A stretch of 64,000 nt of DNA from Nymphaea colorata (Eukaryota; Streptophyta; Magnoliopsida; Nymphaeales; Nymphaeaceae). The stretch is taken from the NCBI RefSeq assembly GCF_008831285.2, contig NC_045143.1, positions 17,148,464-17,212,463 of the forward strand, read 5' to 3'. A program made the translations under genes and the position numbers. Shown here one piece after another: positions 1 through 64,000 of this stretch (within the stretch, counting starts at the first letter, position 1; every line of letters starts with the position of its first letter). Under the pieces are notes generated by a model that made no database searches, was not told the DNA's origin, and worked only from the letters and a program-made list of their open reading frames with translations.

Positions 1-519
1 AAAAACCAACTTCCGATCGAAACCTATTGCAGTGCAGGTGACAGAAAATATAAAATTCCAGTCGCCATGGTTCTCAATATTCCCATCTTTTAATCACCGG
101 AAAGTTGATATTTTTAGGTGCATATCTTTCAACAAAAACCTAAGGTTTGCGAAATCATTCGACTGGAATCATCTTTCTTGATAAACAAGCAAAACGACGC
201 ACGAACCTGCATTGCGGGGTAATAAGAGAACACCTAACGCGTTTGAAAACTGAACCCACCCATTGATTTATCCTTTTTTCAAGGAACGTAATATGACAAA
301 CTCATACCAGATGGGAAGGGCGAACTGCTTCAAGCTGGTGCATCCCAACCCTCTCCAATGTAATCACAGAGAAGACTATCCTACTCCTTGGCAAAGGTAT
401 CCGATCGAGTCCTGATAAAGAGAGTCCGGAAAAGGATCCTAAAACCGCACCACTTGCAATGGGTTTCCTCAATAAACAAGAGCGACACGTATAGGAAGAG
501 AAAGTATGTATGTGTGTAC
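1..519 (-). other. PMS1 intron 1 (partial)
   Basis: This stretch lies downstream of the PMS1 first-exon donor, on the minus strand. I looked for the next conserved PMS1 exon, which should encode the segment beginning VLALKHHTSK in Arabidopsis, and did not find it. The intron therefore probably continues past the left edge of the window. No other gene is visible in it. Confidence 0.6.
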
Positions 520-801
520 CTGGAAGTTGTGGGGTGGGATGCCGCAGCCATTGTCGGCGACCTTGAAGGACTCCCGGCCGTACTCATTGAGGGCGATGTC
601 GATGGAGGTAGAGCCGGCATCGAGGCTGTTCTCGACGAGTTCCTTAACGGCGGAGGGCAGGTCCAATATCACCTGCCCTGAGCATATCCTGTGCACGTCC
701 CCCTTGTTGATTGGCCGTATAACTCCGGCCGCAGGCGACGACGAGCCGCCCGCGCGGGCGCCACCGCCACCCGCGCGGGCGCCACCGCCACCCGCTTCCA
801 T
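520..801 (-). CDS. PMS1: DNA mismatch repair protein PMS1, first coding exon (partial gene)
   Basis: This is the N-terminal exon of a MutL-family GHKL ATPase. In plants PMS1 pairs with MLH1 (MutL-alpha) and acts in the nucleus after mismatch recognition. The translation contains GVIRPINKGDVHRICSGQV, the ATPase motif ELVENSLDAG with its Mg-binding Asn, and the DNGCGI motif, all in the usual order and spacing. The reading frame ends at PHNFQ followed by a good splice donor (CAG|GTACAC, GT at 518-519), so the rest of the gene lies beyond the left edge. An upstream in-frame ATG at 888 exists. I chose 801 because the 802-888 stretch holds E2F-like sites and has no family similarity. A Gly/Ala/Arg-rich leader (GGGGARA twice) precedes the conserved part. 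Confidence 0.9.
744..794 (-). repeat. 21-bp GC-rich tandem repeat in PMS1 N-terminus
   Basis: Two near-identical in-frame 21-bp units encode GGGGARA twice just before the conserved ATPase domain. PMS1 N-terminal extensions vary between species, so this is probably a lineage-specific length change with no effect on catalysis. Confidence 0.6.
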
Positions 802-820
802 CGTTACGCCGACGGAAATC

Positions 821-889
821 CTCCCGCCAAGCCCCCACAAACGCGAGACTCCCGCGGGAAATTTACCCGCCAGCACTTCCCGCGCCAAG
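821..889 (-). promoter_or_regulatory. Cluster of three E2F-like sites upstream of PMS1
   Basis: On the minus strand the sequence holds TTTCCCGC (854-861, a perfect match to the E2F consensus TTTSSCGC), TTGGCGCGGGAA (878-889) and TTGGCGGGAG (821-830). They lie within 90 bp upstream of the preferred PMS1 ATG. E2F sites are well known in promoters of plant replication and repair genes that peak in S phase. The sites are seen; regulation by E2F is inferred. Confidence 0.55.
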
Positions 890-2186
890 GGTTATACCTT
901 TGCCAGAAACGGATCCGACCTTTTCTTCCGTTTTATATCTAGACGGTGGTGGAAATTGCAATATTATCAGTATCGGATCTCGTCTTGTATATCGAGTCGT
1001 GTCGGCCGAAATTTACATTCATGTATTAGGTTCTATAAAACCTTAAATATAAAGCGATTTGGTTTGGTCCAAACAACTTTTATATTAGCCGAAATCTGGG
1101 GATATGGCTCTTTTTCGGCTTTTACTTGCGTTAATTAGCTAGCCGTAGCACGCGTATCGGCTGATCAGGGCAATAGTCGCCGATACTAGTGGGACTTTTC
1201 CCGTTATGAATCTTAATACCGTTTACATTCCCTCCATTTCGTTAGCGTCGCCGATGGTAGTAGTGATATATAAAGCTTAAAAACCTCTAACCCAACCAGC
1301 TATATTGTTCTCCTTAAAGTCCATCCATGTTTTTTGTAAAGTAATGCATGTTTCAAATCAAGAAAGAAATATAGAGTTCGATTCGACGGTAAATTTCACC
1401 AACCGCAGATTTAAGATCAGCCTTTGATCCGATATTTGAGGCCGCCAGCATTGGCTCACAATTGAGTTATTGTGATGTAAACGAAGTTTTTTAAGAAATG
1501 GTTTTGAAATCAAGTCGGCTAAGCTGCTTTTTATAAGAATTGACCGATCATGCGATTCAGCGGAACTAGTTGTGTGTTTCTTTCTCAACAATTGGAATTT
1601 CTGAAAAGATTAAAATACAATATGCTTTAAATTGTTTAAAAGCGACTCATAGCTTTCTCTTGAATTGGGTTTATTGCCACTTGTTCATTTTGAATCAGTC
1701 AATCCTGATTACATTTATGTAAATTAAATTGATCACAACTACTCTGCTAGACTTGCTGTTCCATGTGCATTAATTAAAAGAGGCATGCCCTTCCGAAGCT
1801 AAATCTCCAATGGCTTCCAATGCCATGGAAAAGTTCAAGACATGCAGAGAGACAAGAATGGTAGTTGATATACGACTTTCACTTAATTGAATGTCCTCCC
1901 TCCTTCATCTTCCATTTCCGATGCCACGGAAGAAGGCTCGATGCGAACAATTGCGCGATGATTTCACATGAACTCACGAAGAAGAGAGAAGACCATTTCA
2001 ACAACTTAACATCTCATTTTTACAATCAATCGAACATCATGAAGAAAAACAAAGAGTAAGCGATGGAATTATCGATACAATTCAATGGAACGCACGGAAA
2101 TAACGTAAGAGAGAGAAGAGATAAATCACCAAGTAAACGCTCTGCTTACACATTGACAGAGCTTAAGGTGGGGCCGCTTACATTGG
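890..2186. other. Intergenic region between PMS1 and the U-box gene
   Basis: AT-rich sequence that should contain the distal PMS1 promoter and the 3' flank of the U-box gene. I see no conserved coding segment, RNA gene or clear repeat in it. Confidence 0.6.
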
Positions 2187-3875
2187 TCAAAAGCGAGCCG
2201 TATTAGCCTCGTGGTAGCTGGTCCAGCCGGAGGAGCCCGCCACCGGTGGTGTCGTGCCCTCCCGTCCCCCGCCACCACCACCGTAGTCCTCGAATTCCGC
2301 GGCATGGGCCTCCCTGAGCACCTGGAGCAGCGCGTCTGCCTTCTCCTTGGTCCGCCCGCTCCCCTGCGAGGCAAGCCTCCTCAACTCATAGAGGAGGCTG
2401 CAGTCCGGCCCGGTGTCCACCAGCCGCGCTTTCCCCTTCCCTACCATTAGAAGCATGAGCGCCACTGCTTGCTCCACCACTGGTCCGGCGCCTTTAGCTC
2501 CCACTATCGCCTCAGTCGCGCTGTCGAGCACGTCGGAGCCCAGCAGTGCCCTCCGTCCTTCATCCAGTGTCGCGAGGTTGTACAGGATCATGAAGCACCG
2601 CGCTCGGACAACGCCGTCGTCGGCCGAGGCGGAACCGCCTCCGATAACCCCCGCCGTTCTCCTGGCGCGTCTCGCCAGTATCGGGACAGCGCCTGCGTGA
2701 ATCATCTTGATCCTGTTTGCCGCGTGGAGAGAGAGGTAGTAGAGGGCCAAAGCCGCGTCCTCGGCGGCGGCGGCGATGTCGCGGCCCCCGCCCGTGCCGA
2801 GGAGTTCGAGCAGGAGCGGGATCCCGCCGATCGCTGCGATCACAGATCGGTTCTCCTCCTCCACGGCGAGGCTGAAGATTGCGGCTGCGGCGTGGCCCCT
2901 CGACTCACTGCACCCGTTCCGGAGGACGTCGAGCAGGAATTGGAGAGCGCCCGCGCGGACCAGCTGCACCTTGTTCTCCTTCTCCAGTGACAGGTTCACG
3001 ATCGTGGCGACGGAGTCGCTCTGCGCCTGCAGGCTACGCGACGTGGAGAGCTCGAACAGGGCATTGAGGAGGCCTTTGTCCGATGCGAGCGTCGACCGGC
3101 AGGAGAGGTCCGTTCGGGTGAGTTGCCGGAGATCGTGAACCGCCGCCTCCTTCTCTGCCACGTCGTGCCTCAGGAGTCGCTGCGTGAACCGGGACGGGAT
3201 GTCACCGCCTTGGTCATCGTTGGCGTAATCAGAATGGAAGCCTGAGGGGATTCTCGGGGAGACTGGAAAGGAGAAGGCGGAGACCTGATCGGGTTTCAAG
3301 TTGGTGGCGGAGTGTATGACGCGGGGTTCGAGTGGGGGAGCAGAAGGTCGGGGGTCGAGAGGGCTGAATGAACCCGGAGCTAAGGTCCAGACGTTGGGAT
3401 CAGGCTGGGCGGTGGGGCGGAGGAGGTTGGCGACGCAGAGGCGGGCTTCCTCGATCGACGGCGGGGAAGGGAGGGGGAGGTCGTAGGACTGGCAGAACCG
3501 TCGGATAGCGGAGTGGAGGGAGCGGTTGGAGATGAGGGAGGCCGAGTGGCCGTCACCCAGGAGGGACTCGCCGTTGATGTAGCAGTGTGTCTGGCCGGAC
3601 TCGAGCCAGGCGGAGACGCAATTCCGCTCGTAGGTTTGGCCCGAGGGGACGATGACGGGGTCGGACATGGGTCGGGCGGATATGGGGCAGAGGAACTCCG
3701 GCGGCCACAAGACGTCGTCTGGTGGTGCCGGCGACGATGCCGACTGGTGGTGATGGGCGTCTGAGCTCATCGTGCCTAGGTCGCAGGGCGGGGGAGGGAG
3801 AGATGGAGGTTTTTTATCGCTCTCTGCTCTGCTCTGGTCGTCGGACAACGAGTGGAGGGACCATACTCCTTCCAA
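2187..3875 (-). CDS. U-box/ARM-repeat E3 ubiquitin ligase, PUB38-41-like
   Basis: This intronless gene encodes 562 residues from the ATG at 3875, or 527 from the second ATG at 3770. The U-box begins at residue 58 with PEFLCPISARPMSDPVIVPS, continues with GQTYERNCVSAWLE, and ends near residue 126 (LHSAIRRFC). Such a domain recruits an E2 enzyme and transfers ubiquitin. Residues 230-480 form armadillo-type helical repeats for substrate binding (for example TIVNLSLEKENKVQLVRAGA and AAIFSLAVEEENRSVIAAIG). The family length of about 530-560 and the absence of introns fit Arabidopsis PUB38-41. The tail is Gly-rich (GGGGGG near 532). The second ATG is attractive because residues 1-35 look like low-complexity leader. 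Its substrate cannot be told from sequence. Confidence 0.93.
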   Translation of the reverse strand: MEGVWSLHSLSDDQSRAESDKKPPSLPPPPCDLGTMSSDAHHHQSASSPAPPDDVLWPPEFLCPISARPMSDPVIVPSGQTYERNCVSAWLESGQTHCYINGESLLGDGHSASLISNRSLHSAIRRFCQSYDLPLPSPPSIEEARLCVANLLRPTAQPDPNVWTLAPGSFSPLDPRPSAPPLEPRVIHSATNLKPDQVSAFSFPVSPRIPSGFHSDYANDDQGGDIPSRFTQRLLRHDVAEKEAAVHDLRQLTRTDLSCRSTLASDKGLLNALFELSTSRSLQAQSDSVATIVNLSLEKENKVQLVRAGALQFLLDVLRNGCSESRGHAAAAIFSLAVEEENRSVIAAIGGIPLLLELLGTGGGRDIAAAAEDAALALYYLSLHAANRIKMIHAGAVPILARRARRTAGVIGGGSASADDGVVRARCFMILYNLATLDEGRRALLGSDVLDSATEAIVGAKGAGPVVEQAVALMLLMVGKGKARLVDTGPDCSLLYELRRLASQGSGRTKEKADALLQVLREAHAAEFEDYGGGGGGREGTTPPVAGSSGWTSYHEANTARF

Positions 3876-5588
3876 CGCACGGTCGTGAACCCGTCAAACG
3901 TTGACCTTTCTTCCTCGCAGTCGGTCTAGCTATTCGGCTCGGCTCGAAGCGTTTACGAAAGTTTAACTTGCTTAGTTATTTTTTAGAACCACAGGTAGTA
4001 ATGCATTAGATTATTATATGCGACCCCCCCTATTTATTTTGAGTATGTAACTTGTATTTTGCATTTGCACATAGTATTTATGTCAATGTTTCTTCATATT
4101 CTTCTTGTTATTGAACGTTCCCATCACACCTTTTTTGCTATAACTATGTTTTTAAGGGGGGGCATTTGACACACGATGAATGTTCTCATCACGCCAGCTC
4201 GGCTTCACCAGCCAGCCTTGCACATTCCGTCACCGTGAAAGGCAAGGTAAAGAATTTAGTCATGGCAATCAAATGCCAAAAATGCCCCTTACTTTCTTAA
4301 TTTGTACCTTCTTCTAACAACTAAGTTGGGTAGGCGTTCCATCTTTTATGTCAATGAGTAGAAGCTGGTTGGTCTTAAATTGTAGTTAATATGGAGTCGC
4401 CAAGGGACCGAAGAAATTTAACGCATCATAGATTGTGTGGTAGATCTACCAAGAACCACTTCAAGCCATACAACACAATGCGCACATATTTACTTATCCA
4501 AAGCTCCATTCATACTCTACAGTGAGTGGAGTGTATGGATGAAGGTGAAAAAATGTCTCATAGCATATTTTTGTCTTATGTCTCATAGCAACTGCTTGTT
4601 CACAAACCCTAACCTACAGCATTAACGAAGAGACTTATATTCGACTCGAGTGGGCCACTAACTAGGTCCACGATCAACCCTTAGTGGGACCCACCCATGG
4701 GTGGCTCCTCCGGAGCAGAAAAGTCCTCGACTACTTGAGTCCGAGTCTCGCTGCTTTGGAGCCTCTCGTGGAAAAAAGAAAAGCACAAAAACGCTGAACG
4801 ACTGGGTCCAATGAAAAGGCCGTGAGGTTGACATCCCTCTCTTTCATTGTTGAAAGAATCCAAGTTGCTTGGGTTACATTACATGAAACTGACAAGTCTC
4901 GGCTTGAGCTCGCTGATTTACACGAAACTGAACCGAGCCGTAGGCTCGTTTATCTAAAGGTCGAGCAACCCTAACAGTCCTCCCTCCGGGGCGTTGGCTT
5001 CGATCAGATTTGCGTCTCGTAAGGTATAACAAAACTGTCTTCAACATGACATTTTTTCCATTTTTTTTTTTTTTGTAACCATTTGTTGGTACGAAGGCGG
5101 GAACCATCTCCATCGGCTTCTTAGATTAAAAAATTGTGCATCACATGGTTTTCTGGTTATCGAATAGCTCCCAAGTTATTTATTTTTATCGTAGCTGTTG
5201 TTTTCAATAATGTTTTGATTTAAATAAAATAATATCAACCAGAATCTATGCGAAACAATGATTAATACGTTAGGTGCGTGTATCACAATGTGGCTCATAT
5301 CGTATGATGTTAAAAAGCAAATCTATCTTCTTCTTTTGTCAATTGGCGCTACTTGGTTCGCTGAATTTCAAGCTCGATTAACTTGTTCAACATTGGAGTG
5401 GAGGAGGCTGCTCTCCTCGTAAACAGGCTGATTCGATTCAACAGGCTGCCCTCCTTGGATCACGAACGCACCGGTACTCTTAACGCTATAGATCCAATAG
5501 TTGGTTTCTGATCCCCGCTCTCTCACTCCCTCTCAAACGCACACACGGTGCGAGCGGAATCGGAGGTCGGAATCCGTCGGGTTCTACG
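3876..5588. other. Intergenic region between divergent U-box and UMPS genes
   Basis: This 1.7 kb spacer separates two divergently transcribed genes and should contain both promoters. The last 80 bases (from about 5510) are a CT-rich leader typical of a plant 5' UTR for UMPS. No coding region, RNA gene or clear transposon end was recognised. Confidence 0.6.
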
Positions 5589-9345
<3,757 letters not shown>

Positions 9346-10964
9346 TTTTTTTGTCAACTCTTACGCTTCTTTTCTTGACGCTCTTAGTGCATAATGTGGA
9401 TTTTTTTCCACTGTGTCATTATGCTTCTTTGCTATATTAGATTCGCAGCAAATTGTTGTTGCATCCTTTTTCTTGCTTCAACCTAATGGTGGCTGCTCAG
9501 GAGTGGGGTGTACAAAGGGCAGAATGATCCTTCCGGGTGTAGGTTTTAGTTGCTTATTAAGTGCCGGGAGAAAGGTAATAAAAATTAATAATTGAGTTAT
9601 GAGGAACTCCAAAGTGCTCGCAGCTGCTTAAGACTTTCTATTCAATACGTTAACATATGAGAGCATTTTAGTGCACGTTACAATTTTTTTTTTTCAACAT
9701 TTTCTCAATATGTGGATGTTCGATCCAATTTCGTTCATGTTTGTAGGATCATTTCTATTAATCTCTCTTGACGCTCCTCCCCCACCAAAAAAGAAAAAAA
9801 AACCCTGCAACAGGCATATCTACGGATGTTTTTGCTTAGAATAAATGGTTTATACACTAGCTTTTTTTTTTTTGGTTTCTGAGAAAAATTATACTTTTTT
9901 GTATTTTGTTTGTAGAAACTATCACACTGAGCATTTCTAATGCCAATATCTGCTTTCTGAATAGGTGAAAAATCAAGGTTCTTATTACTTGAAGGCATAG
10001 TGAATAGTGATAAATAGTTAGGCTTCTTTTCTTCGGCTGCCCACGGGCCACGGGCAAGTTAACAAAGAATAAAGATCAATGTAGCATTTGGATGGCATCC
10101 TCCAAAAACTTCGTTTTGTGACAACAGCATTTTGTTGAACCAGTTTTATAAGCGGTTTCTGAAACCTGGTTTTGTGTTCGAGTGATAAGACAAAAATCCG
10201 GTTTTCATTTTTTTTTTTTGAAATTGGGTTTTGTTTCGATGACAAAAAAGAGTTTTTAGTGGCATATGTAAAAACTAATATCAGTTATTACATGTAATAC
10301 TTAGCCAAAAAAAAACATGCTTATTGGCAAATATGTCGCCTTTTGCTGTGTATAAAAGAAAGTGAAAGTGTTCTCTAATATATATCCATTAAACAAAAAT
10401 TTACATAGCCAATGTTCAGTTCTACAAAAAATGTATGCACAATAAAAAATTAATCCCTTTGGACCATAGTAATTGCCAATTATGCATCCAGATTCGGTAC
10501 TGCTCTGTGAGCAAGACAACTGAGCGCAGAATAACACTATTTTGCGTACAGCATATTTGAGCTCGCACCCATAGCACGATAAGGATCATTTGTAGCAGAT
10601 CGTCAGCCGTACCAAACATGCGCTTTACCAAACCCAAACTATTATGGGCTGTTGCAATCTGAACTTGAATATGATCACTGAGGGAAATTTCCTTGCACAT
10701 GTTCATTTTCTTTGTTTAAGGAATCACCTGTATCTTCAGCTCAAGGTGTGCACAGTTGGTAAAGTGAAGTCCATGATCACAAGTGGTTCTTTATATTCAC
10801 AGTCACTCTGTTCAGATATCAATGGAGGTGCAAGGAGACTTGAGTTCCACCAATAATTCCAATTCCTAGGATAGCCATTTACTGGGAATGAGTTTCCAGA
10901 TGGTCATGGGTTAGAATGCTGTGAGACGTTATCTTAACACCAAAAACAATTTCACCCCCAACCC

Positions 10965-11120
10965 AAGGGGGGGAGCCAGGATTCTTTTCAGGGGCAGGCC
11001 AAACAGTCCAACTTCAGATCCGGATAGGGCTAAACTGAATTCAAATATAAAAAATACATTGCTTGTAATTTTTTCAATGTATTTTTTTTTTTTCAATTAG
11101 TTGGGGTGGGCCTTCCGCCC
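10965..11120. repeat. Possible mobile-element remnant
   Basis: One end reads GGGGGGGAGCCAGGATTC and the other GGGCCTTCCGCCCCTGCCC, with an AT/T-rich middle. A similar arrangement lies at 25545-25745 (GGGCGGAGGGAGGGG to GGTTTCGCCCCT). Such ends recur in plant genomes as unclassified repeats. The assignment is by appearance only. Confidence 0.3.
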
Positions 11121-13082
11121 CTGCCCAATCCCATTCAAACTGAGCATGAGCATCGCTAGGCCAATCCTCCATGCCAAGAGTAAGAAGCTCAACAGGTACC
11201 AATGGGCAACCATGGAGAGCACAGCCTACTGCAACCGAACTACATAAACAATTTCATAAACATACCTAGGGCAATCAACTAGGGGTCTCAGGAGTTTTTT
11301 TATTCTAATCGGGCCCGCGTTGTGGGCAGTAGGTCCAGGCCCGGCCTGTGGAAACGTTCTGCCCAAGCCCCAGCCCTACAATCAACAAAAACACCACGAA
11401 CAAACAACCTACAGTTGGAAGGGAACAGTGACACGCCGCCATGCAATTGCAGATCGCAGAACCATTCCACGAACATAAGGCATCCATTTCCCAGGAATGC
11501 GCGAATTTTTGTTCAAAAAAGGGAAAAAACCACGTAACAGCACATAACCGATATCTCATATAATAGACTTTTACGTATCCAAAGTTTCTGCCTCCATCCG
11601 GCTTAAACCAATTTAGGATAGAAAGCAACGTCACATAGAACCTTTCACGATACGATTAGTAGTAGCACACCGAATCTCCCACCAAGGAGACGTCCTTCTT
11701 CAAAGTCACCATAGGATTCACCATTACTTTTTTTTTCATATGCATATTAGATAGTTCGGTTTAGCGTTCTTCTCTTTAAAGTCTTTTGATTCAAAACCAT
11801 ACATTTATCCAAAACGGAAAAACGTAGAACTTTAAAAAAAAATAATACAAAACTATGTCATAAATGGAACGGTTGCGGAATTATTCTACAGTGGACGTGT
11901 TGCCTTTTCCCCAGTGTTCTTTCAGTTTCCGGGCATTAAATGATGTCCTCCTTTTTAAATACTTTTTTAAAACCGCAAGCTTTTTTATTTGGAGACTTTC
12001 ACGCTAGAAACACCATGCAGCTTTTCATACCGAAAAAAAGCCCCGTTTCATGAAGAGGGGCGTTCTTTCCTGACCGTCCTAGCTGCCCACCATTTCCACC
12101 GGAAACAACATGCGTTCATTATTTTTTTCCGTTAAACAGATTCAACGCGAAGGACATCCTTTAATAGAGCCGCCAAAAAAAAAAAAAGAAACCTCTGACA
12201 GGGGCCTGATAATTCTTCAACGTAAGTTTTTGAAGCGCTTCCAAAATCTAATGAAAGGTCTCCACATCCATAGTTTTTATGTTTAATAGATCATGTGAAA
12301 CACGTTTCCTATGTTAAGATTGAATCATTTAATATGCTCTGATCAACGTGCAGCTACGATCGGAGCCGCTTTCTTATTTCCATAAAAGGAAGTTTCTGAA
12401 TTCTCAGGCAGCCATGTTTGTCGGTGGGCACTGTTTTTAACTGGGAAGGACTGTGATTTGGAAATTGGTTTGATAAAATCCAGCATAGACGGTGCCATTC
12501 CAAGGGATGTTCCATCGACTTTTATTGAACATCAACCGGTTGTTGAGTGACATTCTGATCGATTAAGAGATTACAATTTTCAGTTACTAGGAACATAGAT
12601 AAAAGTCTGGTTGTCAGTTGGATGTGTGGGGATATTATTTTTATGAACTGCAAATGCTAAATGCACTGAACTCCAGTTTATGAGCGTGGAAAGAGGAAGG
12701 AGATTTCGCCTCTTCGAGGTCGCCTCCAGTTTAGCATTCTGTGGGGCTCGTTTAAACTTTCTTTCTCTACATATCACGGTATGGCGAGGAGTGGATTAAT
12801 GTCGGGTGCAAGACCATGAAAGTGTTAACTCTTGGTTGTCTCACAACAGAAACGGAAAACGGGGAAAGATTTGGGTGCGTAAATGAAGGTAATCGATGCA
12901 TAATGGAAGGCAAATCTCTCCCATTATTAGTTCAATATCATAGGTGTCCATGGGCAGATGAAATTTGATTTTGGAAGGGCTAGAGGACTTAATCTTATGT
13001 TCCCCCAAAATCTTGTGTTCAGGAAGAGGTCAGTAAGACCTCTAACTTCTACAGAAGACCTCACCTATAGTTGGTTCACATG

Positions 13083-13269
13083 CTCCTCTGTGAATTAGCC
13101 TCCACATCTTGCTTGTCATCCGCTCCATCGTATATTCATTACTATTTATGAACCCATGTGAACTGTGCCAATTAGCTGAAGACCAAGTGATCAGCTACAA
13201 CCAGATCTTGTGTCCATGTGGGCCAGATTAGTATTCAGATTGATAACTAATACCGTTGAACATCGAACC
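13083..13269 (+). repeat. Dispersed repeat, copy 1 (inverted relative to 49849-50034)
   Basis: This 187-bp segment matches the reverse complement of 49849-50034 along its whole length, with only scattered substitutions (about 92 percent by eye). It contains no recognised coding or transposon-end sequence. Two full copies in opposite orientation 36 kb apart suggest a short mobile or formerly mobile family. Confidence 0.65.
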
Positions 13270-14267
13270 AATTTAAACAACAGATTTAATCAGTCAGGTT
13301 CCTTTGCACATAAATTAACTGAATAGGTTCAATTATGAAAACATCATTTCTGATCCATATTTTGCATCAATATCTCTGCTTTTGCTGATCAAAATCAGGA
13401 CCACCAATTGGACGCTGTCATCGTATTTCAAAATCGCTTGCAGTCACAAGCCTTCCAGCGTGACAATCTTTCGAGGCTTCGTCACGTCATCGTCAGTCCA
13501 AATCTTTGAAAATCTTCCACAAGATGTATAATGGTCCATACAGCAACCTAACACTTAAAAATGAGTCTAAAATGTATCCACCTAGTTGCATAATTTCTTT
13601 CGCTTTTTTGTTTTTGTCCTTTTTTTTTCCCTGAAAAACCGATCAATCTCTTGATGATTAAAAGACAAATGTTTGACAACGAAAATCATGCTTAGCAAGT
13701 ATCGTAATGAAATCATAAGAACACCCACAATTCACAAATACGAATAACACACTCAGCATGATTTGTTTTTCCGCAAGTCCAAGAGAAACTAGAAATGGAT
13801 CCCCAAGTATCCATTTCCCACAAACAGAAAAAACAAAGGAAAATGAACATCTTTTTTGAGTGGCCTAACAAAAGAGAGTGCATGTTGGCATACAAAAAGG
13901 TGCCCATTTTTCATAAAATAAAGACAGCCATTGGTAGCTGGTATAGTTCTTGTGCGCATCAGTCCGGAAGACGAAGGAAGGAAGGAGGGAGAGCGTCGGC
14001 CCACAGAAAATACGTGTTTGAGTTTTCCTTTTCTTAGTATGAACGGTTCAAATCATTGTAGTACTATAGATATTGGCATGTGCATAACAATAATTTCCCA
14101 CTTCAACCCTATTCATTTTCCTTGACAGGGCGTTCCAAAATGGTCTTTCTTTTGTCAAAGGAAAGTCAGATTATCGTTTCCAGCAAGCGGGGGAAGCAGT
14201 GGGGAGCATGTGCGAGGTCTTCTCGTCACCAATAAAGATTCATGGTGCATACATTTATGATATTTAT

Positions 14268-14354
14268 TATTCTCTCTCTCTCTCTTTTCTCTCTCTCTCA
14301 CACACACACACATCTCTCTCTCTTTTCTCTCTCTCTCACACACACACACATATA
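14268..14354. repeat. Compound CT/CA microsatellite, duplicated
   Basis: A (CT)n-TTTT-(CT)n-(CA)n block occurs twice in direct succession. It is likely to be highly variable between individuals. Confidence 0.9.
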
Positions 14355-15371
14355 CAGCTCTGGGATTTAGTTTAAAGGCCCACCCAATTACAGGTAACTG
14401 AAAGGGACAGCTGCTAGCCGTGTCACATGGGTATCCCCACATCCAGTTAATGGCGCTTTCCCTCAATGAAGTGGTTAAAAAAAACAGAGCCATGCAGTCA
14501 CAGGAAAGTGAAGCAACAATTGTAAAACCAAGAACAGCTGCCTCGGGTGAAGACAGAGGATACGACTCTTTTATCTCTTGATGCTCCACTTTTTCGTGCT
14601 CCATCACAGTTGAGTTTAATAGGCTTGGCCCTCCTGGACCCTGGTGGACAGATCAGATTAGTCCTTAATGTCAAGGTCCATTGCACTGCCCAGTGTAATA
14701 AAACAGGTTGGTCCCCTCATAAGGCGAGGCTAATCCAGCTTCGAACATCCGCCACAGCCACATTATCATCATCCTCATCACCTACTCTACCTCTGAAAGA
14801 TGATCTGTAACCCAAGTGGGGAGAGATGCTTTATTCAGTGAAGCACGGCCGAAACAGATGCCTGGAAATCAGGGGCACCAAACAGCTAGCTCGAATTGCA
14901 TATTCAGAGGGGCTCCAATCTTCCAACATCTAAAGAGTGTGTGAGTTTAAAATGTCAATAGCAGGTTGAGCAGCAATAACAACATCCTCAAGGGCGGGGT
15001 CGAGTGTTCGATGAAGCGGCATGAAGCTGCCCTTCTGTCTCGCTTCGCATTTAAACGCGGTGAAGAGCGTTTCATGACACGCACCACCATTTCCCTTTTA
15101 GAATTGGCAAGCTTTCCGAAGATGCTGCCGCCTCCAGGGTGCGACAAAATGAAGAGTGCAAACTACAAAGGTATATATGCATTACCAGACACTTTCCTGT
15201 TTTCCCACCCGCCGCAATGACGGCAGGCCCTAAAACATCGTGCCACATTGATCAGGAATCTCACGCAAGCAAGAACGGAGGAAAACAATTCCCAGTAGCA
15301 AATGTAGCCCCAATAGATTACAGCAGGCCCTAATCCGAACCCCTGATAATCTTAACAATGGAATGTTTCCA

Positions 15372-15379
15372 CCTGCACA

Positions 15380-15415
<36 letters not shown>
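15372..15415. repeat. AC/AG compound microsatellite
   Basis: About eleven CA units run directly into about eight GA units. No function is apparent. Confidence 0.9.
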
Positions 15416-16269
15416 TTCAGATCCAAGGACCTGGTGGTTCAACCCCCCCTTTTAAAGCATTTATACATTAACGACCTTTTTTCAAACCATGAAAAAATTG
15501 GCGTATTTGGGGCATTAAGTAGACCTACTGCTTTTATGCATGGTAAGGGAGGTCGCCCTGTTCCAAACTCAAGGCGTCCTGTCATCAGCTCGGCAGCCGG
15601 CTCCATCAGATGAGCTGCAGAGGGAGAGTCCTGTGCTAACAAAATGTTCTTTATTCACTGAAAGTGCATGGGAGCAAATGCATGGAAAGATGCACTGAGA
15701 AGCACCGAAGATACTCAACAACACCATCAATAACACTGTACAGAGTCCGATGCGGACCTCGTAGAGTGGTTTTCTTTTTTTCTGATGTCGTCATACGAGC
15801 AACACCTTTTAAATGAATTACTGGCATGAACAGATGACATGGTAACACCAACCGCAACAAGACGGTTAGATATAGACATATCATGACATTAATAACCAAA
15901 AGTAATTGGTCTAAATAACAGAAAACAACCAACGAAACCATAAATAGCTCCCTTGCCAACCATGCTTTGATCAAAACTGGCGCCGATAATGCCCGTGGGT
16001 GTATGCACAAGGCATATTTTGGACACAGTAACGGACCTAGAGAAGTGAACTTGCAAAAGTTGCCTCAAGACACCCTTCTTCGCGAGTCCTGGAATTTTCA
16101 TTGCCCAATCGTCTCTGTCACTGGATAGGCAGGTTTCTGTTGCAAATATCCCATATCTGGATGCCTCAGGCGGGCATAGAATTTCATAGATATAGAAGAA
16201 GACATGGTAGGAACCGCAGATGGAATTTACATTACTTTCACCATAAAGAGAGAATCTCACGCAATCGGC

Positions 16270-18825
16270 TCAATTGTGATGATGGGCAGGCACCCATGTT
16301 GAAAGAGCTTGAACTACCCTTCCCTTCCATCCTTGCAGCAACCATTTAGAGTCTTCATCGATCACAAAATCTTTATGATATATTTCCTTCACCCTCTGCC
16401 TTATGGTGGACACTATTTCTTGATTCAAAGGAAGTTGCACAAGGCCAGCACGACGATTCCGGACCTGCCACTGTTTGTATGTCTCTGGCCTCTCAACCCT
16501 CTCCGAGCCCTCACAAGCAACAACGTTCAAAACCTCTCGACCAAACAACTCTCTTTCCATAAGTATCCTCTCTGGATGATCACGAGGTACATTTGTCTCA
16601 AGCATATCAAACAGCGCTGAGAAGTGGAACAAAGCCTCCCGAAAACGCGTGATGAAGAAGGGAGCAGAGTATGCTCCATTTACTATCCCCAGAACAAAAA
16701 TTTTCGGATTCAACTTACAGATCTTATTCAGCACAATGTCCCTTGGGCAGTCGACCACAACTGTCTCATCGAATAGGTTCCTCATCCTATATAAGCAATT
16801 AACAACCAACATTTCATCCTTATCCAAGTTCAAATCCTCAATCTTAATATTCTCCCACTTGGCAGCTATTGCTTTGTACTCAAATGGGACATTGAACATC
16901 CGAGCATACTCTGATAACCGTTGTCCAGTCTCCTCAATTCTCTCGGCAGGTTTAAACCCTGGCTGAGGAAAATCAATCCCTGTTATGCGGAGTTTTGGAG
17001 GACCACCGGGTCTTCCTGAAAGACGCTGGATAAAGCTTGGCCACTGGAAACCATACAGTATACCAAAATCAATGATATGCAGCCTGGTTGCTTTCTCAGC
17101 CACATTCATGATGGTTTGATTTGCAAAGTAAAGAGAAAGCTTCTTAAAAGGACAAGCAGCTAAGTACAGTTGGTATGCCTTTAAGATGCTTGCAGCTGAA
17201 GTTCTTTTAGTCGAGAGAGCAGAATAAATCTGGCTCCCTGTGCCAGATAAGCGTGATTCCACAGCCTCTGCAAAGCAGTGTGCTAGTCGCTGTGTACCAT
17301 CGCCACACGAGGACGAGTGTTGACGGATTTGCTTTAAAAGCTCGTTTGCACTCCGATAGTCATCCGTTGCTATAGATTGAGCACAGTGAATAAGGATAGC
17401 CCTCAAATCCACAACCTCCCTCTTACCCTGCTTCTTGTTACGAGACTTTGTGCCATTAGATCCTTTTGAAGACCCATTCTGCATATTTTTGCTGTTGATA
17501 TTCTCCATGGTCTCTCGAAGATTAGTTGCCGAGTCATAACAATTTGCTCCTTTGCATAGCAAAACCTGATCGAATATTTCCGATCGAATGGTATCAGACG
17601 AAGAGCTGATGGCTGAGTGTTTGCTGCACCTCCATCCCTCTAGCTCCTCATCTTCCCAATGCGGATTCTTATGTCTCCTCACACCATTTTGACCATTAGC
17701 TTCTTCTAGATGTTTCATAGCCAAGGATTCTCTTTCATCCTCCCCTTTGACATCGTTATTATCAGCAACCAACCTTGGATCTTGCAGTAGCTTCTTACTT
17801 GCTAGATCAAGCACCAAATTGCCATTCGGCAGAATCCCATTTGCTTCCTTTTTGGGGTCCCTACCCTGATTATTTTCTAGGCCAAATACAAAACCATTCG
17901 AAAGAAACTTAATCCCTTGCTTCTTCAATCCCTGTGATGAACCATTCTTCAGGTTAACAGCCAAGCTACCGTTGGGAACAGGACTTGCCCCAACATTTGA
18001 CTTTTGGAGTAAACCATTTCCTTCTAGGTCAATTACAAAATTACCATTGGGGAGAAAGTTATTTACAGCCTGCTTTGATGCTTGTGGTAAACCATTCATT
18101 TGTAGATCAAATAACAGGCCACCATTTGGAAGGAATTTTTTTGCTTCCTCCATTCCTTTTTTAAACTGCAAAACATGTGAATCATCACAAAGTACATCAG
18201 GAAGCACAAAGTCATCTACTGAAACCTCGTCATGGTTTTCTGCAGCATAAATATTTCCACTCAAAGGACAGCTTGAGTAATTGATAGGCAACGTCGAAAC
18301 AGGGGAGACCAGCTCATTTTGGTTGCAACACTCAAAATGCTCAGAACACCAATTTGAGTCACACCCATTGTTACCACAGCCACTAGTCTGACTGCCACAA
18401 TTCTGGCTATTATTGCTATCACCTGTACAAGCGCTAGCGTTATCTGGGCTCTCAGGGTTGTCACCGCCATAAAACTGCTGATGACCTGGTGATGGAGGAT
18501 ACTTTTCACCAAGTATATCATAGAAAGGTTTCTCGGTCGCTTGAAGAGCTGAACACTCCTGATACATGCAAGTCTTCCCTTCCATATCCTCATCCATAAG
18601 CATCTGACTAATATAGTTCAGAAGCATATCAGACATAATTTCACAGTGCTCAGGACATTCCCCATTTGCTGAAACAACAGTTGCATCAGGGAATGGAGGA
18701 GAAGGGAGTGGAGGCAGAGGCGGAGGCAGGCCAGGCAGAAGTAGTGGAATATCTTGGAAAGGTTCATCTACTTTAAATCCATTGAGGAACGCCGACAGGT
18801 CCTCCAGGCTCGGATCCATAAACAT
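16270..18825 (-). CDS. GRAS family transcriptional regulator, SCL14-like
   Basis: This intronless coding region of 851 residues closely follows Arabidopsis SCL14, a nuclear coactivator that joins class-II TGA factors at stress and detoxification promoters. The N-terminus (MFMDPSLEDLSAFLNGF) is followed by the clade motif YISQMLMDEDMEGKTCMYQ and ALQATEKPFYDILGEKYP. The GRAS domain starts near residue 468 (VVDLRAILIHCAQSI) and includes the VHIID core as LHIIDFGILYGFQWP (about 582), LRITGIDFPQPGFKPAER, the PFYRE-region RVERPETYKQW, and SAW ending WLLQGWKGRVVQALSTWVP. An in-frame ATG lies 33 bp upstream at 18858; I prefer 18825 because it begins the family-like MDP sequence. Residues 229-352 contain a tandem repeat not usual in the clade. 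A probable 5' UTR intron lies upstream. Confidence 0.95.
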   Translation of the reverse strand: MFMDPSLEDLSAFLNGFKVDEPFQDIPLLLPGLPPPLPPLPSPPFPDATVVSANGECPEHCEIMSDMLLNYISQMLMDEDMEGKTCMYQECSALQATEKPFYDILGEKYPPSPGHQQFYGGDNPESPDNASACTGDSNNSQNCGSQTSGCGNNGCDSNWCSEHFECCNQNELVSPVSTLPINYSSCPLSGNIYAAENHDEVSVDDFVLPDVLCDDSHVLQFKKGMEEAKKFLPNGGLLFDLQMNGLPQASKQAVNNFLPNGNFVIDLEGNGLLQKSNVGASPVPNGSLAVNLKNGSSQGLKKQGIKFLSNGFVFGLENNQGRDPKKEANGILPNGNLVLDLASKKLLQDPRLVADNNDVKGEDERESLAMKHLEEANGQNGVRRHKNPHWEDEELEGWRCSKHSAISSSSDTIRSEIFDQVLLCKGANCYDSATNLRETMENINSKNMQNGSSKGSNGTKSRNKKQGKREVVDLRAILIHCAQSIATDDYRSANELLKQIRQHSSSCGDGTQRLAHCFAEAVESRLSGTGSQIYSALSTKRTSAASILKAYQLYLAACPFKKLSLYFANQTIMNVAEKATRLHIIDFGILYGFQWPSFIQRLSGRPGGPPKLRITGIDFPQPGFKPAERIEETGQRLSEYARMFNVPFEYKAIAAKWENIKIEDLNLDKDEMLVVNCLYRMRNLFDETVVVDCPRDIVLNKICKLNPKIFVLGIVNGAYSAPFFITRFREALFHFSALFDMLETNVPRDHPERILMERELFGREVLNVVACEGSERVERPETYKQWQVRNRRAGLVQLPLNQEIVSTIRQRVKEIYHKDFVIDEDSKWLLQGWKGRVVQALSTWVPAHHHN
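17770..18141 (-). repeat. Five degenerate ~25-residue repeats in the SCL14-like protein
   Basis: Between the N-terminal motifs and the GRAS domain the protein repeats a unit whose core reads as: FLPNGGLLFDLQMNGL, FLPNGNFVIDLEGNGL, PVPNGSLAVNLKNG, FLSNGFVFGLENN and ILPNGNLVLDLASKKL. In SCL14 the corresponding position (after QFKKGVEEASKFLP) has a single such stretch. The repeats are diverged at DNA level, so the amplification is old and has been kept in frame. Function unknown; a repeated short interaction motif is possible. Confidence 0.85.
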
Positions 18826-18858
18826 TGCAACTTTGCAACCTCGGATAGAATCAATCAA

Positions 18859-20065
18859 CGTAATCTAGATCGATTCAAGCTGGACAAGTGGTATTTTCTA
18901 GGACATAGATCGTACGCTTCCAGACACCTTAAACATGGGAGCAAGAGGAGGCATATTAGCATATCCGTGTGATGCACTTTACACAGAAATCATGAGACAA
19001 ACAGAAGTAGATCAAGCAATTAGAATGCAAAGAAAAAACAAGGGAGACGACAGACAACAATTTCTGCACTTATTTTCACCATTTTCACCCTAATCTTCGA
19101 GATACAGCTCATGACCATCGGTGAACAAGGTAACAGATGCTTAAAACAAACACGCTCCCAACCCTAAAATGAAACCCCAAATCTAGAATTTTACACTAAA
19201 ACCTTGCATAGTCACATCCAAAAGCTCCTTCGGTCCAAAGGATCAGAACCCACAGGGACAAAGAAATTATAAAGCTAATCCAAAGGGAGTGAAAGGAGAA
19301 AAACACTTCCAGCCGCCTGGTCAAAACCCCCAAAACTGAAAATTTATAGCAATAAGTAATAACCGTTCATTTTCACATAAAAGAGCTCATTTAGTCGAAA
19401 AGATCAGAACCCGCAGGAAGCAACAAACTATAAAGCTAATCCAAAGGAGAAAGGGTGGTGATGGGGTGGGGGAAGGACACCTCGCCACCTCGGTCCCTGT
19501 AGATGCCTACTCCTACACCAGATTTGCTTCACTTTGACCTCCATATTCCGATGAAACTTCGTAAAATTCATTTTCCTTGACACGCACAAAACCTAGACCA
19601 AGAACTCAATTCCTGTAGCACCGAGAAATCTAAAAGTAAAAACAAAAAATAGCCTACAAAAAAAAAGAAAAAAAAACAAATATTGACATATTATTAATCT
19701 CTCCATGTAGAGGGAAGCTCCTTCTTACAAGTATATTCAACAGAAAAAAGCAACAGAAAATAGAAAAAAATGACCTCCATCTTTGTTCAGTTATCAAACA
19801 AAGTGATTCAACCTTGACACCATTATCTCTATGTTCATCACACCATACACAGACAAAGCACAACATCATCATATATATGCGGAAAAAAATCACCAATAAA
19901 CCGTGAGAACGTGACTGAAAAAGATCCAAAATATAGCACTTCGTGAAAACCGACGACATAAATCACTGACTCGTCATGGAAAAAAAGTAGAAATAGAAAA
20001 GAAAATTTTCCTAATAAGAGCAAGCAAAATCCCAGCATATTGGGGGGGTGGGGGAGAGAGAGAAC
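18859..20065 (-). other. Probable 5' UTR intron of the SCL14-like gene
   Basis: A donor-like junction GCGGCAAG|GTTCTC (minus strand, GT at 20064-20065) follows a CT-rich leader, and no coding sequence lies between it and the start codon. SCL14-clade genes commonly carry an intron in the 5' UTR. The acceptor lies somewhere between 18859 and about 18970; I could not choose one. Confidence 0.55.
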
Positions 20066-20170
20066 CTTGCCGCGAGGACGAGACCGCCAGACACACGGAG
20101 CGAAAGAACGAGAGAAAGTGGAGAGAGAAGAGAGGCCAAAGACTAAAAAGGCAGAGTGCCGAGTGCCCCC

Positions 20171-20180
20171 ATTATAAAAA
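20171..20180 (-). promoter_or_regulatory. TATA box of the SCL14-like gene
   Basis: The minus strand reads CGTTTTTATAATGG here, about 30 bp before the pyrimidine-rich sequence that leads into the 5' UTR exon (roughly 20066-20145). Position and spacing fit a plant core promoter. Confidence 0.5.
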
Positions 20181-20790
20181 CGAGGAGACGGGAAACGACA
20201 CAGAGATGACAGGCCGGAGCACGCACCTGCCGTCCGATCGTCCAGCTAGGACTGCCCACCGGCTATCGCCGGTCTCTCCCGCCCGAGTTCACCGCTGACT
20301 CGCCTTCCAATCGCCGATCGGCGTCGCAGTCCCGACCCCAATTCCTCGGGTCCACGCGCTCCCTTCCCCCCTCGATTTGCTCTCCATGACAAAAAAGCCC
20401 TCGCTCTTGCGTCCCGCTTGCGGGCCTCCGCCCGTGATATTGCGGGCGAAGCGAAGGGCATCCGTGGGGAAAGAGCGGACTGATCTCAGACCGTACACCT
20501 GTCAAGATCCATGGTCGGCAATACGATCCAGGGGATCAGATTGGGTAAGAAGGAAGCGAACTTCTCTCTCTAACCGCACGGTCGTGGAGGAAAGGCCGTG
20601 GTTGCTGCTTTCACCCACTTATTATCAATCTCGGCGTCATTCCAAACTTGTCATATTTTTTTTTTTTTTAATCTTCCCTATTTACTTTTCCTTAATCACC
20701 AATTTTTGACTAATTGAGTTGTTGACGACTTCCTTCCGTTGAACGTGGAAAGTGGTGATCCCTTCCAACTTCTTATTCCTTACACATACA

Positions 20791-23574
<2,784 letters not shown>

Positions 23575-24267
23575 CACTAGAAAAAAAAAAAAAAAAAAGA
23601 AAACCTTCTGCTCACTGACAGTAAAAAACTGTCGGTAAAATGGTGAAAACTATCAGTTTTAATTTTGCTACGGCAGTAACACCCCATCAGTATAAACAAC
23701 TTCGCTACGGCTAGACAATCCCTCAGCCAAAATTTATTTGTACCGACGGAGCCGTCAGTAAAAGTTTAACCTTCACCAACAGCATCTTCTTCGTCACTAA
23801 GAATTCACTACTTAGCGAGGAAAATACCGTCAATAACAAGGCAACATTTACTAACAACGTAAGAGACCGTCAATAAATGTTTACATAATTACCGACGATG
23901 CCATCGATAAGTAGCTTTATACCAGCAAGCGTCTCCCGTAAACGAGTGATACTCATCACCGGCGATTCCTTTATACTAAACTTTACTATTATTTTTTTTA
24001 TATTACATTATACTCTATGGATATTATATTAAAATTTATATGTTTTAATAGGTAGGTGCATATTTATAATATAATAGGGCATTTTGTATTGTTTTAAGGT
24101 ATAGCCACCCTAAAAAGGTCATGATACACACACTTATGTATAAGTATCCAAATATGCTGGGTGCTGGATAGCTAAACTGAAAAATTCTGGCAGCATAATA
24201 AACTGTTGCAAAAAACACCATAAGCCATTGTGCTACCAAAAACCATTATGACAACTGTTTTCTAGTG
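23575..24267. mobile_element. Small non-autonomous CACTA-like (CMC) transposon
   Basis: The left end is CACTAGAAAA and the right end TTTTCTAGTG, a perfect 10-bp terminal inverted repeat starting with the CACTA signature. The first 350 bp contain many short motifs of the kind ACTGTCGGTAAAA, ACCGACGGAGCCGTCAGTAAAAG and ACCGTCAATAA, as in subterminal repeats of plant CACTA elements. At 693 bp it has no room for a transposase and shows none. The flanking 3-bp sequences (AGG and TTG) do not match, so either the target duplication has decayed or the element has rearranged. Confidence 0.62.
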
Positions 24268-27200
24268 TTGAAGCTTAATTTTTAATCATCTAGCAGCATG
24301 TGAACTCCGGTATCAATGTATGTAAGCTCTTGAAACATGTACATTATAAAAACAACTATAACAGTGCCGTCAAATAAAATACACTCAGCTTATACATCAC
24401 GTCAATTCTTTTTCTTTTTCAAAAAAAAAAAGAAAAGAAAAATGTTGGAGATACACTTATGAACATTTACATGCTTGCTTGCTTATTATGGGAGATTCAA
24501 CAATATGTACTGATATTATTGAAGCTGTAAAAGCTCAAGGGGTTACATGCATCTAAAATACTGCAAAAATAACATATCATAAATAGCTGATTTTCGACGT
24601 GAGAAGCGAACTGTTTGAGAACTGCTTTATAGCGTCCTTTTCCGTGTCCGCGTGGGTTTCGAACTGGAGACCTTTTGACCAAGGTTGTGAAGTGGTGTTC
24701 CCAAAAGCAAAATTTTCCGATACCAAATTGTTGCTTTGTTGGTCGTCCGCTGGCGAAGATGTCGCCATTGACAGAGACTCCATACCAACTTCAGTGGTTC
24801 AAGATTCTTTTCTAAACATGAAGAAAGCAACTTCCGGTGGACATTTTCCACCCGAAAGGTTTCGATATAAATCGGTAACGTGCACCAAGTGAAGCCATCA
24901 TGTCAACACCCGGAAATTTTAAAATGAAAATGCGGAATGCACTCGACAGTGGAAACTGATTATTATAGTCGACTTGCAGGAATAAATAAACTGGCAAGAA
25001 ACAGGAAAATACATATCTTCGCTATGGTAATGGAGGGACGTGATATAACCCTTTCTTTCTCCAACTTATTCTAGTGGGTTCGATTGCAGCTTCATTAAAT
25101 AAAGATCACTTTTTTTTTTTTTTTTGGTTTTTTAAATAATGTAGTGACTGCAGGATCTGTCCACATGTTCGGCCTATTTTCTTTTACCTTTTCCGGTGAA
25201 GAGATTCCGCTCCATTTTCTCCTCCGGACAATTTCCTATACGCGGCAATTTTCTTTAAAAACATTGAATCAAATGTTTCTTCCTCATTTCATGTAGTGCG
25301 AAATATTTTATTTTTTTAATCCAGCTATTGAAACCACACAACTGGTGCAAGAAAAATGCATTCCCTGAGAAACCAATTTGGGATTTTGCATTCGTGGAGG
25401 ACCATTTTGTAAAAAGTAGATAAGATAAGGACTATTATTATTAAAAGCTACAAATATAAAGTTTTTAGTTATTACTTAGCGGAAACAAGCTAAAATTCTT
25501 ATGGTCATATATCCTTATGTTTTAAGGTTTTGATTTGTTTAAGGGCGGAGGGAGGGGGCCCCGCTTGGGCTATGGCTCTGCTGAGCGCAAAGAAATTTTT
25601 TTTTTATATAATTGAAAAAAGTAATTTTTTTTTTTTAGTTTGAGCCGACCAGTCGCTCTTCTTGGCCCTACCCATCGCTCCTCTTAGCTCGATTCACGAA
25701 TCGTTTGGCCCACCCCTGAAAAAAATACTGGTTTCGCCCCTACTTATGATAAACCTTTAAACTCAAGTGTTGTGTTTGTCTCTTAGGCCCGAAATGATCA
25801 TTCAAATGACAACTTAAAAGAGACCAATAACTCTCTATGTTGTAAAAAGAGACCACTACTGTTTAATTGAAGCATGATAAAAGCAACACAGGCCAAAAGC
25901 ATGCTCTATATCTTAAAAGACAAGAGGTTGAGCTTTGAATGATATGATGAAATACTCATTTTATTGATCCAACACTAGGACATGCTTGCCGCCTACGACT
26001 ACTACGGTCAACCATAAGCCTTTCGAATATTTTTTGAAAAAACTTAAAAATATAGTGATTAAAAAACAATTATAAAACTTGTAAACAAAATGAATAAGTC
26101 AAGTACGTGTGAGTGGTAACATAATGCTATGTATGTTTCAGACACATACTGCCCTTGCCTGTATGTTTGGAACAAAGGAATATACATGAATATTTTGACA
26201 AGGTATAGTTTATATTAATCTAAAAACTACACCTGGATCGAGAGACTTCGTATGGACCACATAAAATCCCAAGGACAGTATGTTCCTGGCCTTCACGGAC
26301 TTTATCTGCCTGCTCAGGAAACTTGATTACCCACCTCCAAGGACTGGACTACGGCAGCCAGTGGCCCAACCAGCTAGTTATTTTCAAATGTGTCTTTATG
26401 TCCAATCTGAAGGCGACCGGTTCCCAAACGGCAGCCTGTTGACAATCTTGGGGGTTTGAAGACGATAGCTCCGATATTCAAAGGGGTTGTATTGTTTTTA
26501 TCGGGAGAGAACCTCAATTTCAAATTCATTAGATTAAAGAAAGCAAGAAAAATTTGTTGACTGCGGTTCAAATGACGCTGACATATCGGGAACTTCAAAA
26601 ATAACGTGGGGGGGTCGGTCCATAGTTAAAAATGGTGGGGACGTTGTCCACGTGCTGGCAGACGCCGATCTCTGAGATCGGACGGCTGTCACTAATTTAA
26701 GGGTCTTCGAAGCGACAGTGGGTGGTGGTCTCCGCGCATTTAAGCGTCCGAGCACGCCACACGATGGCCACCCACCAAGCGCTCCTTCTCATGTTAGGTA
26801 GGGCGGAGGGAGATGAACCGGCAGCGGTTCACAAGATGGGCCCATGGCGCAGTCACGTTCGGTCATGAATCGGGTCCCACTGATGACCCGGACGTTTTTG
26901 GTCTTTTTCTGCTGTCCAGATCCAAATCCAAGTGTGAGCGAGAGGTATTAATTCTACCGCTGGAAAAAGGCTCAAAAGCCCCTCCATTCCCCTTGCCACC
27001 ACCAGAGTCTTGTGTCAGTAATAACAACAACGATATACCCTTTAACTTGGATGTCACGCCCCACCACTTTAAGATACAAGATCATAGTGTTCACGAGAAT
27101 CAAATTAGATACCAGCCTTTATACAGTCCCCTAGCTATACTATGCCCCTTGAGGTAGTGCCATCTACATACATTAAACAAAACAAAATTATTTGATATTT

Positions 27201-28335
27201 AACTATACGTCTCTACAATAGCTTTAAGGAGCGTAGTATAGCTGGTCATGAGACGAAAGAAGAGATTGACACATAGACAACACATTCCTCTCATGAATGC
27301 TGTTGAGAACCCGAAAGATAAGGAGAGTGAGGGAACTGTCGGGCCTCTTTCCAATAGCGGTTGTTAATAACCTGCTCACCTAAAATTATATTCTCTATAA
27401 TCTATAATGATGCTAGTAGATGTATTACAACTTGCGTTGTCCAAGACTTTTTTTGCATTTACATCACTACTTACATAGGAAAGATGCAATAACAGCGAAG
27501 TTGAAAACTTCGCTGATGGTAGAGAGCAGTTGATGTTCGAATTCTCACATTATGGTTGCTTTTTGGTCCTTCTCAAAACAAAAGGGAGGACTTTTTTTTT
27601 TTTTTTTTATCTTTCTTTAGAAAATAAAAAATTCACCCTTCCATTCTTATTCATGTAAAAGGGCTTTCACCTTTTTAGTGTTCTAAGTGTTTTGGACCTT
27701 GTAGCATTGAGTTCTTGGTTTGGAATCAAAGCATTAAATATGCTTCCGGCCAACGGCTACCAATACTTCCAAGTGACTTTTGAAAGACACTAATGCATGT
27801 AGATCTGAATCAATTTATGTGGGTCTGTGTGGGTGTGCCCCTTCGTGTGATTTCTATCCAGTTCTCATTCATCCATGAAAAAAGAAGGAAAAACCATGTC
27901 AAAGCATGTAGGTTTGGGCCTTGGTTCCACTTTAATTATTTTTAAAAATTTACTTGTTTTATATAAAAAATTAAAAAATATTATTTTGGTCCTAATTAAA
28001 ATTTAAAAACTTTAATTCAGCATAAACTCGCCTCGCCTGATAAAAAATTTGTAGAAAGGAAAAAGAATAATGATGGAAGAGTTGACGACCAACAACTGCG
28101 CCCAGCTGACCCTGCATTGTCATGCTCTTTAGCTATTGATTTTTTGAATGGTTTCGTTTTCCTTTAGTCAAAATTTTTTGGCTCTGCCATCACGACAAAC
28201 TCAAAATTGATTTTTTTTTTTTAATGGTCGCCCCTTCAACCAAAATTTCTGGCTTAAATTCAAAAGTAAGTCTGGAGAAAGCGAATTTAGATTAAGGAGA
28301 TAAAATATTATGATGAAGGGTTGTCTTTGCGCTCT
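24268..28335. other. AT-rich intergenic DNA
   Basis: No convincing gene. A minus-strand open frame at 24577-24783 is unrecognised and contains a tRNA-like B-box sequence (AGTTCGAAACC), so it may be a SINE-type remnant. A possible mobile-element remnant lies at 25545-25745. Confidence 0.5.
25545..25745. repeat. Possible mobile-element remnant
   Basis: It has G-rich (GGGCGGAGGGAGGGG) and C-rich (GGTTTCGCCCCT) ends around an AT-rich centre, resembling the block at 10965-11120. No target duplication was determined. Confidence 0.3.
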
Positions 28336-31300
28336 TATCCCATAATTATTAACATAGTGACTGGCAGAAGTTAAGAGTTGATACATCATTTATGATGATA
28401 ATGTTGTGATGGTTCTGTTCTCAAAATGGGTAGCAGAGATTTTAGATCTCTCTCCAAATTATCATATAATATTTTGCTTGCATGATCGGCTCACTACGAC
28501 GACCCCGTTGGTTGGTTGGGTTCCACTTCCACTTCCATTAACGCGATGCTTCTACTCTGGATCCAGATCATTCCAGCCCAAACCGGACCCGCTTTGGACC
28601 CGGCAAATCACTGGCCCGAGAATCTCCGACTCAATCTCCTTTCCCACATCGGATAGGTATCCCCGGCTTGTGCTCTACGTGGCGGAGCAACCCACCTCGG
28701 TGGGTCCGACTCTCCCCGCCCCTGCCAGCCGCGATTCTTCTCCCAATAAATCGCCGCATTGTCACTTCCTCGGCTAAATCCCTTGGTTGATATATATATA
28801 TATATATATATGCCCGATAATTGTTATATCGTTAAAAATAAAAAATCTATTACTAAAAAATCTACAAATCCTTGTAAAATAATCATCATGTTTACAAACC
28901 ATCTAATGCTCCTCCACAGTTGTTTTCTAACCACATATTTTTAAGTTTTAGTTACCTAGCAATGGACTCCAGCTTATATATAGTTGTAAGATTGGGTTTG
29001 AAGCAGGATCGGATCTAAATCTGAGCTTACGTCCCCTAATTTGGAAAGTCCTCTCTCTATCTCTCCCTCTCTGTAATTTAATTTAATGGGGTGGGTGAAA
29101 CTTGAGGAGCTAGTTCGAGACTTGTGACTAATAGTAGCTACAGGACATTTTTCAAAGTTATATAATTGTTCTTGTTCTGATGATTAATGCCCAACAACCT
29201 AATGAAATGTATTTGTTAATTTTACTTTTGAATGCTTTATAGCGTTATTGACTGTCATTACTCTTTGTTTAAGGCACCATGTGAAGGCAACTACGGAGAT
29301 CTGAGAAGCCAAAGACTGAGAGAGAGAGAGGATGGAATTTTTCTATTCCCACCTGTAGCTTGTTCTTTTGTGGGGGTTCATGAGTCCCCACATATTGTAG
29401 ATTCCAATCTCTACCACATGATGACCATGGAGTGTTGGAGATAAAGGAGTGCAAGGATGCAACCTCGAGGAATTTAAAAAAAGAGCAAAACGAAAAAAGG
29501 AAAAACAATTTAAAAAAAAAAATACATCTGTCTTGCAGTTAGGTCTGATAAACAAGACAGACAGGTTGCTGATTGGCCGTCCCAGTCAGAATTTGTTGAA
29601 TACCATAAAATAAGTTCACCAACGCAAGAACACGAAAAAACAGGTGTTAAACTACATTAAGTAAGGTCAAATGTTCCCCTGAATTGACAAAATTTTTAAT
29701 AGGTGAAACCCTTGGTCTCGGATCCTGATCAACTTACAGGAGTACGTCAACAGTGATTTGAATTCTTAATAAGTTCAACTGAAAGATGCATGAATTACAT
29801 CTTGAATTTGTAAGCATTACTCTTACAATCTATGAACTTCAAGTCAGATAACCGTAGCTCTCTATCTTGAGATTCATACTTTTGATCAACGTTGAGAATC
29901 TTAAATCTATATTTGTCAAATCCAGAATTGCCTTCTAGAATTATAGATCAACAGTGAACCCCACATAGGGTCAGACACTTAGATCTAAGATCAGAAGAAA
30001 TCAAACGCTTCCTGATAGTTAAACCACGTATGCTCAGCATCACATTCTTCGAAGAAGAAGAAGAAGAGGATGATGTATATGGCTCCTGTTCCACATGTAT
30101 TTCTCACAAAGAAGGAGAGAGCTAATGAGAGAGGCACATGTGGGCAATTGCCCACACAAGCCCATATAAATTGCTTATTTATGTATTAGCACCTCATTGA
30201 CATTTAGTTCATTTACTCATTACCAGCATGCTTCTTTAAAATTCCAATCGAAGTATCAATCCCTTAAGACAGAAATTTGTGGGTCTACCTCTAGAGAGGT
30301 TTTCTGGTTTCATAACCTCTTTGTATGCTAAGTTGGTAGGGATGGAGACGCATGGATCTGGACCCTGCCATAATGGGCAGATCCAGATCTACAAATCCAA
30401 CACTTCCTAACAAAAAGATTTGACCATAGAGCCCTTTCTATAGTGTTTCAAACCGATGACGTACTGAGTTCGGTAGTTTGGTGACGTTACTCGTTCAATT
30501 ATTGGGCATTGCTTCTCTCGGGCGAGCCCAGATTGAGTTTCAAGTGTTTGGTCTGTTGGCCATACACTGTTTATGAGACCCGGTTTCTTTGAAACTATGG
30601 TTGATGGCAGTGTTCTATCCTATTAACCAGCTACGTGGCAAGCGCGGCTTCTCTTTCCCTTTTTTGTGGCCTCAAATTTGATAAAGAGTACAAGAATCCA
30701 TTTAAATGAGGCCATTCCTTTTTGCTGTCAGGATTCTCTTCAAATGATGTCCTCTTCTCATCAATTCTGAAAACCAGGTTCTTTGTGCTGGCCGCGATAT
30801 TCTGCATATACGTGTGCTTTGGCCTCTGTCTCGCCCATGATAGCTACGCCATGAAGAACCACAGCCAAGTTTATATTTTTGCAATTTCTTGTTATTGTTT
30901 GATATGTGAAAGGACAAGTTTACATCCCCACGCAAGAAGCTCTTTCACAAATGTTACTTCTTTGAAAAGAATGAGATGATTTGGCAGCAGAAATTACATC
31001 AGTTGTTGTTGTTGAAAATTCTTTCGTTTTTTGTTTTTTTAATTTAACATGGTAAGAAGCTTATATTTTATGTATAGTTTGAAATGAGAACTATGCTATC
31101 GATGTGAATCTGTATACATAATATATTATCCGACACAGTCTCGGTGCTCGAGGTGAAGCTGCCGTGTGTTGGTTTTTCTTGCTTGGGGAGCCGGTGATCG
31201 CAGAGACGAATCTTCCCCAGAAGATTTCGTCCATGAATGTTTTGTAGGCCCCATGCATGCAGCCACATGCAAACACGATAAGATTCTCGCAACCAGTTGC

Positions 31301-32023
31301 CCAATTCTATCCCCAAGTAGCTTTTACTGCAACGAAAGGGAAAAACTGCTCCTAGCAGTAGCTTTTCGTCTAAAGAAAATTCTTCAAATGTAACATTGAA
31401 TGGGCCCTCTTGTTCCTAACATGATTCTTTTGACGGTGCTAGATCAAAGAAACGAACAACCAACAAATTGCTTGATAATGATTTGTGAGATGTGACCAAC
31501 TAAAGGATTCCAACACGATAACTTCAAACCTTTCATCCAATCCACCACTTCACCCAAAAGGAAAACAAGGAAACGGAGAAAAGAAAAAGAAAAATCTTAT
31601 TGGTTGCATGAGCACAGGAACTCTTGTGATATCTGTAAGTAAGACGTTGCCAACTAAGATTTTGCGAGAGAGAGAGAGAGATCTGTTTATTTTGATCCAG
31701 ATACACAATAGAATATGCCAAGTGCTACTGCAGTACTATAGCACTGCGCTAATAGCATATACTTTCACAATAACAGATATTAAAAATTCAAGATCCGAAG
31801 AATCAGGATCTTAGTCCCCCACTCAAGAACCATGGATTTAACAGCTATCCGAGTCCAACTTCAACCGTCTCTTGGATTTGGACTTATAACATGAATCCAG
31901 AGTACTTGCAGACAAGGTCTTATGCCCATTGAATCCTATTTTTACACTTAAACTTCGAATTGCAGAACAAAGATACAGGTCTGAATTCGAGTCCGATTGT
32001 TCAATCAGATCTGTCTATTTGGA
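28336..32023 (+). repeat. Segmental duplication block I, copy A
   Basis: This 3.7 kb block matches 42485-46584 in the same orientation almost continuously, by eye above 90 percent identity. The shared part starts at TATCCCATAATTATTAACAT and ends at TCAGATCTGTCTA..TTGGA. Relative to copy B, copy A lacks two segments, one of about 240 bp (junction near 30035) and one of about 140 bp (junction near 30320). No terminal inverted repeat or target duplication is visible at the ends, so I favour segmental duplication over a transposon. No recognised gene lies inside. Confidence 0.9.
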
Positions 32024-33683
32024 CGTAGAGCAAGTCAATCAGCTCAAACCAGTCTTTCGGCGGATAATTAAGATATGTTTTTTGATTTATGCCTGTTTCA
32101 ACTTATATAAAAAGTTGACGCTCATGCCATTCGAACCAGTGATCAGCTACCAACCAGTCACCGGCCTCCTAAATCCTTCATCTTCGTTTTTGGAATATTG
32201 TGGGTCACATACCATTAATAGGGAAACTGGTAGGTACGCCTATGTACACCTAAACTAGAGAAGCCAATCAGGCGTGATAATGTTTAAAAATGGCAGTTGG
32301 GTCCAATAAAAGCTTATGTTGGTGACCACGTACAAACCCCCTTTGAATCTCATTATTTTAAGTTGTTGCGCTCAAACTTTAACCATGCATTGGTGATGTA
32401 TGCTGTTGATGGATAAGAATTGACCTTTAAATTGCTTTTCAATTCATGTGAAAATGTGTTCTTCTAGAACACCAACTCACGAGGCACTTCAAATTTCTCC
32501 AAGATCCGCGGTAAATGGGGAGCCTAGGTTCGTTCTAAGATCTCAACATCTACGATTCATAGTTGTTCATGTAACGTCCTCGAAATTTAGTATCGTATTG
32601 AAGATTATGAGGAATCTTCAAGGACTTATAAATGAAGGTCATTAATAAAATGATTGTCTTGGTTCCTAACCTTTTTAAAGTTAGATCTTTCTCTTGCAAA
32701 CAAAGATGTATTATATTTGAGAAAGATCTTCCCTTTGTCCATGGTGCAATATATGTAAACACCTTGAGTTTCAACTTGGGAACTTCTTATTTCTTTGCTG
32801 CATGTTGCCAAGCACGCCATATTAGTAATGGTACACAAGCTCAAAGATGTTGTGCTACTTGCCGTAACTTAGATGTGGTCTTGTTTTACTTTCAACTGGT
32901 TCTTTGTCTCTCTTCAATTGTTTTTTTTCCTTTCTATCTGTTTAGGCTTCTGCGTCTGCAGTTCTTTTACTTGTTCTGCGTAAAATTTGTAGCCCGGTAA
33001 CCAACGGTCAGCCAGAGAGAGAAGTTGATGGGTCTTCCCAAATTCAAATGAACAAGATTGAGCAATTTTATCACTTCTTTCTTGTTTTGAATGGTGGGTG
33101 TAGAGGAATTAGTAGGAAGATCCTTGTCTGTCAATAGGGAAAGTGTTCATTGACTCTCGCAAGTATATGATACATCTTTGTTATAACTTTTTGCCGCAAG
33201 TATTATGATGCATTTTATCATCAACCAAGTCAGCCAAAAGAATGTGCCATTCTTTTACTGTCCCTTTTCTTTCATAAAAAAAAAAGTACAGGTTTTTCTT
33301 TTTCCTTTTTCCTCTCGTCCTAAATCAATTCTTCTGGGTGGAATTTCTGTGCCAACAAGAGAAGTTCATCTCGGTGCCATCCTTTGCTAGTTTGTTCATG
33401 AGCCCCCTTGATGAGCAATACTTTTCACATTTCATTCTTTGGAAGAGATTTATGTACATGGCAAGAGGGCTTAGTCAACTAAGTTAAATCCCGATGCTTC
33501 AACGAACTGGTTCAGTTGACACAGACTGATGTTAGTGGTGATATCACTGGGCTGTGTCTTCTCCACAGACTTCTCTTATATCTTCTATTTTGTTCTATTT
33601 TCCCCCAAGTGAATGAATTGCATTTAGAGACTTACAGTTTAATTGGTTAAACTATAACACTGATACTGAGGGTTCGAACCTTA
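32024..33683. other. Intergenic DNA specific to duplication copy 1
   Basis: No counterpart was found after block I copy B. I see no coding sequence. A short tRNA-like segment (A-box-like TTTAATTGGTTAAAC near 33640 and B-box GGGTTCGAACC near 33670) directly abuts the Harbinger-like element and may be a SINE head. Confidence 0.5.
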
Positions 33684-33840
33684 GGGCCCGTTTGATGGGC
33701 GGGTGAAATTTAACGCGGTAAATTTACCATAGTAAATTTTTCTGGAAAAATTTATAAGATGAAATTTCTCCTTCTTCCAATCGAAGGCCCTGTTTGATAG
33801 ACGGGAAGAATTTGCCGTGGTAAATTTAATCGTGTTTGAT

Positions 33841-34459
33841 GCGCAGGAAGAATTTAACATGGTTTTATGTTGTTCCACTTCCAAAACCAGATTTTTATGT
33901 TGTTCCTCTTCCAAAACCAGATTTTTATGTTGTTCCTCTAGTTGAAGAGCTGTCTCATTGTTCAAGCGCTCTTCTTGCATTTGAAGCCTGAGCTGTTCAA
34001 TCTCATGGTGCTCTTTTTTAAGTTTTTCTTCTTGCAGTATCAAATTTTTCTCCAAACTATCCAACTCCAACTGCAGAGACTGATTTGACCTCTCTAACAA
34101 ACTAACTTTCTCTTCGGCACTCTTGAATCTCACTGTCCCACTTTCTCTTCGGCACTCTTGAATCTCACTGTCCCACTCTTGAATCTCACTCTTTTGACAA
34201 CGGAAGGAAGTGATGATGAGCCTTTTTGGAGATCATCTAAATCCAACAAAGACCGCACCAGGTTTGTTTCTTCAGATGTATTAGGTTCACTGTCTGAAAC
34301 AGAGGATGCCCTAGGAGAATCATCAGATAAGTTGAACAGAATCTGATCTAAAAATGCTTCTGCCATTGCTCGATGAGCTTGCCGAAGCTCAGCAGTTGCA
34401 TTGTCATATCTTGCTGCTAATAAACGATATGCTCTATAGAATTCCTCAACTAGCTTCAT
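33841..34459 (-). pseudogene. NETWORKED1 (NET1/KIP1-like) gene fragment captured in transposon
   Basis: The frame from 34459 reads MKLVEEFYRAYRLLAARYDN and continues TAELRQAHRAMAEAF...DDSP, which is the C-terminal half of the NAB actin-binding domain and following linker of plant NET1 proteins. A second frame (34133 down) gives the coiled coil EEKVSLLERSNQSLQLELDS... with three copies of EEQHKNLVL. The two frames are separated by a 35-bp tandem duplication that shifts the frame. The first part of the NAB domain and the long remaining coiled coil are absent. NET1 proteins link actin to membranes; this piece cannot encode a working one. Confidence 0.8.
34107..34195. repeat. 35-bp tandem duplication breaking the NET1 frame
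   Basis: The unit CTTTCTCTTCGGCACTCTTG plus 15 further bases occurs twice in direct succession, followed by a partial third copy. Because 35 is not a multiple of three, the NAB-linker and coiled-coil frames are put out of register. Confidence 0.85.
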
Positions 34460-34889
34460 GAGTCTCCAAAAAGAGGCTTCGATTGCATATAGAACTGAAA
34501 CAAAGAAGGCTGGGATTCCCAGTTAACAGAATGAATCACCAACTAAGTAGTTCAGATGGAAATTTGTTCACGACAGAGAAAAACAAATAAGCCACTGAAT
34601 CTTCTAAGCATTAGCTTTCGATATCCAATTATAGAATTCTTGGAGTCAGTAAAGAGATTAACTGAACTAGTAAATCAAACGGTATACGCAGAGACAGAGG
34701 GCAGCCAAGGCTGGAGGGACGGTGATGGGCAATTTCTGTAAAAACCAATTTTTACAGAGAGAAAAATGAGAGAGAAGACCAGACCATGAATCAGAGAACT
34801 ACACATACCGATGGAAGGCAAAAACCCTCAAATCGGAACTCCAAATCGCCCAAATCAAAAGAAGAACAAAAGAAGAGGGAGGTTGAACA

Positions 34890-35265
34890 GGCGATGGCAC
34901 AGCAAGAGAAGAGGAGCAGCGGAGGGAAGGCATCAGCGAGGGAAGAGGAGAGGGAGGAGGAACTATGGAGGGAAGGCATCAGCGAGGGAGGAGGAGCTGC
35001 GGAGGGAAGGAATCAGCGAGGGAAGAGGAGAGGGAGGAGGAGAGGAGAGGGAGGAGGAACTGCGGAGGGAAGAGGAGAGGGAGGAGGAACTGCGGAGGGA
35101 AGAGGAGAGGGAGGAGGAGAGGAGAGGGAGGGAAGAGGAGAGGGAGGCATCAGCGAGGAGAGGAGGAACTGCAGAGGGAAGGCATCAGCGACGGAGGAGG
35201 AGCTGTGGAGGGAAGGCATCAGCGAGGGAGGAGAAGCCATGGAGGGAAGGCACCAGCGAGGAGAG
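34890..35265. repeat. Purine-rich minisatellite inside the Harbinger-like element
   Basis: Variants of GAGGGAAGGCATCAGCGAGG and GGAGGAGGAACTGCGGAGGG alternate many times, all with purines on the plus strand. Long open frames through it are composition artefacts. Confidence 0.9.
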
Positions 35266-35283
35266 GTCGAGCCTTCCCTTTCA

Positions 35284-35434
35284 AGCGGGTGAAATTTCAC
35301 CCGCTCGAAAGTCCGAGGTGGGAGCTCGGACTTTCGAGCGGGTGAAATTTCACCCGCTCCTTTTTGCGTTAAACGGGTGAAGTTTCACCCCGTTTGATGC
35401 ATTTTCAGTCGGGCGGGTGAAATTTCACCCGCCC
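35284..35434. repeat. Subterminal palindromes of the Harbinger-like element
   Basis: Perfect palindromes with the core GGGTGAAATTTCACCC lie at 35285-35304, 35338-35357 and 35411-35434 (the last is 24 bp). The first two also sit in the arms of a larger inverted repeat with an 8-10 bp loop. Repeated subterminal motifs are typical transposase binding sites; that role is inferred. Confidence 0.75.
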
Positions 35435-35864
35435 GTACACATTTCACCCTCCCCACCATATTTCACCCGCCCATCAAACGGGCCCTTATGGAAATCGACG
35501 AAAAACACATGATCCGCTTCCTAAAGCTTGACCATCATGGTTAACTCAGCATGCAGGAAAACAAAAGATGAAGGAAACATGGCCACAGCTCCTGCATGAC
35601 TGCATTTTGTTTTTGTGGGAATGAATTCCACAGGCTGCTTGGAGCGCTGATACCTGTCAGCACTACATCAGTTTGACGTGAAAATGAGCTCGTAGTGTCC
35701 ATACAAGACCTCAAGTGTATTTCGAGCCACCATATTGTATGCACCCAGATACAGCCCAGCCAGGGAGATAAAGATGCATGTGCATATTTTGCATTAATGC
35801 TGCAGTTGCATCCATATCCAAATTCAATCAGTGGCTGACCAATAAGAATGTGGCTGTACCCACA

Positions 35865-36006
35865 TCAGACATCTTGCAACCGCAGCATCGGCTGCAGCCG
35901 AAGCACTTGTTGTCTCTGCTCTGGTGGAAGAAGATTGATCTGTTCTGGCGTGAGGCTCATCAGTCATCACTTGTTGAAGTAACGCCTTTTCAATCTCAGG
36001 AGATAA
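35865..36006 (-). pseudogene. CstF64 C-terminal exon fragment, frameshifted
   Basis: After an acceptor-like CAG the minus strand encodes LSPEIEKALLQQVM, then in the next frame LMSLTPEQINLLPPEQRQQV followed by LRLQPMLRLQDV and a stop. This is the conserved C-terminal helical domain of cleavage stimulation factor 64, an mRNA 3'-end processing subunit. A 7-bp imperfect duplication (TGATGAC/TGATGAG) breaks the frame between the two halves. I saw no RRM or hinge exons nearby, so this is a fragment rather than a full gene. Confidence 0.7.
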
Positions 36007-37427
36007 CTGCACACCGAATAGCATCACAAAAGTGTTAAAGAGAATTGGCTATGATGCATAACACCCACACCCTGCATAAAGCCAATTTAGTGAACAGATC
36101 ACCTGTGAAGGACGAGCAGCTTGGACTATTCATGGAGGAAGAAAAACAAAAAAGGGGGGCAATAGCTTGACGTTACATATCCAGATGGAGTTTCACTTTC
36201 CCCCCATTCAGGCATCTTCCCATGCATTTACTTTATCTTAGGTATTTCCTCAAGCAAGAAAAAATATCAGAAATGACTACAAAAGAAGGAAGCCGGAAAA
36301 AAAAAGTCGATTTTGGAACATAAAAATTAAGAAAAATAATGCAATACTGACAAAGACCAAAAACCATGACCACCAAGTATACAACATTTAGATACAATTT
36401 TCTTTAACCATCAATGAAAAAAGAAGAAATTGAAAATGCTTATCATTAATCAAAGGGGAAAAAAATATAAACAAGGAGGACGTGAGGCATGAACTATCAC
36501 TAATGAACTCTGACAAAATATTGAGAAAATAAGCTCATGTGACCAGCAAAATCCAGATGTTTTTGGTCACCGAGAAAAGAAGCAATTGTCCTGAAAATAT
36601 CACCTAATAAACAGGGAAGGACCTTGCCTCAGGACAGAAATTAAACATCCTGAAAAGAAGAAAAAAGAAAAAAAATTACACCATTCAACCTCGACAGGAC
36701 ATGGACATTAGACCCAAAAAAAAAAAAAAGTCTCCAGTAAGGTGATGCTTCAATTCCTCAAACCCATGTCAATGTCCGATCTATTAAGGTTCTGAATGCG
36801 GCAATTGGAGAAGTATGGTTAATGCCCCATCCATGTCCTCATCTCATGCAAATATAAATACCACCTCAATTGAGGGTCTGTTTCTCCAGCATTTTCATGG
36901 ATCACAAAAACACGCCAACAGTAGTAAGTACAAATATCATCATGCTTACCACCAGTGAAAAAACTAACATATTTGAGTTTTAGTCACTCTTCAATTCGAG
37001 GACAAAACAAACATCTTATGTTGCACCATTTCATATATTTGTAAAATTGTGATATTTTACCAAGATGCCTTCGTGAAATTATGTTTTCTCCAAAAAATAA
37101 TTTCAGGCCATGATCTTATAATCCCTTGCAGTAACTACAAACTCATGATACCAGCCTCTCTTAAAACCTACTCTGTCTCTGTGTCTGTTTGAGCCCTTCA
37201 CGGTCTTCTTGCCAAAGATACCTTATCTATGAATCCAATCAGCTAGCATATCAGCGGAATTATTGCTACTCCTTTACTTCATATCATCATAACATCTATA
37301 ACTACGAGAAACTAAAAGTAATACTGTGATATTTATCCAAGAGTACTTCATATCAGCATAACATCTATAACTACAAGAAACTAAAAGGGATACTTATCCA
37401 AGAGTACCTTGACACGAAACGATACCT
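36007..37427. other. AT-rich DNA between gene fragments
   Basis: No coding segment was recognised. Two near-identical short direct repeats (around 37282 and 37342, CATATCA.CATAACATCTA) are present. Confidence 0.45.
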
Positions 37428-37878
37428 TCAGCCAGAAAGAGAATGTGATGAGACAGACCTTGATCGCGAACAAGATGGAGATCGCACCGGAGATTTTCTT
37501 CTTGGAGACATGCTGCACAAACATTTGGACTAACTTAAACCCAAAACAGAGCTTCCAGCAATTTAAGTTTAAATTCATCCAGTCTTTCTTCAGGTATTTA
37601 ACAGAAACTTTGACTTTTTGTAAATATAAATATTTGAGATAGTTTTTAAAATGTCAAAAGAAACCCCCAAAAAGGGATTTTTTAATAAAAGGAGTATCTT
37701 TTAGCAATATTTTCATAGTATGGGTCCACTCCTCAACATCTCTGACAACTGTTAAATCTAAGAAAACCTCAAAGCTCTTGCTCCGGCTGTAACTGAGGCT
37801 AAGTCTTGCAGGACTCATGCTTCCGCTTCTAGAATAGGATCTACTATGGCTACGACTTGGAGAATCATAGGCTTCCAT
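37428..37878 (-). pseudogene. RS-domain exons of an SR splicing-factor-like gene (fragment)
   Basis: Two minus-strand segments encode Arg/Ser-rich sequence. One (37768-37878) reads YDSPSRSHSRSYSRSGSMSP then ARLSLSYSRSKS and ends at a donor-like GAG|GTTTTC. The other (37428-37512) starts after an acceptor-like CAG and reads MSPRRKSPVRSPSCSRSRSV to a stop at HSLSG. This is the composition of the C-terminal RS domain of plant SR proteins. No RRM exons were found, so I call it a fragment, though a live gene with distant upstream exons cannot be excluded. Confidence 0.5.
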
Positions 37879-39446
37879 GTTAGTAAACACAAGATTGTAT
37901 CATAACAAAGTTGGATGTGAACAAAATAGTTTGGCATATTTTTAAAAGGTGGGCTCCCATATTAGCAAACACATGATTGTATCATAACCAAATTGGATGT
38001 GAGATGCAAAATGGTTCACATAAATATTCAGTCAAGCAACCGACAAACCTAAGCAATGTATGATATGTAATTGAAAGACTATATCAAATGTGACACAACT
38101 AACACACCCATGAACTTGATCAGATTATACTTATCAAAATAGTCAAGTTGTCACGGGCTGACTTTTTCAAGTCTATTTGGCCCACGTGGTGCTAGGCATA
38201 GTTGGTCCACAACACAAGTGAAGGCAATGAAATGTAAGTCAAGCAACTAAGACAATTAAGATAAAATGATGTTATGGTTTAATCTTCTATCCTGAAAGGT
38301 ATGTCTCTATTGAGATAGAGGAGATGATGGGGCATCACACTCAACTTGGGTATATGACAGGTTTTGTGTATTCAATTAATGTACTAATAGCTTGGTAATG
38401 AAAGGGACAATATATTATAAGACCAAAGGGGGGTTGGGTAGGTTTCTCCTACACTCAGAAAATCAAGAAATATAGCAAGAGATGTCGAGCTTTTAGTTTG
38501 AAATAGTTCATAAATCATTCATCAACTCATAAACTTGAGTGCTCGTGTTGTACAAATAATATGTCTTTCATTTACTTGCAGTACTGTACAAGCATCAGGA
38601 TCCATTTCACATCAATATTGTTAAATCTCTAGAAGGAATGTCTCGCAATTTCTAAAATATGAACATAAAAAAATGGTCCCCAACATCTTAGGAAATAAAA
38701 AAGCATGACTCCAAAATCGCACATCTGCAAAAGATTGTCGCATTCAATTTCTACAAGTTCAGCCATCATGCCTTTCATGCATTGATAGGTATCTTTTGTT
38801 TTTTTTTCCTTGTGTTTTTCTTGTTTTTTTTTTCTTTCCTTCTTTTGCATTTGGCATTTTCCCTTTTGATTTCATTTTTTTTAGGCTGGCCTTCACCTTT
38901 GAGGGAATACCTCACCACCCCAAAGGTTACTACGAAGCTCTAACACTTTGGTTGTTATATGTAGTTTTATCATGTATCCAACCCGCTTCACCTTACGGGC
39001 TTTCAACGATCTAAAAGTTCATAAGTCGTAATCTTTGTAGCATAGACATAAATCACCTATATGTCTACCTGGTACTCTTGATTACCGACTTAGAGGAACA
39101 ACTACATAAGCTCCGAGTCCATCTCTCAACTCTCATTTTCTTACCTGTCAAGATTTTACAGAGCATTGTGGCTTCTCTCTTAGAGTAATTTCTTGCTAAA
39201 TCTTGTGCATATGCTTAATTAGTAGAGTAAATAGCATCTCCTATTCTTGACTTTCTTAGCTTAGTAGGATTTTTCCACATTATTCATAATCAAGATTTTT
39301 CGAATTTTCCTTTTCTATTGATTGACGATAAAAATTTGAAATTTTCTCCTAGTACTCGAGGAGGTATTAAAAATAAAATGAAGGCATATCATTGTGTGAA
39401 AAAAACACTTTTAAAATATGATGATACATAGCATCATAAGTAGGAT
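37879..39446. other. Intergenic DNA
   Basis: AT-rich with T tracts near 38800-38830. No gene recognised. Confidence 0.5.
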
Positions 39447-39769
39447 TCAGTTAATGGGCACCAACATGATTGGTAGAATGGGAAACAACGACTGATGGTT
39501 TGCAAAGGCGGTCTCGATAGGCTCAGAAATGAGATAGTAGACTCGGTCCATGGACTCATTCTCCGAGTCATCGACCCCATCTTCATAGTCGTACATGCAT
39601 TGAGAGACCCTCACAATGTTAAGAGCCACACTCATGAAGGAACGAGAGAAGGCGGCCTGTTGCTGCTACTGAGCCAAAAGCAGCTTTCTGTTCAGCCTCC
39701 TCCATGCATCCCTTAGCAAGTTCCTTATGTGCTGTTGTGATTACTCCTCCGCTGCCGTTGCCTCATTCT
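39447..39769 (-). pseudogene. Terpene synthase last-exon pseudogene, copy 1
   Basis: After an acceptor-like TAG the minus strand reads NEATAAEE*SQQHIRNLLRD then AWRRLNRKLLLAQ*QQQAAFS, and continues RSFMSVALNIVRVSQCMYDY with EDGVDDSENESMDRVYYLIS and EPI. This is the C-terminal exon of a plant terpene synthase, whose normal end includes AQCMYQYGDG...KDRVLSLLIEPI. Two in-frame stops disable it. It is duplicated at 47393-47562. Confidence 0.82.
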
Positions 39770-40110
39770 ATTAATGATAATGTTGACAGAAAACTGTGTT
39801 AGAGAGATTCAAGGAAAGAATCCCAACAAGATCAATTAAAATTAATGATAAAGTAAAAAAAAATCTTTCCAAAAAAATCAGATTTAGTTTCCTTTGTTTA
39901 TTGTTGTCAAGATTATAGTGTTAACGATAATGTTGAAAGGCAACTATTCTAGAGAAATTCAAGGAAAGAATCTCTACAAGAACAATTAAAATTAATGACA
40001 AAGGAAAAGAAAATCTTTTCATAAAAATCAGATTTAGTTTTCCATCTTTATCGTTGCCAAAATTATAAAAACTTCAACTATATAAGCTCGTTCTATGTGT
40101 TGTGTAAGTA
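39770..40110 (+). repeat. LTR-like segment with internal ~150-bp duplication, copy 1
   Basis: Two related units follow each other, each with TTCAAGGAAAGAATC and AATCAGATTTAGTTT, and end with a TATA-like CTATATAAGCTC (about 40078). The same block occurs at 47563-48002, where it is followed by a primer-binding-site-like sequence, which is why I read it as part of a Copia-type LTR. Confidence 0.4.
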
Positions 40111-40195
40111 AGCTCCTGGATGATTAGATCCAATAACATGAGGTATGTAGGTAACCAAATATTGCACAGCTATTGCAACTTTTTTCATGCCAGCT

Positions 40196-40262
40196 GGTCA
40201 CATATATATGACCAACTGAGGCATAGGTCATGAGTTGACAGATATTATATTGAACTAGTGTG
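40196..40262 (+). repeat. Segmental duplication block III, copy 1
   Basis: GGTCACATATATATGACCAACTGAGGCATA... to ...ATTATATTGAACTAGTGTGACA matches 49042-49105 in the same orientation. It extends the collinearity of the two duplicated regions beyond the terpene synthase piece. Confidence 0.7.
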
Positions 40263-41102
40263 ACAACCTAGCCCAGAGTCGTCTTGGTCTTCGTACGACT
40301 TAAAAAGCGATATGTCCTCGGGTCGATTCCCACGTACTTCTGAGTTCTGACTCCAATTAAGGTGTGTGTTTATGCTTTTAGAATTGCTTAACGAAAAGCA
40401 GAAATGATATTTTGATCTTTGTCTAAATTTTGAAATATAATTAAATAATTGTAAGACTTTAAATAATTGCAAGACTTCACGGGCAGTGGTATTGAAATTT
40501 GATGTACCATCTTCTGAGATTGATACCTAATCTTGTGGGACATGAGCTTCGCCTCGTATATCCACATAACAATCCCGATTGGTCGTGATGTAGTCGGTCA
40601 GCACTTCAAAAGAACGAAATTTAAATTGAACACTCACGCGTTAATAATAATTCATGAATAAGCATTCACTTTTTTTTTAATCTCTAGAGTGTATAGATTT
40701 CTGTCGTAACGAGACAGCTTCCAAATTTTTGGAAAGCAAAGCGTAAAATATTAAGGCGCATATAATGAAAATATGCATTATTTCATTTTATGTTGTTTTA
40801 TTTTATTTTTATAGGACGTTGTCTTCGGGTTTAAGTCAGGTAGTTCGAAGAGGGCATTATGGTAAACTGGACCCCAGCCGTTCACAATTGTGGGTACCGC
40901 TGTAGAGCTCCGCTGCTTCCCCGTCAACCAAGGGCAAGGAGCTTTCCTCTTTCAATTCGCTACATTTAAAAGCATTTCGGTTTGCGAGAATTTGATTCAA
41001 ATTTTCAGCTTTTACCTGCTTGATTTGAAAAGAAGAAAGCGCGTTTGGGACGAGATTACCCCCGGTCCACAGTTGCGTGCACGAACCGGATTTGCCTTCC
41101 AA
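40263..41102. other. Intergenic DNA
   Basis: No gene recognised; a minus-strand open frame at 40857-41117 shows no family features. Confidence 0.45.
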
Positions 41103-41519
41103 ACTTGCACAAATCATTCGAGGATGTCCTCAAGGATGGCCATTGAGTACGAGACCCTGCCTTGAGCCTTTATATTCAATCTGTACATTTTCATGTGATC
41201 CACATTTTCATGTCCATCACCATACCAAAACAAAAGCATGGAAAATTACTGATATGTGTTGATGCTGAAAATGGACTGCATGAAGTTACTTGGCTGGTAT
41301 CTGAAAGGCCTCCAAGGAGGACTTCCATATACCAGCCAAGTAACTTCGTCCAGTCCATTTTCAGCACATCATCAGTAATTTTTCATACTTGTCATTTGTA
41401 TTATTTTATTTGTTTTGGTATCGGGATCGACATGCGTGAAAATGTGCAGATTGAAGATAAAGACAGGGTCTGGTACCGGATGGCCACCCTTGAGGACATC
41501 CTCGAACGATTTGTGCAAG
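41103..41519. repeat. Foldback (inverted-repeat) element of ~415 bp
   Basis: The two halves are reverse complements: AACTTGCACAAATC(A/G)TTCGAGGATGTCCTCAAG at the left reappears inverted at the right, and next to the centre CCATTTTCAG...ACTTGGCTGGTAT is mirrored by ATACCAGCCAAGTAACTTC. The arms are near 195 bp and the loop about 25 bp. A transcript would form a long hairpin. It may be a foldback or MITE-like element, or an inverted gene duplication giving small RNAs. Confidence 0.8.
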
Positions 41520-41601
41520 TTGAGAGGTGAAGGATGATTATGGTTGGTAAATTTAATTAGAGGGAGCAACTCTGTCTCTAGTTTCTTCTTCACATAATTA
41601 G

Positions 41602-41963
41602 GAGGAGCCAGGTGGGATCTTCAAGCAGCAAAGCAGCTGCCTCAGTCACTTAGGGCCTTCTATGCGGCTGTCTACAACATAAAGAGAGCGGTACAACACT
41701 TGCTCAGTGTTGTCAAGAGGCATATCATTTCACACATGAGGAGAGCGTTACGACACTTTCTCTATCTAATCTCTCTTTTGCTGTTCACATATCACATTAA
41801 TATATTAGCTTCACTTTTTAATTGACTTGCTCTTTCTACTCTTGAGCAGTGGGCGAGTGTGTGCGGAGCTTACCTGGTCTTGGCAAGACGGTGCCGTGTT
41901 GAACAGACACCAAGGCTTGAGGAACAAGCAATCCAGCAGCTGCAGTCTCTCATCAACTTGTGA
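41602..41963 (+). pseudogene. Terpene synthase exons 5-6 pseudogene
   Basis: Exon-like 41602-41747 encodes GARWDLQAAKQLPQSLRAFY then AAVYN and ISHMRRA, and 41850-41963 begins WASVCGAYLVLARR and includes PRLEE before a stop. This follows the plant terpene synthase order RWD..A..LPEYL...Y.A.YN...KAWADLCKAYLVEA.W...PTLEEY, with the intron at the usual place before the Trp. The donor after the first exon is lost (TTACGA in place of GTATAA), the frame between YN and SH is degenerate, and the DDxxD exon is missing. Confidence 0.68.
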
Positions 41964-42484
41964 CAGAAATCCACGTACTCATGGACTGATTGTTTATGTT
42001 TGGGTTATTCATGTCATAAAATTGGATATTCATATATACAAGGGTCTCATATAGTATGTTAACTCGATTCCTTTCCGTCCTCTTCTACGGGTCTCTCGTT
42101 TTCCGTTTCTTTTTTATTTATTTATTTTTTCATTTTCTGGAAATCGCATCTAGAGCTTGTCAAATTAAACAGCTTTAGAAGGAAAAACGAATTCGCTAGT
42201 ATAAGAGTTTGTTGAAAGGCATCTAGAATTTTCTAGTTTCATAATAAATCGAGTTAGGAGAAATGGTACTTGTGAAGTGCTCATGTCGAGTTCACAGGAC
42301 GTCGTTCACAAAGTGCAGAAACATGGCAGCTTCGCACCATTCATTATTACCCGATCATCTTTTGGTAACTATTTAATTCTAGTGGTTGCATGATTTGCGC
42401 AGTAGGATATCAGCCAACTCGTTACCGTGCTAGTTACCAATTGCTTAAATAACTGGTATAATTCCTTTGAATCTGATGTAGCAC

Positions 42485-42918
42485 TATCCCATAATTATTA
42501 ACATAGTGAGTGGCAGAAGTTAAGAGTTGATACATCATCTATGATGATAATGTTGTGATGGTTCTGTTCTCAAAATGGGTAGCAGAGATTTTAGATCTCT
42601 CTACAAATTATCATATAATATTTTGCTTGCATGATCGGCTCACTACGACGACCCCGTTGGTTGGTTGGGTTCCAGTTCCACTTCCACTTCCATTAACGCG
42701 ATGCTTCTACTCTGGATCCAGCGCATTCCAGCCCAAACCGGACCCGCTTTGGACCCGGCAAAATCACTGGCCCGACAATCTCCGCCTCAATCTTCTTCCC
42801 TACATCGGATATGTATCCCCGGGTGTGGCGGAGCAACCCACCTCGGTGGGTACGACTCTCCCCGCCCCTGCCAGCCGCGATTCTTCTGCCAATAAATCGC
42901 CGCATTGTCACTTCCTCG

Positions 42919-42953
<35 letters not shown>

Positions 42954-45900
42954 TAAAAAATAAAAAATCTACAAATCCTTGTAAAATAATCTTCATGCTT
43001 ACAAACCATCTAATACTCTTCGACAGTTGCTTTCTAACCACATATTTTTAAGTTTTAGTTACCTAGCAATGGACTCCAGCTTATATATAGTTGTAAGATT
43101 GTGTTTGAAGCAGGATCGGATCTAAATCTGAGCTTGCGTCCCCTAATTTGGAAAGTCCTCTCTCTATCTCTCCCTCTCTGTAATTTAATTTAATGGGGTG
43201 GGTGAAACTTGAGGAGCTAGTTCGAGACTTGTGACTAACAGTAGCTACAGGACATTTTTCAAGTTATATAATTATGCTTGTTCTGATGATTAATGCCCAA
43301 CAACCTAATGAAATGTATTTGTTAATTTTACTTTCGAATGTTTTACAGCGTTATTGACTGTCATTACTCTTTGTCTAAGGCACCATGTGAACGCAAATAC
43401 GGAAATCTGAAAAGCCAAAGAAGGAGAAAGAGCGAGAGGATGGAATTTCTCTATTCCCACCTGTAGCTTCTTCTTTTGCGGGGGTTCATGAGTCCCCACA
43501 TATTGTAGATTCCAATCTCTACCACACGACCATGGAGTATTGGAGATAAAGGAGTGTAAGAATTCAACCTCGAGGAATTTAAAAAAGAGCAAAGCGAAAA
43601 AAGGAGAAAGCAATTAAAAAATGCGTCTGTCTTTCAGTTAGGTCTGATAAACAAGACAAGTTGCTGATTGGCCGTCCCAGTCAGAATTTGTTCAATATCA
43701 TAAAATAAGTTCACCAACACAAGAACATGAAAAACCAGGTGTTAAGCTACATTAAATAAGGTCAATGTTCCCCTGAATTAACAAACTTTTTAATAGGTGA
43801 AACCCTTGATCTCGGATCCTGATCAACTTAAAGGGGGCATACCAACAGTGCTTTGAAATCTTAATTGGATTTTAAAGTTCAACTGAAAGATGCATAAATT
43901 ACATCTTAAATTTGTAAGCATTACTATTACAATCTTAAAATCTATGAACTTCAAGTTCGGTAACTCTAGCTCTCTATCTTGAGATTCGTACTTTTGATCG
44001 GTATTGAGAATCTTATATCTATATTTGTCAAATCTAGAAGAACTATAGATGCACAGTGAACCACAGATGGGGTCAGACACTTGGATCTAAGTTCAGGAGA
44101 AACCAGACGCTTCTTGACAGGTAAACCACGTATGCTGAACAAGATTTTCCGCATGTAAAACCTGCTTGATTTAGATCAGGAAAATCTTACGGATTTTATG
44201 AAACCATGTGGTATGGCTCGGATCCATCGTCTTTCAATAGGAGCAGTTGACGATGGAATTGGATTTTTCCCATTATTTCAGTATCCGTAATAGTACGGAA
44301 AGAAGGCCCGGCTCCATGTTGTTCAGGAATAATGGCATTGAGTTTCTTGACCCTTTGACTTAGAATTAGTCAGTTCTCATAATCACATTCTTTTCAGGTT
44401 CACATCTATCCCTCCTAGGTGCTGAAGAAGAAGAAGAAGTGGACGATGTATATGGCTCCTGTTCCACTTGTACTTCCCACAAAGAAGAGAGCTAGTGGCA
44501 GAGGCACATGTGGGCAATTGCCCACACAAGCCCATATAAATTGCTTATGTATGTATTAGCACCTCATTGACATTTACTTATTTACTCATTGGATGGCATG
44601 CTCCTTAAAATTCCTATTGGAGTATCAGTATCCCTTAGACAGAAATTTCTGTCTAGAGAGTTTTCTGGTTTCATAACTCCTATTGCACGGGAATGCACTT
44701 GACCCCAAAATGAATGGAAAACGAAAAACTCAACATATTCATTCTCTTCATTTTCGATACACTTTCCTCCCTCACTGCCTCTTTGTATGCTAAGTTGGTA
44801 TTCCCAGGGAACTCTGAATGGAAGTCTCCATTCCTGTGAAAGCAGACGCATGGATCTGGACCCTGCCATAATGGGCAGATCCAGATCGACAAATCCAACA
44901 CTTCCTAACAAAAAGATCTGACCATGGACCTTTCTTTAGTGTTTCAAACCGATGACGTACTCAGTTCGGTAGTTTGGTGACGTTACACGTTCAATTATTG
45001 CAGTGTTTCTCTCGAGCGAGCCCAGCTCAGATTGAGTTTCAACTGCTTGGTCTGTTGGCCATACACTGTTTATGAGACCTGGTTTCTTTGAAACTATGGT
45101 TGATGGCAGTGTTCAATCTTATTAACCAACTACGTGGCAAGCGAGGCTTCTCTTTCCCTTTTTTGTGGCTTCAAATTCAAATGTGAAAAGAGTCCAAGAA
45201 TCCATTTAAATCAGACCATTCCTTTTTGCTGTCAGTCAGGATTCTCTTCAAATGATGTCCTCTTCTCATTAATTCTGAAAACCAGGTTCTTTATGCTGGC
45301 TGTGATATTCTGCATATTCGTATGCTTTGGCCTCTGTCCCGCCCATGATAGCTAAGTCATGACGAACCACAGCCAAGTTTATATTTTTGCAACTTCTTGT
45401 TATTGTTTAAAATGTGAAAGGACAAGTTTACATCCCCATACAAGAAGCTCTTTCACAAATGTTACTTCTTTGAAAAGAATGTGATAATTTGGCAGCAGAA
45501 ATTACATCAGTTATTGTTGTTGAAAATTCTTGTTTTTTTATTTAACATGGTACGAAGCTTACTTGGATAATTATACCTGGCATATCCTTTTTCAACTAAT
45601 ACATGAGTTTTATATACAGTTTGAAATGAGAACTATATTATCGATATGAATCTGTGTATATAATATATTATCCGACACTGTCTCGGCGTTCGAGGTGAAG
45701 CTGCGGTGTGTTGGTTTTTATTGCTTGGGGAGCCGGTGATCGCAGAGACGAATCTTCCCCAGAAGATTTCGTCTATTAATGTTTCGTAGGCCCCATGCAT
45801 GCAGCCACATGCAAACACCATAAGATTCTCCCAACCAGTTGCCCAATTCTATCCCCGAGTAGCTTTTACTGCAATGAAAGGGAAAAACTGCTCCTAGCAG

Positions 45901-46202
45901 TAGCTTTTCGTCTAAAGAAAATTCTTCAATTTTAACATTGAATGGGACCTCTTGTTCTAACAAGATTCTTTTGATGCTGCTAGATCAAAGGAACGAACAA
46001 GCAACAAATTGCTTGATAATGATTTGTGAGATGTGACCAACTAAAGGATACCAACACGATAACTTCAAACCTTTCATCCAATCCACCACTTCACCTAAAA
46101 GGGAAACAAGGAAACGGAGAGAGAAAAAGAAAAATCTTATTGGTTGCATGAGCACAGGAGCTCTTGTGATATGTATAAATAAGACGTTGCCAACTAGGAT
46201 TT

Positions 46203-46238
<36 letters not shown>

Positions 46239-46584
46239 TTATTTTGGTCCAGATACACATTAGAATATGCTAAGTGCTACTGCAGTACTATAGCACTGCG
46301 CTAATAGCATATACTTTCAAAATAACAGATATTAAAAATTCAAGATCCGAAGCATCAGCATCTTAGTCCCCCACTCAACAACCATGGATTTAACAGCTAT
46401 CCGAGTCCAACTTCAACCGTCTCTTGGATTTGGACTTATAACATGAATCCAGAGTACTTGCAGACAAGGTCTTATTCCCATTGAATCCTATTTTTACACT
46501 TAAACTTTGAATTGCAGAACAAAGATACAGGTCTGAATTTGAGTCCGATTGTTCAAATTGTTCAATCAGATCTGTCTACTTGGA
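42485..46584 (+). repeat. Segmental duplication block I, copy B
   Basis: This is the second copy of the 28336-32023 block, same orientation, 4.1 kb. It retains two segments absent from copy A (about 44140-44400 and 44680-44840), has a longer AT tract near 42920, and a longer AG tract near 46206. Its right end stops just before a long AT microsatellite. No recognised gene is contained; a short shared open frame with a signal-peptide-like start (about 45245-45353) is truncated by a stop here compared with copy A. Confidence 0.9.
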
Positions 46585-46593
46585 TACTCATTT

Positions 46594-46595
<2 letters not shown>

Positions 46596-46658
<63 letters not shown>
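46596..46658. repeat. (AT)31 microsatellite at a duplication breakpoint
   Basis: Pure AT dinucleotide tract starting 12 bp after the end of homology between the two block I copies. Its position at the breakpoint suggests it was involved in, or grew after, the rearrangement. Confidence 0.95.
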
Positions 46659-46660
<2 letters not shown>

Positions 46661-47392
46661 ACGCTAACATTATAAAGTCATCATTTGTCATATGTTCTAT
46701 CATCTTTTGTGAAGCTAGAATATGAGGACTGAACATGTTTCTCCTTTAAAAAGGCAGTTAGTGTCCGTGCTTGCTGGTTTTGTGTTTAATCAAAGACCAG
46801 GAAAACAAAGATAGTTTTCAGCATTGACCGGGACAGATATATATCAGTTTCCAGCTTTAAAAAGGTTAGTTTCAATAGTATCAAAACATGGTTCAACACT
46901 CAAATCTATAGCTCCACAAAAGTAGAAGGTGTGCTTTAAGGAATGTGGATTTTCACATTCCACTTTAAAAAGTTTGATATGGCATCTAACATAGCGAGAA
47001 ATCTCAAGAAACTCATAAAAGAGGTTGTTAAAGTAGTCAGTCATTATGATGTCCAACCTTTTTCGAGCTGGAAGCAAAACTATTAAGAACCAAGTTGAGA
47101 TTCATCAAACCATGGGCCATATCGAAAAGGATCGATATGAGAGTGGACTAGGTCATATATAATCAGTTGTCAGTGCATTCCAATACAAACTTGAACTTGC
47201 TAAACAAGCTCCAATGGAAATAACATCAAAAGGAAGGGTTGAAATTCGACGAAACAATGTAGCACACAATTCCTAAAGGCAACATTCTTCAAATTTGATC
47301 AATCCCCATTACTTGAAAAACATCTTTTCCAGCTCAACTGCTGTGAGAAGTTAGCATTCAAATATTCTTTACAACCTCTAGCAGCCAGAGAG
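46659..47392. other. Intergenic DNA
   Basis: No recognised gene. It separates block I copy B from the second terpene synthase fragment. Confidence 0.45.
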
Positions 47393-47562
47393 AGACCCTC
47401 GCAATGTTGAGAGCCATGTTCAAGAAGGAACGAGAGAAGGCGCCCTGTTGTTGCTGCTGTTGAGCTGAGAGCAGCTCCCTGTTCAGCCTCCTCCATGCAA
47501 CCCTTAGCGAGTTTCTTATGTGTTGTTGTGCTTGCTCCTCCACTACCGTTGCCTCATTTTGT
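47393..47562 (-). pseudogene. Terpene synthase last-exon pseudogene, copy 2 (3'-truncated)
   Basis: The minus strand reads NEATVVEEQAQQHIRNSLRV then AWRRLNRELLSAQQQQQQGA and FSRSFLNMALNIARVS, then leaves terpene synthase similarity at the point where copy 1 continues with QCMYDYEDG. Unlike copy 1 it has no stop codons before that point, but its acceptor TAG is changed and the conserved C-terminus is lost. It is the counterpart of 39447-39769. Confidence 0.78.
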
Positions 47563-48017
47563 TAATGATAAGGTTGAAAGGCAATCGTGTTAGAGAGATT
47601 CAAGGAAAGAATCCCAACAAGATCAATTAAAATTAATGATAAAGGAAAAAGAAATTTTTTCCAAAAAAATTAGATTTAGTTTCCTATATTTATCATTGTC
47701 AAGGTTATAATGTTAACGATAAGGTTGAAATGCAACCGTTCTAGAGAAATTCAAAGAAAGAATCTCAGTAAGATCAATCAAAGTTAATGACAAAGGAAAA
47801 GAAAATCTTTTTACAAATCAGATTTAGTTTTCATGTTTAGCGTTGCCAAAATTATAGAAACTTCAACTATTTAAGCTCATTCTATGTGTTGTGTAACTAA
47901 GGCTCATGGTAGCCTTCCATGGTGAAAAACCATGCACATTTAATTAAAAGAATCTTTTCATTGCTGGTTTTTATTTGTTTTGTTTTTTCTTTATTTTTTA
48001 ACTTGGTATCAGAACAG
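47563..48017 (+). mobile_element. Copia-type LTR remnant with primer-binding site
   Basis: This LTR-like block corresponds to 39770-40110 and extends to a TTTTTTAAC end followed directly by TTGGTATCAGAACAG (48003-48017), one base from the initiator-Met primer-binding motif TGGTATCAGAGC of plant Copia elements. No gag or pol frame follows, so only the left end of an element is left. Confidence 0.45.
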
Positions 48018-48055
48018 AATGCTTGATGAAGAAGAATGAAGCCCATAGGTGGCCT

Positions 48056-48440
48056 GCAAATGAGTAACCAGAGAGGGAGACGGGAAGGGAGAGGGGGACG
48101 GACAGGGAGAGGGAGACGGGGTCACGGGAAGGGAGAGGGAGAGCGATTGGGAAGGAGAGGGGAAGGGAGAGGGAAGGGAGAGGGGAAGTGATTGGGAAGG
48201 GAGAGGGGAGCGATTGGGAAGGGAGAGGGTCAGAGGGGGAGCAGAGGACGAGATATGGAACCTGCTTGCTTGGGGAGGGCGCGCCAGTTGCCGTGGCCAT
48301 GCTTCTGGATGTAGGCGACCAGCTTCAGCCCTACCTTCTCACAGCAAGGTAGCGGAGAGGGAGAGAAGGAGGGAGAGGGAGAGGGAGACCGGAAGGGACA
48401 GGAGGGAGAGGAGGAGGCGGGAAGGGAGAGGGCTCACGGC
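48056..48440. repeat. Purine-rich (GGGAGA) minisatellite
   Basis: Variants of GGGAAGGGAGAGGGGAGCGATT recur many times. It lies in a stretch (about 47910-49040) absent between the matching blocks of duplication copy 1. Confidence 0.85.
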
Positions 48441-48469
48441 TCAGAGGGGGAGCGGGAGGGCAGCTCGGG

Positions 48470-48592
48470 AGTCGGGCCGGCTAGGCCGGCCTATCCGGCC
48501 CGGGCCAGGCTATCAGGCCCGGGCCCGGGCCCAACCGGGCCAGGTCGGGCCGGCCCAACGGCGGCCCAGCCCGATGCCCAGGCCAGGAATAA
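48470..48592. repeat. GGCCCGGGCC-rich tract
   Basis: A dense run of GGCCGG/CCGGGCC motifs in otherwise AT-rich surroundings. Such tracts occur in plant transposon termini, but no matching inverted end was identified. Confidence 0.6.
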
Positions 48593-49041
48593 AGTGTTGT
48601 TTTTTCTATTAAACACTACTTAAAGAGCACAATTCAATTTTTTTTATAAATAAAGTGACAAATTAAAGAAGAAAGAACTTATTTATATAAAAGAAAAGAA
48701 TCATTTACTTTTAAAAATGTGCCATTTTGTAGAATTAATTTCCACTGTATAGTTTCCGACACTCTTTTTTTTTAATATGTAAACCAATTGGATGTCTGGC
48801 TGGAGGTTTTTTTTTTTTAATATGAAGGCATAAAAGAAAAATAATTCACTTATAAGTTATAATTTATACTACAATGGGAGCATTGGCCTTTCTCACAAGC
48901 CTGCTCCAAAATTGGCTTGGTAACAAAAAGTAGAAACAACCTGGAACCACTTCGCTGACTAAGAGCTGGGTTTTCTTTTTAGGTTGGCCGTCAATCAAGT
49001 ACGTGTATTTTTCACAATGAACATAAATGTAACTTCTTACT

Positions 49042-49105
49042 TTTCCTGGTCACATGTATATGACCAACTGAGGCATAAGATATTATATTGAACTAGTGTG
49101 ACAGC
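49042..49105 (+). repeat. Segmental duplication block III, copy 2
   Basis: It matches 40196-40262 in the same orientation (GGTCACATGTATATGACC...TTGAACTAGTGTGACA). Confidence 0.7.
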
Positions 49106-50252
49106 GGCTGCCCTAGCCCTTGGCAACGGTCCATAGCCGCCCTAGCCCTTGGCAATGGTCCATTGGTCCTTGGTTGAGTCCTTTGGCTTAGCTGATCACC
49201 CTTATCCTGCTGTTGACCTTACTGCCTGCTCTTACCCCACTACTTTTCGTAATGGCTCTCTTTGTCTGATCTTTTCCCTCAACCATCGTTATGATCTTGT
49301 TGTGCTTGTGTGACCCCATATTGAACCCAATAAATCACAAAATTTTTTATTATTTATTGGTGAAGATGTTGTTTCTTAAACAACACAACTTAATATGTTT
49401 TCAGTTGTTGTGTTTGCGATCGAGTTTCAAAGTAGACTTGGGTATATACAACACGAAAAAACAAATGCTAAGGTTCGGTACATTATTTGCTTAATTATGT
49501 AATATTAAAACTCGTCATCAAATGGCCCTATTTCTGGTTGTCAATCAACTCCTTTTTGCTTACTATTATGCCTGTTTGATGGGTACGTTTCGTCTGGGAA
49601 CCTAATTGAGCAGATCATGAACAGATCATGCACCCATGTTGCTGATTTCGAGTTGAGATTTTGCTTATTTGGACTCACTAAGAGAACAACACTAAGCTCC
49701 TCAGAATTTGCCAAACCTTCAAGAAATCATGACTCACATGGACACAAGATCTGGTTGCTAATCTGGTCCACATGGACACAAGATCTGGTTTTACCACAAA
49801 GTTCCGTCCCTTTGATGACAATCCCTTTTATGCTTGTGGTAAACCACCAGTTCGATGTTCAATGGTATTAATTATCAATCTGAATGCTAATCTGGTCCAC
49901 ATGGACACAAGATCTGGTTTTAGCTGACACTTGGTCTTCAGCTAATTGGCACAGCTCACATGGGTTCATAAACAGTAATGAATATACGATGGAGCAGATG
50001 ACAAGCAAGATGTGAAGACTAATTCATAGAGGAGAAATGGGCCAGACTTTAAATTCAACTACAAAATACAACTACAACCAGACTAGAGTCCAGTGCATCT
50101 AGCATTTGCAGTCCATAGGAATAACGACCCTACAGGAATACAACTACAACAAGACTTTCATCAACATCCCTAGTAAACTGAAAATTGTAATCTCTTATTA
50201 AGGAATCTATCAGAATGTCACTCAACAACCATTCTCCTAACTCGGTTGATGT
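49106..50252. other. Intergenic DNA with short repeats
   Basis: Begins with a doubled GCCCTAGCCCTTGGCAA(C/T)GG unit at about 49118-49160. It also contains a doubled ACATGGACACAAGATCTGGTT segment (49737-49795) and the dispersed repeat at 49849-50034. No gene recognised. Confidence 0.5.
49849..50034 (-). repeat. Dispersed repeat, copy 2 (inverted relative to 13083-13269)
   Basis: Reverse-complement match to the first copy with scattered substitutions over its full length. Part of it (49737-49795) is repeated again just upstream. Confidence 0.65.
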
Positions 50253-50560
50253 TCAACAGAAGTCGATCAAACCTTTGGTTGGGGTGGAAGTTAAAGTTGG
50301 GGCATCGCCGTCCCAAACGTCGATGATGTGGAACTCAGACTGCAGCTGCTGGATTGCTTGTTCTTTCGCCCACTGCTCAAGAGTAGAAGAGAGCAAGTCA
50401 ATTAAAAAGTGAAAATAATATATTAATGTCATGATGTGAACAGCGAAAGAGAGATTAGATAGAAAAAGTATTATACCGCTCTCCTCATGTGTGAAATGAT
50501 ATGCCTCTTGACAACACTGAGAAAATGTTGTACCATGTGTGAAGTGATGCAATGCCTGCT
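50253..50560 (-). pseudogene. Terpene synthase exon fragment in left arm of inverted repeat
   Basis: On the minus strand the sequence VQHFLSVVKRHIISHMRRA ends at an intact donor (GCG|GTATAA), an intron of about 75 bp follows, and the next exon starts at 50372 with WAKEQAIQQLQ, running to a stop at 50253. The first part equals the exon 5 end of the terpene synthase relic at 41602-41963; the second skips the AYLVLA segment found there. The tail (SEFHIIDVWDGDAPTL...) is unrecognised. Confidence 0.55.
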
Positions 50561-51487
50561 GAGAACAGTGTAGCTAATCTGACCAGTTGTGTTTCCGATG
50601 AAAAGTAAGACTGGTTTGCTAAATTATATAGCGCTGCATCCCATTGCGTGTGTTAGTGTTTAATGAAACAGCATCAATTTGCCGTTTCAACAATATTAGA
50701 AAAAATAGTTGAAAAGCGTAAACTGCCACTAGAAGTTGTAAAGGCAATGCCACTAAAAGAAAATTTTCAAAAGCGGGCACTTACAAACGCGTTCATAAGC
50801 TGGCGTCGCCAGGATTTTAAACTATCGTCAATATAACGCCTATTTCAACGTTCAGAGACGACATGAAACCAAAAACCCGGTGCAAAAAAAAAAAATTAAC
50901 GAAATAAATAGAGAACGAAAATGGCGGGGTAAAAGGGGAAGAAGGAGAGGTGAATTTACCGATGGAGCGGGACATAGCGAGCACGCCAAGCACACGCGGG
51001 CAATCCCAGTAGATGACGCATCCACCGGCAGCTTGGATCCGGGCCGCCGGACTTATGAACGCGTTTGTAAGTGCCCGCTTTTGAAATTTTTCTTTTAGTG
51101 GCATTGCCTTTACAACTTCTAGTGGCAGTTTACGCTTTTCAACTATTTTTTCTAATATTGTTGAAACGGCAAAGTGACTAACACACGCAATGGGATGCAG
51201 CGCTATATAATTTAGCAAACCAGTCTTAGTTTTCATCGGAAACACAACTGGTCAGATTAGCTACTGTTCTCAGCAGGCATTGCATCACTTCACACATGGT
51301 ACAACATTTTCTCAGTGTTGTCAAGAGGCATATCATTTCACACATGAGGAGAGAGGTATAATACTTTTTTTATCTAATCTCTCTTTCGCTGTTCACATCA
51401 TGACATTAATATATTATTTTCACTTTCTAATTGACTTGTTCTCTTCTACTCTTGAGCAGTGGGCGAGTGTGTGCAGAGCTTACCTGG
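50368..51487. repeat. Large inverted repeat: ~430-bp arms around a 250-bp loop
   Basis: The left arm (50368-50799) is the reverse complement of the right arm (51052-51487) with few differences; a roughly 20-bp stretch near 50665 is missing from the right arm. The outer ends meet in terpene synthase exon sequence (GAGCAG|TGGGCG) and the inner ends at CTTATGAACGCG. The loop (50800-51051) carries a protein phosphatase 2C exon piece. Transcription through it would give a long double-stranded hairpin. Confidence 0.88.
50960..51049 (-). pseudogene. Clade-A-like protein phosphatase 2C exon fragment
   Basis: The minus strand encodes AARIQAAGGCVIYWDCPRVL followed by GVLAMSRSIG and a donor-like G|GTAAATT. 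This matches the plant PP2C segment ARIEAAGGRVI.W...RVLGVLAMSRSIGD, and the splice position after SIG is as in ABI1/HAB-type genes. The glycine usual after the aspartate is Cys here. No other PP2C exon is present, so it is a captured or stranded fragment. Confidence 0.75.
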
Positions 51488-51512
51488 TTTTGGCAAGATG
51501 GTGAAATATCGG
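51290..51512 (+). pseudogene. Terpene synthase exon fragment in right arm of inverted repeat
   Basis: The plus strand repeats VQHFLSVVKRHIISHMRRE with donor GTATAA (two bases shorter at the exon end than the left arm), and after CTTGAGCAG the next exon begins WASVCRAYLVLARW, matching 41850 onward, before homology ends at about 51512. Confidence 0.55.
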
Positions 51513-53420
51513 TAAAAGATAGGAGATTGAAAGAAGACGAGTGATTGATTATAAAAGAAAAATTGGATGAGCGAAAGATACGCGATGGATTATAAAAGGA
51601 AATATCAGTAAAAATAGGATATTATCATAAAAGAATATGAGATCAGTGCAAAAATAATCTCACGTTTTTTGAGTAAAAAATATAATACATATTTTTCGAA
51701 TGCTTCTTGGTATAAGTGAACAGGTTCTATGCAATTTTTAAAAAAACATCCTAAAACCTTTCCCGAATACTTTACATACAAAAGAAGAAGAAAAAGAAAG
51801 AAACATGTCTACCCCAGCTTTCATTCATCCAGGAAAAAGAAAAAAACCATGTTAAAATATCTAGTTATCCATTTTTAGATTGAGCAACTTTATCTTGGTT
51901 TTGAGCTTCAAGGTCATATTTTATAATCCTTCGCTTAAGTTTCAAACTACACTTCAAAAAAAAAAAAAAAAAATCACCATCTACTCGAGGAAAGGAGCGC
52001 CTCAGTAAAACTTGACCATCTTGCGGATCGCATTCATTTATACGCATCATTGAAATTTGTGAATGTGAGCGAAAGTTTCTGAATGACGCAGGAGCTATGA
52101 GACTTTAAATCTGCGATATGGATTTTGCAATTTGGCCAATTCATACTTAGGACTGTGATCAATTGGGTCACTCGATTGGGTTCGAGTTCGATAAAAGATC
52201 ATAGATGCTTTGAACTTCAAAGTTCATCTAGCTGATCGTTCCATTCCTGTGTTTTGGGTTTTCCATCAGGGTAGCCTTTTCTTCTTTTATCGAGTCTCAT
52301 TTTACTAAAGAAAAATCACAAAATTTTAAATTTTGTAAGAACTTTCATACAAAGAATTTCTTTACTTACAACAGGGTGTTTATAGCTGCAGATCTCTCTA
52401 GTTGGTCTGAGCATCATGTCGAATAGACTTCACCATGCAGTCAGTGAAGTTGGTTGGCCAACTCCAGTCTGTTCTCTTGGAGAGCCGTTAGGCTCTATTT
52501 TGTAGCCGCAAAACCTAGTGGAGATAGACGGTAATCCAGGAAAAGTGCCGTTGGAGGAGATGGTGACGGAAATAAAAACGATATGGCCTCTCATGTCCCA
52601 TTCCCAATCTCAGCATCACGACAGTGCTGTTGATGAATCCACTTCCGTCTCCAACTGCTGTCGGCGTCCTTTCATCTCTACGTCCAAAATTCGCTTCTAC
52701 TAGAGGCTGTTCAATAGAGTCCCAGAATCGGAGCTGAAAGCATAGCCGGCAATGCAAGCTGCACAGCAGGTTTTCATCGATAATCATTATGGAAGTATGG
52801 GCTTTGTGCACTTGGGTGCGCATTGCCGCCTTCAAGATGTAGGCCACGGGCCCACGAGGAATGGTTGCCTCCATATATCAGTTACGAGAATCTACACTAT
52901 TACATCCATTAGCCTTCAGCGTTTGAGGTGGTTCCAGACTTATGAGAACAAAGTAAACAGGAAAAACATCAAAAGCGAAAAAAGATGAAGGAACAATAGC
53001 AAACATGAGAAGGCCGTAAATAACTGCACATAATTTCACTTGATCATTCCTCCATTGTTGAGGAGAAAATAGAAAACAAGAGATTAATCATCATTCTTTA
53101 CAACAGGCCTTCCTAACAGAAAGCTACAAATCCCCCAATCTAACCAATAGGTGCCTTTCTTTCCTTTCTTCATAATAAATCACAATTAACAGATGTAAAG
53201 AAACAGACTCAGATGGCGTGCCTGTCAATCTTCTACAGGCAACCATTATGAATTCTGTTAGCTCCCCCATTCCACAAGCCTGTACCTTTATTTCATTTTC
53301 AGCATGTACATACCAGACTTCCCCTACAAGTAAAGAAGAAAGGGAAATCATCCGGCCAAGAATCAGAGTGAGAAAATATTACAGGTTTTGGTTGGTTGGT
53401 TCTTTATACAGATTAGGGAG
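51513..53420. other. Intergenic DNA and 3' flank of the telomere-binding gene
   Basis: AT-rich with an A tract near 51955. Open frames at 52515-52874 (minus) and 52518-52703 (plus) show no family similarity. The last few hundred bases likely hold the 3' UTR of the telomere-binding gene. Confidence 0.5.
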
Positions 53421-56400
53421 TCAGAGCAGCATGGGCGTTGCCTCTGCTCGCGGCTTGATCTGATGCTTCGCCTGCTGCTGTGACCAGTGAGCATGAGCTG
53501 AGAGTACCCGGTCCAGCAACTCCTGAGGTACCGGCTCTCCCCTCCTCTGCTGAGGGGAGATCTGCGCTGTATGGACTAGAGTCTTCCACTTGTCCTGTAA
53601 TATAAATATTACAACACCAACCCCATGAAAAAGTCCTCAAAGAACAAGCGATCACTCGCGAACAAGGAAATGCTAATTGCTAACTACTATGAACCAACCA
53701 CTTGGGCTGCATTTTGGAGTATGGAAATGACCGGGAAAAGCGTGTTGAAAAGAAAGAACTATTTCTCCCAATTTAAAAATGAGAAAATATTTTAAGTTTC
53801 CTAAACAGGTTCTTTTTTCCTTTCTTTTCAATGGCAAGTTAGATGGGTAAGTCGAGGATAAGATCCAGGTTACGTGTCAAAAGTGTTGACTAGTTTCTAG
53901 TTGATCGGAAACGCAACGTGACTGGACCTCTTCTTAGCACAAAAAAAAATTCTCGGTCTTGAGGATGGAAAACTTCTCTCCGTAACAGGATTCCCTCTCG
54001 CGACCTTTCATTTTTAGCACAAAAACTCCTTAGCTTTTGACTAAACAATAAGAAAAAGAGAAAGAAAGAAAGGCCGATACTCATTTTTAGGTACGAAGAT
54101 CCCTGGTTCCACAACCTACTCTATACTAAATTTGCGAGCTAACTAAAAGTTGGTAGGCAAGCATTAGGTAGACAGACCAAAGCGGGAAGAATGTGACATT
54201 TGATAGGCTCTCCGGCCCCGAACTAGGTTCTTGAAACGGATGCGATGCCTGTTATGACCACAGTCGACCCGGATAGGTCAACGACTGCACTCTGAGTTCA
54301 CTACCCACTATTGTTATTGCCAGGAGCAGAGATGGGGTCCTGCAGGGAGCAGCCCCACAATGAGTGACAAACAGAGAATTATGGGTTGGCCAAATGCATC
54401 GCCCGCCCAAGAATGAAAGAGGTAAAGTTTGGAGGAAACACACCAGCCACAGGTTTCAGTTTGAAGGCTGAACCAAAAAATGTGAGGATAAGATGCTGGA
54501 ACCAGGAGCCCCACGTTCAAAGGATGAAGTTATGACCACCCTCGACGCAACCGGCCATGTGCAGCATCACACTCACTTGTTAGACTTCCATGGGCAATTT
54601 AGCCGCTTGACACATCAGGCTTGTAACCAAATGCCAACCCACTCACATGCTTCTGGAATGGCACAGTGCGGCACACATACTCCGGATGATTTTTCGAACA
54701 CAGTAACACGGATCTTTGCAGAGCCCGAAGCTCACAGGTGCATGTCCCTCTCATTGGGAGGGAAAGAGGACCCCACTATTTGCAGCGACCGAAGAAAGAG
54801 TTCCGTGGAAGCTGCGGTTTTGCGCTCTCAGTTTTGGTCCTTTCAATTTTTTTTTTTTTCTAAAGCAAGAAATCGGTATTAATAGTTAACTAAGACCGAC
54901 ACCAATCGTTACCAGATAGAGTGCCGATGGCGTCCCAGGTAAGAAACCTAAGGTCACCAACTATTTTATTTTTGCTTTTATTTTTATTCTTCATATTTAT
55001 TCTTTTTCTGCACATGCTTTGCTGAGGACGAGAAGCACAAGAACTCCCCATTAAAGTAAATGCCAATTTGGTCGACTTCTTGGAACGGACGGGAAGACAC
55101 CTTGCCTACACGTCTCTTCCTCTGAACTTTTTTTAAGTCACCGATGAGTAACTGAGAAGGACCTGCTCACGTGGGCTTTGAACAAGACCAAAGTTTGATG
55201 AACAAGGGAATTATACTTGAGAGAAAGCAATCGTATTGATTTTTTAGCGAAGATTACGTGAAGCAAAGGGAAAAGTAGGAAGCAAAGAAAACGAAACAGT
55301 GAAAGGCGAAAAGCACAATCAAACGGAAATGCAACTACCTTCAAATCGACATAGGTGCGATGCTTTGCGTTGTCAAACGCTAGCAGCTTTACATCTCTCC
55401 ATCTGAAAGCATGAACCAAAACAAACACCAATAAGGATACAGGACGGCAAAGTAATCAGATGGTAACAGCACATAGTGATAGACGTATATATTTTTTTCT
55501 AATAATTGTAGCAATTCTTTTCTGACGTCCTTGGATTCCATCTCTCTTTGCCCTTCGAGGAATGCAGTAAACAGAAAGGCTAAAGAATTATCAGATTGTA
55601 AACTGGACACACAAACACAAGTAACACACCTCCCAGTTCCGATCTTCTCGACTGCCTTTACCAGTGCTTCTACTTCTGAGACAGAGAAGGGCCGCCTGAT
55701 GCGCCGTTGTACCAGCTCAGCACGATGTGGCTTGCGGTGAAGGGGCACAACCGCCAAGGCATCCATGTTTACGGCTGGTAGGGCGATCAGTGCCCTGGAA
55801 TTCACTGTCTTCTCGACTGAGAGATCATCGGATATGATCTGCTCATGGCTGCTCTCACCCCATTTGCTGTTATCAGACCTTATAGTTCTGGCAGCAGGAA
55901 ACACATTTGGCCCCGTATCCGGATTTTCACCCATATCTGAATTATGACACTCTGGCTTCAACCTGCATGGAAATGGGACAAACTCAAACTTAATACAGTA
56001 ATCTTCTTTTAACTTGTATTCATTCTAGTAATGCATATACGTTCTGCATATACGTCCTCCTTTGAACTAAAGGGGAAAAATGAGTGACATACGATGGGTA
56101 AGAAGAAACACTTGTTAGCCGTAAAATTAAATATGTACCTCTCTGTCACATGGATACAACTACGGAGATGTGAACGGTGCTAATCTTTGTCAAGTTTCTC
56201 AAATATGACTACCAGTAGTACAAGGAGAAAGTACAAGAGTTAAAAAGTATCTTTGTGACCGAGATACCTGTTTAAAGGCAGAGTTTCTTTGGGAGAGGGT
56301 GGGGGACAAGGATCAGCAGAAGATGGCTTTGGAGCATGAATAATGTTCTTGGGTTCAAGCATGAAACCTACATCATCAAGCTTGCTTAGACATGGAAAGC

Positions 56401-58757
56401 CTGTTTGGAGCAGCGTTTTGGTGTCGTCACGGACTTTCTTCCCTTGCAGGAGAATGCTGACTCGCAGTCCATCTCCCAGCATGGATGTAACGGCCTCCAT
56501 TATAGCCCTCTGAGAAATGAGTTAGAGAGCAGGTTTAGGAGAACAGCGGACCTTTTGTTGAAACGCTAATAAAATGGAGCGTTTAAGTGCCAAGTTCAAG
56601 AGAAGAACATCAAATAAACTGGTGAAGCAGCAGGAGAAGAAGCACTTTCAGTTTTCACATTTTAAAAACCCAGAGAGAACCTTAATAAGCAGGTTTCTTT
56701 GCTTGCATTTATTATGCAGTTACCAAATGGAACACAACCTAAAAGAAGCCCACAGGAGTAACAGACGCTCAATGAACAACACACCAGAAGAAAGGCACGG
56801 GACAGAATTAATGAATTCTCTGCTCTCTCTTTAAATGGTGACTGTATTTGACAAATAATGCATCTATACACTGATAGGGAGAAAAAAACTCACTTTCAAT
56901 GTTCCAACAGTTGCAGTTTCTGGCATCTCAATGAAAAGCTCAGGAACCTTGAATGACTTGATGCTCAGGTTCACTGCAGAAGTTAATGAACCAAAGAAAC
57001 AAAAAGAGGGAAAAGATAAATTTGTAATCCGTTATTTCAGCAAAGGAATAACGAAGAGAAGAACAAGGAATGATGAATGAATGGCCAACCTACCTTTTGC
57101 ATCATTGCCCTTCGTACATGATTTCAGATTTTCAGTTGAGGTGAATGCCCCATTGGCTGCATAACAGCTTAGGAGTTTTAGGAATAGAAGATCAAAATTG
57201 AAGCAACATCCAAGTTATTAATCGAAATGATACCTTGACTCATCCTTGTAGCAGGATCAAGGTTTTCACTGCATAAACATTTATCTTCTGAATCAGAAAC
57301 ACCTTCACCTTCTGATGTTGAGACAGGTTTTTGCTGAAACAGTCTTCTCCTTTTGGCAGGAGGGCACCTTGGAGTTCTTTGTCGTTTATAATTAGCCTTC
57401 TTATGGCGGAAAATTAGTCTTGTTTCATCATCTAAACAATGGTAAATAAATTAGTATATAGATATTAAAAGGTTTAAATGGGGAGTTCTTTTTTCAAAAA
57501 AAAAAAAAAATCCAACGATGTCATAAAACAACACAACCATGAAACTCTGGAGAAGGGTCATAAAACACATAAAAACTCTAAGAGGATCTAGTTTACCAAT
57601 GTTAGTAGTGTTCCCGTCTTCTGAAATGGTAGGAGTTCCTTTCAACAGCTTCGAGGAATGTAGCTTTCTAAATTTTCTTTCTTCAAACTCTGGAGGTTGA
57701 TAAGCCTTTGGAGCCACATTACTAGGGTGACTACACGTATAAGAATTATCATCATCATCTTTTCCAACCACTTTTACATCGTCTTGACAAACAGGAAGAG
57801 AACTACAAGGTAGGCATCTAAGACATAAAGGGGATTCATCACTGCTATCCGAACTAACTAATGCAGGGGGCTTTCTGCCAGCATCCATTGGATCCCCTGA
57901 ACTGCACGCGTCAGGTGTAGGCTGCTTTAAAAAGGCTGTCACCCTCTGCTGATTCTCTTCCATGTGCCCACTAATTCCATTCTCTCTTTTTAGTTCACAT
58001 TTCGTGGAACCATGGTAACCTTTGCTTTCATCTAATTTTCCGTGAAGCATGTCTGCCCCAATTTTACATTTTTCTTGTGCCCAAGAGGAGCTTCCGTAGC
58101 AATTGCTTCCCACTTCAAACCCTGAACAGCCATAACAAGGAGTCCATGCTGAGCTATCACACTTGGTTATGACGGAAACAGATCCTGATGTATCATCATT
58201 GTGAGCATGTAAATCCTCCTCCAGGATATGGCTCTTCACCTGACAAAGCCGCCGGCGGAAACAACCTCTAGATGCCAGAGGTCCCTCATCAGAGCTTCCT
58301 TGATCACATACTTCTGACTTAAATAGTCTCAAATCATCCTCCAACTCCTGCTTGATGGGCTCACTTGAAATAGAAAGGGAACTATCTAAACATATAGGAG
58401 TCTGTCCAGATGCCTTCGTATAATGGGTTTCACTATCTTTGAACTGCTTAGTAGATTTAGTGGGACTTCCTGCAGATGAATCACAATTGACAGGAAGTGT
58501 TTCATTCTCAGATAATAAATTGCCAGCAACAGTAGCCAGCAATTCAATAGCACACATCTGATTCTCACAGAATTTCTTTGTGGAGGAACCCCTCCCCTGA
58601 AAGAAAAAGGTCCTAAGTGAGATATTCAAACAGGCAACAATATAAGGAAAAAAAATGTAATAGAATTGATGCCTGGAAATACCCTAGCTGATCTTGTAGA
58701 TCGGGGTGTTGCCGGCACTCGGTAACCATTGAATCCATAGTCTAACCTTTTCTGCAT
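53421..58757 (-). CDS. Telomere-repeat binding protein (TRP/TRF-like), nine coding exons
   Basis: This plant nuclear protein binds double-stranded TTTAGGG repeats. My model joins nine exons on the minus strand: 58683-58757, 57597-58596, 57234-57431, 57094-57156, 56894-56973, 56268-56509, 55630-55962, 55339-55402 and 53421-53594. All introns are GT-AG, phases agree, and the product is 742 residues. The start MQKRLDYGFNGYRVPATPRS is the family N-terminus (usually MVLQKRLDYGF), followed by MCAIELLATVAGNLL. Exon 3 holds a basic NLS (PAKRRR). Exons 5-6 form the ubiquitin-like domain (SFKVPELFIEMPETATVGTL). Exons 7-9 form the Myb-like domain, RRPFSVSEVEALVKAVEKIG, GTGRWRDVKLLAFDNAKHRT and telobox VDLKDKWKTLVHT (about residues 639-695), with the TRP-type extension PQQRRGEPVPQELLDRVL. 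Confidence 0.94.
53595..55338 (-). other. Last intron of the telomere-binding gene (1.7 kb)
   Basis: This intron splits the telobox between DLK and DKWK. It is far longer than the others in the gene, which suggests inserted material, but no transposon ends were recognised. An open frame at 54493-54882 (plus) has no known relatives. Confidence 0.8.
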
Positions 58758-58820
58758 TACTGATTCTTACAACGCTAGGGGGATTCAGCAAGCAAACATG
58801 ACATGGATCAACAATGCCAT
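58758..58820 (-). promoter_or_regulatory. 5' leader exon with 11-codon upstream ORF
   Basis: An acceptor (ACTCGCAG, minus strand, ending at 58821) begins the exon that contains the telomere-binder start. Directly at its 5' end an ATG opens a short frame, MALLIHVMFAC and stop, ending about 28 bases before the main ATG. Upstream ORFs this close often reduce translation; that effect is inferred. Confidence 0.45.
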
Positions 58821-60266
58821 CTGCGAGTAAAACGGATCTGAATAATCAGCTATAAACTTGATCAACACATCCATAGCACTTATGGAAAAGTGCAGCTGGT
58901 AAACACAACACCCAGCCATGCAATTGGAACGAATCATCTGTTTTTGCAAGAAAAAAGTTTGAAGACGGAATTAAGTTTCAAATTAAGTCCATAACCAACC
59001 AAAAACATCCTGACACTCAAACCGACCCAAAGAAAAGACTTCTTTACAAGAAAGGAAAAAAATCTTTCCCTTATTGTTATGTTAGACAGAGAATAGCTTG
59101 GCCTCAATGCATCCATTCTCCAAGGATTAATATCTTCTAAGAAAACCACAACCACTATTTCAATATATTGATTACTGCCCATAACAGAGATGGACCACAG
59201 AATATGTTAAAAACCAAAGTCAAACCATTAACAAGTTTTGAAGGAGGCCCCAAACTCACTTTTACATGTACAAGGTAACTAGTTTATAAATCAAAATAGA
59301 AACGTAGACAATGGGAACCAGAAAAACAATTAAACAGAATTTTTAAATAACAGAAGAAAAAAATGATCCAAAAAACAAGAAATCAAATGGAAACCTGCAA
59401 TCCCATGGAAAAAAAACAAAGGTAAAACTTCCCTTCAGACAGTAAGAAACATGTCATAATACTCTCGTTTTCAAGAATTGAGAGAAAAAAAGGAAAGCAA
59501 TAGTCAAAGAATCCATGGAAGGAATTCAACAGTGTCAAACGGGAAAAAAAGGATATATGTATATATATAACCGTACAAAAGGCGAAGAAAATTTTATTGA
59601 TAGGATCATAGGCTAAAACTGATTTCTCATTCCTTAATCGAGATAATAAATGATGGCCATCATATAAATGTAAAAGATTGCAAAGGAAAAACAAAGTTTG
59701 GAATCAAGTCCGGTGAACTTGTCATCGGGGCCACGAAAGCTAGAAACTCCTCAAGTGATGAGGAAAACTTTCTAAGGGGGTAGAAAAGATTGGGACACCT
59801 GAGATCTAAAACCCCAAGACAGAACCAATATCTGCGAAATTGCAATCAGAGCGGATAGATCTCACACATTTATGATAAACGTGGAAATTAGAGAAGTGAA
59901 TGGAGCAGGTAAAAAAAATGAAAACGTATTCCAAATGGACAAGTTCATCTTTGAAATGGTTCTTTCTAGCTCTCGAGGAATGAGAGACAACAGGATCGAT
60001 CGGGAAGGATCTTTGACAATCAAAGCATAATTAAACAGGAAATGATCGTAAGAAACACCGATCGACTAAAAAATAGCAACATCTTCGCAGCAAAGATCGG
60101 TTCCGCGACGTCTAGACGGAGTATTCCACCAGAAAACAGAAGCAACTGAGACAAAGCTATAAACCAAAACCGCCCCAGACAAACCTCAGGATGGACAAGA
60201 CCCTAAGAAATCCTCAGCGAATTCTGTAAAGATAAGCATTCACCGAAAGTTAAGTTCAAATCTGAC
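58821..60266 (-). other. Probable 5' UTR intron of the telomere-binding gene
   Basis: Bounded by donor CCCGAG|GTCAGA (GT at 60265-60266) and acceptor CTCGCAG (ending 58821). No coding sequence with family similarity lies in it. The boundaries are predicted from splice motifs only. Confidence 0.5.
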
Positions 60267-60490
60267 CTCGGGACCGCTTCTTCATCGAGAATTTCCATGG
60301 CACAATGAGATCGCCACCGGAAATCCAGAATTCCGGCCAGATGCGGTGCGGACTGTTGGACCGGTTGGTTTCCGGAGAAGGACAACAATTTCCGGTGATA
60401 CCGAGATTCCGTCCAGATGACGTATTTCCTTTCTTCTCTCCAATCTCTCTCTCCGATCGCCAAAACCCTGAGAACAAATCCGCTCCACCA
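60267..60490 (-). promoter_or_regulatory. Probable first leader exon of the telomere-binding gene
   Basis: A moderately GC-rich stretch starts near the AGGGTTTTGGCGATCGG sequence (minus strand) and ends at the donor at 60267. It holds an ATG at 60298 that, after splicing to 58820, would give a 14-residue upstream ORF (MEILDEEAVPRWHC). Confidence 0.4.
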
Positions 60491-60655
60491 TTTTTTTCCT
60501 TAAACCCAAACTCTTATACTTTTTTGACACCCAACCACCGGCTAGTCCGGTGGAAGGACCGGGGGGGGTCACCGGCCGCTGCCGGTTGCCCCAATCAGTT
60601 ACGCCGCTTCCTCTTTCCGGTTGATCAACTCCCAAATCGGTCTACGCAACGCCGC

Positions 60656-60661
60656 CACGTG
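60656..60661. promoter_or_regulatory. G-box (CACGTG) upstream of the telomere-binding gene
   Basis: GCCACGTGTCC lies about 170 bp upstream of the predicted first leader exon. The core is the palindromic G-box used by bZIP and bHLH factors. Function inferred from position only. Confidence 0.35.
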
Positions 60662-63600
60662 TCCTCGTCTGGCGACTCGCCTTCTTAATTGTTCCTACCC
60701 GCTCCTTTCCCCTCCTTCTTCGCGTGGTTCACAAGAGTTAAGACACTTGAAACGAGGAGAATTTACTGCGGTAATAACAAGAAACGAAAAAAAAAATGTT
60801 AAAAAATAAATGAAGGGGAAAAAGAAAAGTGAAACGGGGAAATTGATTGAAAACTTGAAAGTGGGCGGCAGGTTAATTCCCGCAACTTTTCGCCGGCTCC
60901 TGGTTAACTCTGAATTGGTAACCCCCGCTGGCATGGTCCGGGTTCGAGCCACCGCGAGCCAGTTTTTATGAGGTACAACCAAATCGGCTTGATTGCCTAA
61001 TGGTAAAGATAGGATTGTAAACGGTTCAACTCCAATCGGATTCGTTTTTTGCCACATTTGGTTTTGTTGGACCTTATGTAATAATGTTAGCGACTCAAAT
61101 TTTTGACTCTATTTCCTAGAATTGAATTTGAATCCAACAGGCATAAGATCCAATATTTGTATGTAATCAACTGGAATATTTATTGGTTTTCCATAAAATC
61201 TCATGCTTGGCAATCGGGCATACCTGATCCATCTACATTCCTAAATAACAATTCTTGAGTTGCATCCTCAAGGTTTTACTCAGCAACCGTTTTGAGAGAT
61301 TGGTAGCATTTGTTGCCAATTCATCAGAAATTGATTAAATTCAGGGGGGGATCCACACGAGGTTTTGTTTCTCCGAGTGAATCCTTAGAGAAGTTGGATT
61401 CCAATGACAACATTAGAAACCTAATAATGCTTAACTTTGAGTTTCAAGCATCGCTTCGGAAAAGTTAGCGTGATTGATCTTATGATTTCCTATCAACTGC
61501 AGCACATCCAAGAATCAGATTTATTAGTAAAAAAAATTACAATCTATAAGCACCTTCACTGAAATTTATTTGAATCTGGACAGAACAAGAAAAAATAAAA
61601 CTTCAACGTAAAGGAAATTGGCGCAACATGAGAACGAAATATGTCAAGCAATCACACGTATTATGTATAACTATAGCAATGTCAATTAATTACGAAAACT
61701 AAGCATCTCAACCTTTATTTGATCGTGCTTTGAAAAATGGAAAGACAAAGAGACTAAAATATAGAAAAAGCTACCGAAGCTAGCTCGATCCTTGCAGCCC
61801 CGGTGCTAAGATGAAAATACCAGACCCTTTAAGCTCAAGGGGTAGTAGCAAGCAACTTGTTGGTTGGTTGGGGTGCGCTACTTCTCGTGTTAATCTATCA
61901 AAAATTTTAATATAATGTGTTAACATCACATTGTTACGACTCTAAAGTATCATTTACACAAGTGCCCCGTAATGAAAAATCGTGACGTCCACACCAAGTT
62001 AGGTCATTTACACAAGTGCCCCATGATGAAAAATCGTGGCTCTCCCACTTGAAAGGAGGTATGAATGCAATTCCGGGGAAGAATCGAGGGTAACTGGCGG
62101 AGAATTTAGTACGTTGGTTTTATTAGAATTGTGATGGCCGCCACATAGGCAAAAAGTGGCAGCCCGTGGGGTCTCTTTCCCGGGAAATTATCCTAATTTC
62201 CGAAACGAAAAAAAAAATTCAGATAATTGTCAGCCACGAGAAAAAAGCGGGGAATCTTAGTCTCGAAAATGTAAAAAAAAAAAAAAAAAAAAGAAAGGAA
62301 AGTAACAGCGACGTGGCAGCTGAGGTGGCAAAAGAAGAAGTCGGACACCGGGAGAAGTTTTCGGGTAAGGTGGGACCCGCTCGTCTGGAAAGGTGGGCCC
62401 CGCACCAAAGTAAAGTTGAGTGGACCCCCATCCAACCCGTCAACGGCCTTCCCTCCTCCTCCCAAGAAGGGGGGTTGATGAGGATGGAATTCGTGGCCTC
62501 CAATCTTTTGAGGGCCAATGACGGATATGTCCCTACCGTGATGGGAAGTACACGAGGTTGGGACTTATCGGATCCACTTTTAGGAGATCCGGATCCATGC
62601 CAATGGGGATCGATTAATTCATTTCGAGGTCTTAATTGAAAGCCTTCATGGAAAGTAGAAAGAAATAAATATATGGTTGGGATGAACACGCCAATGGACG
62701 ACAAGATGTATCGGACACCGTTCATCACTGTGATGAACGTCTCGCAGCAGACCGACATTTTTTTTTTTTTTCGGAGTCTTCGGTTCTATACCTGGCTATA
62801 AATCTAATTGCTTCACCACGTTTTCAGGCTGCACCTAAGTCGGACAGATCACATTCCCACATTTTTTAGGGTTTGTAACTTGTTAGAATACAGGCCGATC
62901 AGATTCGTGAACCTAAAAGCTGCGTGTTTCTCTCGGATATTTCAATTTTCAACCACTATATAATGAGATTTGGTTTATTTTTCCTGATTTTATAAGTTAA
63001 GTAAAGCTTTTCTTAGCTCCGAACCAGAAGTTATTAGTTAAAATAAATAATGCCCGATCAGGAACAGTACTAATAAAACAATATTGGCAGCAGCTTGTGA
63101 GGTCAGCTCAATTTGCTTCTAGCTTTATCATTCTCTAGGCTTGCCTAGGTGGAGGTAGACCCACATTATTCCACATGGCCCTTGGGATTTAAAATTAATA
63201 ATACTTATGTCCTATCATCACCTTATACATATAAGAGTGATTTGAGAGGAACCATGTATAAAGTTAATCATCCTTTTGGACATAAATGTTTTTTAACAAA
63301 AAATTTAAAAAGTCTGGCTTCTGTTGTTGACATAAGCGGTCAGAGATCTAATCGTTCGTGTATATAACTTTGGATTATGCATCAGATTTTTGTGGTTTTT
63401 GTAACATATAATTTTGTACTTGCTACCTTCTCCTAGTTGATCTTGCTGGTACTAACAGGAAAATATTGATTAAATGACATGATGACCAATACACAAGTGA
63501 TTATATATATAATATATATAGTGAATGAATGATAGTTCCGGCTACTTAGAGTCGTCTAGCCATTTAATCATGGTCGCTTAACTAAACTGAATTAAAAATT

Positions 63601-64000
63601 GAAAGAAAATCAAAGAGAAAAAAGTATGAGTTAATATTAAATAACTAGAATGTCGTTTCTTTTTATTTCTATCTTAAACGTTCATGATAATGAATAGAAT
63701 GAATCTAATAAGATGGTTGGATGACTCTAAAAAGCAACAACACAAAAACAATAGGTTGGATTGTTTATTATGCAACAAAAACTGGGTACAAAATTGAAAA
63801 TAATTTTAATAGCAAGATTGGGGTTTCATTAATTGCCGTTGTCCTTTAATCACAAAAGACACTTGCTGCTACCGAGGCAAAGTACAATTGATTTGATTGA
63901 ACATGAAATTACCCAAATGTCTTACATTGGTTAATTAATAAGATAAATTTATTCTAAATGCAATATGCAGGTTCATTTTCATTTTTATTGAGGCAAGTTG
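60662..64000. other. Intergenic DNA at the right edge
   Basis: No recognised gene. It contains tRNA-like B-box sequences (GGGTTCGAGCC near 60948, GGTTCAACTCC near 61023) without a foldable tRNA, a short tandem repeat at 61949-62040, homopolymer tracts, and an AT tract near 63504. An open frame at 62166-62639 has low-complexity Lys runs and no family similarity. Confidence 0.5.
61949..62040. repeat. Tandem repeat, ~55-bp unit, 1.6 copies
   Basis: TCATTTACACAAGTGCCCC followed by (G/A)T(A/G)ATGAAAAATCGTG occurs twice, 55 bp apart. No function is visible. Confidence 0.8.

Follow-up and report, generated by a model that had tools for sequence, protein, structure and literature searches.

How did a fragment of a NET1-type actin-binding gene come to lie between the inverted ends of a transposon in the genome of Nymphaea colorata? 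The window, that is, the whole 64,000-nucleotide stretch analysed here, maps to contig C6 of the genome assembly used for the searches, 407,766,735 bases in 783 contigs. A sequence-only reading had proposed a Harbinger-like element with a captured NET1 fragment, and the ends, the target site duplication, the empty sites, the parent gene and the relatives of the element all bear this out. The locus is very probably a Pack-PIF element, a non-autonomous PIF/Harbinger transposon that took up genomic DNA from a NET1-type gene on contig C1 and then transposed at least once together with this cargo.

The element spans positions 33684-35485 of the window (1802 bp), exactly as originally placed, and is composed of the following features:

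33681-33683, no strand: left target site duplication, TTA (a single TTA is present at two paralogous empty sites)
33684-33709, plus strand: left terminal inverted repeat (TIR), 26 bp, 26/26 perfect, GGGCCCGTTTGATGGGCGGGTGAAAT
33684-33863, plus strand: family left arm, about 180 bp, with internal GTTTGAT repeats; common to the relatives, including transposase-bearing ones
33863-33939, minus strand: 30-bp tandem repeat, 2.6 copies, at the junction of cargo and left arm
33880-34177, minus strand: captured NET1 coiled-coil exon piece (6073-6330 of the reverse complement of L010, the parent stretch)
34105-34174, minus strand: perfect 35-bp tandem duplication, frame-shifting, also present in the second copy, L009
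34187-34462, minus strand: captured NET1 exon piece, the last ~20 NAB residues and the downstream spacer (5225-5510 of the parent reverse complement)
34463-34688, minus strand: captured NET1 sequence, predicted intron (4472-4694 of the parent reverse complement, 96% identical)
34700-34778, no strand: 79-bp interior patch common to five other complete elements, L032-L036
34796-35127, no strand: interior patch, 84% identical to L011 (C10), an element that showed no match to NET1
34896-35261, no strand: purine-rich imperfect tandem repeats
35279-35485, no strand: family right arm, with palindromic GCGGGTGAAATTTCACCCGC repeats
35460-35485, minus strand: right TIR, 26 bp, 26/26 perfect, GGGCCCGTTTGATGGGCGGGTGAAAT
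35486-35488, no strand: right target site duplication, TTA

The inverted ends, previously described as clean, are thus perfect over 26 bp and bordered by TTA on both sides. Inverted repeats of at least 13 bp with a TTA or TAA duplication did not occur in any of 40 Markov-1 simulations of the window; the real window contains three, and the two besides those of the element are 14 bp long, one of them being a TA run. When the duplication rule was dropped, the longest inverted repeat in 20 simulations measured 14-20 bp. The 26-bp ends fit the short inverted ends of PIF/Harbinger elements, given as 25-50 bp (PMC2572040), and the 3-bp duplication is of the type, mostly TTA/TAA, that characterizes this superfamily. 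No transposase was matched by any of six ORFs of at least 120 aa scanned from the two strands of the element (Pfam, up to E 0.1), in line with the sequence-only reading. The maize PIF element prefers the target CWCTTAGWG, and the 18 oriented target sites of the family described below approximate C-[CAT]-C-TTA-R-G-G, which is similar. Rfam and tRNA searches of the window returned nothing, nor did the TIR match prokaryote contigs or the NAB domain viral contigs.

The boundaries are corroborated by paralogous empty sites. The flanks of the element, joined with one TTA, were matched against the source genome, yielding seven matches, namely the two flanks themselves, three short one-sided pieces on C5 and two empty sites, C5:25080015-25080254 (90% identity) and C5:17543598-17543798 (87%). 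Both sites are contiguous across the junction, with one TTA and the boundary predicted for an unoccupied locus; in the alignment, GAAC(C/G)TTATGG stands at the insertion point and the element is absent, and the small indels lie some 20 bases or more away. Being paralogous loci within the one genome searched, these sites show the boundaries of the element, not an allelic polymorphism. A duplication within the window (28336-32023 versus 42485-46584, 86-90% identical in pieces) flanks the element on either side, and none of its matches extends to the element's own flanks. On the minus strand, the segment 35869-36048 resembles by eye the C-terminal exon of a CstF64-type gene, with a small frame break, although a Pfam search of this segment had no match; the element might therefore be located immediately downstream of a gene.

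The source of the cargo is a NET1-type gene at C1:18623571-18625429 (stretch L010), detected by DNA search. At the scale of the whole element, the genome search gave at least 72 matches (the best 40 of 822 candidates, so that the counts are lower bounds). The parent gene matches the element in three pieces, at 91-96% identity: element positions 798-1023, 1024-1299 and 1343-1606 in gene sense correspond to 4472-4694 (96%), 5225-5510 (92%) and 6073-6330 (91%) of the parent reverse complement. Relative to the parent, the cargo has two internal deletions and an extra 38 bp (element 1309-1346) that repeats parent positions 6074-6111 at 100% identity. The parent contains a 1289-aa open frame, its second exon, which by itself matches the KIP1 (NAB) domain at 1.3e-22 over model positions 21-74, and an upstream exon that reads SRSYSWLWDSH. 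This exon shows the RXYS signature that precedes the WWW motif in NET1 NAB domains (PMC4046492), with WLW replacing WWW. Arabidopsis NAB domains are described as always beginning with WWW (PMC4046492), to be compared with the WLW of the parent at about position 4138 of the L010 reverse complement.

Open frames and splice-like signals point to an intron that separates the 1289-aa exon from the SRSYSWLWDSH exon. Because the first piece of the cargo falls in this predicted intron, the capture would have been of genomic DNA, and for the same reason a retrocopy was rejected. The captured DNA would extend from inside this first coding intron into the second coding exon, which is long. NET1 sequence does not continue beyond the inverted ends of the element, nor do the empty sites show other boundaries, either of which would have gone against the sequence-only reading; the full gene sits elsewhere, on C1, and no TIR was found within 4 errors in the 9.9 kb of L010, placing the parent outside any element of the family. 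The 12 matches of a genome search with KIP1 fall in the parent, in further genes of NET type or parts of such genes and, twice, in the C1 copy of the cargo; the short NAB piece of the window was not among them.

Several other readings of the interior were discarded. The stretch at the NAB break is parental and not filler DNA. The segment 34463-34900 had been considered as a 5'-UTR with an intron, but the part that matches NET1, 34463-34688, corresponds to parent sequence that separates one coding exon from the other; an interpretation of 34700-34900 as a NET1 promoter or UTR was rejected, as its pieces recur in other family members. The TIR-like stretches at 33786 and 35386 might have been decayed internal ends of fused elements; they are instead family features, because the same arms recur in relatives whose interiors are different.

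A second copy of the cargo, L009, is located from C1:9745103 onward, and the ends around it resemble those of the element in the window. As in the window copy, approximately 5510 to 6073 of the parent reverse complement is missing from L009, and the two copies have in common the 35-bp tandem duplication and the outer cargo junctions; over 34660-34900, which is mostly non-NET1 sequence, the two are 98% identical. The first internal deletion differs, L009 retaining more of the NAB exon, with a stop codon and a frame break. In an alignment of 690 cargo positions, the window copy has 9 private substitutions and L009 has 7, and a further 13 set the two copies apart from the parent; this count omits the rearranged tail, and with the tail kept the numbers become 29, 6 and 16, respectively. 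The shared derived changes of the C1:9745103 copy indicate mobility after capture, as in Pack-TYPE elements, and fit a single capture that was followed by trimming and by transposition at least once, so that the cargo would have been acquired once and subsequently carried along. The DNA might have entered the element by fusion of neighbouring insertions, according to the model put forward for maize (PMC8903248), or by copying during repair. The clean ends had been taken to suggest fairly recent movement; this holds in a relative sense only, the cargo copies differing at 16 of the 690 positions and the arms differing more.

The arms of the two copies differ by 13% on the left and by 19% on the right, where the alignment is poor, and over the last 110 bp of the right arm by 10 of 99 positions. 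This divergence far exceeds that of the cargo, is not what a simple duplication would predict and counts against capture followed by joint transposition. Between the window and L009, eight of the nine 100-bp bins covering 33984-34883 are 96-100% identical, compared with 87-88% in the two left-end bins and 73-90% in the right-end bins. Such a near-identical core between diverging ends, together with the mosaic interiors of the family, would be expected if gene conversion or recombination within the family had combined one cargo core with different arms. This scenario, which is compatible with the Pack-PIF explanation and implies that cargo is passed from element to element in addition to travelling with its carrier, appears rather unlikely, considering that C>T/G>A accounts for most left-arm changes relative to a consensus of the relatives (8 of 12 in the window, 12 of 16 in L009) and that the left-arm tree is weakly supported. 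In the whole right arm, which aligns badly, the bias is absent (4 of 17 and 17 of 51, respectively). In its last 110 bp, C>T/G>A changes make up 2 of 11 in the window and 10 of 19 in L009, several other types of change being equally numerous in the two; this right-tip pattern suits shared ancestry and methylation-type decay of L009. The cargo has 3 such changes of 9 in the window and 3 of 7 in L009. Across the family, left arms were counted in 11 members; C>T/G>A changes form the majority in 10 of them and half in L012, and the whole right arm is without bias. We favour the view that the ends have decayed faster than the cargo by methylation-type change, most strongly in L009, which would explain the arm divergence under a single capture.

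Separate captures from the same gene by the window element and the C1 copy are very improbable. The left arms of the two copies are not nearest neighbours among 17 left arms, and the first internal deletions are unlike, as two captures might have left them, but the same second deletion, the same 35-bp duplication, the same outer junctions and 98% identity over 34660-34900 are very unlikely to have arisen twice.

Could the captured cargo encode a functional chimeric protein? The cargo strand contains open frames of 130 aa (34130-34522) and 183 aa (33681-34232), overlapping at the 35-bp duplication. The 130-aa frame matches KIP1 at 7.2e-5, the only Pfam match up to E 0.1 among the six ORFs of at least 120 aa; as no more than the last 20 of the 74 model positions are present, this match does not reach the curated cut-off. 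The NAB piece and coiled coil that the sequence-only reading recognized on the minus strand are therefore present, the NAB piece being short and the 35-bp duplication separating it from the coiled coil and shifting the frame. Neither in the window copy nor in L009 was the half of the NAB domain that contains the tryptophan motif found. Substitutions relative to the parent at codon positions 1, 2 and 3 number 5, 5 and 8 in the window copy and 4, 3 and 5 in L009, so that, in these small counts, there is little third-position excess in either. With only the last ~20 NAB residues kept and the frame shifted, the window copy should make no actin-binding protein, and a functional chimera is extremely unlikely. 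As is typical of Pack-TYPE elements, a host gene fragment lies between the ends with no match to a transposase, and the truncation and frameshift suggest that this fragment is best seen as a non-functional passenger, a putative pseudogene with no actin-related role.

The window element belongs to a family with common ends and diverse interiors. Among 20 stretches fetched from the genome, 17 are end-to-end elements of 966 to 2477 bp, one is the parent gene and two have a single recognised outer end. The flanking triplets match in 17 of 18 elements, the window included (15 TTA/TAA, one CTA and one TGA), and are mismatched in L027; L009 was counted as matching after its right end was moved one base in, its right tip being one base short if the duplication is read TTA/TTA and the unshifted reading being TTA/TAA. 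Twelve further loci comprised three already seen (L029-L031), five more complete elements with matching triplets (L032-L036, with TIRs accepted within 5 errors) and four in which no end pair was found (L037-L040). Five members, L015, L017, L018, L019 and L023, share 99.4-99.6% identity when gap columns are ignored, so that part of the family moved recently. Three complete members (L036, L033 and L035, at C11:18358216, 18376644 and 18384152) occupy a stretch of about 26 kb, and their hits share one strand, as expected from local hopping or tandem duplication.

The sequence-only reading had proposed a search for same-ended copies with and without NET1 cargo; both kinds exist, L009 with the cargo and others with different, mosaic interiors. 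That of L026 contains a WRKY fragment (PF03106, 3.8e-13), the only match above the curated cut-off among ten ORFs from other interiors. A 1551-bp stretch of this interior occurs whole in two further places at 97-98% identity, and two loci on C7 match its first 794 bases at 96% (in both cases among the best 40 of 59 candidates). The left arm is absent from L072 and L073, the stretches of 431 and 441 bp beside these C7 loci, which makes the latter candidate WRKY parents. In the L024 interior, a coiled-coil ORF (element 720-1235, minus strand), which we take to resemble a plant kinesin tail, has no Pfam match above the cut-off, and L012 shows a weak PPR-like match (0.069, below the cut-off); both are possible further captured genes.

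The likely source of transposase for the element is to be sought among its larger relatives. A genome search with PF13359 gave at least 150 matches (the best 150 of 307 candidates), and 9 of the 30 transposase loci fetched have the family TIR, with up to 4 errors, in the same ~3.3-kb stretch. In the 4.9-kb L070 (C6:8099104-8103981), the TIRs match at 20/20 and 19/20 bases and the duplication is TTG/TTG; its ORFs encode a predicted DDE_Tnp_4 domain split over two ORFs (4.7e-17 and 1.6e-5) and a Myb/SANT partner (Myb_DNA-bind_3, 7.5e-16). Adjoining these genes is an ORF with a Cauli_VI/RNase H1 N-terminal match (L070:923-1285, 4.9e-17), possibly another captured domain, and a similar ORF is present at L020:673-1035. 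Relatives such as L070 are likely to supply a PIF-type transposase that would move the element in trans. The Harbinger-type assignment made from the window is firmer because of the matching triplets in 17 of the 18 elements and the transposase-bearing relative with the same ends.

Pack-MULEs have target site duplications of about 9-11 bp, CACTA elements are marked by CACTA at their ends, and inverted ends do not suit a Helitron. Mutator and Helitron elements are the classic examples of gene capture (PMC8903248, PMC2528002), but a Pack-MULE, hAT, CACTA or Helitron element with NET1 cargo is vanishingly improbable here, given a duplication of 3 bp only, confirmed by the empty sites, ends that begin with GGGCCC, and same-ended relatives encoding DDE_Tnp_4 and Myb/SANT domains.

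Gene capture by PIF elements is already known from other plants and is better documented than the sequence-only reading, which called it less often described, had allowed. In maize, Pack-PIF elements with captured gene pieces have been reported by a study that also annotated PIF elements in rice (PMC8903248); the accounts given there agree with the present family in the non-autonomous PIF ends, the TTA/TAA majority, the host gene fragments and the differing interiors. The present case differs in the plant genome and in the cargo, NET1 here and WRKY in relatives, and the parent, a second copy and paralogous empty sites are documented here for one element. The Pifvine-3 elements of grapevine, also of the PIF superfamily, have 3-bp duplications that are mostly TAA or TTA and contain transduplicated exons and introns; unlike the window element, with no transposase match, that family is described with transposase-coding members (PMC2528002). 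Turmoil-1 of C. elegans is likewise a Harbinger element with captured protein-coding sequence, but it is an animal element that bears a transposase, and its cargo is located inside long, 760-bp inverted ends (PMC2572040). NET1 as cargo had been considered new; as far as a narrow literature search shows it is, with no report of NET1 as transposon cargo, no match to NAB peptide strings and none for Harbinger in Nymphaea colorata, the kind of carrier being already known.

Tentatively, this PIF/Harbinger lineage might be a prolific gene shuffler, with common arms of ~180-200 bp, many mosaic interiors (NET1, WRKY and possibly kinesin-like and PPR-like pieces) that are perhaps exchanged, and transposase-bearing members with an RNase H1 N-terminal-like domain (Pfam Cauli_VI). 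If so, Pack-PIF capture would occur here on a scale like that of Pack-MULEs in rice. The evidence for this gene-carrying PIF element is unusually full, as a single genome contains paralogous empty sites, the gene of origin, a sister copy with shared derived changes and relatives that bear a transposase, and the family is suited to asking how PIF elements acquire host DNA, and how often.
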